Shown: piece after piece, positions 1 to 64,000 of the stretch
How the letters are laid out: every line of letters starts with the position of its first letter
How positions within the stretch are numbered: position 1 is the first letter of the stretch
Assembly (NCBI RefSeq): GCF_014695725.1
Contig: NZ_JACJOU010000033.1
Location: 496,001-560,000 of the forward strand
Source: Microcoleus sp. FACHB-672
Lineage (GTDB): Bacteria > Cyanobacteriota > Cyanobacteriia > Cyanobacteriales > Oscillatoriaceae
Length of the DNA: 64,000 nucleotides
Direction: 5' to 3'
Notes under the pieces: model-generated
Seen by the model: the letters and a program-made list of their open reading frames with translations, nothing else
What the model was told of the DNA's origin: nothing
Databases searched by the model: none
Position numbers and translations under genes: made by a program

Positions 1-351
1 CGTATCGGTCGAGGTGCCCACAAATCCTTCTGTCTACTAATGGCCAATCCCAAGGCAACGGCGGATGCGAAACAGCGGTTGCAGGTATTGGAACAGTCCC
101 AGGATGGGTTTTTTATTTCCGAGATGGATATGCGGTTGCGCGGACCCGGTCAGGTGATGGGAACGCGGCAGTCTGGGTTGCCGGATTTTGTGCTGGCTAG
201 TTTGGTGGACGATCAGGAGATTTTGGTGCTGGCACGGGATGCGGCTGAGAAGGTGATGCAGAAGGATGCAACGCTGGATACTTGGCCCCGGTTAAAGCGG
301 GAATTGGAGTTGCGCTATGAGCGAATGCTGGGTGGAGCGATTTGGACGTGA
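1..351 (+). CDS. recG: ATP-dependent DNA helicase RecG, C-terminal fragment
   Basis: The reading frame is open from the first base, so only the last 116 residues are in the window. RecG remodels stalled replication forks and branched DNA in the cytoplasm. The first residues (RIGRGAHKSFCLL) fit helicase motif VI, and the following stretch with FxISExDMRLRGPGQVMGTRQSG and LPDF is the conserved RecG C-terminal signature. The frame ends in a normal tail (LELRYERMLGGAIWT), so the 3' end appears intact. The next, broken gene begins inside or immediately after the last codons. The N-terminal wedge domain and motifs I-V lie upstream and cannot be checked here. Confidence 0.93.
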   Translation, partial: RIGRGAHKSFCLLMANPKATADAKQRLQVLEQSQDGFFISEMDMRLRGPGQVMGTRQSGLPDFVLASLVDDQEILVLARDAAEKVMQKDATLDTWPRLKRELELRYERMLGGAIWT

Positions 352-996
352 TTGATCAAGATTGCTTGTTTAAGAAGTTATTATCCACATTTTTTGTGGA
401 GTTTTTGGAGTTATTTTTTCCAGAGGTTATTGCTTATCTAGATATTAATTCTATAGAACCTGTAGATAAAGAGATATTTACAGATGTGAGGGCTGGGGAG
501 CAATATGAAGCGGCATCAAAATCCGGTGGCGAGTGCGCTGATGGCTAAAAGAAATATAGCGCCGGCGGATCGTCCGAGAGTAAAAGCTGAGTGTCTGCAA
601 TTGCTGGCAACTTTACGACTAGATCGAGCGCAGATGCAATTAATTTCCGGATTTATTGACACTTATCTGCGCCTGAATGCTAAGGAGACAGAGATTTTCC
701 GGGCTGAAATTGGTAGCATTGAACCAGAGGAACGGGAGGAAGTTATGCAAATTGTCACGAGCTGGATGGAAGAAGGAATTCAACAAGGACTTTAACAAGG
801 AAGACAGGAAGGAGAGTTAGCGCTGATTATGGGCCTACTCAACCGGCGACTCGGTACAGTTGAGCCACAGTTGCAAGAGTGCATTCAACAGTTATCAATT
901 CCTCAATTAGAGGATTTAGCTGAGGCGTTGCTAGATTTTTCCCAGGTTGGGGATTTAGTGACTTGGCTGGATAGTCAGCAGTTAGCTCAAGGATAG
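348..996 (+). pseudogene. Rpn/DUF4351-family nuclease-like gene, internally deleted and interrupted
   Basis: The first part (about 348-503) encodes a typical family N-terminus (DCLFKKLLSTFFVEFLELFF, then DKEIFTDVRAGEQYEA). From about 505, in another frame, comes the family C-terminal half (QNPVASALMAK, APADRPRVKAECLQLL, RLDRAQMQLISGFIDTYLRL). Intact relatives have roughly 100 residues between these blocks, including the catalytic core, which is missing here. A TAA at 793-795 replaces a Gln codon in the usual QQGLQQG linker. The same frame then stays readable to TAG at 994-996 and encodes the usual tail (LNRRLGTVEPQLQECI, LPDLAEALLDF-like). Deletion, frame change and stop together make a non-functional remnant. 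The family is related to transposase-like recombination-promoting nucleases and is expanded in cyanobacteria. Confidence 0.85.
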
Positions 997-1151
997 GGTG
1001 AATGAGATGCCAACATTCGATAAGCTGAATATGCCCTTAGCGGGTAAATGCCTATAAATAATCCGGAAGATATGGAGTATTCGTTTTGCAATGAGAACAC
1101 TTCACCTTTTCCTAATTTTCTATTAATTTGACTAACTTTTATAAAATTCCT

Positions 1152-1571
1152 CTACTGATAACCCACCGGCTCAATTAAATAAGTTGTCCATTTTTGCTCA
1201 TTCTCATTGCCGGCAGGAATCGCTAAACGCCAAGTTTGAGCTTGTTGTTGACGTTGCAAATATACATCAAACGGCTTATTTCGCTGAAAGTTTTCTTTAG
1301 CCGGCAACTTAATTTTTAAATCATAATTTCCGCGAAGTCGAAACCCTTGTAAATCTTCAATCATCAGCGGCTCTCGCTTCTTAACTCCAATGCGAATAAT
1401 TTCTAATTCTGGTGGCTGAGAAAGACCCAATTGCCGCACCAATTGCTGTTGAGTTTGGCTGACCTGCATTGCGATTGCTTGTTCGACCAAAGCAACACCG
1501 GGGCCAAGGCCAACTGCCTGACAAGCACTTAGTAGTGTTATCAAAATTGCGGTCAAAATGAGTCTGAGCAT
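1152..1571 (-). CDS. Small predicted lipoprotein of unknown function
   Basis: The product is 139 residues. It starts with a signal peptide (MLRLILTAILITLLSAC) that ends in a lipobox LLSA-C, so it is probably lipidated and exported. I place the start at 1571 because an AGGAG-type ribosome site (AAAGGAGAGG) sits just upstream; a longer frame reaching 1673 would put the signal peptide in the middle of the protein. The mature part has a Gln-rich helix (VSQTQQQLVRQLGL) followed by a mixed segment rich in Lys and aromatic residues. I do not recognise a domain. It is a single gene, transcribed away from the O-methyltransferase. Confidence 0.72.
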   Translation of the reverse strand: MLRLILTAILITLLSACQAVGLGPGVALVEQAIAMQVSQTQQQLVRQLGLSQPPELEIIRIGVKKREPLMIEDLQGFRLRGNYDLKIKLPAKENFQRNKPFDVYLQRQQQAQTWRLAIPAGNENEQKWTTYLIEPVGYQ

Positions 1572-1798
1572 CTGTTTTCCTCTCCTTTTTTTGTCTATCT
1601 GACATCTTTCAGCATTGTTGCTAAGCCGGCAAACCCAACCAGAAATCAATTTTTGGCTAATCGCTAAAGTCAACTACAACCGGCTCACAACCCTAATGCC
1701 TAAATTTTGAGGACTTTCCCTATTAGCACGAGGTTTAAACCCTTCGCTACTTGTCGGCGCTAGGATAAGCTTTGGCAACTCTATTTCTCAAATTAACG

Positions 1799-2461
1799 AT
1801 GTCTAAGCAAACCCTTGGCCTCAGCGATCGCATCTACGATTATTTATTATCGGCTTCCTTGCGAGAAACCGGCATCCTCCACCGGCTGCGAGAAGAAACG
1901 GCCAATCATCCCTATGCAATGATGCAAATTTCACCGGAACAAGGTCAGTTTATGGCACTCCTTGTGCAGCTGGTTGGAGCAAAAAAAACCCTGGAAGTTG
2001 GTGTTTTCACCGGCTACAGTTCCTTAACAGTCGCCTTGGCACTTCCCCCTGATGGCAAGATTATTGCCTGTGATGTGAGTGAAGAATATACCACCATTGC
2101 CCGTCGCTATTGGCAGCAAGCCGGTGTGGCAGAAAAAATTGATTTAAAACTGGCACCGGCACTCCAAACCCTAGATGACCTCTTGGCAGCCGGTGAAGCC
2201 GGCACCTTTGATTTTGCCTTCATCGACGCCGATAAAGAAAACTATGACGCCTACTATGAGCGAGCACTGCAACTCGTTCGCACTGGCGGCTTAATTGCCA
2301 TTGATAACGTCCTGTGGGGGGGGCGAGTTGCCGATCCTCAAGTTCAAGATAACAGCACGCAAGCCATCCGAACGCTCAACGAAAAACTGCACCAAGACGA
2401 ACGAATCACCCTTAGCTCGGTTCCAATTGCCGATGGACTCACCTTAACCTTGAAACGCTAA
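1799..2461 (+). CDS. SAM-dependent O-methyltransferase (caffeoyl-CoA OMT family)
   Basis: This is a 220-residue class I methyltransferase with the signatures of the cation-dependent catechol/caffeoyl-CoA type. Visible are the SAM motif LEVGVFTGYSSL, motif II-like IIACDVSEEYTTIARRYW, the metal-site region FDFAFIDADKENYDAYYERA and GGLIAIDNVLWGGRVADP. The Asp of FIDAD and the Asp-Asn of IDNVLW are the usual divalent-metal ligands. The length agrees with cyanobacterial members of about 220 residues. A TTG at 1772 would add nine residues, but ATG 1799 matches the family start. It ends nine bases from the converging EamA gene. The natural substrate cannot be told from sequence. Confidence 0.88.
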   Translation: MSKQTLGLSDRIYDYLLSASLRETGILHRLREETANHPYAMMQISPEQGQFMALLVQLVGAKKTLEVGVFTGYSSLTVALALPPDGKIIACDVSEEYTTIARRYWQQAGVAEKIDLKLAPALQTLDDLLAAGEAGTFDFAFIDADKENYDAYYERALQLVRTGGLIAIDNVLWGGRVADPQVQDNSTQAIRTLNEKLHQDERITLSSVPIADGLTLTLKR

Positions 2462-2470
2462 CGTTTCTCT

Positions 2471-3412
2471 TTAGCGCAGGGTGAACAAGATCCCCACACC
2501 CGCCAGCGCGACTAAAACCCCAAAAATCGCGCGGAGGCTAACCGACTCTCCTACTCGCATGGCTAGGGGAATCACAAATAAGGGACTTGTGGCACCGAGA
2601 GTTTGGGCAATGCCTGTCGGCGCAAATTTTAAGGAAATTTGTTGCAGCCAAATTCCTAAATAGGTACTGGCAAAGGCGGTTAACACAATCACCCCCAACA
2701 CCTGCTGCGATCGCAACAGTTTATGTGAGATTTCCAACGGCTGGCGTCTCAGCAATACCCACAGCAACAGCGCCAGCACCCCAGCCACCAACCGAATCAG
2801 CGTACTCCACAAGGGACTAATACTCGTATTCGCCAAAGCCGCACGGGAGAGAACGGCTCCAATTGCCTGTGACAGTGCTGCCAACAATGCCCAGCCAATG
2901 CCTTGACGTAGGTGAGTTGGGTCGCTATTTACGCCGTTTACCCGTTCGCCAATCACCCAAGCGACGCCAATAATGGTTAATAAAATTCCACACCAAGCGC
3001 CGGTGCTGAGGGTTTCCTGAAGAAAGCTAAGGGCGAGAATGGCGGCTAATGGGGGCGCGAGGGTTTGCTCCAGTAAAAGTGCCCGTCGTGGCCCTATCGA
3101 GGTGAGGGCGGCAAAATAAGCGGTATCTCCTAAGCCGATTCCCAAAGCCCCGCTGAGGGTAAGCAGGGCGAAGGCAGAGGGGTTGATTGCCGGCATCATT
3201 GAGGCGAAATTTCCCGTCCCAATTGCACGTAACAATAAGGTGAGGACAATCAGTGCGATCGCAATGACGCCTTTACTCAGGTTTAATTCTAGCGGTGCGA
3301 TGCGCCGGCCAACGCGAGTGTAGACAACAGACGACACTGCCCACACCAATGCGGCAGTCAGGGCGGCGAGTTCTCCTTTGACATCGGTTAGCCAGACAGG
3401 CAAATGAATCAT
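2471..3412 (-). CDS. EamA/DMT-family membrane transporter
   Basis: The product has 313 residues and about ten hydrophobic segments arranged as two EamA repeats (roughly residues 10-150 and 165-312). Typical features are ALVWAVSSVVYTRVGRR near the N-terminus, LGIGLGDTAYFAALTSIGPRRALLLEQTLAPPLAA at the end of the first repeat, and ASTYLGIWLQQISLKFAPTG and ATSPLFVIPLAMRVGE in the second. Members export or import small metabolites such as amino acids or nucleosides across the inner membrane; the substrate is not predictable. It converges tail-to-tail with the methyltransferase with only nine bases between, so their transcripts probably overlap. The Shine-Dalgarno is weak. Confidence 0.88.
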   Translation of the reverse strand: MIHLPVWLTDVKGELAALTAALVWAVSSVVYTRVGRRIAPLELNLSKGVIAIALIVLTLLLRAIGTGNFASMMPAINPSAFALLTLSGALGIGLGDTAYFAALTSIGPRRALLLEQTLAPPLAAILALSFLQETLSTGAWCGILLTIIGVAWVIGERVNGVNSDPTHLRQGIGWALLAALSQAIGAVLSRAALANTSISPLWSTLIRLVAGVLALLLWVLLRRQPLEISHKLLRSQQVLGVIVLTAFASTYLGIWLQQISLKFAPTGIAQTLGATSPLFVIPLAMRVGESVSLRAIFGVLVALAGVGILFTLR

Positions 3413-3997
3413 TACGATTTTAAAGTTTAAATTGTAAGCTAACGCACATCAAATTTGTATTTTAGGCGAACATACCCGCTTGCACTCCTTCATAGAGCAA
3501 TTCAATGCTTAGCCACTTCTTCTCTAGTGGGAAGGATTAGCAGAAGAGGGCAAGGAGTGCTAATGTCGGCTCTAAATAAGCAGGTAATCACGAGAATTCT
3601 ATCCAAAGTTGTATTAATTTTTGAAAGCAAATATTGCAGACTGGAGATGAAACCAAATTCAGCAAAACTCAGTCAATATCATTGAGGCAATCAGCGGGTG
3701 CGTTGCTCAAAAAAACTGGCCTACTTGCGACAAATCTAAAGCTAGAAACAAGGATAAAAGCGATAAGGATAAAGGGTAAAGGATGAGACTTTACTTTCAG
3801 GTTTTCCTGCTTGTCCCTATGCCAATACTCACTGTTTGTAAATTCTAGAGAATTCTCTCAAGTAGATCGGCCTCTGTGAGGAAATGTAACTTATGCAACA
3901 ATATTTAATCCTCCGGATGTAATAAATATCACCATCTGCTGTTTTGCAAAATGGTATCAATTCTATTATTAATCAAGAAACCATTTAGGAGTTGGCT
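3413..3997. other. Intergenic region without a convincing gene
   Basis: There are 585 bases between the divergent EamA and hypothetical genes. A 76-codon frame at 3455-3685 has no recognisable protein character. The sequence becomes AT-rich toward 3998 and must carry promoters for both flanking genes, but I cannot assign -10/-35 boxes with confidence. No tRNA or strong terminator is seen. Confidence 0.6.
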
Positions 3998-4348
3998 ATG
4001 AGCTATACATTCGACATCCTAGGGGTATCTCCCATTCTGTACTTCTTCAATCAACAACAAGAAATTTTGCAGCAACAACCCCGCCCGCGTGTGGAATATG
4101 TGGGAACTCATAAGTGCACGCTGGATGCTTTTCTTGAATCCATTGAGACGGTTTCCCAAAATCTGCATTGGGAGAAACCTGAAGTGGTGGACACCGTGAT
4201 AGATTTCTGGATGAATAATTCTGAGAGGATTCAGTATTGGCGGGAGCGTTTGAAGGATGCCGGTCAAGAAAATCTTTTAGTAGCTAGAGTTGCCGATGTC
4301 AAATCACTCCAGGAAACATTTGAATCGCTCTTTGGCAAAAACATTTAA
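3998..4348 (+). CDS. Conserved-looking hypothetical protein, 116 aa
   Basis: I do not recognise this protein. The start at ATG 3998 is supported by an AGGAG at 3987-3991 with normal spacing; a TTG two codons upstream lies on top of that site and is rejected. The product is soluble and mixed alpha/beta in character, with several Trp residues (NLHWEKPEVVDTVIDFWM, IQYWRERL) and a helical C-terminus (VKSLQETFESLF). It has no signal peptide, membrane segment or Cys motif. It is a stand-alone gene, followed by the terminator of the opposing rbp-rpsU unit. Confidence 0.7.
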   Translation: MSYTFDILGVSPILYFFNQQQEILQQQPRPRVEYVGTHKCTLDAFLESIETVSQNLHWEKPEVVDTVIDFWMNNSERIQYWRERLKDAGQENLLVARVADVKSLQETFESLFGKNI

Positions 4349-4532
4349 TCTCGAATTCTATTCCTCTTAGTCTTTCTCCCCATCTTTCGCGCTTCCCCAT
4401 AAGGATACTTTCAGGGAGAAGGGAGTTGTCGCGTTTAGAGGCTTCTACTGCCAAAAACTCAAACATCTCAGCACAACTCGCATAAACTTTGTGGGAATTG
4501 GAAAGCTAGACGCTCTCTGTTTGCCTCATACT

Positions 4533-4570
4533 TAAAATTAAAGCAGGCATTACTCAATTGCAATGCCCGC
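4533..4570 (-). terminator. Rho-independent terminator of the rbp-rpsU unit
   Basis: On the minus strand GCGGGCATT (4570-4562) pairs with AATGCCTGC (4551-4543; one G-T mismatch position) around a ten-base loop, and is followed by a T-rich run (complement of 4534-4542). It lies about 95 bases beyond rpsU. A second inverted repeat, CTTCGGAA/TTCCGAAG (4618-4625 and 4642-4649), lies between rpsU and this hairpin. Confidence 0.7.
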
Positions 4571-4663
4571 CTTAACTGTATGATTTGATCAGTACAAACT
4601 AGATCAGCTTCCCACTACTTCGGAACAAGCTAGTGTGCAGTTTCCGAAGCAGAGCGACTTGAT

Positions 4664-4843
4664 TTAGCGGAAACGTCTCTTGCGTCGAGCGGCAACGGCT
4701 TTGCGCTTGCGTTTTTCTATGGGCGTTTCAAAATGCCGACGACTTTTGACATCTGCCAAAATTCCGTCTCTGGAAACTTGGCGTTTGAACCGGCGTAAAG
4801 CCGAGTCAATTCCTTCATTTTCGCCTGGAACAACTTGGGTCAT
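4664..4843 (-). CDS. rpsU: 30S ribosomal protein S21
   Basis: This short gene encodes 59 residues. The protein starts [20 protein letters not shown], continues with [19 protein letters not shown], and ends in a strongly basic tail ([16 protein letters not shown]), the S21 pattern. S21 binds the 3' domain of 16S rRNA near the anti-Shine-Dalgarno region and helps translation initiation. An AAGGAG sits seven bases before the ATG. It lies 116 bases downstream of the RNA-binding protein gene on the same strand, an arrangement known from other cyanobacteria, and probably shares its transcript. Confidence 0.97.
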
Positions 4844-4959
4844 TCTTTCTCCTTAATTACTAAAAATGCTCAAATGGTCTGTTATCAATTGTTCACCACG
4901 AGTGACAACAGACCCTACTTCCTACCAGGGAAGGGGAAACGTCAGCGATGAAGGCTGCC

Positions 4960-5289
4960 TTAGTAGCGGTCTCGCGAACCTCTTCCGCCGTAACCGCCGC
5001 CACCTCCTCGGTTTCCTCCACCGCTGCGACCTCCACCCCCTCCGTCCTCACGGGGTTTGGCTTTGTTCACTTTGAGGTCACGGCCCATCCACTCAGCGCC
5101 ATCTAAAGCTTCTATTGCCGCCGTTTCTTCAGCATCGGTTTCCATTTCTACGAAACCAAACCCGCGTGGGCGACCTGTTTCACGATCGGTGGGCAGATTA
5201 ACCCGCTTGACAGATCCGTACTCAGCAAAAACAGAGACGAGATCCTCTTGCGTTACATCGTAGGACAAGTTACCTACATAGATCGACAT
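4960..5289 (-). CDS. RRM-type RNA-binding protein with glycine-rich tail
   Basis: The product has 109 residues: one RNA-recognition motif (residues about 2-80) with RNP2 as IYVGNL and RNP1 as RGFGFVEM, then a Gly/Arg-rich C-terminus (residues about 82-109). This is the cyanobacterial Rbp class with a glycine-rich tail. Such proteins bind single-stranded RNA, and many members of this class are known to be cold-induced; in heterocystous cyanobacteria rbpA1 is likewise followed by rpsU. The spacer upstream (5290-5480) is long enough for a regulated leader, but I cannot show cold control from sequence. The start is unambiguous, because [12 protein letters not shown] is the family start. Confidence 0.96.
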
Positions 5290-5480
5290 GGAATAGCTCC
5301 AACATTAAAAAGTGTAGAGATTCAGTTTCAGAGATATGCCTGCCGATACACTAGAAAACATTCTATGGCGATTCCGCAGCCAAGAAACAATCTTACAACT
5401 GAATCTAATTTACAAATAGTACCTTAACACATTAAGTTTTGTCTGTCTAAGCAACAGTTTGTTAGCTGAAAGGGTCTCTT

Positions 5481-5641
5481 ATAGCCAGTCGGGTCGCTAC
5501 TGTCTCTGGCAGATTGGTTGAGCCGCCCTTGTGCGCCCACTATAACCGAGGAGTGGCGCAAGGGCACGTGTCTATTCGACTCTCTGCCTGCAGCGCTCTG
5601 GCAACCCAGGCTGTTGGGAACAGCGTGTGCCGACTCGGTTT
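5481..5641 (+). ncRNA. Candidate structured RNA with 6S-like architecture
   Basis: The spacer contains nested pairing. An outer stem joins 5483-5492 to 5630-5640 (AGTCGG with CCGACT, one bulge). A large internal bubble follows, whose 3' side holds a perfect hairpin GCTGTT/AACAGC (5610-5624 region). A second stem joins GGCAGA (5508-5513) to TCTGCC (5583-5588), a third joins 5517-5522 to 5575-5580, and a terminal hairpin joins GCCCTTG (5525-5531) to CAAGGGC (5559-5565), continued by CACT/AGTG. G-U pairs at 5484:5639, 5519:5578 and 5522:5575 would be lost on the other strand, so plus is favoured. A T-run lies at about 5674-5681. A long rod with a central bubble and about 160 nt is the layout of 6S RNA, but I have not matched primary-sequence motifs. 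Confidence 0.45.
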
Positions 5642-5782
5642 GCCTTAGCGTTGAGAATGGTTAATTTGTCTGTGTTTTTTTATGTTAAGTAATTCCGGAT
5701 TTCTCGGTTATTCAAGAGAATTTTATCGGTTAAATTACCCAAATCCCGCGACTCTGAATATGAGGAGTGAGGCAAATATTAT

Positions 5783-6718
5783 ATGGCAGAGCGTGACTCA
5801 TTTGGCTGGCAGCAACGAACATTAATTACATTGATTGCCGTCGCCGGCTTGTTCAACATCGGTACGCACTTACCTTGGCGGCAAGCTTTATCTCAAAATC
5901 AACGACCGGCACCGATCCAATTTACTGGGCAAAAACAGCAACCCCCAGCGGGAGTCAGCGCACAAACACCCAAACCCAGCGAAGCTAAGCCGGTGCCGGT
6001 GGAACCAGATCGCCCCCTAATCTATGCACCGCCGGCAAGATTTCAAGGAAAAGTTATTTATCACTCCCAACTGCAGAGTAAAGAAAAAGTTATCGCCCTC
6101 ACCTTTGATGATGGGCCGTGGATAGAAACGCCAAAAGTGTTAGGAATTTTAAAGGAATATGATGTCAAGGCTACTTTCTTTATGATTGGGCAACACGTAC
6201 AAACCTATCCCGATATTGCCAAACAAGTTGTTGCAGCAGGGCACGCAATTGGCAATCACACTTGGCATCATTATACCCATCAGATGGATGGGGCTACAGC
6301 AGCAACAGAAATTGATAATACATCTAATCGCATTTTCCAGGTAACGGGTGTAAAAACTCAGCTTTTTCGCCCACCGGCAGGCCGGCTGGAAAATGGCTTA
6401 GCCGAGTACGCAAGAAACCAGAAGAATGCGGTTGTTATGTGGTCAGTAGATCCTCTGGACTGGTTGGAAAGTACCTCCCCACAATTATTAGTCAAAGCGG
6501 TACTTGATAATGCCCAGTCTGGGGGAATTGTCCTGTTGCATGACGGAGGCGGCAACCGCACAAGAACATTACAAGCTTTACCGCCAATTATTGCTGAATT
6601 GAAACTGCGTGGCTACCGATTTGTCTCAGTGCAGGAATTACTAGAAATGGAAGATCGGGAAATGAACGCGATAAATGAAGTTGAAGCTAAAACAGAGAGT
6701 TTGAAACAGCAACTTTAA
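5783..6718 (+). CDS. Polysaccharide deacetylase (NodB domain), membrane-anchored or exported
   Basis: The product has 311 residues. An N-terminal hydrophobic segment (residues about 12-27) is followed by a Pro-rich linker and a NodB domain (about 95-290). Catalytic motifs are visible: LTFDDGPW (residues about 105-112, metal Asp and base), NHTWHH (metal His pair), LFRPPAGR, VMWSVDPLDW and IVLLHDGGG. Enzymes of this family remove acetyl groups from N-acetylglucosamine in peptidoglycan or chitin-like glycans outside the membrane. All catalytic residues I can check are present. The tail after residue 290 is a charged helix. The gene is alone on its strand, and its target polymer is not determined. 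Confidence 0.92.
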   Translation: MAERDSFGWQQRTLITLIAVAGLFNIGTHLPWRQALSQNQRPAPIQFTGQKQQPPAGVSAQTPKPSEAKPVPVEPDRPLIYAPPARFQGKVIYHSQLQSKEKVIALTFDDGPWIETPKVLGILKEYDVKATFFMIGQHVQTYPDIAKQVVAAGHAIGNHTWHHYTHQMDGATAATEIDNTSNRIFQVTGVKTQLFRPPAGRLENGLAEYARNQKNAVVMWSVDPLDWLESTSPQLLVKAVLDNAQSGGIVLLHDGGGNRTRTLQALPPIIAELKLRGYRFVSVQELLEMEDREMNAINEVEAKTESLKQQL

Positions 6719-6809
6719 GCGTAGGGGAGGGTTTTGCAAAGAGCCAATTTCATTCAATCTAATAATTTTCGCAACCTCTCCCTTACATCCAAAAGATTTA
6801 CTTTTGCTT

Positions 6810-6862
6810 CTGTGTTTATCTGTATTTATCTGCGTTTATCTGTGTGCATCTGCGGTTAAAAC
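6810..6862. repeat. Dispersed TTATCTGCGTT-type intergenic repeat, copy 1
   Basis: The spacer carries reiterated units (GTTTATCTG, ATTTATCTGCG, TTTATCTGTG, CATCTGCGGTTAAA). The same words recur at 27771-27868 and 59651-59698, in every case just downstream of a gene. It may be part of a transcription-termination or small mobile repeat. Confidence 0.55.
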
Positions 6863-6909
6863 ATCAAATTTTTCAAAACTTTAACTACTAAGCGAAAAAA
6901 ATCCTTTCT

Positions 6910-7947
6910 TCAAGGTGCAGGATTGGGATATTGAGCGTGTACCGCCTCCAAATCCGCCAGAATTTCCTGATTCAGCACCACCTCAACACTTTCTAAATTT
7001 TCCTTCAACTGTTCAAGAGTTGTTGCCCCAATAATCGTGCCGGTGACAAACCAGCGAGATCGTACAAATGCCAAAGCCATTTTAGCCGGACTCAACTGAT
7101 ATTTGTTGGCAATTTCTATATAAGCTGCGGCAGCTTTACTTGTATTTGGTTTAAGATACCGGCTACCAAAGTTGGAAAATAAAGTCATCCGTGCGTTTGC
7201 TGGTGGCGCTTGCTGGTATTTGCCGGTGAGTGTGCCAAATCCCAAGGGGCTGTAAGCGAGTAATCCCACATTTTCGCGCCGGCAGGTTTCTGCTAAGGCA
7301 CTATCAAATACGCGATTGAGCAAATTATAAGCGTTTTGAATAGACACCACCGGCGGCAATCCTAACTGCTTGGATAAATGACAGAACTCACCCACTCCCC
7401 AAGGCGTTTCATTGCTCAAACCCAGATAGCGAATCTTGCCGGCTTTAATTAAGTCCGCAAAAATCGTAAGCTGTTCGGCAATGGGTATAGTTTCCCGTTC
7501 TAAATGAGGTTCATAAGCTGTTTGACTAAACAACGGGACATAGCGATCAGGCCAGTGAATTTGGTATAAATCAATATAATCGGTTTGCAGTCGTTTAAGA
7601 CTGTCATTGACTGCTTGCTCAACATTCTGCCGGTTAATTGCCCGGTTTTTTCCTCGAATCCAAGACATACTGCGAGTCGGGCCGGCAATTTTTGTTGCAA
7701 TAATTAACTGATCCCGTTGCTGTTTTGTTAACCACTGCCCGATATATTCTTCAGTGCGTCCCTGAGTTTCTTTTTGTGCCGGCACTGGATACATTTCAGC
7801 TGCATCAATAAAATTAACCCCACAAGCAACCGCATAATCAAGCTGCTGATGGGCTTCCTCAATTGTGTTTTGCTGCCCGTAAGTCATTGTGCCAAGACAA
7901 ATTTCAGAAATGGATAAATCGCTTTGGCCGAGTTGCTTGTACTGCAT
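6910..7947 (-). CDS. Aldo/keto reductase (Tas-like)
   Basis: The 345-residue TIM-barrel oxidoreductase resembles E. coli Tas in length and pattern. It has LGTMTYGQQNT near the start, the catalytic Asp and Tyr in FIDAAEMYPVP, the catalytic Lys in IIATKIAGP, the His in LYQIHWPDR, and the NADP-binding end VTGTIIGATTLEQLKENL. The family reduces aldehydes and ketones with NADPH in the cytoplasm. The start at 7947 gives the family N-terminus MQYKQLGQSDLSISEICLG, although the ribosome site is weak. It converges with the deacetylase gene across a repeat-bearing spacer. Confidence 0.92.
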   Translation of the reverse strand: MQYKQLGQSDLSISEICLGTMTYGQQNTIEEAHQQLDYAVACGVNFIDAAEMYPVPAQKETQGRTEEYIGQWLTKQQRDQLIIATKIAGPTRSMSWIRGKNRAINRQNVEQAVNDSLKRLQTDYIDLYQIHWPDRYVPLFSQTAYEPHLERETIPIAEQLTIFADLIKAGKIRYLGLSNETPWGVGEFCHLSKQLGLPPVVSIQNAYNLLNRVFDSALAETCRRENVGLLAYSPLGFGTLTGKYQQAPPANARMTLFSNFGSRYLKPNTSKAAAAYIEIANKYQLSPAKMALAFVRSRWFVTGTIIGATTLEQLKENLESVEVVLNQEILADLEAVHAQYPNPAP

Positions 7948-8204
7948 TAGGAAACTTTATGTTATAGACTTCTTATTCTGAATTTCATCTAAGAAAAATT
8001 ACAATTTTTAAATATTAGGCAATTTTTTAGTAACATTTGGTGTTTTTAAATCAATCTTTCTTTTTTTTTGAATAACACTAATTTGCACTATGTAAATAGT
8101 ACCAAAAAAGATTTTACTTAGCAAGATTGTTTAAAAATAAAATTTTTAGTTAGTTTTAAGGCTCAAAATTTGAGCATAAATCAAAAAACAGGCAATTAAA
8201 TGTT

Positions 8205-9530
8205 TCATTTTTTGCCAGTCAGTAAATAAGTTGTCATTTCACCTTTGCCTTTAACGTGGATGATTCCTCGCTCTTTAAACTGATAGCGATCTTTTAAACA
8301 ATCGTAAGTTGAGTGGGTGACTTGAATGCAGCCGGCAATTCCTTGGGATTCCATGCGACTTGCCATGTTTACCGTATCTCCCCACAAGTCATAAATAAAC
8401 TTTTTGATCCCGATCACACCCGCAACCACAGGGCCGGTGCTAATGCCGATACGAATTCGACAGGATTGCCCCGTTCTGGCATTAAATTGATCTAATGCCT
8501 GCTGCATATCTAGTGCCATGTTAGCAATCGCCTGAGCGTGATCTTTTCGAGGCACCGGCAGGCCGGCAACAACCATGTAGGCATCCCCAATGGTTTTAAT
8601 TTTCTCCAACCCATGCTCCTCTGCTAGATGATCAAATGCTGAGAAGATTTGGTTAAGCAACTCAACTAATTCAGGGGGTGAAATCTGCGAGGATAGTTCA
8701 GTAAAACCCACAATATCTGCAAACAAAACCGTGACATCTGTAAAACTTTCGGCAATCGTTTGGTGCTCTTGTTTCAACCGAACTGCAATAGACTCTGGCA
8801 AAACATTAAGTAGCAGACGTTCTGAGCGTTCCTTTTCTGCTGTCAGTTCCACGTAGGCAAGTTCTAATTCTTGGCGAGCGTTAAATTCAGCTCGCTGGAC
8901 GCGCTCATATAAATATACTGAAAGGTCGCAAATAAAACAAATCCAAAACATATATAAATATAAGGCTGCCGGTGTCAGCCAAGGAGCCGGCATTTTGACC
9001 TGCAAATTCAGCGCTGCTGTGGTGCCGGCACAGTAAACTAACACTCCTAATTGGGAAATTAAGTGCAAACGCCAGTGGACCGGCATCAGCGTTGCTTGAC
9101 CGAAAAACATTAAAGGCCACACAAGAATAGAAGGCTCTAAAACACCACTAAATGTCCCTCTAATATGTGGGCTAAGTGTGACAGACCAAGAGAAAATTAG
9201 GAATGCTAAACCTGGATATTTTTGACCAAACGTTGAGCGCAGAAATGCAAAACAGACTAGCAAACTCAATTCCACAGTAATTTGGGTCACCACCCAACTA
9301 AAGTTAAACTGGTCTGGTTTAAAAAAATGATTTCTCACCTCAAGGCCGGTAAATGTCAAGAAAGAGGTAAAGGCAATCCACAATCCTAAGCGCAGCCGAT
9401 TTTGTATAAAATTATGCCGCCATGTTCCGTAATCACCGGCATTAGACACAGATTGAGTCCAAAGCAGAGGCGTCAGTATGTTTCTAATGCGTGCGTCTAG
9501 CCACGGTTTACCCACAAATTTTTGGTTCAT
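8205..9530 (-). CDS. Membrane-bound class III adenylate cyclase
   Basis: The product has 441 residues with about six N-terminal hydrophobic segments (about 45-215), a short coiled linker (ARQELELAYVELTAEKERSE) and a C-terminal cyclase homology domain (about 240-440). Metal-binding Asp residues lie in VLFADIVGFTELS and TIGDAYMVVAG. The Lys of EKIKTIGDAYM and the Asp of IYDLWGDTVN are the pair that selects adenine, and the transition-state Asn and Arg are in VNMASRMES. The chain should therefore make cAMP as a homodimer. A stretch of six membrane helices is typical of cyanobacterial membrane cyclases. It is a single gene with AT-rich spacers on both sides. Confidence 0.92.
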   Translation of the reverse strand: MNQKFVGKPWLDARIRNILTPLLWTQSVSNAGDYGTWRHNFIQNRLRLGLWIAFTSFLTFTGLEVRNHFFKPDQFNFSWVVTQITVELSLLVCFAFLRSTFGQKYPGLAFLIFSWSVTLSPHIRGTFSGVLEPSILVWPLMFFGQATLMPVHWRLHLISQLGVLVYCAGTTAALNLQVKMPAPWLTPAALYLYMFWICFICDLSVYLYERVQRAEFNARQELELAYVELTAEKERSERLLLNVLPESIAVRLKQEHQTIAESFTDVTVLFADIVGFTELSSQISPPELVELLNQIFSAFDHLAEEHGLEKIKTIGDAYMVVAGLPVPRKDHAQAIANMALDMQQALDQFNARTGQSCRIRIGISTGPVVAGVIGIKKFIYDLWGDTVNMASRMESQGIAGCIQVTHSTYDCLKDRYQFKERGIIHVKGKGEMTTYLLTGKK

Positions 9531-9977
9531 TGCTGGTGTTTCGCACCTCTCGCTTGTGTGTGCCGGCGATTTTCTCTACAGGGAGAAGTCAACAGAGAGT
9601 CTTTTGTTTCACCCTTCCCTCTTTTCCCTTGACCCAACCTTCCTATAGTTGTACCTTAGTTATTCCACCTCTTGCAAAGCTTTAAAAAATAAAAATATCA
9701 TGGGTTGGTGGACAGTTAAGAACCAGTTTTACAAAAGCGAAAAAGCCAAATGTTTATCCTGAGTCAAGCTAACAAAAAAATAGCAGAATTGCTAAAATTT
9801 TAGTCATTTATTCCTGAAAATGCTCGTCCATTAGCTGCCTGTCGCAAACAATTTTTTCTTTCACCCTTGACCTTTTCAGCCTTATCTTGCTTATTCGTAT
9901 CCTGCGGACTAGCAACGATACCCCATTTTGTGGTATTTCTTACGGTCTGTGTAATTAAAGAAGAGGAGGGGGATTGC
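9531..9977. other. Divergent promoter region, no gene seen
   Basis: This 447-base region lies between the adenylate cyclase and spermidine synthase genes. Open frames here, including an extension of the speE frame to 9867, lack protein character. It contains A/T tracts near 9680-9800 but no structure I can name. Confidence 0.55.
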
Positions 9978-10934
9978 ATGGCCGGTAGTGAGCTTCGTGC
10001 CGATATTTGGATCAGCGAGTACATTACGCCTTGGGACATTTATGTTCACGGGGTAACGCGAGTCCTCGCCTACAAAAAAACTGATTTTCAAGAAATGTAC
10101 GTCGTGGAAACCGGCGCTTACGGCAAAGGACTGGTGCTCGACGGCAAATGGCAATCATGCACCGGCGACGAGTTTCTCTACCACGAGCCACTCGTACACC
10201 CCGCTATGATATTTCACGGGGAACCGAAAAAAGTGCTTGTCCTTGGCGGTGGTGAAGGCGCGACAGTGAGGGAAGTGCTGCGCTGGAAAACCGTTGAGAA
10301 AGTTGCCATGATTGACATTGATGGCGAAGTGGTGGAAGCTTGCCGCCAGCATTTGCCAGAAATGCACCAAAATGCATTTGATGATCCTCGTACCGAAGTT
10401 GTTATCGGTGACGCTTTGCATTTCTTAGATACCACCGATGATCGGTGGGATGTCGTCATTTCCGATCTTTCCGATCCTATCGAATCTGGCCCATCTTTCC
10501 AGCTATTTACCAAGGAATATTTCGAGAAAGTCCAGCGCGTGCTCTCACCAAACGGGTTTTTTGTTGTGCAAGCAGGGCCGGTTTCTCCGTCTGAAATGAA
10601 GCTTCACGCTCGCATTGTGCGAACCTTAAATTCGGTTTTCCCCAATGTAAAATCTTACACCAGCTACATCCCTACCTATGGATCTCCTTGGGGTTTTGCG
10701 GTTGCCTCAGCCTCGCCAATTAATACTCGTCCTGAACCGGAAAAAATTGACGAGATTTTGGCTAAACAGACCACAGGCGGTTTGCGAATGTTTGACGGCA
10801 CCACTTTGTTGGGAATTTTACAGGTGCCGGGTCATTTGCGGCGAGCAATTGAATCAGAAACCCAAGTTTATACAATGGCAGAACCTCCAAAGTTTTTTGG
10901 CAAGGGATCTGTGAGTCAAGGCGCGAATGGTTAA
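9978..10934 (+). CDS. speE: Polyamine aminopropyltransferase (spermidine synthase)
   Basis: The 318-residue protein transfers the aminopropyl group of decarboxylated SAM to putrescine (or a related polyamine). The nucleotide-binding loop is VLVLGGGEGATVREVLR, followed by the acidic strand end MIDIDGEVVEACR, then VVIGDALHFLD and the catalytic region WDVVISDLSDPIESGP. YIPTYGSPWGFAVAS is the usual end of the fold. I place the start at ATG 9978 because GAGGAGG lies seven bases upstream and MAGSELRADIWISEYITPWD is the family-like beginning; a frame reaching 9867 adds a hydrophobic stretch without support. Together with the N-carbamoylputrescine amidase at 60288-61148 it points to an agmatine-based polyamine route. 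Confidence 0.93.
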   Translation: MAGSELRADIWISEYITPWDIYVHGVTRVLAYKKTDFQEMYVVETGAYGKGLVLDGKWQSCTGDEFLYHEPLVHPAMIFHGEPKKVLVLGGGEGATVREVLRWKTVEKVAMIDIDGEVVEACRQHLPEMHQNAFDDPRTEVVIGDALHFLDTTDDRWDVVISDLSDPIESGPSFQLFTKEYFEKVQRVLSPNGFFVVQAGPVSPSEMKLHARIVRTLNSVFPNVKSYTSYIPTYGSPWGFAVASASPINTRPEPEKIDEILAKQTTGGLRMFDGTTLLGILQVPGHLRRAIESETQVYTMAEPPKFFGKGSVSQGANG

Positions 10935-11211
10935 GTGAAATTGATTGCAGAAATTCGGGGGTTAGAGGATGAGAAGTTATCTAGTCCCCGATCATTAAAT
11001 TTATTTTGCAAGGTTGCCGGCTGGCACTTGTTAGATCAAGCTTTCTTAATTTAAAAGACCCATAAATTCCCATTTAAGCTGATTTCTTAGAAAATAGTAA
11101 ATTCCTAACTTGCAGCAGAGGTATCCCGCCGTTCCTGCGACTAAGTGAAGTTAAAATATAAAAAATATAAATCTAGGATTACAAGATCCTAGAACAGTCA
11201 GAGCAAAAAAA

Positions 11212-12051
11212 ATGTCTAATATAATTCACGCCCCAGTCGGATTTGTATCAGGGGCTACTTATCCATTTCGAGCGCTTGTCTTCTTAAGACGCACACCGCG
11301 TCTTTGGAGCTATGTGCTAGTTCCCATTTTAGTTAATATTGTTGCCGGCATTGGTTTGTATGTCGGGCTGCTTTTGCCAGGATTAAACGGAATTGATGGC
11401 TTAGTTGCCACCTTGGATGCTCGCACAGATGCCTTAATTGCCGGCTTACCGGCTTGGTTATCCGTGCTGGATTTTCTAGACACTGGGTTAGGTTGGTTGC
11501 TGCGCTTTCTGTTAGTCGCACTCCTACTCGTTGCCATCGGTTTTTTGCTTGTGCAATTTGGCGTTATTCTGGGTTCACCGTGGTACGGGCAACTCTCGGA
11601 ACAGTTAGAATTGTCACGCACGGGTAAGCTGCCGAAAGCAGAGGGCGGAGTCGCTGCAATTCCTCGCGATATTGGGCGGGCGCTGCTGTTTGAATTGAAT
11701 AAATTGCTGCTTTTAATTCAGGTAGGTTTGCCCTTATTGCTGCTAAATTTTTTACCAGGATTTGGCACAGCAATTGCAAGTGTCGGCGGCATTGTATTAG
11801 CTGCTACACTTGTCTGTTTAGATTTTCTAGATGCGCCTTTAGAACGCCGGCGTTTGAGTTTTAAAGATAAGTTGGGAATCATTCGTCGCAGTTTGCCGGC
11901 TTCTGCGAGTTTTGCCCTCGTTTGTTTGGGTTTAATCAGTATTCCCTTATTCAATCTTTTGGCGGTTTCCCTCTGCGTCACCTCTGGAACGCTGTTTTTC
12001 TGCGATCAGATTTGGCCGAGTTTTAATGAGGGATTAGAGAATCAAGAGTAA
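11212..12051 (+). CDS. EI24-domain integral membrane protein
   Basis: The 279-residue protein has about five or six hydrophobic segments. The pattern is that of the EI24/CysZ-like family: GFVSGATYPFRALVFLRRTP at the start, PGFGTAIASVGGIVLAATLVCLDFLDAPLERR in the middle and SFKDKLGIIRRSLPAS before the last helices. CysZ proteins transport sulfate; cyanobacterial EI24 proteins have no established substrate, so transport is only a family-level inference. It is followed by a strong inverted repeat at 12061-12111. Confidence 0.85.
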   Translation: MSNIIHAPVGFVSGATYPFRALVFLRRTPRLWSYVLVPILVNIVAGIGLYVGLLLPGLNGIDGLVATLDARTDALIAGLPAWLSVLDFLDTGLGWLLRFLLVALLLVAIGFLLVQFGVILGSPWYGQLSEQLELSRTGKLPKAEGGVAAIPRDIGRALLFELNKLLLLIQVGLPLLLLNFLPGFGTAIASVGGIVLAATLVCLDFLDAPLERRRLSFKDKLGIIRRSLPASASFALVCLGLISIPLFNLLAVSLCVTSGTLFFCDQIWPSFNEGLENQE

Positions 12052-12060
12052 AGGCTAGGG

Positions 12061-12111
12061 TTTTAGATTCTCCACACCAAGTTGATTTGTCGGCAGTTGG
12101 AGAATCTAAAA
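12061..12111. terminator. 14-bp perfect inverted repeat, probable terminator
   Basis: TTTTAGATTCTCCA (12061-12074) pairs perfectly with TGGAGAATCTAAAA (12098-12111) around a 23-base loop, ten bases after the EI24 stop codon. The A/T ends would give U-tails in both directions. Confidence 0.6.
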
Positions 12112-12237
12112 TCTGTAAATCTTTTGCTAAAGATTTCTAGCAAATAATGATTAGTTTCTAATCCATAAGTATGTTAAGTGAGAAGGATCTGTCAAAGGTT
12201 CATCTTAGCCTTAACCCTTAAGTTTTTTAGGTTAACT

Positions 12238-12987
12238 ATGAAGCTTCGATACTGGATCATTGGCTGCATTCTTTTGATTTTATCTCTAAAGGCAATTGAA
12301 TTTAAGCCTAAGTCGGCTGATTTTTGGTATAGCAGAGGCGTAGTGTTAAGGTACTTAAACCGCAACGATGAGGCGCTTACTTCTTACGACAAGGCAATTC
12401 AATTGAAGCCTGACTATGCTGATGCTTGGTATAACCGAGGCATTGTGCTAAGGAAGTTGAAACGCTACCATGAGGCGGTTGCTTCTTATGACCAGTCAAT
12501 TCAATTGAAGCCTAATGAGCCTGATGCTTGGAATAACCGAGGTAATGCGCTAAGCGATCTCAACCGCTACCATGAGGCCCTTGCTTCTTTCGACAAGGCA
12601 ATTGAAATTAAGCCTGACTTGGCTGAAACTTGGAATAACCGAGGCACTGTGCTAAGGGACTTAAAACGCTACGAAGAGGTCTTTGCTTCTTATGACAAGG
12701 CAATTGAATTAAAGCCTGACTATGCTAGTCCTTGGTATAACCGAGGCAATGCGCTACAGGATTTGAACCGCTATGAGGATGCGGTTGCTTCTTATGACAA
12801 GGCAATTCAATTAAAGCTTGACGATGCTGCTGCTGCTTGGCATAACCGAGGCAATGCGTTATATTTGCTGGGACGAAATAAACAAGCACTTGAGTCTGTG
12901 GAGAAGGCACTGCAAATTAATCCGAATTTTAAACAAGCGCAGAAATTACGAAAAACGATTTTACAAAAGTTAGGGCGCTCAAAATAA
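12238..12987 (+). CDS. TPR protein with membrane anchor
   Basis: The 249-residue product begins with a hydrophobic signal or anchor (YWIIGCILLILSLKAI) and continues with six to seven TPR units of 34 residues of the type W-Y-N-R-G-x-x-L-x-x-L-x-R-Y-x-E-A-x-A-S-Y-D-K-A-I-x-L-K-P. TPRs bind protein partners, so the protein is probably a periplasmic or membrane-tethered scaffold. The repeats are also similar at DNA level (102-base period), which suggests recent duplication. A GTG at 12178 could give 20 more residues; I prefer ATG 12238 because it puts the hydrophobic segment at the N-terminus. One unit (near 12820) has two extra residues (DDAAAAW). Confidence 0.82.
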   Translation: MKLRYWIIGCILLILSLKAIEFKPKSADFWYSRGVVLRYLNRNDEALTSYDKAIQLKPDYADAWYNRGIVLRKLKRYHEAVASYDQSIQLKPNEPDAWNNRGNALSDLNRYHEALASFDKAIEIKPDLAETWNNRGTVLRDLKRYEEVFASYDKAIELKPDYASPWYNRGNALQDLNRYEDAVASYDKAIQLKLDDAAAAWHNRGNALYLLGRNKQALESVEKALQINPNFKQAQKLRKTILQKLGRSK

Positions 12988-13210
12988 TAGGGTATCCATT
13001 GTTTTAAGCTGAATTAATTCTGTCTCAGAAAATATCAGATTGGGTTGAATAAATCTAATATTTTTTATATGAAAATAATCAATTAAGGCTGGATTTTGGT
13101 TGATATATCAAAAGTTTTACAAGAGGCTTATAAATATTCGGAAAGCCTTTTATAAATTCACTAAAATTAAATAAAAATGTGATTAATTAACCCAAATGAG
13201 GAAAAACAAA

Positions 13211-13972
13211 ATGGAACCGGAAGACAAAATTAAAGAACAGTTTGATCGGGCTGCCGGCGCTTATAGCACCTCGCCAATTTTTGCTAAAGGACACGATCTC
13301 AAACTGATGGTAGAAGCCGCAAAACCGGCACCCGATATGACAGTTCTCGATGTCGGATGTGCAGCCGGCCACACTGCATTTGCCTTCGCACCGCACGTTC
13401 AAGAAGTTATCGGTGTCGATATTAGTCAGGGAATGCTTGCAGAAGCCTCCCAGCAAGCCGATGCGCGAAATATTACCAATGTGCATTTCCAAGAAGCGAT
13501 CGCATCTTCACTTCCGTTTGCAGATCAGCAATTTGATATTGTTACCTGCCGGTATGTTGCCCATCACTTCCCTAGCTTAATGCCGGCAATCACTGAAATT
13601 TACCGAGTTCTCAAAGCTGGGGGACAGTTTCTGGTCGTAGACATTATTTCACCCGAAGAACCGGAACTCGCAGCCTTTATTAACCAAGTCGAATTATTAC
13701 GAGATCCCTCTCACAGTCGTGACTGGATGATCTCCGAGTGGCAGGCAGCAGGAGAGGAGATCGGAATGCCATTAAATGCGATCGCACAATGGGACTTACC
13801 GATTGATTTTGCCGACTGGACAGCGCGGCAGCAGACGCCACCCGATGCGATCACCCAACTCGAAACACTTTTAGATAGCGCTTCGCCGGCAGTCCAGTCA
13901 GCTTTTTCAATTGTGAAAAAACCACAGCGTTCATTCCACCTTTGGTCAGTTCTTTTGCAAGGAACGAAATAA
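13211..13972 (+). CDS. Class I SAM-dependent methyltransferase (UbiE/Methyltransf_11-like)
   Basis: The 253-residue protein has a SAM fold with motif I VLDVGCAAGHTAFAFA, motif II EVIGVDISQGMLAEA, post-I SLPFADQQFDIVTCRYVAHHF and motif III LKAGGQFLVVDIISPEEPE. It resembles the YcgJ/UbiE group; the methyl acceptor is unknown. I choose ATG 13211 because GAGGAA lies nine bases upstream, which is inside the first codons of an alternative ATG at 13196. The C-terminal 90 residues (WQAAGEEIGM to HLWSVLLQG) form the usual substrate cap. Confidence 0.87.
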   Translation: MEPEDKIKEQFDRAAGAYSTSPIFAKGHDLKLMVEAAKPAPDMTVLDVGCAAGHTAFAFAPHVQEVIGVDISQGMLAEASQQADARNITNVHFQEAIASSLPFADQQFDIVTCRYVAHHFPSLMPAITEIYRVLKAGGQFLVVDIISPEEPELAAFINQVELLRDPSHSRDWMISEWQAAGEEIGMPLNAIAQWDLPIDFADWTARQQTPPDAITQLETLLDSASPAVQSAFSIVKKPQRSFHLWSVLLQGTK

Positions 13973-14110
13973 AAACCTTATTGCTTGCTAAAAAACTGAA
14001 TCATTTGATTTCGCTTATCAGTGGAAAAAATCTATCTCTGCTGCCCCTGAAATTCACCCGATTTTGGAGATTTCACGCCTTCGATACTGCAATATTACAG
14101 CGAATGGGAA

Positions 14111-14329
14111 TTAAGCTTTCGACACCGGCTTCAAAAACAGCCAACTCACAAAAAAGAAAGACGCTGTAAATAATTGAACCAGATCCAAAGCAGATAAATA
14201 GCCATCAGAGAAAGAAGCAATGCTTCTATCGGTAATGCCAAATACCCAAGAGGAGATACCCAAAAGCCAAATCCCGTTTCTGAGGTTTCCTAAAAAGATT
14301 GAGAGTTCGGAAGGTTGCTGATTATTCAT
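14111..14329 (-). CDS. Small membrane protein of unknown function, 72 aa
   Basis: I do not recognise this protein. Two hydrophobic stretches (GIWLLGISSWVFGI and LVQLFTASFFFVSWLFL) suggest two membrane helices after a polar N-terminus (MNNQQPSELSIFLGNLRN). The start at 14329 is chosen over 14377 because the upstream extension is basic and lacks a ribosome site, while GGGCGG precedes 14329. It is a single gene, opposite in direction to its neighbours. Confidence 0.5.
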   Translation of the reverse strand: MNNQQPSELSIFLGNLRNGIWLLGISSWVFGITDRSIASFSDGYLSALDLVQLFTASFFFVSWLFLKPVSKA

Positions 14330-14677
14330 GGTTTCCGCCCTTTTTCTTGAAATATCTCGATTAATCAACCGTTTCAAGGGCTTCAGGTCTTGTTCGAGTT
14401 CCTTTACTCCCTTTGTAACTTCATGTTAAGAAATGTTTTTTTTAATTGCCATAATTCCAAAGAAAGACTTATGCACGATTTGGCATCCGTGATATCTACC
14501 GAAAGATAGAGTTACTTCCTTTGGCTCAAGACGTTACAAGCACCGCAAGCCATCCAGCAAAATCAGATTCGCTGATTTATGGCCGGTTTTTGCAGATTGA
14601 GCAGCCGGTAGTCGGGAAGCCGGTTGTAAGGCTTTTAAAGTAAAAGAGTAAAGAGTAAATGTCACCGAGCTAAAACG
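14330..14677. other. Intergenic region without a recognised feature
   Basis: This 348-base region lies between two divergent membrane-protein genes. I see no open frame with protein character and no clear hairpin. A run of direct repeats (AAAGTAAAAGAGTAAAGAGTAAATG) lies just before the plus-strand gene. Confidence 0.5.
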
Positions 14678-15361
14678 ATGGTGAGAAAAATTACACTTTG
14701 GCTGCTGTGGGCCGGCTTTATCGCCTACGCTTTCTTCTTGACTCCGGAACGCCAAGCCGCTTCAATCACGCTGCTGAAGAATTTATTTACCCTTCAGTGG
14801 GCTGCCATCAACCCGATTATTCTGTCCATATTCGCTTTAATTGGCATTTTGCTGCTGATTTATAGCTGTGTTCTGTTTATTGATGGCAGAATGCAAAAGA
14901 TTCCTTTCTGGCCATTTGTCGCTGCCGGCGCGGGAACCGGCGTGATTGGCTTGATTCCCTATTTGGCGCTACGCGAATCAAATCAAACATTTTCTGGCGA
15001 CAAGGATGCGTTTCTCAAGCTGATGGACTCGCGCTGGACTGGCGTAATTCTCAGCCTCAACACCCTTGCTTTGCTTGCATTTGCTTGGCTAGCCGGCGAC
15101 TGGGGAGATTTTGTTGGGCAGTTTCACAGCAGCCGGTTTGTGAATGCAATGACTGTGGCGTTTTGCTTGTTCTGCCTGCTCTTCCCCACTGTGCTAGGCG
15201 ATGACATGGCGCGGCGGGGAATTGAGGATCAACGCGTTTTCTGGGCAGTTGCACTGGTGCCGGTGCTTGGGCCATTAGTTTATTTGTGCCTACGTCCGCC
15301 GCTATCGCTTTCTGGGGCAGATGCCGGTGTGCGTCAGGCAAGCGCCGCAACGCGATCTTAA
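14678..15361 (+). CDS. Conserved-type integral membrane protein, 227 aa
   Basis: The product has about six hydrophobic segments, starting MVRKITLWLLWAGFIAYAFF and including IYSCVLFIDGRMQKIPFWPF, GVIGLIPYLALRE and WAVALVPVLGPLVYLCLRPP. The pattern (LFIDGR, then P-Y-L-A-L-R, then FxGxKDxFLKLxDSRxTG) is one I associate with membrane proteins shared by cyanobacteria and plastids, but no function is known to me. It has no cofactor motif. A terminator follows at 15449-15476. Confidence 0.8.
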   Translation: MVRKITLWLLWAGFIAYAFFLTPERQAASITLLKNLFTLQWAAINPIILSIFALIGILLLIYSCVLFIDGRMQKIPFWPFVAAGAGTGVIGLIPYLALRESNQTFSGDKDAFLKLMDSRWTGVILSLNTLALLAFAWLAGDWGDFVGQFHSSRFVNAMTVAFCLFCLLFPTVLGDDMARRGIEDQRVFWAVALVPVLGPLVYLCLRPPLSLSGADAGVRQASAATRS

Positions 15362-15448
15362 TTTAAGTTGAATGGCACGTTCGGTCAGCGTTTTTTGCCG
15401 CAACGTGTCTCAACTGTAACAGCCTCTGGCGGCTGGGGACTTCAGACT

Positions 15449-15476
15449 CAGAACTGACAAAGGTTCTGGGTTTTTT
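15449..15476 (+). terminator. Rho-independent terminator
   Basis: CAGAAC (15449-15454) pairs with GTTCTG (15463-15468), followed by GG and six T residues (15471-15476). It lies 90 bases after the membrane-protein gene. The rest of the spacer up to 15838 is AT-rich and holds no gene. Confidence 0.75.
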
Positions 15477-15838
15477 ACGCCCTCGAAACTTTAAAGGCGT
15501 TGCTGTACAACCCCAGATAGATTTATTTTAGTTAAGTATTTCTACCTATAGACTGAGATGGAAAAGAACAGGTTGCTTTAATATATCTTTATAAATAAAA
15601 AAAAGCAAAGCGGCATTGGCTGAGAAATGTTGCCCTGTGTTTCCTAGCTTTTAGAATATGCCCCTTTAACATCTTTTCCCTGAGCCGGTCGATGTTCATT
15701 ATCGCCCATTTTTACTCAAAAAAATTGAGCGGTTAATTTCTCATGAGTTCATAAAATTTTAATGACTTCCTATTTAAGAAGAAAAGCCGAGCAGAGAAAT
15801 GATTTAACCCCTATGTTACTAAATTAAGTTGCAATCTT

Positions 15839-17347
15839 ATGTTATTCAATAGCTCAGTTTTTATTATCTTTGTTACCGTTACTTTCTTTATTTATTATAT
15901 TCCACAATTTCAGAAAATACAGGTTCCCGTTTTAATTGCTGCAAGCTTCATCTTTTATGGGTGGAGTTCGCCGGCACTTCTCATTTTACTTTTAATCTCG
16001 ATCCTTATTAATGGCATTACTAGCTACAAAGTTGCTAACGCTTCTCAAAACCGGGAGCGTTTTTTTTGGGCATTGAGCGGAGTCGTTGCCAACTTATCAA
16101 TTCTCGCTCTTTTTAAATATGGCGCATTACTCACCAATCTTTCCCTTAAAATCTTTAACGCATCCACTACGCCTGAAGACGGTTTAATCTCTGTCCTTTT
16201 ACATTTACCTTTACCAATTGGGATTTCGTTTTATACATTTGAAGGAATTAGTTTGGTTGTTGACGTATTTCGTCATCAAAATTTGGTTGCAGCAGGAACC
16301 TCGCTGCCGACCCGTTCTTTTGTTAACACCAACCTGAAAAATCACTTAGTTAACACCTCATTCTTTCTGGCCTTCTTTCCGCAGATTTTATCTGGGCCAA
16401 TTGTGAGGGCAAATGATTTTTATGACCAAGTCAAGCCTAAGTTTATTCAAAGTATCCCTTGGCCGATTGTTTTCCGTTCCTTGGTTTACGGATATTTCTT
16501 AAAAATGGTCGTTGCCGATAATTTAAAAGACTATACATTTTGGATTAACTATCCCTACTATCAAGGATTAGGAACATTAACAAATTTAGTCTTGCTGTTC
16601 GGCTACTCAATGCAAATTTTTGCAGATTTCGCCGGCTACTCTTTAATTGCAATCGGTTTAGGTGCCGCCTTTGGTTATACTCTGCCAGAAAACTTTAATT
16701 TTCCCTATATTTCTCGTTCCCTTTCTGAATTTTGGCGACGCTGGCACATCTCCTTATCAACTTGGTTGCGAGATTACTTATATATCCCTTTGGGAGGTAA
16801 TAGAAAAGGGGAAGTTAGAACTTATATAAATTTGATGGTTGTGATGACTTTAGGCGGACTCTGGCACGGTGCAGCTTGGAGTTATGCAGTCTGGGGGATT
16901 TTTCATGGCATTGGCTTAGCGCTGGAAAGGTTCTTTTTTGGCAGACTGAAATCGATAAAAAAATCTGAAGATGAGTTGCCGGCTTGGAAAAAGTTTGCAA
17001 TTGATTCACTTCAAGTTTTATCTGTTTTTTGTTTTGTTTCCTTAGGATGGCTTTTGTTTAAATTACCTCGATTTGACCAAGCTATGGACTTCTTGGTAAC
17101 TTTGTCTCGAAATATCTGGATCAAGCCAGATTTCAATCATATCCTTCCAGTATTCATTTTTTCTCTGCCGGTTATCCTGTATCATTTACCTCACTTTCCT
17201 ACCTTACAAACTTTTCAAGCTCAAAGCTTAAACCCAATAAAAAGGAGGCGTTGGCGTCTGCTAGAAGACGTGTTGATGGGGATTATGCTGGCACTTTTAA
17301 TTTTGAATAAGGGGAGCGCTAATGAGTTTATCTACTTCCAATTCTAA
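15839..17347 (+). CDS. MBOAT-family O-acyltransferase (AlgI/DltB-like)
   Basis: The 502-residue polytopic protein has the membrane-bound O-acyltransferase core: LPLPIGISFYTFEGISLVVD, FFPQILSGPIVRANDF, GYSLIAIGLGAAFGYTLPENFNFPY, SLSEFWRRWHISLSTWLRDY and the catalytic His in GGLWHGAAWSYAVWGIFHG. The family moves acyl (often acetyl) groups onto exported polysaccharides. It overlaps the next gene by 26 bases, so translation is probably coupled. A GDSL/SGNH-like partner downstream is the usual companion for AlgI-type transfer. The polysaccharide acceptor is unknown. Confidence 0.93.
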   Translation: MLFNSSVFIIFVTVTFFIYYIPQFQKIQVPVLIAASFIFYGWSSPALLILLLISILINGITSYKVANASQNRERFFWALSGVVANLSILALFKYGALLTNLSLKIFNASTTPEDGLISVLLHLPLPIGISFYTFEGISLVVDVFRHQNLVAAGTSLPTRSFVNTNLKNHLVNTSFFLAFFPQILSGPIVRANDFYDQVKPKFIQSIPWPIVFRSLVYGYFLKMVVADNLKDYTFWINYPYYQGLGTLTNLVLLFGYSMQIFADFAGYSLIAIGLGAAFGYTLPENFNFPYISRSLSEFWRRWHISLSTWLRDYLYIPLGGNRKGEVRTYINLMVVMTLGGLWHGAAWSYAVWGIFHGIGLALERFFFGRLKSIKKSEDELPAWKKFAIDSLQVLSVFCFVSLGWLLFKLPRFDQAMDFLVTLSRNIWIKPDFNHILPVFIFSLPVILYHLPHFPTLQTFQAQSLNPIKRRRWRLLEDVLMGIMLALLILNKGSANEFIYFQF

Positions 17348-18299
17348 AACGGTTTCGACTGATTCCACCTCAGAAATTCGTTCTATATACAGAGCGATCA
17401 GCATCGGCTTGCTTTTGCTGTTAGGGTATCATGTATTAGTGAAACAGAGAGTCGTGCCGGCAACTTCGGGAATCAATCAGGCGCAAAGTAATGTGATTAA
17501 AGCCCAAAAGTATGTTTATGAAAATCCATCACCGAAGTTGATTTTAGTGGGTAGCTCTCTAACTGCTACGATTAAACCCAAGGACATCGGCAGTCATGTG
17601 ATTAATTTAGGAATGGCGGGAGGTTCTAGTCAAACCGGCCTGGAAATTGTGAAGAAAGAAAAATTAAAATCAGCGATATTACTCGTAGAAATTAACGAAA
17701 CAATTGAGCGCAAGCTCGATCAGCAATTGCTTGACTCGATTTATGAGCCGGTGTCACACTTCAGCCAGCTTCATTTTCCGATGTTACGGCAAGAATATAA
17801 ACCTGTGGATGTTTTGGTTCAAGCCGTTAAAAATCGCTTGAAATCTGCTAAGAAAGAAGAGAAAAACGAGCCACCGGCACAAGCGGAAAACTTCAATCCA
17901 AAATTGAGAGAAAAAGTTCTAGCACAACAAATCAGCGCCAAGATGCAGCCACTCTCGCAAAGTGAGCGGCAAACCTTAAAAAGTGCAGCGAAATCGATTA
18001 AAACTCAAATCGCAGAATTGCAAAAACAAGGGTTACGAATTATCCTCTATGATCTGCCGGGAGAAAAGCAAGTTAAGAACACGATAGAGGAAAAACAAAT
18101 ACAGCAAATCATGCGAGAAGAGTTTCCGGCAGATACTTATGAATGGCTGCCGGCACCAGCCTTTAAAAATTGGGTCACTTCAGACGGAAGCCATCTAGTG
18201 AGTTCGGACGCGCAAGCCTATGCTGTTTTCCTACGAGATAAACTACTAAAGACGCCTTTTTCTGTATCTCGCAACCCGGGAACAACACAGCTAGAATGA
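17322..18299 (+). CDS. SGNH/AlgX-like membrane-anchored partner of the MBOAT acyltransferase
   Basis: The 325-residue protein has a single N-terminal membrane helix (SIGLLLLLGYHVLV) and a domain with weak SGNH-hydrolase marks: ILVGSSLTATIKP (block I Ser), VINLGMAGGSSQTGLEIV (block II-like Gly) and SDGSHLVSSDAQAY (Asp and His of the C-terminal block). Proteins of this kind deliver or transfer acetyl groups to exported glycans with an MBOAT protein. A Lys/Glu-rich insert (about 168-215) separates the two halves. The start overlaps the MBOAT gene, and its stop overlaps the Hsp70 start (ATGA), so the three genes form one operon. The catalytic assignment is inferred. Confidence 0.75.
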   Translation: MSLSTSNSKTVSTDSTSEIRSIYRAISIGLLLLLGYHVLVKQRVVPATSGINQAQSNVIKAQKYVYENPSPKLILVGSSLTATIKPKDIGSHVINLGMAGGSSQTGLEIVKKEKLKSAILLVEINETIERKLDQQLLDSIYEPVSHFSQLHFPMLRQEYKPVDVLVQAVKNRLKSAKKEEKNEPPAQAENFNPKLREKVLAQQISAKMQPLSQSERQTLKSAAKSIKTQIAELQKQGLRIILYDLPGEKQVKNTIEEKQIQQIMREEFPADTYEWLPAPAFKNWVTSDGSHLVSSDAQAYAVFLRDKLLKTPFSVSRNPGTTQLE

Positions 18300-19903
18300 C
18301 CATCGCTATTGATTTTGGCACGAGCAACACCGTCATCGCTCGCTGGAACCCAGCCACCCAGCAGGCAGAAACACTGAAACTGCCGGCCCTCTCAGTGCAG
18401 TTGGCACAGAATCCCCCCTTAATTCCAAGTTTGGTTTATGTTGAAAATGCCGCGCATGGTGAGATCGTTGCCGGTCAAGCAGTGCGCGACAAGGGACTTG
18501 ACCTCAAAAACGATCCCCGCTTTTTCCGCAGCTTTAAGCGGGGAATTGGCACCGATATTCAAGGATTTCTCCCCGAACTCGATGGCAAAACCGTCACGTT
18601 TGAGCAGGTAGGGGAGTGGTTTTTAAGCCAAATTATCGACCAAATGAAAACAATTTGGCCAGATGTGGGCGAATCTCTGGTGTTAACCGTGCCGGTGGAC
18701 AGCTTTGAAGCTTATCGCCACTGGCTAGGTAAAGTTTGTCAAAAGCTGCCGGTGGAGGTGGTGCGGATGCTAGATGAACCCACCGCCGCCGCTTTAGGCT
18801 ATGGGCTGGCAGACAGGCAGCTTTTGCTGGTGGTAGACTTCGGTGGCGGAACCTTGGATCTGTCCCTGGTGCGCTTAGATGCCGGTGGTAGTGCAGCAAC
18901 CAGCAAAAAACCGCTTGGTTTCATTCTCAAATGGGGTGAAAAAACCCTAGCTGAATCTTCCGCACAGAAGGTAAAAACTGCTCGTGTTTTGGCAAAAGCC
19001 GGCCTAAATTTAGGCGGAACTGATATTGACAACTGGCTCGTTGATTACTTCGTCGCCAATCAAGGTCTAACGAAAGCTCCCTTAACCACTCGCTTAGCTG
19101 AACGGTTAAAAATTCAACTTTCTTTACAGCGGCAGGCGAGTGAAGTTTATTTCGATGATGAAACCTTAGAAAGTTACGAATTGCAACTAGATCGCGCTGG
19201 ATTTGAAGAAATTCTTAAAGAACACGAGTTTTTTGAAAATCTCGATGAAGCGATGACTCAAGTTTTGCAACAAGCGCGACGTCAAGGCATTGAAGTTTCA
19301 GATATTGATGCAGTTTTATTAGTCGGCGGCACTGTTCAAATTCCCTCGGTTCAAACTTGGGTGCAGCAGTATTTTGAGGCTGATAAAATTCGTTGTGAAA
19401 AACCATTTGAAGCAATCGCAATCGGCGCTTTGCAACTCACACAGGGTATAGAAATCAAAGATTTTCTCTATCACAGTTACGGCATTCGCTACTGGAACCG
19501 GCGCGAAAACTGCCACAGTTGGCATCCGTTAATTCAAGCCGGCCAGTCTTACCCTATGAGCGACTCGGTAGAATTAGTTTTAGGTGCTTCTGTTGAAAAC
19601 CAACCCAGCATTGAATTAATTATTGGGGAGTTAGCCGCACAAACCGGCGGCACGGAAGTGTATTTCGACGGGGATCGTTTAGTTACGCGCAGTTTAGCAA
19701 GCGGTCAAACTGTAGTGCAACCCCTCAACGATAAAGAAGGCGCACGCAGTATCGCTCAATTGATGCCTCCCGGCTTTCCAGGCAGCGATCGCGTCCGAGT
19801 TCAATTCCAAGTAGATGATCGGCGCTTCCTTAAAATTACGGTGGAAGACTTGCTGACCAATCAAACTTTATTGGAAGATAAGCCGGTTGTCCAATTAAGT
19901 TAA
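18296..19903 (+). CDS. Hsp70-family protein (DnaK-like ATPase)
   Basis: The 535-residue protein carries the actin-fold ATPase: IAIDFGTSNTVIARWNP (phosphate 1), DEPTAAALGYGL, LLLVVDFGGGTLDLSLVRL (phosphate 2) and AVLLVGGTVQIPSVQ (adenosine). Positions 375-535 form a shortened C-terminal substrate-binding part (ELVLGASVENQPSIELIIGE; RVRVQFQVDDRRFLKITVED) without a long lid. It is one of the non-canonical Hsp70s common in cyanobacteria. A four-base overlap with the SGNH-like gene implies translational coupling, which is unusual for a chaperone. Confidence 0.92.
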   Translation: MTIAIDFGTSNTVIARWNPATQQAETLKLPALSVQLAQNPPLIPSLVYVENAAHGEIVAGQAVRDKGLDLKNDPRFFRSFKRGIGTDIQGFLPELDGKTVTFEQVGEWFLSQIIDQMKTIWPDVGESLVLTVPVDSFEAYRHWLGKVCQKLPVEVVRMLDEPTAAALGYGLADRQLLLVVDFGGGTLDLSLVRLDAGGSAATSKKPLGFILKWGEKTLAESSAQKVKTARVLAKAGLNLGGTDIDNWLVDYFVANQGLTKAPLTTRLAERLKIQLSLQRQASEVYFDDETLESYELQLDRAGFEEILKEHEFFENLDEAMTQVLQQARRQGIEVSDIDAVLLVGGTVQIPSVQTWVQQYFEADKIRCEKPFEAIAIGALQLTQGIEIKDFLYHSYGIRYWNRRENCHSWHPLIQAGQSYPMSDSVELVLGASVENQPSIELIIGELAAQTGGTEVYFDGDRLVTRSLASGQTVVQPLNDKEGARSIAQLMPPGFPGSDRVRVQFQVDDRRFLKITVEDLLTNQTLLEDKPVVQLS

Positions 19904-20066
19904 GAATCAGACTAAAAGGTGACCCCAAATTCGGTTATACGCAACTAATAATCCTGGCTTACTGAGAAGTTTGGGGTTAACAACAAGAGTTTAGCGAAAC
20001 CGGATTTGGGATGAAATACAAACTCACTTAAGCTTTTAGTCAGTTTTAACTAGACTTTCGCTATTA

Positions 20067-20088
20067 GCCCGGAAATTAATTTCCGGGC
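20067..20088. terminator. Perfect 22-base palindrome between converging genes
   Basis: GCCCGGAAATTAATTTCCGGGC is a perfect palindrome, located between the convergent Hsp70 and L,D-transpeptidase genes. It probably works as a two-way terminator or cruciform, although no long T-run follows on either side. Confidence 0.55.
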
Positions 20089-20146
20089 AAGCTTGCTAAT
20101 TGCTATTGAAATTACTTCAATATTTCAGTTAACCGCACTCCGCAAT

Positions 20147-20674
20147 TTATTTATGCACAATCACCGGCGTTCCGACATCTGCCCAGTTAAACAACCACTC
20201 CGCGTGATTGACGGCAACGTTGGTGCAACCATGACTGACAGGGGTGCCAAATTTGTTATGCCAGTACGCCCCGTGAATTGCGTAACCGCCAAAATAATAC
20301 ATAGTGAAAGGCACATCAGGAACGTCATAGTCGTCCCCTTGCATTCTGGCGACACGATGCTTGGTTTGAACGGCAAACGCGCCCGTAGGAGTGGGGGTTC
20401 CGTCTTTGCCGGTAGAAATGACGATGGCGTAGACGCTTTTATCACCTTCCCAGGCAACTAATCGCTGCTTTGCTAAGTCTATTTCAATCCAGCGCTGACT
20501 GGATTCTTGTAGATTTAAAATAGCGTTTGCAATTTTATTATGCTCAGCATCTGCAAAGGCAGGCTCTGCTAAAAAAGGAGCTGACCAAGCACAAAAGGTA
20601 GAAACAATTAGCGAGGCACCGGCCCAGAATGTGCCAGAGCGACGCAACCAAGAAGCGTTGTTTGTGCTATTCAT
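20147..20674 (-). CDS. L,D-transpeptidase (YkuD domain), exported
   Basis: The 175-residue protein has a signal peptide (residues about 12-41, probable cleavage after AFA) and a YkuD domain from about residue 60. The active-site pattern is complete: IHGAYWHNKFGTPVSHGCTN contains the two His residues and the catalytic Cys (about 145-150). The enzyme forms 3-3 cross-links in peptidoglycan, or attaches proteins to it, in the periplasm. AGGAG precedes the start with normal spacing. It ends with TPVIVHK, typical for the minimal form. It is a single gene, transcribed toward Hsp70. Confidence 0.93.
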   Translation of the reverse strand: MNSTNNASWLRRSGTFWAGASLIVSTFCAWSAPFLAEPAFADAEHNKIANAILNLQESSQRWIEIDLAKQRLVAWEGDKSVYAIVISTGKDGTPTPTGAFAVQTKHRVARMQGDDYDVPDVPFTMYYFGGYAIHGAYWHNKFGTPVSHGCTNVAVNHAEWLFNWADVGTPVIVHK

Positions 20675-20858
20675 CGTTTACCACTCCTGGGATTTTAAAA
20701 CTGTAAAGCTTCTCATCTGCCTTTTCCAGCATTTAACTACAAATGCTTACCTGCTAATTTCGGCAAATCGGGAGAATTTCTTTTGATGAGCTGTTAAGCC
20801 GGCAAGCTATCTTCTAAAATTATCAGCGATCCATTATTAATTAGCAATTAGCAGACCG

Positions 20859-21503
20859 CTAGTCGCTCTTTAAGCTTTGCAAAAGGTTATCCGCTCGTTG
20901 TGCGATCGCCTCCCAATCTCGCGCCTCTACCCATTGCTTGGGAAATAAATCGCCGGCTAAACCCACCGCCACCGCACCGGCTTCGATAAATTCCCTGGCA
21001 TTCTCTAAGGTGACGCCGCCGGTAGGAATCAGGGGAATGTTGCCCAGTGGTGCTTGCAAGCTTTTAATATAGCCGGCACCCCCCACCACTGAAATGGGAA
21101 ACACTTTCACCGCATCGGCACCGGCTTGCCAACCCCTGACAATTTCTGTGGGGGAAAGTGCTCCCGGCACAATCGGGATGCCGGCTGCAACTGCTGCGTG
21201 AATCATCGTCTCTTCTGTGTGGGGAGTGAATAAAAATTGAGCGCCGGCTGCGATCGCTTCTTTTAACTGAGCGAGGGTTAATAGGGTGCCGGTGCCGATC
21301 GTACATCCAGGCAACTCAGCTCGCAATTGGGTGATCAGTGTGCCGGCGCGATCGCTATTCCAAGTTATTTCAATTAAACGCATCCCGCCGGCGGCAACCG
21401 CCTTAGCCAACTGGAAACCCAATTCCATTTGGGGGGAACGAACCACCGCAATAGCGCGATGCTCTTGCAACAAAGTTAACCAAGGAGAATCGAATATGTT
21501 CAC
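20859..21503 (-). CDS. eda: KDPG/KHG aldolase
   Basis: The 214-residue protein is a class I aldolase that cleaves 2-keto-3-deoxy-6-phosphogluconate to pyruvate and glyceraldehyde 3-phosphate, the last step of the Entner-Doudoroff route. The motifs are IAVVRSPQMELGFQLAKAV, RLIEITWNSDRA (catalytic Glu), TIGTGTLLTLAQL, the Schiff-base Lys in ADAVKVFPISVVGG (about residue 131) and IPLIPTGGVTLENA. The start codon is GTG (complement of 21501-21503). The length equals that of the family. It diverges from the PRC-barrel cluster. Confidence 0.93.
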   Translation of the reverse strand: MNIFDSPWLTLLQEHRAIAVVRSPQMELGFQLAKAVAAGGMRLIEITWNSDRAGTLITQLRAELPGCTIGTGTLLTLAQLKEAIAAGAQFLFTPHTEETMIHAAVAAGIPIVPGALSPTEIVRGWQAGADAVKVFPISVVGGAGYIKSLQAPLGNIPLIPTGGVTLENAREFIEAGAVAVGLAGDLFPKQWVEARDWEAIAQRADNLLQSLKSD

Positions 21504-21638
21504 AATTTGCGATAGACTCAGTTTTTCGCGAGCGATCTTTTAAAATATCACCCTGCTAAATCAGTCTCTAGGGAGAGCAAGTTGGGGCGCTCAAACTTTT
21601 ATATTTTTCTTATATTAATAATTTGCGGGGATAACAGC

Positions 21639-22489
21639 ATGGCTCTGGTCAAACTGGAAGACTTTTATCCCAACTATCGCCAAAAAGTTTTAGGCGGCAA
21701 AGATATTCAAACCTTTGATGTATATGCGGGTCAGACGGATGAAAAAATCGGCACCGTTTTCGATGATGTCGTCGATCTAACAGGCCGGTTCCGCTATCTG
21801 GTAATTGATACAAGCAATTGGGGGATTCAGAAAAAAGTTTTGATACCCATTGGCTGCTGCCGGCTCGACAATCGCACACGACGCGTTTATGCCCTAGGTA
21901 TTCTTAACAAAAAGCACATAAAAGAATTACCAGAGTATGCGGATGGGGTAACCGTTGATTACAATTATGAAGAGTACCCAAATCAAGTCACACTCCCTCT
22001 AGAGAATCCCCCCAAATCTCAGGGCAATCAACCCACTCTTCCTCCCGAAAAAATAGATCGGCCTCCCTCTGTAACTCAATCAGCCGGAACATCAAACGTT
22101 TCACCTCTACGAAGAACGCCTGATTACCAATAAATCTCGCCATCAGACAGGGGAGATTGTGATTGGCAAGCGGGTTTAAGCCAAAATCGTTGAAGTTTCA
22201 GTGCCGGTTGAAAAAGAGCGAATTGTAATTGAAAGAACAACTCCAGCCGATTCCGCCCGCGTGATGCCGGCGCATGAACTTGCTTTCCGCGCGGGGAAGT
22301 TATCGGCATCAAAATTGATAAAGAAACCGCTGATATTCACAAAGAATTCTTTGTGCGAGAACAAGTCATCATTATTAAAAAGAAGTTGCTCGCCACACAG
22401 TAGACGCCACAGCAACCTTGCGGCGAGAAGAGTTAGAAGTTAATCGTGAAAGCTTGCGTGCCGGTGAAGAAAAACCACAAGTGCTTTAA
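21639..22489 (+). pseudogene. PRC-barrel/DUF2382 gene, frameshifted in the DUF2382 half
   Basis: The open 5' part (21639-22133) starts MALVKLEDFYPNYRQKVLGG, nearly the same as the intact paralogue at 22877, and encodes a PRC-barrel (residues about 1-105). After SAGTSNV the frame is lost. Homology continues in frame +1 (YEERLITNKSRHQTGEIVIG) with a TAA at 22177-22179 in place of a Glu codon, then VPVEKERIVIERT, shifts again near 22296 (DKETADIHKEFFVREQ) and once more near 22390 (DATATLRREELEVNRESL), ending TAA at 22487-22489. At least three frameshifts and one stop make the stress-type DUF2382 domain unusable. The PRC-barrel alone could still be expressed as a 164-residue protein. Confidence 0.85.
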
Positions 22490-22876
22490 TACCTCCAAGC
22501 GGGCTGCGCTTTCAAGTAATCATATCTGCTGACTGAATTAAACTTAAATACTAAAATTAGCCTGATCTCATTCAAAAGACTGAGACACATAGCTTTTCAT
22601 GATCCTACAAAGCGTCTAGCGTTTTGTGAGTTTAACTACTATAACCTGATCTGTTTATGAAATGTTGTGGGATTTCAGTTAGCTGGAATGCCTATTTTGT
22701 GGTGAAATCGATTAAATTTTTTTTAAATTGTGGTTTATATTTCTTAATATTTATCGTGCTACTTTAGGAGGATAGCTAACAATTCTTAATTTTTAACCTT
22801 TCTTACCTTAGGGAGATAACTAATTCTGGGTAGTTTCCTAAGATAGTAAGCGTAGATACAAAAGGAAAAAAAAGTT
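22490..22876. other. Promoter-bearing spacer of the PRC/DUF2382 gene
   Basis: This 387-base spacer is AT-rich (around 22700-22760) and lies between the pseudogene and its intact paralogue. It presumably holds the promoter of the 22877 gene. I cannot assign boxes, and no gene or hairpin stands out. Confidence 0.5.
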
Positions 22877-23758
22877 ATGGCTCTTGTAAAACTAGAAGAT
22901 TTTTACCCCAATTACAGAGACGAGATTTTTGGCGGCGATGATATTAAAGGTTTAGATGTCTACGCCGGCACCTCTGAAGAAAAGATTGGCACCGTCCATG
23001 ATGCGTTAGTAGATGAGTCAGGACGCTTCCGCTATTTAGTTCTCGATACAGGTTTCTGGGTGTTTGGCAAGAAAGTGTTGCTACCTATCGGTTCTTGCCG
23101 CATTGATTATGATGCACGGCGAGTTTACGCCACCAATCTGCTGAACAAAGAACAAGCAGAAAGACTACCTGCTTACGACGAATTACAACCCATTGATTAC
23201 GATCACGAAGAGCAAGTCAGAGACGTTTATCGCGCCCCCGCCACAACTGCCGGTGCGACTGCCGTTCAACCGACTGCCAACACCGCTGATCGCGACACCT
23301 ATACCTATGATCGCGAACCGACTCTCTACAACATGAACGAGCGCGATCATTCAACCTTAAGACTCTACGAAGAACGCCTGATCGCCAACAAAACTCGTCA
23401 AAAAACTGGTGAAGTTACAGTTGGCAAGCGCATTGAAACCGAAACAGCACGCGCTTCTGTACCCATCGAAAAAGAGCGTGTGGTGATTGAGCGGACATCA
23501 GGGACAAGCGGCACTCCTGTTGCTCCTGGCGACGCTAACTTCCAAGCTGGAGAAGTCGCACGCTTGGAAGTTTACGAAGAAACACCAGACATTCACAAAG
23601 AAGCCTTTGTGCGGGAAGAAGTCGGTGTTCGTAAGGAAATTGCGCGTGAAACCATTGATGCTGAAGAAACCTTACGTCGTGAAGAGTTAGATGTTCACAC
23701 GGAAGGCCGTCCGATAGTGGACACACGACCTGAAGATTCCACCAATCGCCGCATTTAA
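22877..23758 (+). CDS. PRC-barrel and DUF2382 (YsnF/AvaK-type) stress protein
   Basis: The 293-residue protein has an N-terminal PRC-barrel (about 1-105; MALVKLEDFYPNYRDEIFGG, FRYLVLDTGFWVFGKKVLLP) and a C-terminal DUF2382 domain (about 160-280; LRLYEERLIANKTRQKTGEV, VPIEKERVVIERT, DIHKEAFVREEVGVRKE, ETLRREELDV). Proteins of this build are highly expressed in cyanobacteria under desiccation, salt or general stress, so a stress role is a family-level inference. AGGAAAAAAAAG precedes the start. A terminator follows at 23822-23857, so it is probably monocistronic. Confidence 0.9.
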   Translation: MALVKLEDFYPNYRDEIFGGDDIKGLDVYAGTSEEKIGTVHDALVDESGRFRYLVLDTGFWVFGKKVLLPIGSCRIDYDARRVYATNLLNKEQAERLPAYDELQPIDYDHEEQVRDVYRAPATTAGATAVQPTANTADRDTYTYDREPTLYNMNERDHSTLRLYEERLIANKTRQKTGEVTVGKRIETETARASVPIEKERVVIERTSGTSGTPVAPGDANFQAGEVARLEVYEETPDIHKEAFVREEVGVRKEIARETIDAEETLRREELDVHTEGRPIVDTRPEDSTNRRI

Positions 23759-23821
23759 ATAGCGCTTTCCCAGACATAGGGTAAGGCTGTTATTTAGCTG
23801 AACTCAGGAATTAACAACCGC

Positions 23822-23857
23822 GCAGGCGGAGCGCATTTTAGCTCTGCCTGTGCTTTT
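23822..23857 (+). terminator. Rho-independent terminator after the PRC/DUF2382 gene
   Basis: GCAGGCGGAGC (23822-23832) pairs with GCTCTGCCTG (23841-23850, one mismatch) and is followed by TTTT at 23854-23857. Confidence 0.75.
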
Positions 23858-23883
23858 CAATAAAAACTAAGGAAACAAGAAAA

Positions 23884-24768
23884 ATGGTAAATCAAGCTTC
23901 AGACAGCCGGTCTCAACAACCCCCAACCAATGCTCGACTTAAGAGTATGGTAGAAAAGCTGACAACTCAGTTAACGAATTTGGCTGTAAGAGACAATCAA
24001 GGACTATTGGTGGGGCAAATAAAAAATGTTGATCTCGCTCCCAGTGGCCAAATTAATTTAGTGGTTGTTGATCGCACGACTCAGCAAAGTTCTCGCTTGT
24101 TTCTGTTAAATAGCAAGCTTATCCAATATATTGATTATGCGAATAAATCAGTCTTTATAAACCTTACTCCCAATCAAATCGAACAACTACCTGAATATAG
24201 AACACTTCAGACACCACAAGTCACTCCTTCAGACCTTCCACCTAGACCCATTGATCGGGCACCAGAATCTTCTGAAACTGCACAACTTCACATGAAAACT
24301 CAAAGCACAAATGAATATTTAATGCATGAGTCTGACAGTTCACCAGAAGTTGTGGCAGAACACGAAATTCGCTTGCTAGAAGAGCGACTGGTTATTGATC
24401 GCAGCAGACAAAAAATTGGCGAAGTCATTGTTCGCAAAGAAGTTGAAACTCGGATAGTTGAGGTTCCCGTTCGACGTGAGAAACTCATTATTGAACAAGT
24501 TGGACCTGAACATAAACAACTCGCAGAAATTGATTTAGGGCAAGGAGAAGTGACCGGCGTCGAGTTGCTTGACGGCGCGGTTTCTGACGCTCACCCCGTT
24601 ATAAAAGGTGAATTTAATTCTCCGGAAGTTGCCAGTAAAATTTTAAAAGCAATTGCCGACCGGCCTAATCACGGGTGCGCGAAAGTGCGAATAGAAATTG
24701 TGATGGAAGATGCAGAACTTCTGCCAACTTACCAGCAGTGGTTAACTCGCTATTCCGATAACGCTTAA
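23884..24768 (+). CDS. PRC-like and DUF2382 protein, divergent paralogue
   Basis: The 294-residue protein has the same plan as its upstream neighbour but is more diverged. Residues about 20-105 form a PRC-barrel-like fold (LAVRDNQGLLVGQIKNVDLA; FINLTPNQIEQLPEY). Residues about 155-225 form one DUF2382 copy (IRLLEERLVIDRSRQKIGEV, VPVRREKLIIEQVG). The last 80 residues (FNSPEVASKILKAIADRPNH, VRIEIVMEDAELLPTYQQWL) replace the second half of DUF2382 with a segment I do not recognise. AAGGAAACAAGAAAA precedes the start. The position suggests a tandem duplication series of three genes. Confidence 0.82.
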   Translation: MVNQASDSRSQQPPTNARLKSMVEKLTTQLTNLAVRDNQGLLVGQIKNVDLAPSGQINLVVVDRTTQQSSRLFLLNSKLIQYIDYANKSVFINLTPNQIEQLPEYRTLQTPQVTPSDLPPRPIDRAPESSETAQLHMKTQSTNEYLMHESDSSPEVVAEHEIRLLEERLVIDRSRQKIGEVIVRKEVETRIVEVPVRREKLIIEQVGPEHKQLAEIDLGQGEVTGVELLDGAVSDAHPVIKGEFNSPEVASKILKAIADRPNHGCAKVRIEIVMEDAELLPTYQQWLTRYSDNA

Positions 24769-24954
24769 ACTTGCCCTCACCCTCACCTTTGCCGGCTCTG
24801 TTTAGCTCAACGATTCCAATCAGCGAATTAGCACTAGGCTGGCAATTGCAGGGAAGCGCAAGTTTTGCATTTTCTTCTGGCAAACTTGAATTTGGTTTGC
24901 CCACAGCGCCTAGTGAGCGGTTTCTTCCCTTCCTTAAGGGTGCGATTGCCTGTA

Positions 24955-25031
24955 CCGAAAAACAAAAAACGCCCAACAACTGGGCGTATCCATCAGGGTG
25001 CATCTATGTTTTTAGTCTAACCCCTCAGGGG
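24955..25031 (-). repeat. Tandem RNA/terminator element, distal copy
   Basis: Read on the minus strand, the element holds CCCCT/AGGGG (25021-25031), a conserved box TAGATGCACCCTGATGGA (complement of 24989-25006) and a terminator hairpin CGCCCA/TGGGCG (24970-24986) followed by TTTTTTG. It matches the copy at 25123-25209 in order of parts, and the 18-base box is identical, 167 bases away. Confidence 0.6.
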
Positions 25032-25122
25032 TGTAACCCAGCAGGCTTCGTCAAAAATTTACGTTAGTATGAAATCTTCGTAAATTACAAGCCGGCACAG
25101 GTTTATCGTAGCCAAGCCAAAA

Positions 25123-25209
25123 GCCGAAAATAAAAAACGCCCAAAACTGGGCGCGTCCATCAGGGTGCATCTACATGAATTCAATTTAGCATCTGGGGGG
25201 TATCACCCC
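25123..25209 (-). repeat. Tandem RNA/terminator element, copy next to purD
   Basis: The parts match the distal copy: GGGG/CCCC (25197-25209), box complement of 25156-25173, then hairpin CGCCCA-loop-TGGGCG (25138-25153) followed on the minus strand by TTTTTTATTTT. It lies 70 bases after purD and is a good intrinsic terminator for it. Why an 85-base element with a second hairpin and a fixed box is repeated is unexplained. Confidence 0.65.
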
Positions 25210-25279
25210 TCACTTGCTTAACAAAACTTTACAATCAGGGGGGCAGATGAGGGATTCTCTGCATTTCTTCCATTCTTCC

Positions 25280-26566
25280 CTAGCCCCTAGCCTCTCTGAC
25301 TCGATAGCCAATATCGCGGCGGTAGTACCGACCTTCAAATTGAATGCCCTCCACAGCCGCGTAAGCACGGGCAAAGGCATCGTCAAAGGTTTCGCCCGTA
25401 GCAGTGACATTCAAAACCCGCCCGCCATCTGTTTGGACTTCATTGTTGTTGAGTCGAGTGCCGGCATGGAAAACCGTCGCGCCTTGGGCTTGCGCGCTAT
25501 CAATGCCGGTAATCAAGTCACCTTTTTGGTAATTGCCAGGATAACCGCCTGCCGCCATCACCACACAGGCAGATGCCCCCGGCTTCCAGCGCACCGGCAC
25601 CTGATCAAGTTGCTGCTTAGCGCACGCCAGCATCAAATCTTCCACCGGCGTCTCTAGCAGGGGCAAAATTACTTGGGTTTCCGGATCACCAAACCGGCAG
25701 TTAAATTCCAGCACCTTAATCTGGCCGGCATTTGTAATCATTAAGCCGGCATACAGCACCCCCCGGTAGTCAATTCCCCGTGCTTGCAGCGTCGCGATTG
25801 CCGGCTGCAAAACTTGCTGCTGAATTTGCTCCATTAATTCTGGCGTCACCAGGGGTGCCGGTGCATAGGCTCCCATACCGCCCGTATTTGGCCCCGTATC
25901 GCCCTCGCCAACCGCTTTATGATCTTGAGCCGGCAGCAAAGGAACCACGGTTTTGCCATCCGTCAGCGCCAAAACCGAAACCTCTTGTCCCGCCAAAAAT
26001 TCTTCAATCACCAAACATTCGCCGGCAAGCCCAAACTGACCACTAAATGACTGCTCAATCGCCGCCTGAGCCTCCTCAATCGTCGCCGCAACCGTCACCC
26101 CCTTGCCGGCAGCCAGTCCATCTGCCTTCACCACAATCGGCGCTCCCCGCTCAGCGACGTAAGCAAAAGCCGCCTCGGTTTCCTCATCCGTAAACACCGC
26201 CGACTGTGCCGTAGGAATTCCAGCCTCCAGCATCAAATTCTTCGCCCAAGATTTGCTCGCCTCAATCTGAGCGCCGGCTTGGCAAGGGCCAAACACCGTC
26301 AAATTTTGCTGCTGAAGATAGTCAGTAATTCCCATTGCCAGGGGCAGTTCTGGGCCAATCACCACCAAGGAAACGTCATGTTCCAAAGCAGCGCGTTTAA
26401 TTCCCTCAAAATCATCAACCGTCAAGGGCAAATTTATACAGCGATCCATCGTCGCCGTGCCCCCATTTCCCGGAACACAAACCACTTGCTGAACTTGCGA
26501 TCCTTGCAGTAGTTTCCAAGCGAGAGCGTGTTCGCGCCCCCCATTGCCAACAATCAAAACCTTCAC
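25280..26566 (-). CDS. purD: Phosphoribosylamine-glycine ligase
   Basis: The 428-residue ATP-grasp enzyme makes glycinamide ribonucleotide, the second step of purine synthesis. It starts with VKVLIVGNGGREHALAWKL, has VIGPELPLAMGI, IVVKADGLAAGKGVTVA, EEFLAGQEVSVLALTDG, DHKAVGEGDTGPNTGGMGAY and VLEFNCRFGDPETQVILPLL. I choose GTG 26566 because the protein then begins exactly at the family start; a longer frame to 26623 adds 19 unrelated residues. AGAGGAC lies a few bases upstream. All ATP-grasp and substrate loops appear intact. Confidence 0.95.
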   Translation of the reverse strand: MKVLIVGNGGREHALAWKLLQGSQVQQVVCVPGNGGTATMDRCINLPLTVDDFEGIKRAALEHDVSLVVIGPELPLAMGITDYLQQQNLTVFGPCQAGAQIEASKSWAKNLMLEAGIPTAQSAVFTDEETEAAFAYVAERGAPIVVKADGLAAGKGVTVAATIEEAQAAIEQSFSGQFGLAGECLVIEEFLAGQEVSVLALTDGKTVVPLLPAQDHKAVGEGDTGPNTGGMGAYAPAPLVTPELMEQIQQQVLQPAIATLQARGIDYRGVLYAGLMITNAGQIKVLEFNCRFGDPETQVILPLLETPVEDLMLACAKQQLDQVPVRWKPGASACVVMAAGGYPGNYQKGDLITGIDSAQAQGATVFHAGTRLNNNEVQTDGGRVLNVTATGETFDDAFARAYAAVEGIQFEGRYYRRDIGYRVREARG

Positions 26567-26800
26567 GTTAGTCCTCTGCCCGATCAATTTAAGCCGCCAA
26601 GCTTGCGCCGCAGGCCGTTGCACTCTATCATCCTATGCCATTGCTGATTTCTGCATACACTCCTAGTAACAGTTCTTTGGCGCTTCGTGTTTGGCTGCAA
26701 TTTTTTATGAAAAAGTGATAAATTCTCCCAATCTCTCTCTGCCAATCTTTCATTCTCAAGCGCTACCCTGCACCTTCAATACAAAATGGTTTTAAGGTCT

Positions 26801-27766
26801 ATGACTACAAGTATCGTGACTGGCGCTGCTGGTTTTATCGGCTCTCATCTTGCTGAAACCCTGCTGAATCGCGGTGAGCGGGTAATCGGAATCGATTGCT
26901 TCACCGATTACTATGACCCAACCTTAAAGCGCAAAAATATCGCTTACTTAGAAACTCACCCAAATTTTGAATTAATTGAAGGCGATATTCAAACATTGCC
27001 TTGGCCGGCACTGTTGTATGATGCCGAAGTCATTTACCATCAAGCAGCCCAAGCCGGTGTTCGTGCCAGTTGGGGTGAAGGTTTCCGCCTCTACACCGAG
27101 CGCAATATTAACGCCACACAAGTGATGCTAGAGGCGGCGAAGGACGCAAAACGCCTAAAACGGTTTGTATTTGCTTCGAGTTCTTCGGTGTATGGAAATG
27201 CGGAAACAATGCCAACCAGTGAAGCCGCTTGTCCTCAGCCGGTTTCCCCTTACGGCATTACCAAATTAGCCGCTGAACGTTTGTGCTGGCTATATTACAA
27301 AAACTTTGGTGTGCCCACTTGTGCCCTGCGTTACTTCACCGTTTATGGCCCCCGCCAGCGCCCAGATATGGCATTTCATAAATTTTTCAAAGCGGTTTTA
27401 GAAGGAGAAGCCATTGCCATTTATGGAGATGGCCGGCAAACGCGAGATTTTACCTTTGTCAGCGATGCCATTGCCGCGAATTTAGCCGCAGCCACCGCGC
27501 CGGCAGCCATTGGAGAAGTCTTCAATATCGGCGGCGGCAGTCGAGTTGCCTTAACAGAAATTATCGACACTATCGAACAAATTGTCGGTTGTCCAATTCG
27601 CCGAAATTATGCAGAATCAGCGATGGGCGATGCACGTCATACCAGCGCCGATGTCTCCAAAGCCCAGCAAATTCTTAACTATCAACCAAAAGTCTCCTTG
27701 TTTGAAGGTTTAACCCACGAATGGCAGTGGATTCAAGGATTGTACACATACTGCTCACATCCTTAA
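26801..27766 (+). CDS. NAD-dependent sugar-nucleotide epimerase (UDP-glucuronate 4-epimerase-like)
   Basis: The 321-residue extended short-chain dehydrogenase has the NAD loop VTGAAGFIGSHLAE, ASSSSVYGNAE with the active-site Ser, YGITKLAAERL with the Tyr and Lys pair, LRYFTVYGPRQRPDMAFHKF and the C-terminal DARHTSADVSKAQQILNY. The RQRPDMAFHKF stretch is typical of UDP-glucuronate epimerases and related GalE-like enzymes that feed exopolysaccharide synthesis. ATG 26801 is chosen because AAGG lies eight bases before it. A long hairpin starts five bases after the stop. Confidence 0.9.
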   Translation: MTTSIVTGAAGFIGSHLAETLLNRGERVIGIDCFTDYYDPTLKRKNIAYLETHPNFELIEGDIQTLPWPALLYDAEVIYHQAAQAGVRASWGEGFRLYTERNINATQVMLEAAKDAKRLKRFVFASSSSVYGNAETMPTSEAACPQPVSPYGITKLAAERLCWLYYKNFGVPTCALRYFTVYGPRQRPDMAFHKFFKAVLEGEAIAIYGDGRQTRDFTFVSDAIAANLAAATAPAAIGEVFNIGGGSRVALTEIIDTIEQIVGCPIRRNYAESAMGDARHTSADVSKAQQILNYQPKVSLFEGLTHEWQWIQGLYTYCSHP

Positions 27767-27770
27767 AAAA

Positions 27771-27868
27771 CGCACAGCAACGCAGATAATTTTGGATTCT
27801 ATCTGCGTTGCTGTGCGTATATCTATGCCTATGCCTACGGCACGCTGCGCTATCATCTGCGGTTAAAA
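27771..27868. repeat. 18-bp perfect hairpin and dispersed repeat, copy 2
   Basis: CGCACAGCAACGCAGATA (27771-27788) pairs perfectly with TATCTGCGTTGCTGTGCG (27800-27817) around an 11-base loop. The tail CATCTGCGGTTAAAA (27854-27868) matches the end of the repeat at 6810-6862. It probably terminates the epimerase transcript. The remaining spacer to 28103 contains no gene. Confidence 0.7.
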
Positions 27869-28103
27869 AATTAATTAAAATTCCATTTCATCTCATAGCG
27901 AAAGCAGCCGATCCCCGGCTTCGATGTCCTAAAATAGGCGAATTTTAGAAAGGTTAATTACGCACCTATGGGGCAAATTTATGTGAAAAAAGCAAGGAGA
28001 GAACAGGCAAAAATCAGAATTAAAAATTTTTAATTTTGCCTTTTTCTCTGCGCTTATACGCCCTAAAATAGCTCAATTATCGTTGACATTTCTGGGTGCT
28101 AAC

Positions 28104-28976
28104 CTACCAGTGAGCTTGAGGGCCGGCCCAAACATTACTAACAGTGCGGCCAAAAATTACGGGTTGATCGTCCTTCGCCGACACCGTTTCACCGCTGATA
28201 TCCACCGCCCACAAAGGCCACTGTAGACTTCCCATATTACCGGCACGAAATAGCGCTCGATTGGGGTAGGTTTGACTCCAGCCTAATAAAACGGCATTCG
28301 TGTAATTAATTTGGCTAGGTGCAAGGGTGCTGATGCGATTGAGATGCCGGTCCCAAACCACCGCGTAGTCGGAAGCATCAGAGGTGCTAAACATCGCCTC
28401 AAATTCCCGCGCCAGAATGCGATCACCGGCAGGCGACCAAGCAATTGGAATTAAAATCGCCACACTTCCCGGCAAATCTGCTCCATCACTATCAGAAAAT
28501 GGATGAGCAGCCAAGGGAGAATCAGCCATAATCGTGTGCAAATCTCCTGTTTGCAGATTTTCTACAAACATCACACTGCTAACATGACTGCGAAACAGTT
28601 CGGGCTGTACTTGCATTTGGATGCGACTATAAGCCGCATACTTTCCATCAGGAGAAATGAGTGATTGCGTACGGTAGTAGCGCAGCCCAAACCCAAGTGT
28701 CTTACTCACCTCGGCGTGTGTTGTTAATATCCACGTCCAAGGAACAGGATGAGGACTATTGAGGGGATCAAGCTGCACGGGTGATTGAGTCATAGTCGTA
28801 GCCGCGGCAGGGACTTCTTTTATTTCCGTTGTTTCGGAAGGTAAGATCGTTGCTCCCGCAGCCCCATCTAGGGTCGATACGCTTACAGCCACCACCGGCA
28901 AAGTCATCAGCAAAATAGTTAGAAATCGGCTAGCTCGTTTTTGGAACCAGCCAGATGGGACTATGCGGTTAAACAT
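28104..28976 (-). CDS. Exported protein of unknown function, 290 aa
   Basis: The N-terminus has a basic stretch and a hydrophobic segment (FLTILLMTLPVVAVSVSTL), so it is secreted or membrane-anchored. The mature part contains short beta-propeller-like phrases (LISPDGKYAAYSRIQMQ; IPIAWSPAGDRILAREFEAM; YAVVWDRHLNRISTLAPSQI), similar in style to TolB/WD-like blades, but too few for a confident call. I do not recognise a family. The end is GPQAHW. Confidence 0.75.
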   Translation of the reverse strand: MFNRIVPSGWFQKRASRFLTILLMTLPVVAVSVSTLDGAAGATILPSETTEIKEVPAAATTMTQSPVQLDPLNSPHPVPWTWILTTHAEVSKTLGFGLRYYRTQSLISPDGKYAAYSRIQMQVQPELFRSHVSSVMFVENLQTGDLHTIMADSPLAAHPFSDSDGADLPGSVAILIPIAWSPAGDRILAREFEAMFSTSDASDYAVVWDRHLNRISTLAPSQINYTNAVLLGWSQTYPNRALFRAGNMGSLQWPLWAVDISGETVSAKDDQPVIFGRTVSNVWAGPQAHW

Positions 28977-29639
28977 TTAGCTAGGTTTATATAGGGCGTC
29001 GGTGGTGTGAGGAGCAACGCCAAGGAGGGCATCCTTTATTTCTACCTATCTTTAATAAGGTTATCCGGTCTGAGCCGATTGTTAATAAAACTGTTAAGAT
29101 ACTTAACTTTTAAGGGTTTCAAGCTTCCAGTTTTTCTTTTTTGATGGGAATTTTTTAGGCAAAAAAGTGATTCCAATCTTGACAGTGATCGTAAATATCC
29201 TGTCTGCCAACCCAAATTTTTGAGTGTAGTGTTTAGAAAAAAGACCTGAGTTTAAAGCGTAAGCCAGGGTTTTGTAATACACTCGCAGCTTTTGGCTGGA
29301 GTGCGCCGGTTTTTAAGAGCCGGTAATAGGATTGAGGAGAGATGGGATCGGTTTCCTAGGTAATTGGTATTAAATCTCTACAACTACAATAACGGCGGCA
29401 CAACAGAGAAAATCAAATCAATAACTCATACCCAATCCCGTTATAATCGGGTTCAGAGAAAGCCAAAAAATATTGCGTTCTTCCACAAGAGAGGAGAGAG
29501 GAGCGCAAAAATCTCATGGCATCGCGCTTTGGCACAATTACACTAATGATTGTTCCTGAAGAAGTTGAATAGATTTTTACATAACCTCCCCAACATGGGA
29601 GCTATATGTAAACAGTTCACTAAGCCACTGATTGAGACT
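28977..29639. other. Long spacer before the CHAT-TPR gene
   Basis: I see no convincing gene in these 663 bases. A frame at 29364-29546 is basic and lacks protein character. Short inverted repeats (GCCGGT..GCCGGT/ACCGGC type near 29305-29325) occur. The CHAT frame itself is open from 29550, so the true start could be at 29550, 29595 or 29640. Confidence 0.45.
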
Positions 29640-32405
29640 ATGCATCCTCATCTACATCGCCTTAGCATTATTACTGCAACCTTGCTCATCTCTTTGAGTT
29701 GTCCGTTACCAGTGGTGAGGAATACTTGGGGAAGTGGTGCTGCATTGGCACAGGCGCAGACAAGAGAACAACGCCGAGATGAGGCATTGCGACTGAATCA
29801 AGTAGGTCTTCAGCAGTTAAATCAAGGTCAGTTTCGAGAAGCTTTGGAGACGTTTCAAAGAGTTTTAGTGATTGTCAGAGAAATTGGGGAGCGCCAAGGT
29901 GAAGGTGCAACGCTCAACAATATTGGGGAAGTTCACCGCAACCTAGGACAGTACCCCAAAGCCTTGGAGTATTATCAACAAGCCTTAGCCATTGCCAAAG
30001 AAATTGGTAATAAGGCAGTGGAAGGTACGACACTCAGCAATATTGGGTCAGTTTACGACAACCTAGGACAGTACCCCAAAGCCTTGGAGTATTATCAACA
30101 AGCCTTAGCTATTCACCAAGAAATTGATAATAAGGCAGGGGAAGGTAGAACGCTCAACAATATTGGGTCAGTTTACGACAACCTAGGACAGTACCCCAAA
30201 GCCTTGGAGTATTATCAACAAGCCTTAGCCATTGCCAGAGAAATTGGTAATAAGGCAACAGAAGGTGCAACGCTCAACAATATTGGTGCAGTTCACCGCA
30301 ACCTAGGACAGTATCCTAAAGCCTTGGAGTATTATCAACAATCTTTAGCTATTCGCAAAGAAATTGGTAACAAGGCAGGGGAAGGTACGACGCTCAACAA
30401 TATTGGGGAAGTTCACCGCAACCTAGGACAGTATCCTAAAGCCTTGGAGTATTATCAACAATCTTTAGCTATTCGCAAAGCTATTGGTGACAAGGCAGGG
30501 GAGGGTACGACGCTCAACAATATTGGGTCACTTTACGACAGCCTAGGACAGATACACATCAACACTTGGCGGCTCTCTGACAGAAGGACGCTCAACAATA
30601 TTGGGTCACTTTACGACAGCCTAGGACAGTACCCTAAAGCCTTGGAGTCTTATCAACAAGCCTTAGCCATTGCCAGAGAAATTGGTGACAAGGCAGGGGA
30701 GGGTACGACGCTCAACAATATTGGGTTAGTTTACGACAGCCTAGGACAGTACCCCCAAGCCTTGGAGTCTTATCAACAAGCCTTAGCCATTCACCAAGAA
30801 ATTGGTGACAAGGCAGGGGAGGGTACGACGCTCAACAATATTGGGGAAGTTCACCGCAACCTAGGACAGTACCCTAAAGCCTTGGAGTCTTATCAACAAG
30901 CTTTAGCGATTCACCAAGAAATTGGTAACAAGGCAGTAGAAGGTATAACGCTCAACAATATTGGATTTGTTTACAATATTCAAGATAAATATTCCCAAGC
31001 CGAAACCACCTTATTGGCAGCGATTGAGGTTTGGGAATCTCTCCGAGCGCGAGACTTAAAAGATGACCAAAAAATTTCTATTTTTGAACAGCAAGCTACT
31101 ACCTACCGCTTTCTGCAACAAGCCTTAGTTGCACAGAATAAATTTGAAGAAGCACTCTTAATTGCTGAACGCAGTCGCGGTCGTGCTTTAGTTGAGTTAT
31201 TAGACTCCAAGCTCTCACAAAACCCCAACAATCAACCCACTATCAAATCCCCAACTCTTCCAGAAATTCAGCAAATTGCTTCCCAGCAAAATGCTACCCT
31301 TGTTCAATACTCAGTTATTGATGAACCATACCAAATTCAAGGAAAACAAGAATGGCAATCAAAACTCTACATTTGGGTCATTAAACCCACAGGTGAAATT
31401 GCCTACAAGCAAGTAGACCTGAAAAAATTATTAAACACCTCCCTACAAGACCTCGTTACCACCAGCCGTGATGCGATAGGTGTCAGGGGTCTCGGTATTG
31501 TTGATGCAACTGTTGTTAATCCCCAACCTGACAACTCAACCGAGAAGTTACAGCAACTCCACAAAATCCTCATCACACCTATTGCCGAATTACTCCCAAA
31601 AAACCCTGATGAGCGAGTCATCTTCATCCCGCAAGAATCGCTGTTTCTCGTCCCCTTCCCCGCACTGCAAGACGAGCAAGGCAAATACTTAATTGAAAAA
31701 CATACCATCCTCACCGCACCGGCTATTCAAGTTTTAGACTTAACCCACAAGCAGAAGCACAGTGCTCAAAGGTCAGTCAAAGATGTGCTAGTTGTGGGCA
31801 ATCCTACCATGCCCAAAATTAAAATTGGAGAAGTAGTTACAACCTTAAACCCTCTCCCTGGTGCGGAAAGGGAAGCGATTCAAATTGCCAAACTCTTCAA
31901 CACCGAAGCACTCATCGGTAGCAAAGCCACCAAAACAATGGTGATGGAGAAAATGCAACAAGCACGCATCATTCATCTGGCTACTCACGGCTTACTGGAT
32001 GATTTTAAAGGATTCGGTGTACCGGGAGCCATTGCGCTTGCGCCTGCCGGCAAACCTGATGATGTGATCGATGGTTTACTCACTGCCGGCGAAATATTTG
32101 ACATGAAACTGCAAGCTGATTTAGTTGTTCTCAGCGCCTGCGACACCGGACGCGGTGACATTAAAGGCGATGGTGTAGTTGGCTTATCTCGCTCTTTAAT
32201 TGCTGCGGGAGTTCCGAGCGTCCTGGTATCGCTGTGGGCAGTTAATGATGATTCTACTGCCTTTTTAATGAATGAATTTTATCGCTATCTGCAACAAAAT
32301 CCTGACAAAGCTGTTGCTCTACGTCAAGCCATGCTCACCACAATGAAAGAATATCCCAATCCTAAACAATGGGCGGCATTTACGCTGATCGGTGAGGCAA
32401 ATTGA
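29640..32405 (+). CDS. CHAT-domain protease-like protein with TPR array
   Basis: The protein has 921 residues from ATG 29640, which gives a proper signal peptide (LSIITATLLISLSCPL to AALAQA). Residues about 45-445 are TPR units of 40 residues (TLNNIGEVHRNLGQYPKALE, YYQQALAIAKEIGNKA type). A helical linker follows, then a CHAT domain (about 600-920) with the caspase-type His in IIHLATHGLLDD (about 779) and Cys in VVLSACDTGRGDIKGDG (about 830), and the conserved LSRSLIAAGVPSVLVSLWAV. CHAT domains are caspase-fold peptidases, here with both catalytic residues. One TPR unit near 30551-30587 is replaced by unrelated sequence. Its secretion and target are inferred. Confidence 0.9.
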   Translation: MHPHLHRLSIITATLLISLSCPLPVVRNTWGSGAALAQAQTREQRRDEALRLNQVGLQQLNQGQFREALETFQRVLVIVREIGERQGEGATLNNIGEVHRNLGQYPKALEYYQQALAIAKEIGNKAVEGTTLSNIGSVYDNLGQYPKALEYYQQALAIHQEIDNKAGEGRTLNNIGSVYDNLGQYPKALEYYQQALAIAREIGNKATEGATLNNIGAVHRNLGQYPKALEYYQQSLAIRKEIGNKAGEGTTLNNIGEVHRNLGQYPKALEYYQQSLAIRKAIGDKAGEGTTLNNIGSLYDSLGQIHINTWRLSDRRTLNNIGSLYDSLGQYPKALESYQQALAIAREIGDKAGEGTTLNNIGLVYDSLGQYPQALESYQQALAIHQEIGDKAGEGTTLNNIGEVHRNLGQYPKALESYQQALAIHQEIGNKAVEGITLNNIGFVYNIQDKYSQAETTLLAAIEVWESLRARDLKDDQKISIFEQQATTYRFLQQALVAQNKFEEALLIAERSRGRALVELLDSKLSQNPNNQPTIKSPTLPEIQQIASQQNATLVQYSVIDEPYQIQGKQEWQSKLYIWVIKPTGEIAYKQVDLKKLLNTSLQDLVTTSRDAIGVRGLGIVDATVVNPQPDNSTEKLQQLHKILITPIAELLPKNPDERVIFIPQESLFLVPFPALQDEQGKYLIEKHTILTAPAIQVLDLTHKQKHSAQRSVKDVLVVGNPTMPKIKIGEVVTTLNPLPGAEREAIQIAKLFNTEALIGSKATKTMVMEKMQQARIIHLATHGLLDDFKGFGVPGAIALAPAGKPDDVIDGLLTAGEIFDMKLQADLVVLSACDTGRGDIKGDGVVGLSRSLIAAGVPSVLVSLWAVNDDSTAFLMNEFYRYLQQNPDKAVALRQAMLTTMKEYPNPKQWAAFTLIGEAN
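29896..30965 (+). repeat. Near-identical 120-base tandem repeats encoding TPRs
   Basis: Units share ACGCTCAACAATATTGGG and GACAGTACCCCAAAGCCTTG at 120-base spacing. One interval is only 78 bases (30510 to 30588) and contains a 37-base non-repeat segment at 30551-30587. The reading frame is kept. Confidence 0.85.
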
Positions 32406-32712
32406 AGATTTATAAATATATCAATTAATAGCCATACCTAGCAATTTATACCACAATTATCTCAAAGCAAAAATCAGCTTTTCAAGACTTTCCATTGTCT
32501 TGCCCCGGCCTTCATTAAAAAGGAGTTACTTCTCTCATTAAAATTTATGTATGTGCCTTTTGATGCATTTTTAACTCCAAATTTGCTAAATTACTGCCGA
32601 CTTGCTCTCTGAGCTACTTTTAACCCCAAGCTAATGTATCCCTCCCTGACTCTAATCGCAATTCAGAGAGCCGGCAGTCTGCAAAGTTTATACTCAATAA
32701 ACTTTCAAGTCG
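32406..32712. other. Spacer between converging genes, nothing recognised
   Basis: The 307 bases between the CHAT gene and the minus-strand pair contain AT-rich sequence without a clear hairpin, gene or repeat. Confidence 0.5.
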
Positions 32713-33117
32713 CTAATCAATTTTTATCTCAATTATCATGCCTTTAATTTCGGAACTGGGGTAGGAGTCGATATAAGATTTTGCAAGTAGCTTCAACGCT
32801 TCAGCGTAGCTAAATGCTGCTGCTAGTTGCTTCCAAGTCGGTGAGCCTTTTAATTTAATTCCGTGCTCTTTAGCAGCCCGCCGGCAGCCATTATAAGAGC
32901 CGTAGAGTTTTAGCAGTTCGTCTTTTTCAGTCAGTGCAGGGGCTGCCGACAGCGCGGGAAGTGGAGTTTTTAAATCGGGCGTTTCCTGAACAATTTGCCG
33001 CTCCAATTCATTCACAGCAACTTTGGCAACCGTGAAAATGGTTGCCGCATTTTCCAGTTCTTTCTGCTGATTTTCCTTAAGCTGTTCTAGTAAGTCATTA
33101 ATTCGCTTTCTACCCAT
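32713..33117 (-). CDS. Hypothetical protein, 134 aa, second gene of a pair
   Basis: I do not recognise it. The N-terminal half is a charged helix (RINDLLEQLKENQQKELENA) and a Pro/Ala linker. The C-terminal half (ELLKLYGSYNGCRRAAKEHG, SPTWKQLAAAFSYAEALKLL) looks like a small helix-turn-helix-type module, in the way that GCRRAAKEHGI suggests recognition-helix spacing. It starts two bases after the stop of the upstream gene, so the two are co-transcribed and probably act together. No membrane segment. Confidence 0.7.
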   Translation of the reverse strand: MGRKRINDLLEQLKENQQKELENAATIFTVAKVAVNELERQIVQETPDLKTPLPALSAAPALTEKDELLKLYGSYNGCRRAAKEHGIKLKGSPTWKQLAAAFSYAEALKLLAKSYIDSYPSSEIKGMIIEIKID

Positions 33118-33119
33118 GT

Positions 33120-33719
33120 TTAATCACCTAATAATGAGCGATTTACAGATGCGGGATCAGTATGCATTTGTGGCCGCTCTTTGCGGTCATCCTCAATGCT
33201 GGTTTGTGAGGGTAGCTGGGGTAGAGGAGCCGGCTTAATTGTTTCAGGTGGGTTTTCTTCCTTCCACCACGAAACGATTGCGCCAACGGCTCGAAGGAAC
33301 TTGAAAAATCGGCCTGGAAGGGTCACAAAATCCCACTGTGTCTGAGATTCGCTCTGAACATCAGACACCTCATCAAACACCTGCGTAAGTTCATTCAAAT
33401 GACTCGACATCTTGCCCATTTCTTGCTCTAGTTGAGAAACAATGAACTGGTTATTGTCAGCTAATTGGTGTTTTTCTAAAGCGAGTTGGTTAATAAACCC
33501 ATGTAAGCGCTCAACATCAGCTTTGAGGGTGAGCGCAGACTGTTTGTGTTCTTGATTCCGGCGAAGTAATTGAGCGCGGCTGCGGTTGCTGAAAACCAAG
33601 GACGCTCTCATTTCCTCGTAAACTTGTCGGGCTTCATCGCTACTAACTTTTTCGATTGTTTTGGGAAAATCGGCGGCTGAGCGAAATCGGGCTGCTGGTT
33701 GTTCCGGATTTTTGGGCAT
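33120..33719 (-). CDS. Hypothetical coiled-coil protein, 199 aa, first gene of a pair
   Basis: I do not recognise it. From ATG 33719 (MPKNPEQPAARFRSAADFPK) the protein has a long coiled coil (about residues 40-125; LTLKADVERLHGFINQLALE, VSQLEQEMGKMSSHLNELTQ), a short amphipathic or hydrophobic segment (FFKFLRAVGAIVSWWKEE) and a Pro-rich acidic tail. The alternative starts at 33770 and 33758 would add a hydrophobic segment (MTSFYILKN). A two-base gap to the next gene indicates an operon. The Trp-rich amphipathic patch could touch membranes. Confidence 0.68.
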   Translation of the reverse strand: MPKNPEQPAARFRSAADFPKTIEKVSSDEARQVYEEMRASLVFSNRSRAQLLRRNQEHKQSALTLKADVERLHGFINQLALEKHQLADNNQFIVSQLEQEMGKMSSHLNELTQVFDEVSDVQSESQTQWDFVTLPGRFFKFLRAVGAIVSWWKEENPPETIKPAPLPQLPSQTSIEDDRKERPQMHTDPASVNRSLLGD

Positions 33720-34392
33720 GGTAATTGATTGATTTTTAAGTATATAAAAGCTTGTCATTGCTAGATTCAAGCTAACAAGCTAAACATCCCACGTTGCACA
33801 GGATTGTTCCATTTAGAGTATTGTCACTAAGCCATGCGGCGATCAAGCTGACTCAGGCGGTGCCGGCAAAGATCGCTTCAAACCATCTCTGGCAGGCGGA
33901 ATTTGTTGATGCCGGCATAGGGAAGAGGCAGGGAAATGGCAATACAAGCATCGCGGATTTTGCTTAATATTCCCCGGATACCCGCTAAACTACCAGCAGT
34001 ATGAGAATTGTCATTAGCCGGCTGCAATGGGGCAAGGAACCTGCTCAGAAAAGTTTCAGCCAACGTAACAATTTTTTTGTTATTAAACTTTGAGAGAGCA
34101 AAAGCGTCCTCGCTCTTGTCTAAATCAACAGAGTTAAACTTAAGATAATTTTAATAATTAACGATTATTTTAACAATACGAACCTTTTCAAATCTCTACT
34201 ATCAAAAATTGAATGATTTTCTATAACCCGCCTAAATCGGTTGTCAGATTTCTAGCGGGCAATATGCCCGCACACCAAGCTTTTGGGGGTGATGATCATT
34301 AATCAATCACAAAGTAGGGCTATATTCAGGCGATAGAAATGTTTTTTACCGCCCAATTATTTGTGATTTGACAAAAGTGTAGCTTGCTACAG
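33720..34392. other. Spacer with no confident gene
   Basis: A 61-codon minus-strand frame (33878-34063; MAETFLSRFLAPLQPANDN) has no ribosome site and I do not count it. The middle (34080-34240) is strongly AT-rich. No tRNA or terminator is clear. Confidence 0.45.
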
Positions 34393-34632
34393 CTAGCGTA
34401 ATTCTTCAATTTCACGCAGTAACGCTTCGTCAGAATAAGATTTTTCCCACTCACCTTGAAGCTCAAGCCGCACTGATTGAGAACCCCCACTCGGCGTACA
34501 GACAACCCAGTAGACATCGTCTTTTCCTTTTACTTGAGCTGCGGCGCGGTTTTCTGACTCATCTGACAAACCCGAAAACGCCTGAACGCACGTCCAAGTG
34601 ACGCCTTTAGTGTCTGTAATTTCTCGCGGCAT
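34393..34632 (-). CDS. Small hypothetical protein, 79 aa
   Basis: A good ribosome site (AAGGGAG, seven bases before ATG) supports the gene. The protein (MPREITDTKGVTWTCVQAFS, DDVYWVVCTPSGGSQSVRLE, WEKSYSDEALLREIEELR) looks like a small beta-sheet fold with a C-terminal helix and two Cys residues. I do not know its function. Small proteins of this type occur in many filamentous cyanobacteria, as far as I can judge from pattern alone. Confidence 0.72.
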   Translation of the reverse strand: MPREITDTKGVTWTCVQAFSGLSDESENRAAAQVKGKDDVYWVVCTPSGGSQSVRLELQGEWEKSYSDEALLREIEELR

Positions 34633-34797
34633 GGCGATTCTCCCTTCTGGTCACATCTTTACACCTTAACTATTTTCGCGCGTTGTTACACCCATAGCGC
34701 ACTCCGCAAGGGTGATCCAAGTAACTCAACACTGGCATCTCTAAGTATTTCAAAACCTGGGAATTTAGCGGCGTATCACTTTACTGTTGCATCTTCC

Positions 34798-34894
34798 CCA
34801 TCGCCCTCATCCCTATGGGTGAACTCACCGGAGGATTGTCAAACCCTCCAAACTGATGACTGCTTGGGCGATGGTGACGGGGGGTGTTGCCCCC
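34798..34894 (+). promoter_or_regulatory. Structured leader of the peptidoglycan-binding gene
   Basis: CCATCGCCC (34798-34806) pairs perfectly with GGGCGATGG (34866-34874). Inside are a hairpin TCA-CCC/GGGTGA (34807-34822) and a hairpin GGAGG/CCTCC (34830-34849), giving a three-way junction with AACTGATGACTGCTT as joining strand. Next follows a strong hairpin GGGGG-TGTTG-CCCCC (34880-34894). The start codon is at 34935. The form resembles a riboswitch or other sensing leader, but I cannot match it to a known class. Confidence 0.45.
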
Positions 34895-34934
34895 TAATCT
34901 AGGAAGTGTAGAGATTCAACCCACCCAAACAACT

Positions 34935-35426
34935 ATGCAACTCACTGATAAGCAACTTTCTTCTACCCAAGCTACCGCTCAACTGAACAAGCCTCTCCTG
35001 GTACTCGGATCAAAAGGCGACGCCGTTATAGAACTGCAAAAGCTCCTTAATCACTGGGGTTACTGCCCTGTGGTTGATGGGAGCTTTGGGCCGGCAACCT
35101 TAGAATTTGTGAAAGCCTTTCAGCGTCGCGTCTTCCTCCAACCCGATGGCATTGTTGGGAATTTAACCTGGCAAGCGCTTTACACCGGCGCTCCTATTAA
35201 TATGCCGGTTTTACAACGGGGAAGCAAAGGTCAAGCAGTCATGACAGTTCAGGAAACCCTGCAAATTATTGGCCAATACACGGGCCTGATTGACGGTGAT
35301 TTTGGCCCCATGACTGACAGCGCCGTTCGCAATTTCCAAGCAAATGCCGGTTTAGTCGCTGATGGCATTGTTGGTTCAAGGACGTGGTATGCCTTGAGCA
35401 AAGTTTTCGCACCAATCGGGTGCTAA
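34935..35426 (+). CDS. Protein with two peptidoglycan-binding (PG_binding_1) domains
   Basis: The 163-residue product consists of two PG_binding_1 units: LVLGSKGDAVIELQKLLNHW to DGIVGNLTWQALYTG (about residues 22-90) and LQRGSKGQAVMTVQETLQII to DGIVGSRTWYALSKVF (about 95-158). Each has the hallmark D-G-x-F-G-P and D-G-I-V-G-x-x-T-W. The domain binds cell-wall glycan or peptide. There is no catalytic domain and no visible signal peptide, even with the alternative TTG start at 34884, so how it reaches the wall is unclear. A structured leader precedes it. Confidence 0.9.
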   Translation: MQLTDKQLSSTQATAQLNKPLLVLGSKGDAVIELQKLLNHWGYCPVVDGSFGPATLEFVKAFQRRVFLQPDGIVGNLTWQALYTGAPINMPVLQRGSKGQAVMTVQETLQIIGQYTGLIDGDFGPMTDSAVRNFQANAGLVADGIVGSRTWYALSKVFAPIGC

Positions 35427-35645
35427 ATAGCCAGCTATCGAACTTCAGCAGGGGTGAACAACCTCCCTGCTGAGGCTCGTTGGGCTTTACCGTTAGCAGC
35501 TAAGAAAACTATCTCAATTTCCTGTAATTTGTGAATCATCATTATTCGTAAAAGCTTGGAATGCCGGCATCTTGCTTGCTAAGAATATGACAACCGATTT
35601 AGTAGGATTGCTAGAGTTTAAAATGCCAGCTTAGTGTTGGTCAGC

Positions 35646-37367
35646 TTACCAAGTAACGCGATCTCGTAACTTCTCTAACATTTTTGGGCCGACTCCTGGC
35701 ACGCGATCTAAATCTTCAACCGATGTAAAGGGTTTTTGCTGCCGCGCCGCGACGATCTGCTGAGCTAATTTTGGCCCCACTCCTGGCAGTGCCTCTAATT
35801 CTTGCTGAGTGGCGGTGTTGAGATTGATTCGCTGTTCAGTTTGAGTCTTGTCTTGCCGGCTAATAGCCGGTGGAGAACCCAAAGGAACCGGCTTACCTTT
35901 TGAAGAATTTTGGGAGGCTACAGCCGGCACACACTGTTGCTGTAGCGCCTGCACTCTTCGCTGAATCATCACCGGCACCCCCAATTGAGCACCCGTATAA
36001 AGGCGTTCAAATTCCCGCTTAAAATGGGCGGCAACTGCCGGACTTTGAACCACCAACACCGTTTCATCGTTGCCGGTGTTCGCCACATCACTCCAATTAT
36101 GCGAGCCGGCTATTGTCGTTTTATCATCCACAACAGCAAATTTGTGATGCAACAAATCTCCAGGCGGCAGCATGGGCACCCCGACCGTTGTAATGGGATT
36201 TTGCCAGGGCCGATTGTTGGGTTCATATTTGCAATTGTCACCCAGAGCCACCCCCATCATATCCAATCCCTCGCTATAACTTCTATAAGCAAAACTCGAA
36301 TCAATTAACGCTCGAACTTCGACGCCTTGCTGATGGGAAGCTTCAATAATATTGGCAAGTTGCTGTTCAGAAAATACAAACAAAGCCAGATTAATCGATT
36401 GACTTGCCGCACCTAATGTTTGGCCGATAAATCCATTAGGACTTTGGTTCCAAGTGACGCTTTTAGAGACGGGAGAAAATTGCACCGTAACAGCAGTTTG
36501 ACCTAATTGAACTTGTCGGGCCGGTCGAAACGGTTTTTTCACCCCAAATTTACTATCTAATTTACCTGCCGGCCCATCGCCCCACATCAAATTAAATTCT
36601 TGAGTAAATAAAGCAGCCACCTCAGAACTATCAATTTTTAGTAAATTATTAGCATTGCCTCGACTATCAGCCGATTTAAAATCCCCATGAATATCACTAC
36701 TCGTAAAATTCGCTGAAGTAAGAATGACTGCTGCACCATCAACGATCACAAATTTGTGATGCATCAGATTGCTGCCTTTCGATCCGTCGGCTGTATCATC
36801 AATGATCGCGACGCCGGCATCACGTAATACAACTAAAGCATCTCTTTGTTTAATTTCATCTGGACTTAGCTCATTATCGCCGTTGATATCTACTAAACGC
36901 CGAAATTCGCTGTAGCGATCACTCTCTCGTTCCGACAGTTCTTTAACTTCCGCAGGTTTGAACGTACTCCAAGGCCGGCTGTAGGTATTTTCCAGAATTA
37001 ATCTCACCTTCACCCCAGCTTTGTGGCGTTCAACAATCGCTTTTGCAATTTCAGGTAAGCGCAACTCCTGAACCGCAACATCCAGCGTCAAACGGGCACT
37101 GGCAATGGTATCAACAATTAACCCTTCTAAATCATCACCCGCACGTTGGTAATGCCGGTAAGGCTCAGTATACTCAGCCGTTTGAGAGTGATTGAAATAG
37201 ACCTGAACAAAAGCATCTTGCGGCAGAGGTGCCAGTCGCTGCGGTTGGGGCTGCCGATCTTTACAAGCAGCGAGAGTCAGTGCCAGCACCAAGGCATAGC
37301 TTAAATGCCGATGAGTTGGGGAAAATATCCGCACAGGCCGTATTGATTTTAGATTGAGATTTTCCAA
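35646..37367 (-). CDS. Phospholipase D-like lipoprotein with EF-hand insert and C-terminal HhH (ComEA-like)
   Basis: The 573-residue protein has a lipoprotein signal (LVLALTLAAC, Cys about 35). Two PLD domains follow: first HKD in NLMHHKFVIVDG with SANFTSSD (about 200-225), second in LLHHKFAVVDDKTTIAGSHN (about 402-422). Both H-x-K-x4-D motifs are complete. Within the first domain is an EF-hand-like loop DINGDNELSPDE (about 158-170). The C-terminus (about 510-573) has two helix-hairpin-helix units of ComEA type (INLNTATQQELEALPGVGPK, LDRVPGVGPKMLEKLRD). This suggests an extracytoplasmic, perhaps calcium-dependent nuclease or phosphodiesterase that binds DNA. Substrate preference is inferred. 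Confidence 0.9.
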   Translation of the reverse strand: MENLNLKSIRPVRIFSPTHRHLSYALVLALTLAACKDRQPQPQRLAPLPQDAFVQVYFNHSQTAEYTEPYRHYQRAGDDLEGLIVDTIASARLTLDVAVQELRLPEIAKAIVERHKAGVKVRLILENTYSRPWSTFKPAEVKELSERESDRYSEFRRLVDINGDNELSPDEIKQRDALVVLRDAGVAIIDDTADGSKGSNLMHHKFVIVDGAAVILTSANFTSSDIHGDFKSADSRGNANNLLKIDSSEVAALFTQEFNLMWGDGPAGKLDSKFGVKKPFRPARQVQLGQTAVTVQFSPVSKSVTWNQSPNGFIGQTLGAASQSINLALFVFSEQQLANIIEASHQQGVEVRALIDSSFAYRSYSEGLDMMGVALGDNCKYEPNNRPWQNPITTVGVPMLPPGDLLHHKFAVVDDKTTIAGSHNWSDVANTGNDETVLVVQSPAVAAHFKREFERLYTGAQLGVPVMIQRRVQALQQQCVPAVASQNSSKGKPVPLGSPPAISRQDKTQTEQRINLNTATQQELEALPGVGPKLAQQIVAARQQKPFTSVEDLDRVPGVGPKMLEKLRDRVTW

Positions 37368-37770
37368 AAAGTAAAACTCATAAACTTTATAATATGATGA
37401 GCTTTCACTTTTTGGGGAAATTTATTTAACGAAATTATTAATCAACCGAATTTTCTATCAGACAATCATCGGTTAGCACTGGCAACGAATTTTTAAATAA
37501 TAGCGTTAACAAAATAGCCGCAATCTGCCAACCAGAAGGCTTTTACTAGGCTTCACAAAAGTTCGTGATTCCCACTTCCCCACACCCAACGAAAAAGATT
37601 TTTCAACATAACAGCGATTGAAAAGTTAAAGTAAGATCAAACTTATGAAGTATGAACTCTCAGCGATGGGGCAGATTGCACGTCTTGTCCAGCTGTCTTG
37701 ATGACCCCAAGTGTCTTTAGAGCAGCGGCAATTTTACAGGTGTGTGGGTCTGAACCAACACCACTGTTTT
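37368..37770. other. Divergent spacer, no confident gene
   Basis: This 403-base region is AT-rich (37370-37520) and separates the PLD lipoprotein and Cys-rich protein genes. The Cys-rich frame stays open up to 37711 (GTG), but this extension is not supported. Confidence 0.45.
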
Positions 37771-38172
37771 ATGCCAAGAAGAAAGAAGACATTTCTGTGT
37801 GGACATCAGGGGTATGGTCAAGTGTGTCATCGGTGCGCCCAAGTACGGACGGCACGGGAAAAACATGACCGAGCACGTGCGGAAAAACAAGAAAGAAAAC
37901 AGGAGTGGGAGGCGTCATTTGCCGAAGATCCCATCGATCTGAGAAACCTGCCTGACCATGTGGTGGTTAAGGCACGCGCTATCATCGCCGGCTTGATGAC
38001 CTGCCGAAATTATAGAGAATTTGGGGGCAAGCGCCTGCGCCATGATCGCTTCATCATCAGTATCCCTGTAACCCGCAACTACCGGATGTTATGCCGAGAC
38101 TGCGGGACTTTTTTGGTTCCCGAAAAAGTGCTTTCTCACGAAGAGTACAACGTCTGTAAGCCGGGAAGGTAG
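37771..38172 (+). CDS. Cys-rich, probably zinc-binding protein, 133 aa
   Basis: I choose ATG 37771 (MPRRKKTFLCGHQGYGQVCH). Two Cys/His clusters are visible: C-G-H-x6-C-H-x-C at residues about 10-22 and CRDCGTFLVP with a later Cys (about 108-130). A charged helix (KHDRARAEKQERKQEWEASF) links them. The arrangement suggests two zinc sites and nucleic-acid or protein binding. I believe this is a cyanobacterial family without a known function. It is alone on its strand, 180 bases before the cysteine desulfurase. Confidence 0.72.
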   Translation: MPRRKKTFLCGHQGYGQVCHRCAQVRTAREKHDRARAEKQERKQEWEASFAEDPIDLRNLPDHVVVKARAIIAGLMTCRNYREFGGKRLRHDRFIISIPVTRNYRMLCRDCGTFLVPEKVLSHEEYNVCKPGR

Positions 38173-38351
38173 GGGAATTGGGGATGGGGCAAGGCTGCGC
38201 CAACCTAAAGGTATGGGCATCGGGCACTAAGAACTCAGCACTCACACCGGCTGCCTCTGATTTATTGAGAAAGTAGCCTCACCGGCTCTAGCAGCTATAT
38301 GCTGAAAAAGAGGCAGTCTGCAGCCCTCGCATTCTATCGCGCTTAGAAATC

Positions 38352-39524
38352 ATGCAAATTTATTTGGATTACAGCGCCACCACCCCGCCGCGCCCAGAGG
38401 CGATCGTCGCGATGCAAAATGCCCTGACTCAGCAGTGGGGCAATCCTTCCAGCATCCACGAGTGGGGGCAAAGAGCCGCAACAGTGGTGGAGATGGCCAG
38501 AAGCCAAGTGGCCGGCCTGCTGAATGCGCCTTCCCCAGATTCAATCATTTTTACTTCTGGCGGCACAGAGGCCAACAATTTGGCGATTTTGGGGGTTGCC
38601 AGACGCTACAAAACGCCTCAACATCTGATTATTTCCAGCGTAGAGCATTCAGCGGTGACGGCACCGGCAGCTTTATTAGAGCAGTCGGGGTGGCAAGTGA
38701 CCCGACTGCCGGTGGATGCTCAAGGACGCATCGATCCGAGCGATTTAAAAGATGCTCTGCGACCGAATACTGTTTTGGTGTCCGTGATCTATGGGCAAAG
38801 CGAAGTGGGAACGCTGCAACCGATTCAGGTGCTAGGCGATATCACCCGCGCTCACGGGGCGCTGTTTCACACCGATGCGGTTCAGGTTGCCGGTCGCCTG
38901 CCGATGGATGTGAAACAATTGCCGGTAGATCTACTATCGCTTTCCAGCCATAAAATTTATGGCCCTCAAGGAGCCGGTGCGCTTTATGTCCGCGCCGGCG
39001 TTGAGTTAGTGCCGTTACTAAGCGGGGGCGGCCAAGAATTTATGCTGCGCTCTGGAACCCAAGCAGTGCCGGCTATTGCGGGATTTGGCATAGCGGCTGA
39101 GCTGGCGCAGCAAGAAATGACGGCGGAGATTCCCCGGCTAATCCAGTTGCGTGATCGCTTGTTTGACCAAATGGCGGGGACTGCCGGCCTTGTGCCCACC
39201 GGCCACCGTTGGCACCGGCTACCCCACCACGTTAGTTTTTGCCTCACCAACACTTGCACCTCAGAACCGATCACCGGCAGAACGCTTGTTCGCCAGATGA
39301 ACATGGCCGGCATTGCCATCAGTTCTGGCTCGGCTTGTAGCAGCGGCAAACTCAACCCCAGCCCTGTCCTGCTAGCAATGGGATACAGCGAGCCGGCTGC
39401 CACCGCTGCCATCCGCCTCACCCTAGGACGAGAGACAACAGAAGCAGATGTGGACTGGACGGCAATGGCACTTAAGCAAGTTCTGGAACGGCTGATGCCA
39501 GTAAAATTGGCTGTTAGCTGTTAG
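38352..39524 (+). CDS. Cysteine desulfurase (NifS/IscS class V aminotransferase)
   Basis: The 390-residue PLP enzyme takes sulfur from cysteine for Fe-S clusters and thio-cofactors. Key parts are MQIYLDYSATTPPRPEAI, TSGGTEANNLAILGVA, SSVEHSAV, HTDAVQVAGRLPMDV with the cofactor Asp, the Schiff-base Lys in LSLSSHKIYGPQGAGALYV, and the sulfur-carrying Cys in ISSGSACSSGKLNPSPVL. The active loop with SGSACSSG is of the NifS/IscS (group I) kind. DUF1995 follows 43 bases later on the same strand, probably in one operon. I do not assign iscS or nifS specifically. Confidence 0.94.
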   Translation: MQIYLDYSATTPPRPEAIVAMQNALTQQWGNPSSIHEWGQRAATVVEMARSQVAGLLNAPSPDSIIFTSGGTEANNLAILGVARRYKTPQHLIISSVEHSAVTAPAALLEQSGWQVTRLPVDAQGRIDPSDLKDALRPNTVLVSVIYGQSEVGTLQPIQVLGDITRAHGALFHTDAVQVAGRLPMDVKQLPVDLLSLSSHKIYGPQGAGALYVRAGVELVPLLSGGGQEFMLRSGTQAVPAIAGFGIAAELAQQEMTAEIPRLIQLRDRLFDQMAGTAGLVPTGHRWHRLPHHVSFCLTNTCTSEPITGRTLVRQMNMAGIAISSGSACSSGKLNPSPVLLAMGYSEPAATAAIRLTLGRETTEADVDWTAMALKQVLERLMPVKLAVSC

Positions 39525-39567
39525 GCATCACTCCTAACCAATCAACCCCAACATTAAATAGATTAAG

Positions 39568-40293
39568 ATGGCTGCAATTCCCAAGGATTTAGATGAAGCG
39601 ATCGCCCAAGCGCAAGCCGCGACGAAAGCCGCAATCGCTGATGGCCTCCGCCGGCTGCAAGTTGAAATCGTGATTCCCGAACTTAAAGTCCAGCCCATTG
39701 CTGAAAAATTTATCCCGGCGCTGACAGAAGATTATGGTGAGCATCTGAAAGTTTATTTCCCTGATGCCGGTGCCGCCGCCCTAGCCCGTCGGGACTGGGG
39801 AGAGACGCCTTTTGTCGTTCGCGGCATGAGCGAAATGAAAGGGCAAATACAACCCGATGACGAAGCGTTCCTGTTTGTGGAGCCTTCCTCGGTCGAGGTG
39901 AACGAACTTGAGAAAATGTGCCTAGAAGCCGGTGATCGCCCGGTTGTGCTGTTGCTGCCTCGGATGGAAAATATAGCAGTGATCGGCATTGGTGTTGCGG
40001 GGCGCAACCTCAGAGAGCGTTTCCTCAACTCGCTGGAGTCTTGTTATTACATTAGACCCCTAGACGGAGCCACCCTATTCCGCTGTTATCCTTCCCCTTG
40101 GCAGGTTTGGCTGGAAGTCGGTGAGACTTTCGAGCTGGTTTCTGAGACAGCCACCAAGCCAATGGGAGATGCCTTAGAGCAAATTCTGGCCAAAGCTACT
40201 GGCTCACCAGACTCGCCAGAACAACCACCCCAACCAAAACGTCAAGATTTTCTCTCAACACTTAAGAGTTTTATGCGTGCCCTCACACAGTAG
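39568..40293 (+). CDS. DUF1995-family protein
   Basis: The 241-residue protein has the pattern of DUF1995 (IPKDLDEAIAQAQAATKAAI, RLQVEIVIPELKVQPIAEKF, VYFPDAGAAALARRDWGE, DEAFLFVEPSSVEVNELEKM, YYIRPLDGATLFRCYPSPWQ). The family is shared by cyanobacteria and plastids; a plant member (LPA3) is needed for photosystem II assembly, so a role in photosynthetic biogenesis is possible but not shown for this protein. There is no membrane segment. A terminator follows at 40354-40387. Confidence 0.88.
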   Translation: MAAIPKDLDEAIAQAQAATKAAIADGLRRLQVEIVIPELKVQPIAEKFIPALTEDYGEHLKVYFPDAGAAALARRDWGETPFVVRGMSEMKGQIQPDDEAFLFVEPSSVEVNELEKMCLEAGDRPVVLLLPRMENIAVIGIGVAGRNLRERFLNSLESCYYIRPLDGATLFRCYPSPWQVWLEVGETFELVSETATKPMGDALEQILAKATGSPDSPEQPPQPKRQDFLSTLKSFMRALTQ

Positions 40294-40353
40294 GGAAGCC
40301 TACAATTAAATTAAGCTCCAGTTATCGGTTGCGGATTTACTTAGCTGGGGACT

Positions 40354-40387
40354 GTAGCGTTACCCCGAAGCGCTACCCCCTATTTTT
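40354..40387 (+). terminator. Rho-independent terminator
   Basis: GTAGCG (40354-40359) pairs with CGCTAC (40371-40376), followed by C5 and TATTTTT. It ends the cysteine desulfurase - DUF1995 unit. Confidence 0.6.
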
Positions 40388-40405
40388 AGCCAGAGACTTT
40401 TTTAA

Positions 40406-41146
40406 ATGAGCGAAATAACTCACCGACGCATTTTTATTGGCGATGTACATGGCCATTACGATGGTCTAATGGTTCTGTTGGATGCAATTGCCCCTGGAGC
40501 AGACGATCAGGTTTATTTCGTGGGTGATTTGATTGATCGCGGGCCTCAAAGCGCTGATGTTGTGGAGTTTGTGCGACAAAGCGGCTATAAATGCGTTTTG
40601 GGCAACCACGAGCAACTGTTACTCGATTCTTTCCCCAATGGACGCCAGAACAATCCGGCTCTGGCGGCATGGCTCTATAGTGGGGGGCGGGCGACGCTGG
40701 CAAGTTATGGAAAAGCCGGCATTCCAATGGCTCATTTGGAATGGATGCGGACACTGCCAATTTACCTAGACTTGGGCGATATCTGGTTAGTGCATGCCGG
40801 CCTTGCTCCCAATCTCCCTTTGGAAAAACAAACGCCTGAGGACTTTTGCTGGATACGCGATGAATTCCACCGCAGCACTAAACCTTACTTTCCCGATAAA
40901 CTGATCATCACCGGCCACACGATTACGTTTACCTTACCGGGCGTAGCTGCCGGCGAACTGGCTCAAGGGCCGGGATGGCTCGATATCGACACCGGCGCTT
41001 ATCATCCCATCAGTGGTTGGTTAACCGGCGTTGACATCACCCATCGAAAAGTTTATCAAGTCAATGTGTTTCAGTACAGTGTCCGCACGTTACCTCTGGA
41101 TGAAGCGATCACACAGATTCAACCAGAACGGGTACTGATGAAGTGA
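40406..41146 (+). CDS. Calcineurin-like metallophosphoesterase (PP1/ApaH-type)
   Basis: The 246-residue protein has all metal-binding signatures in order: GDVHGHYDGL, FVGDLIDRGPQSADVV, VLGNHEQLLL, WLVHAGLAPN and IITGHTITF. This is the bacterial PPP-type phosphatase group that includes protein phosphatases and ApaH-like nucleotide hydrolases; the substrate is not predictable. The start MSEITHRRIFIGDVHG follows directly after the terminator of the DUF1995 gene, so it has its own promoter. Converges with the M48 protease gene. Confidence 0.9.
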   Translation: MSEITHRRIFIGDVHGHYDGLMVLLDAIAPGADDQVYFVGDLIDRGPQSADVVEFVRQSGYKCVLGNHEQLLLDSFPNGRQNNPALAAWLYSGGRATLASYGKAGIPMAHLEWMRTLPIYLDLGDIWLVHAGLAPNLPLEKQTPEDFCWIRDEFHRSTKPYFPDKLIITGHTITFTLPGVAAGELAQGPGWLDIDTGAYHPISGWLTGVDITHRKVYQVNVFQYSVRTLPLDEAITQIQPERVLMK

Positions 41147-41295
41147 AACGTTAAGTTCAGTATTTGAATTAAATTGAATATTGCTTGGGATGGCGCGATA
41201 TCAACGAAGCACGCGCCCAGAGAGATTGACGAAATTTTTGACCCTCTGGACGCGGTTCTGATTGGTGTGGCTGCGGTTTTAACCGGCAACTCCAC

Positions 41296-42153
41296 TTATA
41301 ATAGCTGCTGAATTTTGGCTTTGTAGGCTGCACTGTCTTGGCCATCTCCCACGCTCGCTTGAGCCGGGTCAACAGTTTGTCGAATGGCCTCGATCCGATC
41401 TTCAGTTGCTGGGTGAGAGCTTAAAAAAGTGGGTGCTGAGCGACCTTTACCTAGCAGTTTTTGAAAAAAGCCGATCATGCCAGATTGAGCGTAGCCGGCC
41501 CCTTTTAATGCCATCAAACCTGTTTTATCGGCTTCATATTCATAATTTCGGCTTCTAGGCAGCCGCAGGGCGACTTGCACCCCAAGTCTCACGGCTGTGT
41601 TTCGATCCATACCGGCAGCGGAGGCCAATCCTTGCTCAATTGAGGCTTTTCTGATGCCCTTCAGGACGTGCTTGCCTGAAATATGACCAATTTCATGGGC
41701 CATGACGCTCGCAAGTTGGGATTCGTTGTCTGCTGCTTTAATCAAGCCGGTGTTGATATAAACAAAACCCCCCACCGTCGCAAAGGCATTGATGTTATCG
41801 TCTGTAACGACTTGAAAGGTATAGGGAATATTAGGCCGGTCGCTCTGAGCAGCCAAGCGCTGACCAATTTGGTCAATGTACTTATTCAGTTCCGCGTTTC
41901 GGCTGATCTTAACCTCACGACGCAGCTGCTTGTTTATCTGCCCTCCAAATTCAACTTCTTTTTCATCAGACATATTGGCAATCTGAATTCCCTGAATTAC
42001 CTGAATTCCGCCGCGAAATATGTCTCCGATGGAAATCGCCTGGCTGGGGTAAGAGGAACCCACAGTCACGCTGATAGCGACGACGACAGACAGCAACGCA
42101 TAGAACCAGCGCCGATGGGAAGAACGGGAAATCAAAGACAAAGGATTAAACAT
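41296..42153 (-). CDS. M48-family metalloprotease, exported
   Basis: The 285-residue protein has a signal peptide (residues about 17-39, ending YPSQA) and a Zn-protease core: HEIGH in ASVMAHEIGHISGKHVLKG (about 150-168) and the third ligand Glu in YEYEADKTGLMALKGAG. The length and layout match BepA/Oma1-like periplasmic M48 proteases without TPRs, which degrade misfolded envelope proteins. It ends SHPATEDRIEAIRQ, the usual C-terminal motif. A second M48 gene lies 2.2 kb away at 43484. Confidence 0.92.
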   Translation of the reverse strand: MFNPLSLISRSSHRRWFYALLSVVVAISVTVGSSYPSQAISIGDIFRGGIQVIQGIQIANMSDEKEVEFGGQINKQLRREVKISRNAELNKYIDQIGQRLAAQSDRPNIPYTFQVVTDDNINAFATVGGFVYINTGLIKAADNESQLASVMAHEIGHISGKHVLKGIRKASIEQGLASAAGMDRNTAVRLGVQVALRLPRSRNYEYEADKTGLMALKGAGYAQSGMIGFFQKLLGKGRSAPTFLSSHPATEDRIEAIRQTVDPAQASVGDGQDSAAYKAKIQQLL

Positions 42154-42371
42154 ACTAGCTGTGTGAGGAAACTCTATATCAACAACAGTTCTTTTAGGAT
42201 CGACTGATAAAATCTAGTTTAGTGTTCCCTACCACACAGTGGTTCTATCGGGCAAGCTTCTGGAGATAAAACTGTCGGCCAACTTTAAAAGTCACCTGAA
42301 GTAGAGCGCCGGCAGTGGTAATCTCTGTGTTAGTTTAGACAACTGTGACTGTTTGGTCAGGACAATTCTCT

Positions 42372-42905
42372 ATGAAGCTTTTAGATTCTCAAGGGCGCTT
42401 ATTCGGTAAAATTAGCATCCTCGATGTGGGGGCTGCACTGGTGATTCTGCTGGTAGTTGTGGGGATTTTCTTCTTTCCTGGCACCTCTGGTTCTGTGGCT
42501 CAAGTCAATGTCCCCACCAAACCTATTGAGGTTGATTTGATTGTCCGAGGTCTGAGTGTGCGCGATCCCAAAGCTTTGATCCAAGAGTTTCAAAAAACGA
42601 ACACGACAAATGTGATTATTCGCAATCAGCCTTACGGTAAGATTGATATTAAATCAGTACAACTTCTAGACAAAATGTTGGCAGTTCCCCAACCCGATGG
42701 CTCGGTCAAGCCAAAACCCGATCCAAGAGTTGAGGAGAATTACAGCAGCAATCTGCTGATTACACTGACTGGCAAAGCTCAAATTACTGAAACTGGGCCG
42801 GTATTGGGTAATAGTAAACTGAAAATTGGAACGCCGGTTGAACTTGAAGGTTTTACCTATAATTTCAATTCCAGCGTGATTGATGTGCGAGTGCTAGACA
42901 AATAG
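42372..42905 (+). CDS. DUF4330-family membrane protein
   Basis: The 177-residue protein starts MKLLDSQGRLFGKISILDVG, has one membrane segment (AALVILLVVVGIFFFPG) and a periplasmic domain (IEVDLIVRGLSVRDPKALIQ, LLITLTGKAQITETGPVLGN, KLKIGTPVELEGFTYNFNSS). This is the DUF4330 layout of cyanobacteria; the function is unknown. I take ATG 42372, nine bases after AGGAC, rather than the GTG at 42345. It diverges from the M48 gene and precedes crcB by 116 bases. Confidence 0.85.
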   Translation: MKLLDSQGRLFGKISILDVGAALVILLVVVGIFFFPGTSGSVAQVNVPTKPIEVDLIVRGLSVRDPKALIQEFQKTNTTNVIIRNQPYGKIDIKSVQLLDKMLAVPQPDGSVKPKPDPRVEENYSSNLLITLTGKAQITETGPVLGNSKLKIGTPVELEGFTYNFNSSVIDVRVLDK

Positions 42906-43021
42906 CAGGACGAGCAAATATATCAGTCAGGGGAAAGCGGTTATGCTGCATGAGTTGCCGGCAACGATCTTCTTAGGGTTCTGCTAACTTTGACTGCACT
43001 CACCAACCGGCAGCCAAGTCC

Positions 43022-43420
43022 ATGCTTCAAGATCCTGCAATTCGCAATCCCATCGCTATCACTTTTGGCGCGATTGCCGGTGCCCTCAGTCGCTATTACT
43101 TGACTTTGTGGTTTGCACAGCGCTTCGGCACCGGCTTTCCCTACGGCACCTTTTTTATCAATCTCACCGGCTGTTTTGGCATGGGCTTGTTTATTACCCT
43201 AGCTTTAGAACGGCTGACAACCATTCCCCCAGAAGTGCGGTTGTTAGTTACTACCGGCTTCTTGGGGGCTTACACAACTTTCTCCACCTATGGGTTAGAG
43301 AGCGTTGTCTTATTACGCAATCAGCACTTTCTCACAGCCGGCTTTTATTGGATAGGCAGTGCTTTTCTAGGACTCATCTGTGTTCAATTGGGCGTTTTTC
43401 TAGGCCGGTTGGGGAAATAA
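43022..43420 (+). CDS. crcB: Fluoride efflux channel CrcB/FluC
   Basis: The 132-residue protein has four hydrophobic helices and the family signatures [31 protein letters not shown] and [19 protein letters not shown], with the Asn and the Phe box that line the fluoride path. FluC works as an antiparallel dimer in the inner membrane and lowers cytoplasmic fluoride. The length is standard. I looked for a fluoride riboswitch in the 116-base spacer and did not find a convincing match. Confidence 0.93.
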
Positions 43421-43483
43421 TGCAGAATTTTCAGCGGTTATTTGTCTTCAATCGCTTACTCTGCAGAAGGCAATGAGCGAATA

Positions 43484-44470
43484 CTACTGTTCTCCCGGTG
43501 GACGCTGAGATTTCACCCGATTAATTTCCCGTTGCAATTCCTCAACCTGCCGGCGCAATACATCCACATCATTATCATTGCTGGATGCCTCTGATTGCAC
43601 CTCAACCGATCCCTCCGCACTTGCACGGCGATAGTTGCCGGCACGAATTTGACGGTAATCTTCTGATTTTGACCATTCTTGCAAATAGTGAACTCGCTCA
43701 ACCGTGAAAGGATGGCTGAGAAACACATTTTGAGCAATGTTATTATAAAGCAAAAATTTATACACTTGATTCAAACTGTCTTGGTCGAGTTGCTGATACC
43801 TTTCTGCTTGACGAAGAAACTCCTCTAAACTGCACTCGTTACTGTGCCGAACACTGCCGCCGGCAAGTTTCATCATCGCCAGCATCACCGGATTCAAATC
43901 ATCCGTAACCAAAAAAGCCGCTCGATCCGCAGACAATTCAGCTTTTCGCATCCATTCATAAAATGCTAAAATCAACCCCCTACTTACTATATTGCCGATT
44001 CCAAACGTCAAATCTCCAATAAAAAAAGCAACTTCCATTGCCCACCGCGCCATTTGAATTAAGGTCGTGTGACCGCATTTAATATGCCCTAATTCATGAG
44101 CTATTACAGTCCGAATTTCCTCATCGCTCAGTAAGTCTAAAAGCCCAGAATTTAAAATTACAGAAGGCTGTTCTTGCCCAATTGCATGAGCGTTAGCCTG
44201 GGGATTTTGAGCGATAAATAATGAAGGTTCAGGGTAAATATCTAAATCCCGCACGCATTCCCGGAATATATTATAGAGGCTAGCATACTGGCGGGGTCCC
44301 ACTTGAATGCTATTGCCCATTAAAAAAACGAACTGGGGGCGCTCATAAACAAATTCTACAAATTTGCGGGCCACCATATCAAAGCCAGGTAAACTGCGTA
44401 AAGCTTGCTCAGCTTCGCGATCAAGGGGATGACGAAAGGCTTCGCTAGAGATTCCAGGGTAAGAAGGCAT
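43484..44470 (-). CDS. M48-family metallopeptidase
   Basis: The 328-residue protein has the zinc motif in RTVIAHELGHIKCGHTTLIQ (about 139-158) and the third ligand in MRKAELSADRAAFLVT. A hydrophobic stretch (about 168-190) follows the active site, and a coiled C-terminus (VDVLRRQVEELQREINRVKS) ends it. It lacks a signal peptide, unlike the other M48 protein here, and begins MPSYPGISSEAFRHPLDREA, a start I associate with cyanobacterial members. It is likely associated with the membrane from the cytoplasmic side. The substrate is unknown. Confidence 0.9.
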   Translation of the reverse strand: MPSYPGISSEAFRHPLDREAEQALRSLPGFDMVARKFVEFVYERPQFVFLMGNSIQVGPRQYASLYNIFRECVRDLDIYPEPSLFIAQNPQANAHAIGQEQPSVILNSGLLDLLSDEEIRTVIAHELGHIKCGHTTLIQMARWAMEVAFFIGDLTFGIGNIVSRGLILAFYEWMRKAELSADRAAFLVTDDLNPVMLAMMKLAGGSVRHSNECSLEEFLRQAERYQQLDQDSLNQVYKFLLYNNIAQNVFLSHPFTVERVHYLQEWSKSEDYRQIRAGNYRRASAEGSVEVQSEASSNDNDVDVLRRQVEELQREINRVKSQRPPGEQ

Positions 44471-44593
44471 AATAAGGGTTTTCGCGACCGATGGGGTTCA
44501 ATATAAATACTAATATATTGGCAAATGCAAGAAGCACCCAACAACTATCAATACTTCTCCTGAGAAGATAGCACCAGGGAATGGCTGTCTTCC

Positions 44594-44618
44594 AAAAAAA
44601 TCCTCCTTCGTCAGGAGG
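44594..44618 (-). terminator. Rho-independent terminator of the coiled-coil gene pair
   Basis: On the minus strand CCTCCT (44618-44613) pairs with AGGAGG (44607-44602) across a five-base loop and is followed by ATTTTTTT (44601-44594). It lies about 150 bases beyond the 44767 gene. Confidence 0.7.
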
Positions 44619-44766
44619 CTGGCATTACCCAAATTTTTTTTGAGGCCGGTTTGGAAAATTTATTCTCGATTCTCGCTACAATCTCTAGTTAAACGGAACC
44701 ATTCATCCAATGTGGGGCATCATCAGGGAAATGGAGACGCAAAAAGCCATCCCTTTTCCCTCAAGG

Positions 44767-45855
44767 TTATTTACTTTTTTGCAGAGTTTTTGCTTGTTCC
44801 AAAGCGATTTCTTTGAGAACCTGAGATGAACTCATATTCGACGCCCCTTCAATTGCCTTCACTGCTAAATCTTGCACCTGTTTGAGCGCCGATTCAAGCT
44901 GCTTAGAAAGGCTGAGAATCCGTGCATCCTGAGTTTGAATGGTCTGCTCTAAAGACTGCATTCTCAGTTCATACAAACGCTTTTGACCTTCCACTTCCTT
45001 GGCATACAAATCAGCACTAACTTTCGCTTGATAGTTGCCAATTCCTTTGCCTTCTTCGGTTGCCTTCTTAATTGCCGCCTCCTTATCTTTAGCAAAAGCG
45101 TCTACCTTAGCTTTCGCTTCTTCATATTGTTTCTCGCGTTCGGAGATTTGTTTTGCCCGCTCAGCCCATTCTTTCTCTTTTACCTTCTTAATTTCTTCTA
45201 GCTCTGTATACAAGCTCTTTTGCTGCAACTCATATTCATCTGTATTGAGCTGGCGTTGAAGTTTGAGTTCGTATTGATATTCCTGAGTGTCCCTTTGACG
45301 CGTTGTACTATATAAATCATTGCGCTCTTTAGTCGCTCGTTTATATTCTTCTTGCTCTTTATCCCAAGCCTTTTTCTGCTCCTGCTTTTCTTGCTCAAGA
45401 GCCTCACGTCTTTGACTTAATTCTTCATAAAACTCTTTAGAGCTTTCTTCATATTCTTGAATTAAAGTTTCTAACGTATCTTCCGCAACTTGCAGCGCGT
45501 GCAGTTCTTCTAATTGCTTAAGTTCCGCTGCTACCGACTGCCGAATTTCTGCAAGTTGAGAAGCCTCTAAAGTCAGTTGTTCAGATAACTCGCTGACAGC
45601 GCTCCCTAGATTTAATTGAATCTTGGCCAGACTTTCAATCGTTTGATTCATCTTTTGTTGAGCGACTTGGCCTTGATTCATCATTTTGTTGGGTTCTCCC
45701 TGCGGTTGATTAATCGGTTTTTGAGAAGTGGCTGCTTTCTGTTCTTTTTGCAGTTTTTCCAGTTCAGATTTGATCGCTATTTTTTCCTGACTTAGTTCTT
45801 CAAATGCCTTTAGAATTTCATCTTTGGTACTCTTCGTGTTGATTTTTTTTGTCAT
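44767..45855 (-). CDS. Long coiled-coil protein, paralogue 2
   Basis: The 362-residue protein is almost entirely charged helix with heptad pattern (ELSQEKIAIKSELEKLQKEQ; KEQEQKKAWDKEQEEYKRAT). It has no signal peptide, membrane helix or enzyme motif. It shares the order of segments with the gene at 45974: a start with K-x-x-I/EILKAFEEL, a middle with EQEEY, QYELKLQRQLNTDEYE and EWAERAKQISEREKQYEEAK, and an end with LSKQLESALKQVQDLAVKA. TGGAG lies seven bases before ATG. Such proteins may form filaments or scaffolds; this is inference. Confidence 0.8.
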   Translation of the reverse strand: MTKKINTKSTKDEILKAFEELSQEKIAIKSELEKLQKEQKAATSQKPINQPQGEPNKMMNQGQVAQQKMNQTIESLAKIQLNLGSAVSELSEQLTLEASQLAEIRQSVAAELKQLEELHALQVAEDTLETLIQEYEESSKEFYEELSQRREALEQEKQEQKKAWDKEQEEYKRATKERNDLYSTTRQRDTQEYQYELKLQRQLNTDEYELQQKSLYTELEEIKKVKEKEWAERAKQISEREKQYEEAKAKVDAFAKDKEAAIKKATEEGKGIGNYQAKVSADLYAKEVEGQKRLYELRMQSLEQTIQTQDARILSLSKQLESALKQVQDLAVKAIEGASNMSSSQVLKEIALEQAKTLQKSK

Positions 45856-45973
45856 AATTTATCTCCAAAAAGGGTTAAGGAAAGCGTAACCAGAGAAAGA
45901 CAATCCTAACGAATAGATGTAGCGGCGGCTTTGATAAAGAAACGAAGACAAAACTCGCCTTTGCTGCTGATAT

Positions 45974-46990
45974 CTAACTTTTTACTTTCTCTTGAGAACT
46001 TCCATTATTAGAAGAGGTTGCAAATGCTCGCATGGAGAGGTCTTGTGCTTGCTTTATCGTCGCTTGAAGTTGGGATGAAATATCCGCAATTTGTTCGGAT
46101 TGTCTTTGAATTGTCTCTTCTAGAGACTTAATTTCTAATTGATAACTTTCATCAGTTTTGTCCCACTCTTTCTTAAATAAATCAGCCTTCACTTTCGCAT
46201 CTCGATTAACCTCTTCAATTGCCTTTTTCCGAGCTTCATCTTCTGCTTTTTTCAATTCTTCTGGCATCGTCGCTACTTTTTGTTGGTATTCTTCAAATAA
46301 TTTTTGATTCGCTGCCAATACTTTTTCACGCTCAGTCCATTGTTTTTGATTGGCTTGCTCAGTTGCAAGCAGCTCTCTTTCTTGTTTCCGGGCGCGATCT
46401 TCATACTCATCTGTTTCAATTTTGCGCGTGCGTTCGATTTTATATTGATAATCCTCTGCTTCCTGCCGGCGCTCTTTAATTAATAGCTCAGTCTGTTCTT
46501 GAACGGAGATTTCATATTCCTCTCCCTCTTTTTGCCAAGCCTTTTTCTTTTCAGCTTTGTCTTTTTCAAGTGCTTCTCGCTGAGCATCTGCCGCTTGTTC
46601 TAACGCTTTTAAGGTGGCTTGGTGTTCTTGATTTAAAATATGCAGGGCGTCAGCTACAATTCTAATTTGCTGAAACTCTTGCAAGTTCTGCGCTTCAATT
46701 TCTATTGCTCGCTTAAGTTCGCCTAGCTTTGAGGTTTCTGTGGCTAATTTCCCTGATAAGCCGGTAACAATGCTACCAAACTCTAATTGTAGATCTGCAA
46801 GACCTTTAACAATGCTATCAATAGTATAGGTTGAGGCGACTTCAAGAAGCTGTTTATTCTGTTCTTTCGCCGCTTCTTGTTCCTTCGTCGCTACTTTTGA
46901 GTCAATTTTCTTACGTTCAGCGAGCAGTTGATTAAATGCTTCGATGATTTTGGCTTTACTGTCTTTGGGGGCCACTTTGTTCATATTCAT
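45974..46990 (-). CDS. Long coiled-coil protein, paralogue 1
   Basis: The 338-residue helix-rich protein resembles the next gene: SKAKIIEAFNQLLAERKKID at the start, EKKKAWQKEGEEYEISVQEQ and YQYKIERTRKIETDEYEDRA in the middle, and ISSQLQATIKQAQDLSMRAF at the end. The two genes lie in tandem with 118 bases between, so they arose by duplication. The start is either ATG 46990 or ATG 46984; GAGG is nine bases before the second. No family is known to me. A structural role in the cell is possible. Confidence 0.8.
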   Translation of the reverse strand: MNMNKVAPKDSKAKIIEAFNQLLAERKKIDSKVATKEQEAAKEQNKQLLEVASTYTIDSIVKGLADLQLEFGSIVTGLSGKLATETSKLGELKRAIEIEAQNLQEFQQIRIVADALHILNQEHQATLKALEQAADAQREALEKDKAEKKKAWQKEGEEYEISVQEQTELLIKERRQEAEDYQYKIERTRKIETDEYEDRARKQERELLATEQANQKQWTEREKVLAANQKLFEEYQQKVATMPEELKKAEDEARKKAIEEVNRDAKVKADLFKKEWDKTDESYQLEIKSLEETIQRQSEQIADISSQLQATIKQAQDLSMRAFATSSNNGSSQEKVKS

Positions 46991-47367
46991 TTTCCTCTAA
47001 TAGCGTTATGACGTGAGGGGATTTTTAGCGAGTCTGAATTTGATCTAAAAAGTGTTGATTTTTTCATCAACTAGCTTATCATAACCGATGTTGATTTTTC
47101 CGTCAATAGATCGAATAAAAATCGTTAGAACTTCTAGAGGGCAAGGGTTTCAGCCATCAAAGAACGGCTAAGTGTAGTTGGTCAAAGCTAGCTTGTTGGG
47201 TATTGACGAAAAAAAAGCTCATCTAAAAAATATTTAACGTTTAGAGCGCTATATTGTCAGTTTTACGCCGAAATAACAGCTTGTTATACAATACTTCACA
47301 AGCAAAAAAGCCTAACTTAAATTCATAACAAAACTTAAATTAGGTTGCCCTATAACTGGGTATTTTC
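46991..47367. other. AT-rich spacer upstream of the coiled-coil pair
   Basis: A 377-base region without protein-like frames. TGTTGATTTTTTCATCAA and TGTTGATTTTTCCGTCAA (47054-47110) form two related inverted-repeat-like words 50 bases before the coiled-coil gene; they could be operator sites. No other feature seen. Confidence 0.4.
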
Positions 47368-47604
47368 ATGCAGCGCCGGCAGGCAGAAGATGCGCTGCGA
47401 CGGGCCAATCAAGAATTACAGCGGCTAGCAAACTTAGAGGGCTTAACTCAAATTGCCAACCGGCGTTATTTCGATGAGATGCTGAATTCTTAATGGCTGC
47501 GTCTGCAACAGGAGCATTTGCCTCTATCGCTGATTATGGTTGATGTTGACGCTTTTAAATGCTACAACGATTCCTACGGACATCAAGCTGGGGATGATGG
47601 AAAA
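47368..47604 (+). pseudogene. Remnant of a GGDEF (diguanylate cyclase) gene
   Basis: The frame from ATG 47368 reads RRQAEDALRRANQELQRLAN then LEGLTQIANRRYFDEMLNS, the helix and start of a GGDEF domain. A TAA at 47491-47493 replaces the next codon. The same frame continues [35 protein letters not shown], the metal-binding strand and following loop, and then stops matching after about 47604, before the GGDEF signature itself. Both the sensor part and the catalytic end are missing. The adjoining 47605-47700 resembles an insertion-sequence end, but this is weak. Confidence 0.8.
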
Positions 47605-47728
47605 TTTTCCATTAAAAGGCGTAGCTTAGGGCGTGGAACATCAAGGAAATCCTCCGCTAGTGCGGTCAAATTTAATAGCTAAAGCTACTACATTAAAATC
47701 GCTTTACTTCTATGAATACTTCCTATAT

Positions 47729-49201
47729 TTAAATACCAAAAAGAGTTTGTAGTCGTTTGCGAACCCAAATCAAAGGCGTTTCTTCTAAAGAACCTTCGGG
47801 TAATAATCCTAAATTGCGAAGTGCTTGTTGGCGTTCAGATAATTTTTGAGCAAGCTGATCGGCTAAACCTGGATGCTCGACTAAAAGTTTCTGGAGATCG
47901 TGACGTTCTACAACAAAAAGAATCGAGTCTTCTAAAGTGCGAACGGTTGCTGAGCGAGGCGTTCCCATCAGCAAAGACATCTCCCCAAAAAACTCACCTT
48001 CATGCAGTGTAGCAATGTATTTGCCAATTTTTTGAGAAAAGACTTCAACAGAGCCGGTGAGAATAATATAAAAAGACTCTCCTGGGCCGTTTTCTTGGCA
48101 AACAACCTGCCCGGAAGGAAACAGTTGTCGGTAGCCGTATTCAATCAATTGCCGCAATTCCAAATCTGAACACTGCTCAAAATAAGTCACGCGCCGCAAT
48201 AAATCTCGGAGTGTCCAATTATTCGGTGATTTTGGCGATAAATTTGTAGGGGGTGCGGGCGTGGGATGTTGAGCCGGCATTTTGCCGTTCGTTGCTTCAT
48301 CAGGATTGCTTTTATTAAACAAAGCACCCAGTTCATCTATATTGCGGATATACAAATTTCGCTGCGGAAAAGGAATTGAAATTCCTCGATGACGGAATTC
48401 ATGTTCAATGCGAAAATGCAAAGCACTTTTAATTGGATCACTCTCGTGGGGCTGATCTATCCAAACCAAAAGTTCAAATTTTAAATCACTTTCCGCAAAT
48501 CCTTTAAACCACACCTTTGGAGAAGGATAGGATAATACACTCGATTCCATCCGGGCAGCGGCGAGCAATGCCTCTGTGACGAGAATTGGGTCAGTTCCGT
48601 AGTCAACTCCCACGGGGATATGAATGCAGCATTTGGGGTCTCGATAGCTCCAGTTAATAATATTATTTTCAACAAAGCGGATATTCGGGACAATCACAAA
48701 TACTCCATCGATGGTACGAACAATTGTAGAGCGAATAGAAATATTTTCAACCGTTCCTAATAAATCATCAACTTCAATAAAATCTCCAACTTTAATCGGT
48801 CGCTCAAACAAAAGTGTTAAACCGCTAATAAAATTACTCGCTAAATTTTGCAACGAGAAACCTAAGCCAATTCCTAAGACGCCGGCTAAGACTGCGATGG
48901 AGCTGAAATTAATCCCAACTGATTGCAGAACAATTAAAAAGCCTAGGGCGGTCAGCGAATAGCTGATGACTGCGGCAATGGCTTCTCGGCTGCCCCGGTC
49001 GAATCCCATACGGATTAACAGCCGATGTTTTAGCCACACGCTGAAGGCGCGAGAAACCAGAAAGACAATAATAATTAAAAGAATAAGCTGGAAGATTAAA
49101 CCAAGGGAAAAACTTTTGTCGCCGATATCAAACAGGTTGGCGTTCAAAAGTTTGAAACACTCGGAAGATATTTTCTGTGCTTGATTAAAAATCCACTTCA
49201 T
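47729..49201 (-). CDS. MscS-type channel with C-terminal cyclic nucleotide-binding domain
   Basis: The 490-residue protein has membrane helices (about 25-115), the MscS pore helix and beta domain (VLAGVLGIGLGFSLQNLASN, FERPIKVGDFIEVDDLLGTV, VPNIRFVENNIINWSYRDP), and after a Pro-rich linker a CNBD (about 345-470; FYIILTGSVEVFSQKIGKYI, LHEGEFFGEMSLLMGTPRSA) with the phosphate-binding cassette FFGEMSLLMGTPRSATV, including the conserved Arg. This is the bCNG arrangement of the MscS superfamily, in which cyclic nucleotides modulate the channel. The adenylate cyclase at 8205-9530 could supply the ligand. A GGDEF remnant lies just beyond its end. Confidence 0.93.
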   Translation of the reverse strand: MKWIFNQAQKISSECFKLLNANLFDIGDKSFSLGLIFQLILLIIIVFLVSRAFSVWLKHRLLIRMGFDRGSREAIAAVISYSLTALGFLIVLQSVGINFSSIAVLAGVLGIGLGFSLQNLASNFISGLTLLFERPIKVGDFIEVDDLLGTVENISIRSTIVRTIDGVFVIVPNIRFVENNIINWSYRDPKCCIHIPVGVDYGTDPILVTEALLAAARMESSVLSYPSPKVWFKGFAESDLKFELLVWIDQPHESDPIKSALHFRIEHEFRHRGISIPFPQRNLYIRNIDELGALFNKSNPDEATNGKMPAQHPTPAPPTNLSPKSPNNWTLRDLLRRVTYFEQCSDLELRQLIEYGYRQLFPSGQVVCQENGPGESFYIILTGSVEVFSQKIGKYIATLHEGEFFGEMSLLMGTPRSATVRTLEDSILFVVERHDLQKLLVEHPGLADQLAQKLSERQQALRNLGLLPEGSLEETPLIWVRKRLQTLFGI

Positions 49202-49578
49202 TGTTTACTCTAGGTAGTTGCCGTTTGATTTATACGGACAATTGGCAAGCCAGCAGATCCAGCTTTTGATAGTCAATACCAAATAGTAACCTTATGGGGG
49301 AAAATCCATCCTTTTTTAACCGGCCTTCCCCATGCGCTGAAGTTGGAGAAAGCTGCCTCAAACTTGCGTGACCCTATCCCCTTTGTCCAACGTAGAAATG
49401 CGTAAGTTCGGTTAAAAATTCCTCGGCATCCGGATCAAGGGCAGCGGATGTAGCAAAAGAACCCCGCTATGCTACCGTACAGTCTGGTAGCCTGGGGATA
49501 ACCGGCAAGGGCAACGCGTTCACTCAAGCGTGCCATAAGGTTTAATAGAAGCATCTAGCTGACAACTTCAGCCATCAG

Positions 49579-49674
49579 CGCCCGGAATGCCCTAAGGGCA
49601 AACACCCCTTCAGGCGACCAAAACAGAAGGCTCAAGGCAAACTCAATTTCAGCATTTGCGATCCTTGAAGAGCC
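49579..49674 (+). promoter_or_regulatory. Structured leader upstream of mgtE
   Basis: The 530-base spacer before mgtE holds nested stems close to the gene: CGCC (49579-49582) with GGCG (49613-49616) enclosing TGCCC-TAA-GGGCA (49588-49600), then CAAAACAG, then GGCTC (49629-49633) with GAGCC (49670-49674) and AAGG with CCTT (49634-49637, 49663-49666). The words GCCCGGAATGCCCTAAGGGC and CAAAACAG resemble the core of the M-box magnesium riboswitch, though I cannot align its other helices. Another hairpin CTACC/GGTAG lies near 49480-49500. No gene is seen in the rest of 49202-49731. Confidence 0.4.
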
Positions 49675-49731
49675 AGAGAACTCTAGACTAAAGGCAGCAA
49701 CCGATGTAGGACGGGATTAGGAGGGACAGTT

Positions 49732-51129
49732 TTGACAGAAAATAACAATCTATCCTCTCCCCTCCAGGCCATGTCGCGGCGCGAACTGCGGGAGTTAGTG
49801 AGATCGCAGATGCAAGCGCTGCTAGAACAAGGCGACTTCAAAGGCGCGAAAGCGATTTTAGTGCCGGTGCAGCCGCCAGATATCGCAGAAGCTATCGAAG
49901 GCTTGCCAGAAGCGATGCAAGTCATTGCTTTCCGCTTGCTTTCAAAAGACGAAGCCACTGAAGTTTATGAACATCTCGACTCCAGCGTGCAACAACTGCT
50001 GCTGGAGGACTTCAAGCGCCAGGAAGTGCTTGACATTGTCGATAAAATGTCGCCCGATGACCGAGCGCGGCTGTTTGATGAACTGCCGGCAACCGTTGTT
50101 CGGCGTTTAGGCGAACAACTATCGCCATCGGAATGGCAAGCAACCGCACTGCTATTAGGCTATGAAGCCGGCACAGCAGGACGGATCATGACGCCAGAGT
50201 ATATCTCGCTCAAAGAAAGCTTCACCGTCAGCCAAACCCTGGAACGCATTCGCGCCTTAGCGCCCGTTACAGAAATCGTTTATTACCTATATATCACCGA
50301 TACCGCCCGCCGGCTCACCGGCATTCTGTCCCTGCGGGATCTCGTCACCTCCCAGCCAGACCAGACAATTGGGGAAATTATGACCCGCGAGGTTGTCTCA
50401 GTCAACACCAGTGATGACCAAGAAGAAGTTGCCCGACTCATCCAGCGCTATGACTTTTTAGCAGTGCCGGTGGTAGATCGCGAACAACGGCTGGTGGGCA
50501 TTATCACCGTTGATGACGTGATCGATATCTTAGAAGAAGAAACCACCAAAGATATTTATGCCTTGGGTGGCGTGCAGTCCGACGGAGACAATTATTTCCA
50601 GACCGATTTAATTACCGTCGCCCGTAGACGAGTGCTCTGGCTGTTAGTCTTGCTACTAACAAATACCGTCACAGGCACTATTATCAAATCACAAGAAGGG
50701 CTTTTGCAGCAGGTGGTGTCGCTGGCGGCGTTTATCCCCCTACTCGTAGGCACCGGCGGCAACGTCGGGGCGCAGTCCTCCACAGTCGTGATTCGGGGTT
50801 TGAATACCGATGAAATTCGCGCAATGGGACCCGTCCAGGTCGTTATCCGAGAAGCAATGGCTGGGGCATTACTAGGGGGAATGCTGGGGGCGATCGCAAC
50901 CGTGTGGGCAAGCTTCCTACAAGAAAGTGTGTTGGTCGCGATTACAGTCGGAATTAGTCTAGTGGCAATCGCCATTTTGGCATCCATTGCCGGTTCGGCA
51001 CTGCCGTTTATCTTTCGTGCCTTCAAACTAGATCCCGCGCTGATGTCGGCCCCATTTATCACCACAGCCGTTGATGTCTTGGGCGTCGTTATTTACTTCA
51101 ACTTAGCGCGACTAATTTTGCGGTTGTAG
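49732..51129 (+). CDS. mgtE: Magnesium transporter MgtE
   Basis: The 465-residue protein has the superhelical N-domain (about 20-135; PPDIAEAIEGLPEAMQVIAF, DKMSPDDRARLFDELPATVV), two CBS domains (about 145-275; GEIMTREVVSVNTSDDQEEV, IITVDDVIDILEEETTKDIY) and five C-terminal membrane helices with LVGTGGNVGAQSSTVVIRGL and the end PFITTAVDVLGVVIYFNLAR. MgtE is a Mg2+-gated channel for magnesium uptake. The start is TTG 49732, eight bases after TAGGAGGG, and gives the usual MTENNNLSSPLQAMSRRELR beginning. It has a structured leader. Confidence 0.94.
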   Translation: MTENNNLSSPLQAMSRRELRELVRSQMQALLEQGDFKGAKAILVPVQPPDIAEAIEGLPEAMQVIAFRLLSKDEATEVYEHLDSSVQQLLLEDFKRQEVLDIVDKMSPDDRARLFDELPATVVRRLGEQLSPSEWQATALLLGYEAGTAGRIMTPEYISLKESFTVSQTLERIRALAPVTEIVYYLYITDTARRLTGILSLRDLVTSQPDQTIGEIMTREVVSVNTSDDQEEVARLIQRYDFLAVPVVDREQRLVGIITVDDVIDILEEETTKDIYALGGVQSDGDNYFQTDLITVARRRVLWLLVLLLTNTVTGTIIKSQEGLLQQVVSLAAFIPLLVGTGGNVGAQSSTVVIRGLNTDEIRAMGPVQVVIREAMAGALLGGMLGAIATVWASFLQESVLVAITVGISLVAIAILASIAGSALPFIFRAFKLDPALMSAPFITTAVDVLGVVIYFNLARLILRL

Positions 51130-51475
51130 ATTAGGCGGAGGTTGATTAAACCGGCACTCCAGTAAATTTTTAGGTTGAGCGTGAGGGAGAGAGAGGACTT
51201 CACCGATTTTGAGACACTCCCATAAAATTACGAATCAGAGGGGCAATCGCTGACAAATGTTTTCAGGCTTACCGCAAATAACAATTTGCAACCGCACCCT
51301 TAAATCAGTCGCACCACTCAAGCCTAACCGCCAACACTTATACTTTTCGCCCCAACAGCGCTAGGCTAAAAAGGAGAATTTAAACATCGCGAAATCCCCA
51401 TAGGAGGCCAGCATCCGATCCCATTCAGACATCCTTATCCTAAACATTCAAGGCTTTTGAAACAGGTAAGTAACG
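51130..51475. other. Spacer before the LEIAEY-module genes
   Basis: The 346 bases contain no gene. Nothing like a strong terminator was found, but the region must hold the promoter of the WD40 gene. AAAAAGGAGAATTT at 51368-51381 is an isolated ribosome-site-like word with no frame behind it. Confidence 0.45.
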
Positions 51476-53176
51476 ATGAGCCTTAGCGCGTCTATCACTG
51501 CAATAATTCAGAACGCTTTCTTCAGCTTTCTTAAACTGTGCAATACTGCTCATCGGCTAGAGATAGCAGAGTATATTGCACTCATTTGCTCAATCGTTGG
51601 GTTAATTGCGGCTCTCATATCCGGGCAGATCATCTTTGCCGTTGTTCCCCTAACGAGTTCCGTCGCGCTGAACCTACTCAACCGTTACCGCTACGACCGG
51701 CTCAATTCACGGCGGACGTCGGCGGCCATTATGCGGGTGCAGCAGCAATTTGCCGAAGAGATGCAACTGCTACAAGCCTCAGTGCCAGGAATACCGGCGT
51801 CCTCCCCACTGCCTGATAGCGCTCGTGGCCCCCAGACCTATCCTACAGGAAGCACCGAGATGCCAAAAAAACCTGCCTCGCCACAGGAAGCGCCCGACCT
51901 GACCCCAATTTATCAAAATATCGCCCAGCTACAAGAAGAGTGCGCCACCGTCCAGGAATCTGTTAGCAGCGTCATTCACTACCTCAATAGCGCATCCGTT
52001 GTAGAACGAGTTGACCGCTTGGAACGGACGATGACGCAACTGTCGGAACGCCTTGCTAGTTTGGCCAACCAAATAGAAACCGCCATGCAGCGCCGGTGGG
52101 ACGACAAGCAACAGCCACCGGCACCGGCAGCAGAACAACCCCGCGCCTCCAAAAAGAAAAAATCCGCCGCCGCCCCAGAATTGAGCCAAAAAGAGCCGGC
52201 AGCCCCCACTGCGGTAGCGGAAGCAACCGCGCCCCAACCAACGGCCAAATCCATTCTCCTGCCCAGCTTTGTCAGTCAATCCCTCAATCAAAACTGGCGC
52301 TGTGTGCGTACCCTCACCGGACATACCGACTGGGTGAGCGGATTGGCCATTAGCGCCGATGGCCAGCACTTGGTCAGCGGCAGTTTTGACAAAACCCTGA
52401 AAATTTGGCAGCCCCACACTGGCGAGTTGCTACACACCCTGTCAGCTCATACCAAAGGCATTTTTTCCGTTGCCATTACGCCAGATAGTCAGATTGTGGC
52501 AAGCGGGAGCTGGGATGAGACAATCAAACTGTGGAAGCTAGAAACTGGGGAATTGATGGATACCCTGGCCGGCCATTCCGGCTCCGTGCGCTCCATCACC
52601 ATCAGCCCCGATGGTAAAATGCTCGCCAGTGGCAGTTTTGACGAAACGATTAAGCTGTGGGAGTTGAACACCGGCGTCTTGCAAAGCCGGCTCACGGATT
52701 ATTCCGGGCCGGTTTACGCCCTGCAATTTAGCCCAAACGGGGAATTTCTCGCCAGTGGCGGCGGCGACGGACTGATCCATCTGTGGCAAATGCACACCGG
52801 CGAACATATCGGCACCCTAACGGGAAATTTAGATTTTGTTTGGTCACTCAGCTTTAGTCCCGATACGTCATACCTCGCTAGCGGCAACGGCAACGGCACC
52901 GTTAAACTGTGGGAGTTGGACACCGGCGATCTCATCGCCACCCTCGCCGAGCATTCCGGGCCGGTTTACTCGGTTGCCTTCACCCCCGATGGCCAAACCC
53001 TACTCAGTGGCAGCGCCGACGGCACCGTTAAAATCTGGGATAGGGCATCCGGCAAGCGAGTGCATACCCTGGCAGAGGATAGCAAACCTGCGATCTCCCT
53101 ATCCATCAGCCCTTCGGGTCAACTCCTCGCCATTGGCAGCGCCAACGGCACAATCAAAATTTGGCAGCGAGATTAA
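51476..53176 (+). CDS. LEIAEY membrane-module protein with WD40 propeller
   Basis: The 566-residue protein starts with a polar 20-residue lead, then the module shared by this cluster (about 23-72; RLEIAEYIALICSIVGLIAA, GQIIFAVVPLTSSVALNLLN), predicted as two membrane helices with a short turn. A helical and low-complexity linker (about 73-270, with Pro/Ala/Lys stretch PRASKKKKSAAAPELSQ) leads to seven WD40 repeats (about 275-566; VRTLTGHTDWVSGLAISADG, HLVSGSFDKTLKIWQPHTGE and so on), enough for a complete propeller. WD40 propellers bind proteins. The PLD-like gene follows after nine bases, so the two are co-transcribed. The function is unknown. Confidence 0.87.
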   Translation: MSLSASITAIIQNAFFSFLKLCNTAHRLEIAEYIALICSIVGLIAALISGQIIFAVVPLTSSVALNLLNRYRYDRLNSRRTSAAIMRVQQQFAEEMQLLQASVPGIPASSPLPDSARGPQTYPTGSTEMPKKPASPQEAPDLTPIYQNIAQLQEECATVQESVSSVIHYLNSASVVERVDRLERTMTQLSERLASLANQIETAMQRRWDDKQQPPAPAAEQPRASKKKKSAAAPELSQKEPAAPTAVAEATAPQPTAKSILLPSFVSQSLNQNWRCVRTLTGHTDWVSGLAISADGQHLVSGSFDKTLKIWQPHTGELLHTLSAHTKGIFSVAITPDSQIVASGSWDETIKLWKLETGELMDTLAGHSGSVRSITISPDGKMLASGSFDETIKLWELNTGVLQSRLTDYSGPVYALQFSPNGEFLASGGGDGLIHLWQMHTGEHIGTLTGNLDFVWSLSFSPDTSYLASGNGNGTVKLWELDTGDLIATLAEHSGPVYSVAFTPDGQTLLSGSADGTVKIWDRASGKRVHTLAEDSKPAISLSISPSGQLLAIGSANGTIKIWQRD

Positions 53177-53185
53177 ACAAAGTTC

Positions 53186-54373
53186 GTGAAAACCCGTAAC
53201 GTGCTGGAAATTGCAGAGTTTGTATCCCTCGCCGGCTCAGTCGCGGGATCGGTTGCGGCTGTGTTTTTCCAGCAACTTGTCTATGCAGTCGCGCCCCTGT
53301 CGCTGTCGCTGCTGCTTAACTGGAGTAACCGGCAGCGATTTGAGCTACAGACGCGCCAACAAACTACAGCAGCGATTTCCCAGTTAAACGAGCAACTCTC
53401 TAGCCTCGACGCCGCAAAACAGCAGTGGGCTGAGGCGTTAACTTCTGTGATTCAACGCTTGGAACACGAAGCCCAAAGTATTGAACCGGGGCGGGATATC
53501 TCTGGCTTTCTCTCAGAAATTGAGCAACTGAAAAACCGGCAAACCACCCTGGAAAAATGGCTGGCACCCCTTCAAGTTCAGTTAGACGGCTTGCGAGAGC
53601 AATTTACAAGCCGGCCTGAACTTGAGCAGATTGAAAATTTAGCCCGCGTGATTGTGGCGCTGCAACAGTATCTCGATCGGCTGCCCCCACCAAGCGCGGC
53701 ACAACTGCCGGTTGCCGATTTACAAAAGCAGGTAGAACGGGCGATTGCCAGCATTCCCGCTCAAGTTGAGGCTGCCGGTCACAACCTCATAGAGGAGATA
53801 AACCACCAGCTGCAAGTCATTCAGCAGCCTTATGAGTATGAGCTGGTGATGAAGCGTGAACGCAGCCACTCTCTGCTCGTGGAAGCCCTGGAAAAAGCTC
53901 AAGACCGGCTGATCGTCGTCTGTCCCTGGCTGAGGCGTAGCCGGCTTGATGACACCATGATGCGTAACTTTAGGGCATTGCTAGATCGGCATTGTTGCGT
54001 TGAGATAGGTTGGGGACAAACCACGGATGTGGAAACGCCGGCAGAGTATGCCGCCGGCATCCATCAGTTGCAACAGCTCGTGAGGGAATATCCGGATCGC
54101 TTTAAGCTCAAAGGATTGGCAACCCATGAGAATTTTTTAGTATGCGATTGCGCCTTTGCGTGGGTGGGCAGTCACGATGTTCTCAATGCCGGCACGCAAC
54201 GGGATCGCCCAGAGGTGGGAGTTCGCACCACCGATCCGCGCATCATTCAAGAATTGATCCAACGCTTTGACGAAGCCCAACCGTTAAATTTACCAAGCAG
54301 CCGACTTCTCCCAACCTCCCTCGACCAATTTGCCGATGCAGAAGAACCTGCTGAACCGCTACTCGAAGAGTGA
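53186..54373 (+). CDS. LEIAEY membrane-module protein with degenerate PLD-like domain
   Basis: The 395-residue protein starts at GTG 53186 and begins at once with the module (LEIAEFVSLAGSVAGSVAAV, QQLVYAVAPLSLSLLLNWSN). A coiled coil follows (about 60-200), then a PLD-like domain (about 208-370) with EALEKAQDRLIVVCPWLRRS, VEIGWGQTTD, GLATHENFLVCDCAFAWVGS and REVGVRTTDPRIIQELIQRF. In the place of the H-x-K-x4-D motif it has H-E-N-F-L-V-C-D: the Lys is Asn, and only one motif is present, so catalysis is doubtful. It is probably translated with the WD40 gene. The C-terminal tail is acidic. Confidence 0.85.
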   Translation: MKTRNVLEIAEFVSLAGSVAGSVAAVFFQQLVYAVAPLSLSLLLNWSNRQRFELQTRQQTTAAISQLNEQLSSLDAAKQQWAEALTSVIQRLEHEAQSIEPGRDISGFLSEIEQLKNRQTTLEKWLAPLQVQLDGLREQFTSRPELEQIENLARVIVALQQYLDRLPPPSAAQLPVADLQKQVERAIASIPAQVEAAGHNLIEEINHQLQVIQQPYEYELVMKRERSHSLLVEALEKAQDRLIVVCPWLRRSRLDDTMMRNFRALLDRHCCVEIGWGQTTDVETPAEYAAGIHQLQQLVREYPDRFKLKGLATHENFLVCDCAFAWVGSHDVLNAGTQRDRPEVGVRTTDPRIIQELIQRFDEAQPLNLPSSRLLPTSLDQFADAEEPAEPLLEE

Positions 54374-54863
54374 GCCGGTTGCGAAAGAAAAAATTAAGTC
54401 TTTGGGAGGAAGTTTAAAAGCTTTAACTTATTGCATTATTCTCAAATTAAGACAATCGCTCAACTTTTTCTTTAGCCAGTTTTATCCTAGAACAAGGTTT
54501 AAAACTACTGTCTTTATTGAATTAGGCTGTAGTGAGGGAGAAGTCTCGACGGGAAAACGTTACTTTTTGATATCCGAATCTCAGCGTTTTTTACCTGTTT
54601 AATATTTAGAAGAATTTTTGATGAGAGCGTTAATTAGCTTGACTGAGATATTTTGACTAAATACCTAATAAATAGGTATTTCGATGTATAAAACTATACT
54701 GCAATTATCCGGAATCTGCTATAAATTTATAATGCAAGTTAAATGCAGAAAAAGACCTCAGAAAATCTCAGAATGAACTCGGCAAGATTTGGCTGCGCGA
54801 TTGAGGCAAAATAGAAGGCAAATATCAGGCAAAATGTGGTGGGGTTCTAGAAGTAGGTGAATT
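54374..54863. other. AT-rich spacer with a short palindromic repeat
   Basis: The 490 bases hold no gene with protein character. AAATACCTA (54659-54667) and TAGGTATTT (54673-54681) form a perfect nine-base inverted repeat with a five-base loop, possibly an operator or terminator. The sequence then leads to AGGTGAATTATG at the next gene. Confidence 0.5.
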
Positions 54864-57800
54864 ATGAAAAACAGCTGGCTAGAGATTGCAGAATATATCA
54901 CCATTGCTGGTTCAATCGCTGGATCGGCTGTTGCAGTGCTGTCGCAGCAGCTGGTGTACGCAGCAGCGCCGGTGTCTGCGTCGCTGTTGCTGAACCTGCT
55001 AAACCGGCGGCGGCTAGAGGAACTGGCACCGCCCAGCCCAAACGGAGACGTGACTCAAATTCACCGGCAACTTTCCACCGAGGTGGAATCGCTACGCGCC
55101 TCAGTCAGAAGATTGCCCACTCATGAAGAACTCAGAGGCGTTAAAGAAGCGCTTCAGACAGAAATGCGCCGGTTAGAAGGGCTAGAAACAGCAGAAGGCA
55201 GTGCGGCTGGAGACATCTCCCACATTCACAACCAGTATTCCAGCTTGCTGGAAGCCGTTGCCACCGTAAGCAACCGTTTAGAAGAATTTCCACCAGCATC
55301 AAGAGTGGAAGGTTTAGAAAAAGCCTTCGCCCGAACCACCGAAGAACTCGCGCAACTGGAAAACGAAGTCACTCAACTTCAAACCAACCTGCAAAACCGG
55401 CAAGCTCAAAGCCCAACAGAAGAGCAAGCCCTCACAGCACAAGCTTACTCGCTCCTAGAGCAACAACTCGAACAGTTAAGAACAACCTTAGCCCAAGTCC
55501 AGCAAGACGCCCAAAGTCGGGTGCCGGCGCAAGATTTTAACTCTCTGGTAGCAGCGATGAACGCCCTAGAGCAAGCCGTCGTACCCGCTGCTGGGGCAAT
55601 CTCAGACATCCAAGCGCAGTTAGACGCATTGAGCGAACAAGTCAGCCGGCAGTCCAACGAAACATTGCAAACCACCACGCTACAGCAGCTAGAAGAAGTT
55701 AGAGGTGCACTTGCAGGGTTAGAGCGCCGTATCGATCTAGAAAAGGAAAATTTCACCGCCACAGCGGCGCTAAGCTCAGAAACCGCAGAATTAGCCGACA
55801 TTGAAGCACTTGCCCCACTGAGCAATGCGATTGAGGATATGCGACTGGAATTAGAAGACTTGAGATCGCAGATCAGACAGCGCAGCGGAGTAACATTGCC
55901 AGCCGGCATCTCCCAGCAGCTAGACGAACTGAGAGTATCTTTAAACGAACTAAGTCAGCGTGTAGAAACCGGCAGCATTACCACATCTGCCGAAACCACA
56001 GAATTAGCCGGCAGCGAAGCACTTGCCCCACTGAGCAATGCGGTTGAGGATATACGACTGGAATTAGAAGACTTGAGATCGCAGATCAGACAGCGCAGTG
56101 GGGTAACATTGCCAGCCGGCATCTCCCAGCAGCTAGACGAACTGAGAGTATCTTTAAACGAACTAAGTCAACGTGTAGAAACCGGCAGTATTACCACATC
56201 TGAAACCACAGAATTAGCCAGCAGCGAAGCACTTGCTCCACTGAGTAATGCGGTTGAGGACATACGACTGGAATTAGAAGACTTAAGATCGCAGATCAGA
56301 CAGCGCAGCGGAGTAACATTGCCAGCCGGCATTTTCCAGCAATTAGACGAACTGAGAGAATCCTTTAACCAGTTAAACCGGCGTGTGGATCAACCGGCAT
56401 CTGCCCAAACCGCAGAATTAGTCGGCAGCGAAGCACTTGCCCCGCTGAGCAATGCGGTTGAGGATATACGACTGGAATTAGAAGACTTGAGATCGCAGAT
56501 CAGACAGCGTAGCGGAGTAACATTGCCAGCCGGCATCTCCCAGCAGCTAGACGAACTGAGAGAATCCTTTAACCAGTTAAGTCGGCGTGTGGATCAACCG
56601 GCATCTGCCCAAACTGTAGATTTAGCTGGCATTGAAGAAGTCTTAGCCAAAATCGCCCAATCCGTTGCCGACTCAAAAGCGCAAATAGAAAGCCGGCTCA
56701 TCCAGTTGGAAGCGCGGGAAATTAGCCCCCTTGGGCAAGATGTGGCTCAACTGCAACACGAGTATGCCAGCTTACTCGCCTCCATTGCCGGTTTAATTGC
56801 ACGACTCGACAGTTTGCCAGCAGCATCAAGGGTAGAAGATTTAGAAACAACCTTAGCCCAGCTGGTGGAAAGAATAGAAACCCTACCCGCCGACAGCGTG
56901 CGGCAACCCATGCCGGCAAACCTTGCCATTGAGGGGCAAATCGAGGAATTCAGGAGTGCCTTAGCCGAATTAGAGCGCATTATCCAAAACCCCACCCCCC
57001 AAGCGGCAACAACCACCGGCTTAGAGGAAACCGTCGCCGAAATTCAAGCCGAACTGGCGAACTTGAGAGCGCAAGTCAACCAGCCTTTAGCCGCAATTCT
57101 GCCGGTAGACAGCCGGCTGCAAATAGAAGAAGTCCGAGGCGTCGTTGATGCGCTCAACCGGCGGATCGATGACTTACCGCTGCCAGAACCCGTCGATTTC
57201 ACCGGCGTTGAAGAAGTTTTAAATAAAATCGCCGAATCTGTCGCCGAGGCAAAAGCCCGGTTGGAAAGTCGGCTAGCCCAGCTAGAAGCAGAAATCCACA
57301 ATCTCGCGGATCTCGAACCCGTACCGGGCAACCTTTTGGAGTTGAGAGAACAGTATGCCGGCTTACTAGAATCGGTTGCCGGTGTCACCACACGCTTAGA
57401 TAGCAGCCCATCTAGCGCCAAGATAGAGGAATTAGAAAGAGCCATCACCGAGGCTTGGGAAAGAATCGCTTACCTGCAAACAGCCTTCGCCCAACAACAA
57501 TCTGCACCCGCCTCTGTGGAGGTAGAGCAGCAATTGGGGGAGTTGAGAACCGCTCTGGGGCAGTTAGAAAGCTCTCTAGAGCATTTGGCGACAAAAGCCG
57601 AAGTTCAGCAACATCTGGGAGACATCCAGAAGTTAGTCAGTGATCTGCGGGGAAACACAGCCGGTGCGACGACAGATTGGCAGCAATTGCGCGAAGACGT
57701 TCAATCCTTGCAACAACAAGTAGAAAGCTTGCCGGTAGAACTTCAAGAGCGCATCACTGCGGAACTGCAAGAACCCCTCAACACCCTAAGCGAACAGTTC

Positions 57801-59621
57801 AACCAGCGCCCCGAAAGGCAGCAGATAGAAGAGTTGCGCGAATCCCTCACCCAACTGTATCGGCGGATCAACGTAGAAACGCAAAATTACTCCTCTGAGC
57901 CGGCATTGACTGAATCTGCCGATCTGGCTGAGGTAGAAAGCGTCCTGACGAAAATTGCTGAAGCGGTTGCGGAAGCGAAATCTCAAATGGAAAGTCGCAT
58001 TGCCGAGATTCAATCGGTTGATGTTGATTCTCTGCAAGGAGATATTTCGGGATTGCACGCTGCCCTAGATCGCTTAGAAACCGGGCACATCGCCGCTTTA
58101 GAAGAAGCGATCACGCGACTGCAAACAGATTTGGAAACGGTTTCTAACCGCCCTGCTTCAGATTTTCCCTCACTCAATGTGTCAGCACTATTACCCGTCA
58201 CGTCTGGATTCAATCCAAATGTCGAGAGCGGGTTAGCCGGCGCAACCACCGAACTCGCTAATATCCAACAGTTCGTGACTCAAGCCGTGGAAAATCAGTT
58301 GGGTGAAATTAACCAACTACTCAAAGCCCTACAAACTTGGGAATTCAAGTTAGTATTTGACCGTCCGGGGATTCGAGCCGTGTTGGAAGAAGCCCTAGAA
58401 ACCACCCAACAGCGACTGATTGTTGTTTGCCCTTGGGTGAGCCGATCCAGCCTTGATAGCGACTTACTGCGGAAATTTGAGGCATTTCTGGAGCGAAATG
58501 GCCAGCTCGATATTGGCTGGGGCAACCTCAAAGATATTGATAGCGGTGAGTTTCCGCGAAAAACAGGCCGGCAGTGGCAAAGCAACGACGAGAGCGATAC
58601 TTTGTATGACGCGCTCAACGACTTGGAACAGTTGCAGAGCAAATATCCCAGCCAACTGCGGTTAAAAGTTCTAGGAACCAACGAAAACTACTTAGTGAGC
58701 GATAGCACCAGTGCTCTGCTCACTACTCACAACTTCCTCTCCGCCAATGCCGGTTTCCCCGAACGCGAAGTCGGCGTGCTCACCACCGATCCCCGGATTA
58801 TTCAAGGTTTAATCGACCGCTTTGACGATCCCGTTCTCAACCCCAACAACGCCCACGCCTATCGCCAACGGGGCTTTGAGCGCTTAGATAGCGGCGATGC
58901 CCCATCTGCGATTGAAGATTACACGCAAGCATTGGAACTCGATGCCAACAATGCCAACGTCTATAACAACCGAGGCGTCGCCCGCTCAAATCTCGGAGAA
59001 CACGCCGCCGCCATTGAGGATTACACCCAAGCCTTGCTGATTAATCCCAACGAGGGCGCTTATTACTTCAACCGAGGTTTTTCCCGATCTCACATCGCAG
59101 AATATGCCGGCGCAATTGCAGACTTCACCGAAGCCATTCGCCTGCTGCCTGAAGATGCAGACTCATACTTCCAGCGCGGTGAAGCGTATCGGCTATTAGG
59201 ACAATATCAAAACGCAGTTGCAGATTACACCCAAGGCTTGCAACTCAATCCACAAGATGCAATCGCACACAACAACCGGGGACTAGTCTACTATGACCTA
59301 GGAAATCGGCAGGCAGCCATTGAAGATTACAATCACGCACTACAGATTAATCCTGATGATGCGGTTGCTTACTTCAACCGGGGAGTTGCCCTAGCTGCCG
59401 GCAAAGATTATGCCGGTGCAATTGCAGACTTTAACAGCACACTCGCGCACCATCCCGATCATGCCGGTGCCTATCATAACCGAGGATTAGCCCGTGCAGA
59501 AATCAGAGACCGGCAAAAAGCCATTGAAGATTTACAAAACGCCGCCCACCTCTTTTCCAATAAAGGAGACACCGATAGCGCCCAACAAGCCCTAGACACC
59601 CTCAAAAAACTGCAATCGTAG
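54864..59621 (+). CDS. Giant LEIAEY-module protein: coiled coil, degenerate PLD and TPRs
   Basis: The 1,585-residue protein has the membrane module at residues 3-52 (WLEIAEYITIAGSIAGSAVA, QQLVYAAAPVSASLLLNLLN), about 1,100 residues of Glu/Leu/Gln-rich coiled coil with four near-identical units (about 314-590), a PLD-like domain at about 1155-1322 (EEALETTQQRLIVVCPWVSR, LDIGWGNLKD, LGTNENYLVSDSTSALLTTH, REVGVLTTDPRIIQGLIDRF) and seven TPRs (about 1325-1580; AIEDYTQALELDANNANVYN). At the HKD position it has N-E-N-Y-L-V-S-D, so both His and Lys are lost. The AGGTG before ATG supports the start. A membrane-anchored long scaffold is the simplest reading. Confidence 0.88.
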   Translation: MKNSWLEIAEYITIAGSIAGSAVAVLSQQLVYAAAPVSASLLLNLLNRRRLEELAPPSPNGDVTQIHRQLSTEVESLRASVRRLPTHEELRGVKEALQTEMRRLEGLETAEGSAAGDISHIHNQYSSLLEAVATVSNRLEEFPPASRVEGLEKAFARTTEELAQLENEVTQLQTNLQNRQAQSPTEEQALTAQAYSLLEQQLEQLRTTLAQVQQDAQSRVPAQDFNSLVAAMNALEQAVVPAAGAISDIQAQLDALSEQVSRQSNETLQTTTLQQLEEVRGALAGLERRIDLEKENFTATAALSSETAELADIEALAPLSNAIEDMRLELEDLRSQIRQRSGVTLPAGISQQLDELRVSLNELSQRVETGSITTSAETTELAGSEALAPLSNAVEDIRLELEDLRSQIRQRSGVTLPAGISQQLDELRVSLNELSQRVETGSITTSETTELASSEALAPLSNAVEDIRLELEDLRSQIRQRSGVTLPAGIFQQLDELRESFNQLNRRVDQPASAQTAELVGSEALAPLSNAVEDIRLELEDLRSQIRQRSGVTLPAGISQQLDELRESFNQLSRRVDQPASAQTVDLAGIEEVLAKIAQSVADSKAQIESRLIQLEAREISPLGQDVAQLQHEYASLLASIAGLIARLDSLPAASRVEDLETTLAQLVERIETLPADSVRQPMPANLAIEGQIEEFRSALAELERIIQNPTPQAATTTGLEETVAEIQAELANLRAQVNQPLAAILPVDSRLQIEEVRGVVDALNRRIDDLPLPEPVDFTGVEEVLNKIAESVAEAKARLESRLAQLEAEIHNLADLEPVPGNLLELREQYAGLLESVAGVTTRLDSSPSSAKIEELERAITEAWERIAYLQTAFAQQQSAPASVEVEQQLGELRTALGQLESSLEHLATKAEVQQHLGDIQKLVSDLRGNTAGATTDWQQLREDVQSLQQQVESLPVELQERITAELQEPLNTLSEQFNQRPERQQIEELRESLTQLYRRINVETQNYSSEPALTESADLAEVESVLTKIAEAVAEAKSQMESRIAEIQSVDVDSLQGDISGLHAALDRLETGHIAALEEAITRLQTDLETVSNRPASDFPSLNVSALLPVTSGFNPNVESGLAGATTELANIQQFVTQAVENQLGEINQLLKALQTWEFKLVFDRPGIRAVLEEALETTQQRLIVVCPWVSRSSLDSDLLRKFEAFLERNGQLDIGWGNLKDIDSGEFPRKTGRQWQSNDESDTLYDALNDLEQLQSKYPSQLRLKVLGTNENYLVSDSTSALLTTHNFLSANAGFPEREVGVLTTDPRIIQGLIDRFDDPVLNPNNAHAYRQRGFERLDSGDAPSAIEDYTQALELDANNANVYNNRGVARSNLGEHAAAIEDYTQALLINPNEGAYYFNRGFSRSHIAEYAGAIADFTEAIRLLPEDADSYFQRGEAYRLLGQYQNAVADYTQGLQLNPQDAIAHNNRGLVYYDLGNRQAAIEDYNHALQINPDDAVAYFNRGVALAAGKDYAGAIADFNSTLAHHPDHAGAYHNRGLARAEIRDRQKAIEDLQNAAHLFSNKGDTDSAQQALDTLKKLQS
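55803..56633 (+). repeat. Four near-identical tandem repeats inside the giant gene
   Basis: Copies start at 55803, 56016, 56226 and 56430, with spacings 213, 210 and 204 bases (71, 70 and 68 codons). Each encodes EALAPLSNAVEDIRLELEDL, RSQIRQRSGVTLPAGISQQL and DELR, followed by a variable linker (NELSQRVETGSITTS or NQLNRRVDQPASAQT). DNA identity is very high, which points to recent expansion or gene conversion. Confidence 0.88.
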
Positions 59622-59650
59622 CAAATCTACAGACTGCAAAATCCCAACAT

Positions 59651-59698
59651 AAACGCAGATAAATAATCGTATTTATCTGCGTTTATTTGTGGTTAAAA
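59651..59698. repeat. Dispersed TTATCTGCGTT-type repeat, copy 3
   Basis: AAACGCAGATAAATA (59651-59665) and TATTTATCTGCGTTT (59670-59684) form an inverted repeat with a loop of about five bases, followed by TTTGTGGTTAAAA. It lies 30 bases after the giant gene and may be its terminator. The same words occur at 6810-6862 and 27771-27868. Confidence 0.65.
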
Positions 59699-59803
59699 AT
59701 ATCTAATACACTATTACTTAACAAAATAGCCGTGCCACCTTCAAGAGCGCCCATCATCACCGAAGGCACATAGCATCAACCAAAAACCCTAGAAAATAAC
59801 AAC

Positions 59804-60025
59804 TTATTCTATAACAGTAGAAAGTTCATCCACAATCTTCACCCGTCCCCGGCTCACAGAATGCAGCAGCCGGTCAATCGAAAATCTTTCCTCCTCATCC
59901 AGCGATTCATCCAAAACCGCTGCCATCAACCCATAACGATCAGCAAGCGTAATAGAACCAGAGATAGTCACTTGAGCGAAGAGATCGGAGATAGCGGAGG
60001 GAAGAAGGATTGTGGGAGAAGTCAT
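59804..60025 (-). CDS. Small hypothetical protein, 73 aa
   Basis: The product (MTSPTILLPSAISDLFAQVT, SGSITLADRYGLMAAVLDES, LDEEERFSIDRLLHSVSRGR) is mainly helical and soluble. I recognise the style of a small cyanobacterial family that often stands alone or near stress genes (I-T-x-A-D-R-Y-G-L-M-A, then E-E-E-R), but no function is known to me. The ribosome site is weak. It opposes the giant gene and diverges from aguB. Confidence 0.7.
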   Translation of the reverse strand: MTSPTILLPSAISDLFAQVTISGSITLADRYGLMAAVLDESLDEEERFSIDRLLHSVSRGRVKIVDELSTVIE

Positions 60026-60287
60026 GATGATGGGTTGAACTCGATGTATCTAATATCTCGCCTTTTTCTGAAGTATTGCGTGATGTAACCCGTTCATCGT
60101 TTGTGATAGTTCAAGGTCGAGCACGTGATAGAAACAAAATAACCAAGTGACAGACTTTTTCTATCCCAGTGATGTGTATCACACCTTTGGGAAGGCATGA
60201 AGCATGGGGAATTGAACTTTTTTATAACCGGCATCTCGCCGGCAAGCGTGAATATATATATCAGCCTTCGACGCTAAAAAAACTGAC

Positions 60288-61148
60288 ATGACCCAAAATA
60301 CGACCGTTGCAGCCATCCAAACAGCCTTTTCTGAAGACAAATCCAGCAATATCACCCGGATCAGTCATCTCGTGCGGGAGGCAGCCGGCAAAGGTGCCCA
60401 AATAATTTTGCCCCCGGAACTGTTTGAGGGACATTACTTTTGCCGAGAGGAACGAGAGCAATTCTTTAACAACGCTCATCCCCTAGAGGGACATCCCACG
60501 ATTGCCCACTTTCAGCAGTTAGCTGAGGAATTAAACGTCGTTGTGCCGGTGTCCTTTTTTGAAAAAACCGGCCCGGCTTACTACAACAGTGTGGCGATCA
60601 TCGATGCCGGTGGCTCAGTCTTGGGAGTTTACCGCAAAAGCCACATTCCCGACGGCCCAGGCTACGAAGAAAAATTTTACTTCCGCCCTGGAAATACCGG
60701 CTTCCGAGTCTGGGCAACTCGTTTTGGCCGGCTTGGCGTCGGCATTTGTTGGGATCAGTGGTTTCCAGAATGTGCTCGCTCAATGGTCCTCATGGGAGCC
60801 GAACTTTTACTTTATCCCACAGCCATTGGCAACGAACCCCAAGATTTAACCCTAGATACCAAAGATCCTTGGCAGCGAGTGATGATCGGCCATGCCGTCG
60901 CTAATACTGTGCCGGTTGTTGCAGCGAACCGTGTCGGGTGCGAAGGCGGACAAACTTTTTATGGTCATTCCTTTATCGCCAACCACCGGGGAGACAAAGT
61001 TGCAGAACTCGGACGGGTAGACGAAGGCATCATTTACGCCACATTTAACCTAGCCGAACTTGCCCTAAGCCGCGCCTCATTCGGCTTATTCCGTGATCGC
61101 CGGCCTGAACTTTATAGCACACTCACCACTGCCGACGGAACCACTTAA
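60288..61148 (+). CDS. aguB: N-carbamoylputrescine amidase (nitrilase superfamily)
   Basis: The 286-residue enzyme hydrolyses N-carbamoylputrescine to putrescine, CO2 and ammonia, downstream of arginine decarboxylase and agmatine deiminase. The catalytic triad is visible: Glu in IILPPELFEGHYFC, Lys in LGVYRKSHIPDGPGYEEKF, Cys in LGVGICWDQWFPECARSM. The stretch YYNSVAIIDAGGSVLG and the C-terminal end match this branch well. The length is normal. Putrescine made here could feed the spermidine synthase at 9978-10934. Confidence 0.94.
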   Translation: MTQNTTVAAIQTAFSEDKSSNITRISHLVREAAGKGAQIILPPELFEGHYFCREEREQFFNNAHPLEGHPTIAHFQQLAEELNVVVPVSFFEKTGPAYYNSVAIIDAGGSVLGVYRKSHIPDGPGYEEKFYFRPGNTGFRVWATRFGRLGVGICWDQWFPECARSMVLMGAELLLYPTAIGNEPQDLTLDTKDPWQRVMIGHAVANTVPVVAANRVGCEGGQTFYGHSFIANHRGDKVAELGRVDEGIIYATFNLAELALSRASFGLFRDRRPELYSTLTTADGTT

Positions 61149-61491
61149 TTTCCCAAAATTTTTCTAATTCCCTAATCCGGGACTCTAATCCCAACGACTG
61201 CTGCCGGTGGGTAAAGATATTATAGATTTTCTTGCCGGCCCCAAAAATGCTCGATCTTGCCGGCTTCGGCCAACGCTAGATCACAGAAACATCATTCAAA
61301 ATGGTATCAAATCGGAAGTTATACTAACATCTAGCAGACTGAGTGCCCAGACTGCAATTTTAACCCGCAGATGGCCCTTTAGGGAAACAGTTAGGGGCAA
61401 AGGTAGGGCACCCGGTTAAACACTTACCCCGGCACGTTTGCAGGTTGCCGGCAGCCGTCTTACCTTGGCTGAAAGTGTGGTTGCCGGTGAA
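61149..61491. other. Spacer after aguB, nothing recognised
   Basis: The 343 bases include a 70-codon frame (61207-61419) without protein character. Many GCCGGC words occur. No hairpin with a T-run was found. Confidence 0.5.
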
Positions 61492-61698
61492 TTAATTAGG
61501 AAAAGCGTCGAGCAGATCGTCTAGGTATGCTTCTGCGTTCGTCGTCTCGATGGCCGCTTTCTTCGCTTTATCCTTAATCGACTTGAGTACCAAACGAACA
61601 ACCCAAGAGGACAGGCGCGGGTTGTTATCTATCTCCGAGATCAACGCTTCTAAATCGTTAATCATGGCCATCAGTTGCAGGTTGCTGTCTTGTAACAT
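61492..61698 (-). CDS. Small helical protein, 68 aa, unknown
   Basis: The product (MLQDSNLQLMAMINDLEALI, SEIDNNPRLSSWVVRLVLKS, KAAIETTNAEAYLDDLLDAF) looks like a compact helical bundle, without Cys or membrane segments. Starts at 61698, 61668 or 61662 are possible; none has a strong ribosome site, so the call is moderate. No partner gene is near. Confidence 0.5.
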   Translation of the reverse strand: MLQDSNLQLMAMINDLEALISEIDNNPRLSSWVVRLVLKSIKDKAKKAAIETTNAEAYLDDLLDAFPN

Positions 61699-62216
61699 GG
61701 CTGAGGCTATCTCCCATTTTCTGTTTTAACGATTCACGGTAGCTAGGACAGATATTTACTGTCAGAGGGTTGAGGGACTTAGTAACATCGGGTGCGACTA
61801 AACTGCGATTCACGCCCTCTATTGCTGCATATAAAGTAAAAAATTTAAGGGGGCGCGTATGCCAGTTTTGTGCCACTCCTTCAGCCGACTAAACAACCTG
61901 AAGGAAAATCAGGTTCAAATTCTTTATGAAAAAGAGGCGCGAAGCCTTACTCATCACAAATTTTTAACTGGGTGTGCCAGTAGTGACAAGTTTTTAGCAG
62001 CTACCAGTAGATGCCGGTGAGAGTAGACACTTTGGAAATTGGCACAACTTAAGGGCTAGCTGCAGAGAAGAGGTGCATTAGGAAATAGGAAGGAGCGGAA
62101 ACAGGAAAGAGGGCTGCCGGCGAATGAAGGGACAAGAGCTGTCCCGCCTGTGTGAAGGGATAAAGGATAAAAGACAACTGACATTTTGAGGTGCAATCTT
62201 GAACTACACTACAGCC
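61699..62216. other. Spacer before the coiled-coil LEIAEY gene
   Basis: I find no convincing gene in this 518-base spacer. It contains several purine-rich runs (around 62060-62180). GAGGTG at 62189-62194 lies before a TTG (62199), but the start of the next protein is better placed at ATG 62217. Confidence 0.45.
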
Positions 62217-63143
62217 ATGCGGAATACAGAACCATCACTCAAAGCTGTGAGGAACTCTCAGAAACCGGGTCAGCGGTTAGAGCTGGCCGAATACGCCTCT
62301 CTGGTTGCCTCCGGGGTGGGAACGATTGTCGCTGCCGTATCGGGACAAGTTGTATATGCGGCGGCTCCGCTGACGCTCGCCCTCTCGCTAAATATGGTCA
62401 ACCGGCAGCGATTTCTGGCACAGACAAAGGCTATTGAGCAAAGCACTAGCGCAGCCATTTCGCTTTTAGAACACGAACTCCGGGGCGACATTCAATCGGT
62501 GCGAAGCTCATCACAAATTACACCGGCTTCTGAACGCCTTCGGGATCTCGAAGCCTCAATGCTCAGGCTGAGTACGCTGTGGGTTCAGCTACAACAGCGC
62601 CTTGAGCGCTCATCTGCGTCTTTGCAAGATCCGCAGATTCAGGAAGAGTTTGCAATTGTTCGCAGAGCAATTGTTCGCTTACGCGACAGCACGAATGTCA
62701 ATATCGCGGAAGTTCGTCAAGGTCTGGCAGAGGAAATTGAGTCCTTACGGCAGATGGTGAGGCAGCCAGTACAGCCGGCAGAATTGCTAACCCCAACATC
62801 TCAACTCACCTCAGCAGATGAAGTGCCGGCTCAGATCGCCCAATTGCAACAGCGGGTTGAACAGCTAGAGCAGAAGAATCAGCAGATTGTCAAGCCCTAT
62901 ATTAAACGCCTCGTCATGGAGGTAAAGCAACTGCAACAGCAATCGGACACCGAACCGATCAAAGCCGCACTCGCCGGCTTGAGTGTGCAGATTGAGAATC
63001 TTGCTCAAGAACTTGAAACCCAAATCGAGCCGCACCAAATACAGGGGATGCACTCCGCACTATCGAGGCTCTCAGAAAATATTGCGGATCGCCAACGCGG
63101 TGCCGGAATCGAGCCGCAGCGGGTTAGAAGTATTGAAACCTAA
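62217..63143 (+). CDS. LEIAEY membrane-module protein with coiled coil only
   Basis: The 308-residue protein starts MRNTEPSLKAVRNSQKPGQR, then has the module (LELAEYASLVASGVGTIVAA, GQVVYAAAPLTLALSLNMVN, RQRF) and about 240 residues of coiled coil (LAEEIESLRQMVRQP; IAQLQQRVEQLEQKNQQIVK). No PLD, TPR or WD40 part is present. The start at 62217 rather than TTG 62199 is supported by the gene at 63838, which starts MQKIEPSLQTV, so E-P-S-L-x-x-V is conserved at the same distance from the ATG. It could be a partner subunit of the larger members. Confidence 0.82.
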   Translation: MRNTEPSLKAVRNSQKPGQRLELAEYASLVASGVGTIVAAVSGQVVYAAAPLTLALSLNMVNRQRFLAQTKAIEQSTSAAISLLEHELRGDIQSVRSSSQITPASERLRDLEASMLRLSTLWVQLQQRLERSSASLQDPQIQEEFAIVRRAIVRLRDSTNVNIAEVRQGLAEEIESLRQMVRQPVQPAELLTPTSQLTSADEVPAQIAQLQQRVEQLEQKNQQIVKPYIKRLVMEVKQLQQQSDTEPIKAALAGLSVQIENLAQELETQIEPHQIQGMHSALSRLSENIADRQRGAGIEPQRVRSIET

Positions 63144-63202
63144 GCCAATGCAGCCTAGCATCTAGGAAATTTGAACCGGCTGATTGTCTATTTTGTGCCT
63201 AA

Positions 63203-63739
63203 ATGTTGCAGATTACAGCATCCACTAACCTCAACATCCTGCTCGAAAATCTCCTCTTTCTAGTTATATCCACCTCTTTTTTAGGGTTTGTCGGTTTTTT
63301 GTGGCGAGAATCAAAGCCTTTTAGCCTTCCGCAACCGCTGCCGGCGTGGTTTTCTGCATGGTTGGCTATTGTGCTGGTGGTAGGCTTGGCGCTTCCTTTG
63401 GTGGTAATGATTGTGTGGGGCGTTTGGTGGGGCAATCGAAGCGTGTTGCAAACCTTGATTCCCTACTTTGTCCTACTCGCGTTGCAAATTTTATCCGAAA
63501 GTGTAACCCTAAAACAATTTCAATCGTGCGTGTGGGTGTTGATTCCTTGTCTATACCTGCCTTACCGTTTCTGGCAGCTATATTGTGGATTAACACTGGT
63601 TAGTTTTGATACTGAGTTAATTTGGGTACAGAGGTTATTGGCTGTTGAGATCGTCCTTTGGATTTTTAACTACGGTGTACACCTATCGCAGATTCCACGC
63701 CTTATGCGTTGGGAAATTCAGCCGCAAAGTGATCGTTGA
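63203..63739 (+). CDS. Membrane protein of unknown function, 178 aa
   Basis: The product has four to five hydrophobic helices (LENLLFLVISTSFLGFVGFL, WLAIVLVVGLALPLVVMIVW, PYFVLLALQILSES, VWVLIPCLYLPYRFWQLYCG, AVEIVLWIFNYGVHL) and no charged motif. I do not recognise it. It sits 59 bases after one LEIAEY gene and 98 bases before the next, on the same strand, so it may belong to the same unit. Confidence 0.75.
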   Translation: MLQITASTNLNILLENLLFLVISTSFLGFVGFLWRESKPFSLPQPLPAWFSAWLAIVLVVGLALPLVVMIVWGVWWGNRSVLQTLIPYFVLLALQILSESVTLKQFQSCVWVLIPCLYLPYRFWQLYCGLTLVSFDTELIWVQRLLAVEIVLWIFNYGVHLSQIPRLMRWEIQPQSDR

Positions 63740-63837
63740 AAAACTTCAACATCCGTTCTAAAACCTGAATGTTTGCTGAAAACTCGGTGCAATCACGCCT
63801 AAAATTGCGGGAAGGCATCTTAAGCGACTCTGAAATT

Positions 63838-64000
63838 ATGCAGAAGATAGAACCCTCACTCCAAACTGTGACAACCCCTACTGTGGCAAACCCTACTGTG
63901 GCCAACCCTCTGAGCCGCCGGCATTGGTTAGAGCTGGCTGAGTACGCCTCGATTGCCGGCTCGGCTGTGGGAACGCTGGCGGCGGCAGTCTCCCAGCAGT
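63838..64000 (+). CDS. LEIAEY membrane-module protein, cut by window end
   Basis: The first 54 residues are visible: MQKIEPSLQTVTTPTVANPT, a duplicated PTVANP, then HWLELAEYASIAGSAVGTLA and AAVSQQ, the first half of the module. This is the fifth member. The part beyond the window decides which C-terminal domain it has. TCGACTC-like and AGCGACTC words precede the ATG but there is no clear ribosome site. Confidence 0.82.
   Translation, partial: MQKIEPSLQTVTTPTVANPTVANPLSRRHWLELAEYASIAGSAVGTLAAAVSQQ

Follow-up and report, generated by a model that had tools for sequence, protein, structure and literature searches.

A hydrophobic N-terminal module, probably a membrane anchor, shared by clustered Microcoleus proteins with varied C-terminal domains

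The gene cluster and its common module

What unites a run of neighbouring genes with dissimilar C-terminal parts, and what might their common N-terminus do? This question arose at one end of the window, the whole 64,000-nucleotide stretch of Microcoleus sp. FACHB-672 DNA that was analysed, where a first-pass annotation had proposed five genes with one shared module. The starts of all five genes were correct, and each of their products aligned over the module, a hydrophobic N-terminal segment of about 50 residues, as did that of a sixth gene just beyond the window (L003:15026-17140, or window 65026-67140). These six cluster modules share 15 invariant alignment columns.

The five genes lie on the + strand. 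Module protein 1 (51476..53176, 566 aa) consists of the module (51548..51709 by alignment), a linker, and a propeller of seven WD40 repeats (52310..53170, ends approximate; Pfam E 3e-80), as first assigned. Directly upstream, also on the + strand, an MgtE-type Mg2+ transporter is encoded (49732..51129, 465 aa), an upstream neighbour conserved for some module genes. Module protein 2 (53186..54373, 395 aa, GTG start) follows after a gap measured at nine bases, the length originally reported, and combines the module (53195..53356, alignment) with a coiled coil and a PLD-like domain (53864..54277) that lacks the catalytic Lys, with HxN...D where HxK...D is expected. Module protein 3 (54864..59621, 1585 aa) carries the module (54870..55031, alignment), a long coiled coil, a PLD-like domain detected with our own profile (58371..58832, NxN...D), and a TPR region (58833..59612, ends approximate; Pfam E 8e-43), which agrees with the PLD-plus-TPR arrangement described before. 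Module protein 4 (62217..63143) joins the module (62271..62426, alignment) to a tail bearing a KPYxxRL block. The same block is found in module protein 5 (63838..64000, running past the window end to 64674, which is L003:14674), together with the module (63919..64000, running on to 64080, alignment) and a coiled coil. The starts at 62217 and 63838 are in-frame ATGs within longer mechanical ORFs (62199; 63769, or L003:13769), and the protein from 63838 opens with MQKIE, as do two homologues. The cluster also includes unrelated genes for an N-carbamoylputrescine amidase (60288) and a DUF7733 protein (63203).

Coiled coils had been proposed for the C-terminal parts of these proteins, and the proposal held for some of them. 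Seven-residue periodicity was reached by 3, 0, 7 and 1 of 300 shuffles for 53186, 54864, 63838 and 65026, respectively, and by 138 and 83 for 51476 and 62217. On this measure, a coiled coil is supported for the first four of these six cluster members and not for the last two.

The module was also compared in a 69-row alignment of diverse sequences. Glu, Gly and Arg are invariant (69/69), Pro is present in 68/69, and a small-residue pattern is kept across the rows. Charge is almost absent over the approximately 40 residues between the invariant Glu and the invariant Arg, and R or K occurs two positions past this Arg in 62/69 rows. Among 134 module genes, whose loci were a non-random choice from match lists made for diversity, each protein contained a single module (iE < 1e-4), which started at most 60 residues into the mechanical ORF in 129 genes and never later than residue 128. 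The count of 114 genes used below omits the genes of L106, L107, L108, L123, L124 and L125, which duplicate others fully or almost fully; ten genes added later are outside this count and that of the PLD-bearing genes.

The earlier suggestion that the module lacks a described family was borne out, as each Pfam or NCBIfam family matched at most two of the 69 rows (best E 0.0089). PHROGs yielded weak matches alone (best E 0.0062), the module profile had no match among PDB sequences up to E 1, and no description of the module was found in a literature search of titles and abstracts. Kinship with the two-helix SLATT families was rejected, with one of the 69 modules matching NCBIfam SLATT_1 (0.076) and none matching SLATT in Pfam up to 0.1.

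Distribution, C-terminal domains and gene partners

Profile searches of cyanobacterial genomes, the sole phylum searched, returned many matches with varied C-termini. Of 388 genomes sampled from the window's class, 222, a majority, carry this module, for which Pfam and NCBIfam have no family, and 166 gave no match. A phylum sample, whose share outside that class is not given, contained 76 matching genomes of 386, all in the window's class. Giving the module a name would link up many proteins whose present annotation can draw on nothing beyond their WD40 or TPR parts. The clustering recognised in the first-pass annotation recurred in all eight genomes of the window's family (Oscillatoriaceae); outside it, module genes are mostly alone and clustering is rare. 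In the 6.37-Mb window genome, the six-module profile recovered the six cluster genes (E 2e-29 to 6e-28) plus a solitary copy on contig C12 (E 6e-23). A single joint role, which had been proposed from the clustering, is unsupported for the module in general, given these lone genes and at least two unrelated gene contexts. For the six cluster genes themselves, we infer that a joint role may exist.

The variety of interchangeable C-termini was wider than originally thought, with 13 categories among the 114 genes, one being "nothing recognised". The types comprise WD40, PLD-like with or without TPR, actin-like (by motif), RodZ-type HTH_25, pentapeptide repeats, one whole FtsZ, and helical-only proteins; Pfam and NCBIfam confirmed examples of WD40, PLD, TPR, pentapeptide, FtsZ and HTH_25. 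On the module tree (57 columns; 10/110 inner branches starred), at least 37 changes of type were counted compared with 68–81 in 200 shuffles. Changes were fewer than in the shuffled trees, and types are therefore partly inherited and partly swapped.

The PLD assignment at 53186 was upheld by PLDc_2 (PF13091, 3e-6), at 27.6 bits vs. a cut-off of 27; L073 scored 30.7 bits, and L193, PLD-like by our own profile, had no PLD match in Pfam at 0.01. HxK(x)4D is the catalytic motif of PLD phosphodiesterases and nucleases. Among 40 PLD-bearing module genes (32 without eight near-duplicates), the catalytic Asp was present in 40, His in 17, and Lys in none. Membership among the PLD phosphodiesterases or nucleases was accordingly rejected on this motif, and the absence of Lys would fit binding over catalysis.

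Two gene partnerships offer direct, testable handles on function. For 12/114 module genes, spread over eight or more families, the gene directly upstream is that of the Mg2+ transporter MgtE, and the module gene in this slot has a WD40 C-terminus in nine cases and another in three. In a genome such as L190, the gap between mgtE and the WD40 gene is 4 bases. In the reverse direction, the module adjoined one of 30 mgtE loci retrieved from 59 sampled genomes of the class, and two more linked copies (G000:C33 and G051:C39) were among the 68 mgtE matches listed, outside those 30 loci. This association characterises certain lineages and does not hold for mgtE at large. The linked copy is the genome's sole mgtE in four of eight genomes (G018, G342, G171 and G348). 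A literature search found no paper on MgtE with WD40 in cyanobacteria.

The second partner is a DrmD-like SNF2 helicase gene, which directly follows the actin-like module gene in 12/12 loci. Stretches resembling motifs (GIDFGT, GDGTLDG and GGGGG), which may be actin-superfamily phosphate/adenosine motifs, occurred in 4/4 actin-like forms; these gave no Pfam match to an actin-type fold at 0.01 and no meaningful PDB match. DISARM class 1 comprises drmD with drmA, drmB, drmC and a methylase. The helicase resembles this system in matching DrmD over its full length (1015.6 bits), whereas the actin-like locus is a two-gene pair, and no drmA, drmB, drmC or methylase gene was noticed by eye in the ORFs beside it in three genomes. 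In one genome (L261), the pair sits between a transposase gene and genes resembling, by eye, AAA/WD40 and HTH/AAA conflict-island proteins.

Probable membrane anchoring and competing explanations

The usual Kyte-Doolittle mark for membrane helices is 1.6. Means for the six cluster members ranged from 0.81 to 2.04 in segment one and from 1.20 to 1.79 in segment two, and were mostly below this mark. A two-helix hairpin is suggested because the span between the invariant Glu and the invariant Arg is nearly charge-free, and we infer from this sequence pattern that the module may insert into the membrane in that form. A structure model of the whole 53186 protein (4 sequences) reached pLDDT 42, and one of the module (18 sequences) gave a single continuous long helix of low confidence (pLDDT 61). 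Both models were too weak, and therefore no fold search was run with them. A literature search turned up no paper with a localisation for any protein known to have the module.

We favour, as probable though far from certain, an explanation in which the module, at the N-terminus of cyanobacterial proteins, acts as a membrane anchor and assembly tag for cytoplasmic cargo that can be exchanged. Two short hydrophobic helices would enter the membrane from the cytoplasm, placing the Glu at the start of helix one and the Arg at the end of helix two at the cytoplasmic face, where they could form intra- or interchain pairs. Oligomers would be built by the module and the coiled coil behind it. The tethered cargo would depend on the cytoplasmic C-terminal part, which can be a platform for binding (WD40, TPR, pentapeptide), a PLD fold lacking its catalytic Lys, or a protein that forms or binds filaments (FtsZ, actin-like domain, RodZ-type HTH). 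One anchor might thus serve several pathways, with mostly WD40 forms near MgtE and actin-like forms with the DrmD-like helicase, and the proteins of the window's family may form a set that co-assembles. On this account, it is probably a membrane to which the module ties scaffold repeats, a Lys-less PLD fold and cytoskeleton-type proteins. In favour of it stand the single module near the start of each protein, the invariant residues with hardly any charge between Glu and Arg, the range and exchange of C-termini, the Lys-less PLD and the two gene partnerships; weighing against it are the mostly low hydropathy, the poor structure models, the two cluster members without seven-residue periodicity, the unrelated gene contexts and the single module found beside 30 mgtE loci.

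Several other explanations were weighed. A role in conflict (anti-phage) machinery appears unlikely; here the module would recruit sensors or effectors to the membrane as part of lineage-specific immune systems, one island of which would be the window cluster. In favour of such a role, the best PADLOC match of the PLD part is MkoB of Mokosh (6e-19; 1e-20 for L073), and the helicase pairing, the surroundings at L261 and the patchy distribution in the class point the same way. MkoB is a membrane protein, and Mokosh pairs a PLD protein with a COG1112-type helicase. The missing lysine is a difference from Mokosh MkoB/MkoC; inspection of the surrounding ORF lists by eye showed no helicase gene near the window cluster, and no paper on Mokosh with phospholipase D and transmembrane was found in a literature search. 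Beta-propellers, TPR and pentapeptide repeats are known in conflict systems of multicellular bacteria, where effector-associated domains (EADs) link effector and signalling domains to NTPase systems (PMC7159879). EADs are similar in being one small shared domain with many cargo domains and several paralogues per genome (PMC7159879), but the present module is hydrophobic, its PLD lacks the lysine, and the window cluster has no recognised NTPase of that sort. Also against a conflict role, no effector domain was among the Pfam matches listed for the window module proteins, with at most 25 listed for two of them, the clusters are retained in all eight family genomes, the window neighbours are housekeeping genes (mgtE, N-carbamoylputrescine amidase), and a single 61-residue module used as tblastn query hit none of 72,556 plasmid and 50,697 phage records.

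A still broader version of the favoured anchor is a general cyanobacterial platform whose proteins, including membrane-fused FtsZ and actin-like forms, would co-assemble through the module itself, with one branch acting as a two-gene defence system of membrane-anchored actin-like sensor and SNF2 helicase, somewhat like Zorya; we hold this to be doubtful. Quite unlikely, in our estimate, is an organiser of thylakoids or thylakoid/plasma-membrane contacts that would work like CurT or AncM (Slr0799), in which the hairpin would bend or join membranes and long coiled coils would bridge them. The occurrence of the module in cyanobacteria, the one phylum searched, and its hydrophobic stretch with long coiled coil accord with this. 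CAAD (PF14159), which we take to be the domain of CurT/CURT1 and aminoacyl-tRNA synthetase appendices, is likewise a cyanobacterial hydrophobic module in proteins of widely differing length (ORFs of 141–1194 aa), but it has different partners and no sequence relation to our module: kinship was rejected because hhalign of the module alignment against 20 CAAD sequences gave a probability of 1% over 15 columns and because CAAD did not turn up when the 69 modules were matched to Pfam. The lack of a module match in 166 class genomes also speaks against an organiser, whereas the FtsZ and actin-like links recall the CurT-FtsZ link described in PMC12462475. Lastly, the lack of relation among the gene contexts would allow the module to be a plain hydrophobic N-terminal tail without a common task, spread by duplication and fusion; the unrelated C-termini and the rarity of clustering beyond the window's family agree with this. 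However, the three invariant residues and the small-residue pattern exceed what hydrophobicity needs, and precisely this tail was fused repeatedly, and we rank this account last, as quite improbable.

By description, the coiled-coil-rich cyanobacterial protein Syc2039 (PMC7002697) is among the closest systems. The favoured anchor would also resemble the cytoskeleton anchors ZipA, SepF, ZipN and RodZ in tethering FtsZ- or MreB-type polymers to the membrane, and some module proteins share the HTH_25 of RodZ, although here the RodZ-type domain is C-terminal. Unlike these anchors, the module is fused to an actin-like domain or, in one genome, to FtsZ itself (L050; TIGR00065, 313.5 bits vs. a cut-off of 295.2), and this genome also encodes an ordinary FtsZ.

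The shared module and its distribution

The five window genes at 51476, 53186, 54864, 62217 and 63838 have an N-terminal module of ~50 residues in common, as the first-pass annotation had claimed, and a sixth gene at 65026, beyond the window end, extends the set. A seventh copy lies alone on another contig of the same genome (6.37 Mb, the window's contig being 590 kb) and encodes a 201-residue protein with the C-terminus RRYHW. The nearest named relative found was a Microcoleus vaginatus MAG, with a protein 94% identical to the product of 53186. The module is real and broader than first noted, and none of the libraries searched contains a described family for it. The earlier remark that no description of it was known agreed with both Pfam, where no family matched more than one of 69 module members (best E 0.013), and NCBIfam, where none matched more than two (best E 0.0089). 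A PDB sequence search with the module gave no match up to E 1. Kinship with CAAD was rejected (hhalign probability of 1%).

Of 134 genes, 129 have the module beginning no further than residue 60 of the mechanical ORF, and in none does it begin beyond residue 128. Three residues were invariant across an alignment of 69 diverse rows (69/69 each): the Glu of 'AEY', a Gly 10 residues further and the Arg of 'NR'. A Pro of the second hydrophobic stretch was kept in 68. About 40 nearly charge-free residues separate the Glu from the Arg, which is itself followed by basic residues; under the positive-inside rule, the module would have both its ends in the cytoplasm. Kyte-Doolittle means in the six cluster proteins (0.81-2.04 for the first stretch, 1.20-1.79 for the second) make membrane insertion likely rather than certain. 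The module had been proposed to form a hairpin of two membrane helices; insertion stands as likely, but the structure predicted from 18 sequences was a single continuous helix (pLDDT 61), so the hairpin stays hypothetical.

With a six-row profile (E 1e-3), matches were found in 222 of 388 class genomes and 108 of 160 genera. A 69-row profile matched 76 of 386 genomes in a phylum-wide sample, all of them the window's own or from the same order or class. All eight genomes of the window's family carry the module in 5 to 8 copies, and one other family has it in 47 of 57 genomes. The clustering noted at first holds in the window's family, where each of the eight genomes has at least two module genes no more than ~20 kb apart, but is rare elsewhere. 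In the phylum-wide sample, among the matches listed, module genes lay <20 kb apart only in the window's genome and in genome G397, which has three within 5 kb; Laspinema palackyanum has two adjacent module genes (locus L109). The window cluster consists of two halves, [WD40, PLD, PLD-TPR] and [helical, helical, WD40]. The two are on separate contigs or ~1 Mb apart in genera g162 and g163 of the family (loci L111/L112 and L115/L116). In g161, most of both halves lie inside ~11 kb, the exceptions being the PLD-TPR gene and one of the helical genes (L118, L120, L121). The dense cluster is a trait of one family, and the module is a reusable part across the class, with a likely membrane role.

Varied C-terminal parts

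C-terminal types were assigned by local sequence searches and patterns in 114 genes (the 134 minus those of loci L106, L107, L108, L123, L124 and L125). The 13 categories make the variety wider than had been claimed: WD40 (28), PLD with TPR (24), helical with a KPYxxRL block (19), nothing recognised (16), PLD (8), actin-like (4), helical ending in RYHW (4), TPR (3), Myb-like end (2), pentapeptide (2), an unknown C-terminal domain (2), FtsZ (1) and HTH_25 (1). Examples of WD40, TPR, PLD, FtsZ, pentapeptide and HTH_25 were confirmed by Pfam or NCBIfam. One PLD-type protein (L193) had no Pfam PLD match at 0.01; the Myb-like end had E 0.0023, under its cut-off, in L110 and no Pfam match in L045. 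Beyond the first confirmed example, Pfam found HTH_25 in four more proteins. Ten fetched proteins of family f28 (203-233 residues), four of them Pfam-tested, all have the same HTH_25-like C-terminal stretch by eye. Proteins of 203-250 residues in L212 and L296-L305 (f28) combine the module near the N-terminus with a RodZ-type HTH_25 at the C-terminus. The lone module proteins of L113, L117, L119 and L126 (183-201 residues) have a conserved RYHW-like C-terminal peptide, perhaps a docking signal.

On a tree of 57 module columns, C-terminal type required at least 37 changes, whereas 200 shuffles required 68 to 81. The types are therefore partly inherited, and swaps look frequent; an example is the HTH_25 form L212, placed with its own genome's PLD-TPR form at support 89. 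Individual swaps are tentative, since few branches have good support.

The PLD domain is degenerate, as first described: all 40 module genes with a PLD domain (32 once near-duplicates are removed) lack the HxK lysine, and 30 have Asn there. The His is kept in only 17, and Asp in all 40. Judged by these residues, the domain can hardly act as a conventional phosphodiesterase and would more plausibly have a binding role. Its best PADLOC match was MkoB (6e-19 for 53186, 1e-20 for L073, 2e-15 for L220, 2e-6 for L079).

A proposed scaffold model and the actin-like/helicase pair

We propose that the family comprises membrane-tethered scaffolds, in which the module would be a membrane anchor and assembly tag, the coiled coil a spacer and oligomeriser, and the C-terminal part a cargo or binding head. 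Seven-residue (coiled-coil) periodicity exceeded nearly all shuffles in four of the six cluster proteins. The presence of FtsZ, an actin-like domain and a RodZ-type HTH among the cargo heads suggests an overlap with cytoskeletal anchoring. The FtsZ fusion (L050:4500-6155, 551 aa) scored 313.5 bits against TIGR00065 (cut-off 295.2), and its genome, G378, also encodes an ordinary FtsZ. Among the listed matches from 291 genomes of the order, no other gene matched the fusion along its full length, which makes it a single case. Cyanobacteria are reported to have neither ZipA nor FtsA (PMC7766704). No bench test of a cytoskeletal-anchoring or conflict role was found in the available text of the literature, including PMC7002697, PMC12462475, PMC13353191, PMC7766704 and PMC7159879.

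At four loci (L059, L062, L065, L074), one gene joins the module and a coiled coil to a ~450-residue domain. The domain has conserved GIDFGT, GDGTLDG and GGGGG stretches, which we take to be actin-superfamily motifs; Pfam and PDB sequence searches did not confirm this identity. Immediately 3' lies an SNF2 helicase gene whose product matches DrmD over its entire length (1015.6 bits in L074, 992.1 in L059). In a search across the class, 28 of 376 genomes had the actin-like domain; five genomes have weaker matches to it in ORFs of 492-566 residues. The helicase followed in the same direction in all 12 fetched loci (L312-L323, four already known). The module was visible in 11; L313, the remaining one, covers the L065 gene with a flank too short to reach the module, which is visible in L065. 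Although the helicase resembles DrmD of DISARM, inspection by eye of the ORFs surrounding or following the pair in three genomes revealed no drmA/B/C, and as far as seen this is not DISARM. The upstream gene is an ABC transporter in L074 and a transposase in L059; downstream, L261 has genes resembling AAA/WD40 and HTH/AAA proteins by eye. The pair is a candidate defence system, with a possible conflict role.

Neighbouring genes

The upstream gene was visible for 112 of the 114 module genes. In 12, from at least eight families, the gene immediately 5' encodes an MgtE-type Mg2+ transporter in the same orientation, 4 to 346 bases away (4 in L190 and L197); in the window it occupies 49732-51129. 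The 12 comprise nine WD40 forms and three others, so cargo seems to have been exchanged within the same slot. The module tree needs a minimum of 6 changes to account for the linkage, and all 200 shuffles needed at least 9. In a class-wide mgtE sample, the module adjoined only one of 30 fetched loci. Seven module genes have a Ser/Thr kinase gene next to them, six of these pairs sharing a strand, in no fixed order.

Four near-identical repeats, spaced 68-71 residues apart, lie within the coiled coil of the 54864 protein (55803-56516). Its open frame is 1586 residues here and 1731 in a sister genome, so repeat copy number may vary. Between the fourth and fifth module genes, 63203-63739 encodes a 178-residue hydrophobic protein (DUF7733, E 1.7e-7). 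Downstream of the sixth, in the locus overlapping the window end, the protein of L003:17183-18829 has a twin-Arg-like leader by eye, and its relatives also adjoin module genes in L115 and L118. An 84-residue protein is encoded on the opposite strand (L003:18846-19100), and its relatives occur close to module genes in L053, L109, L118 and L208.
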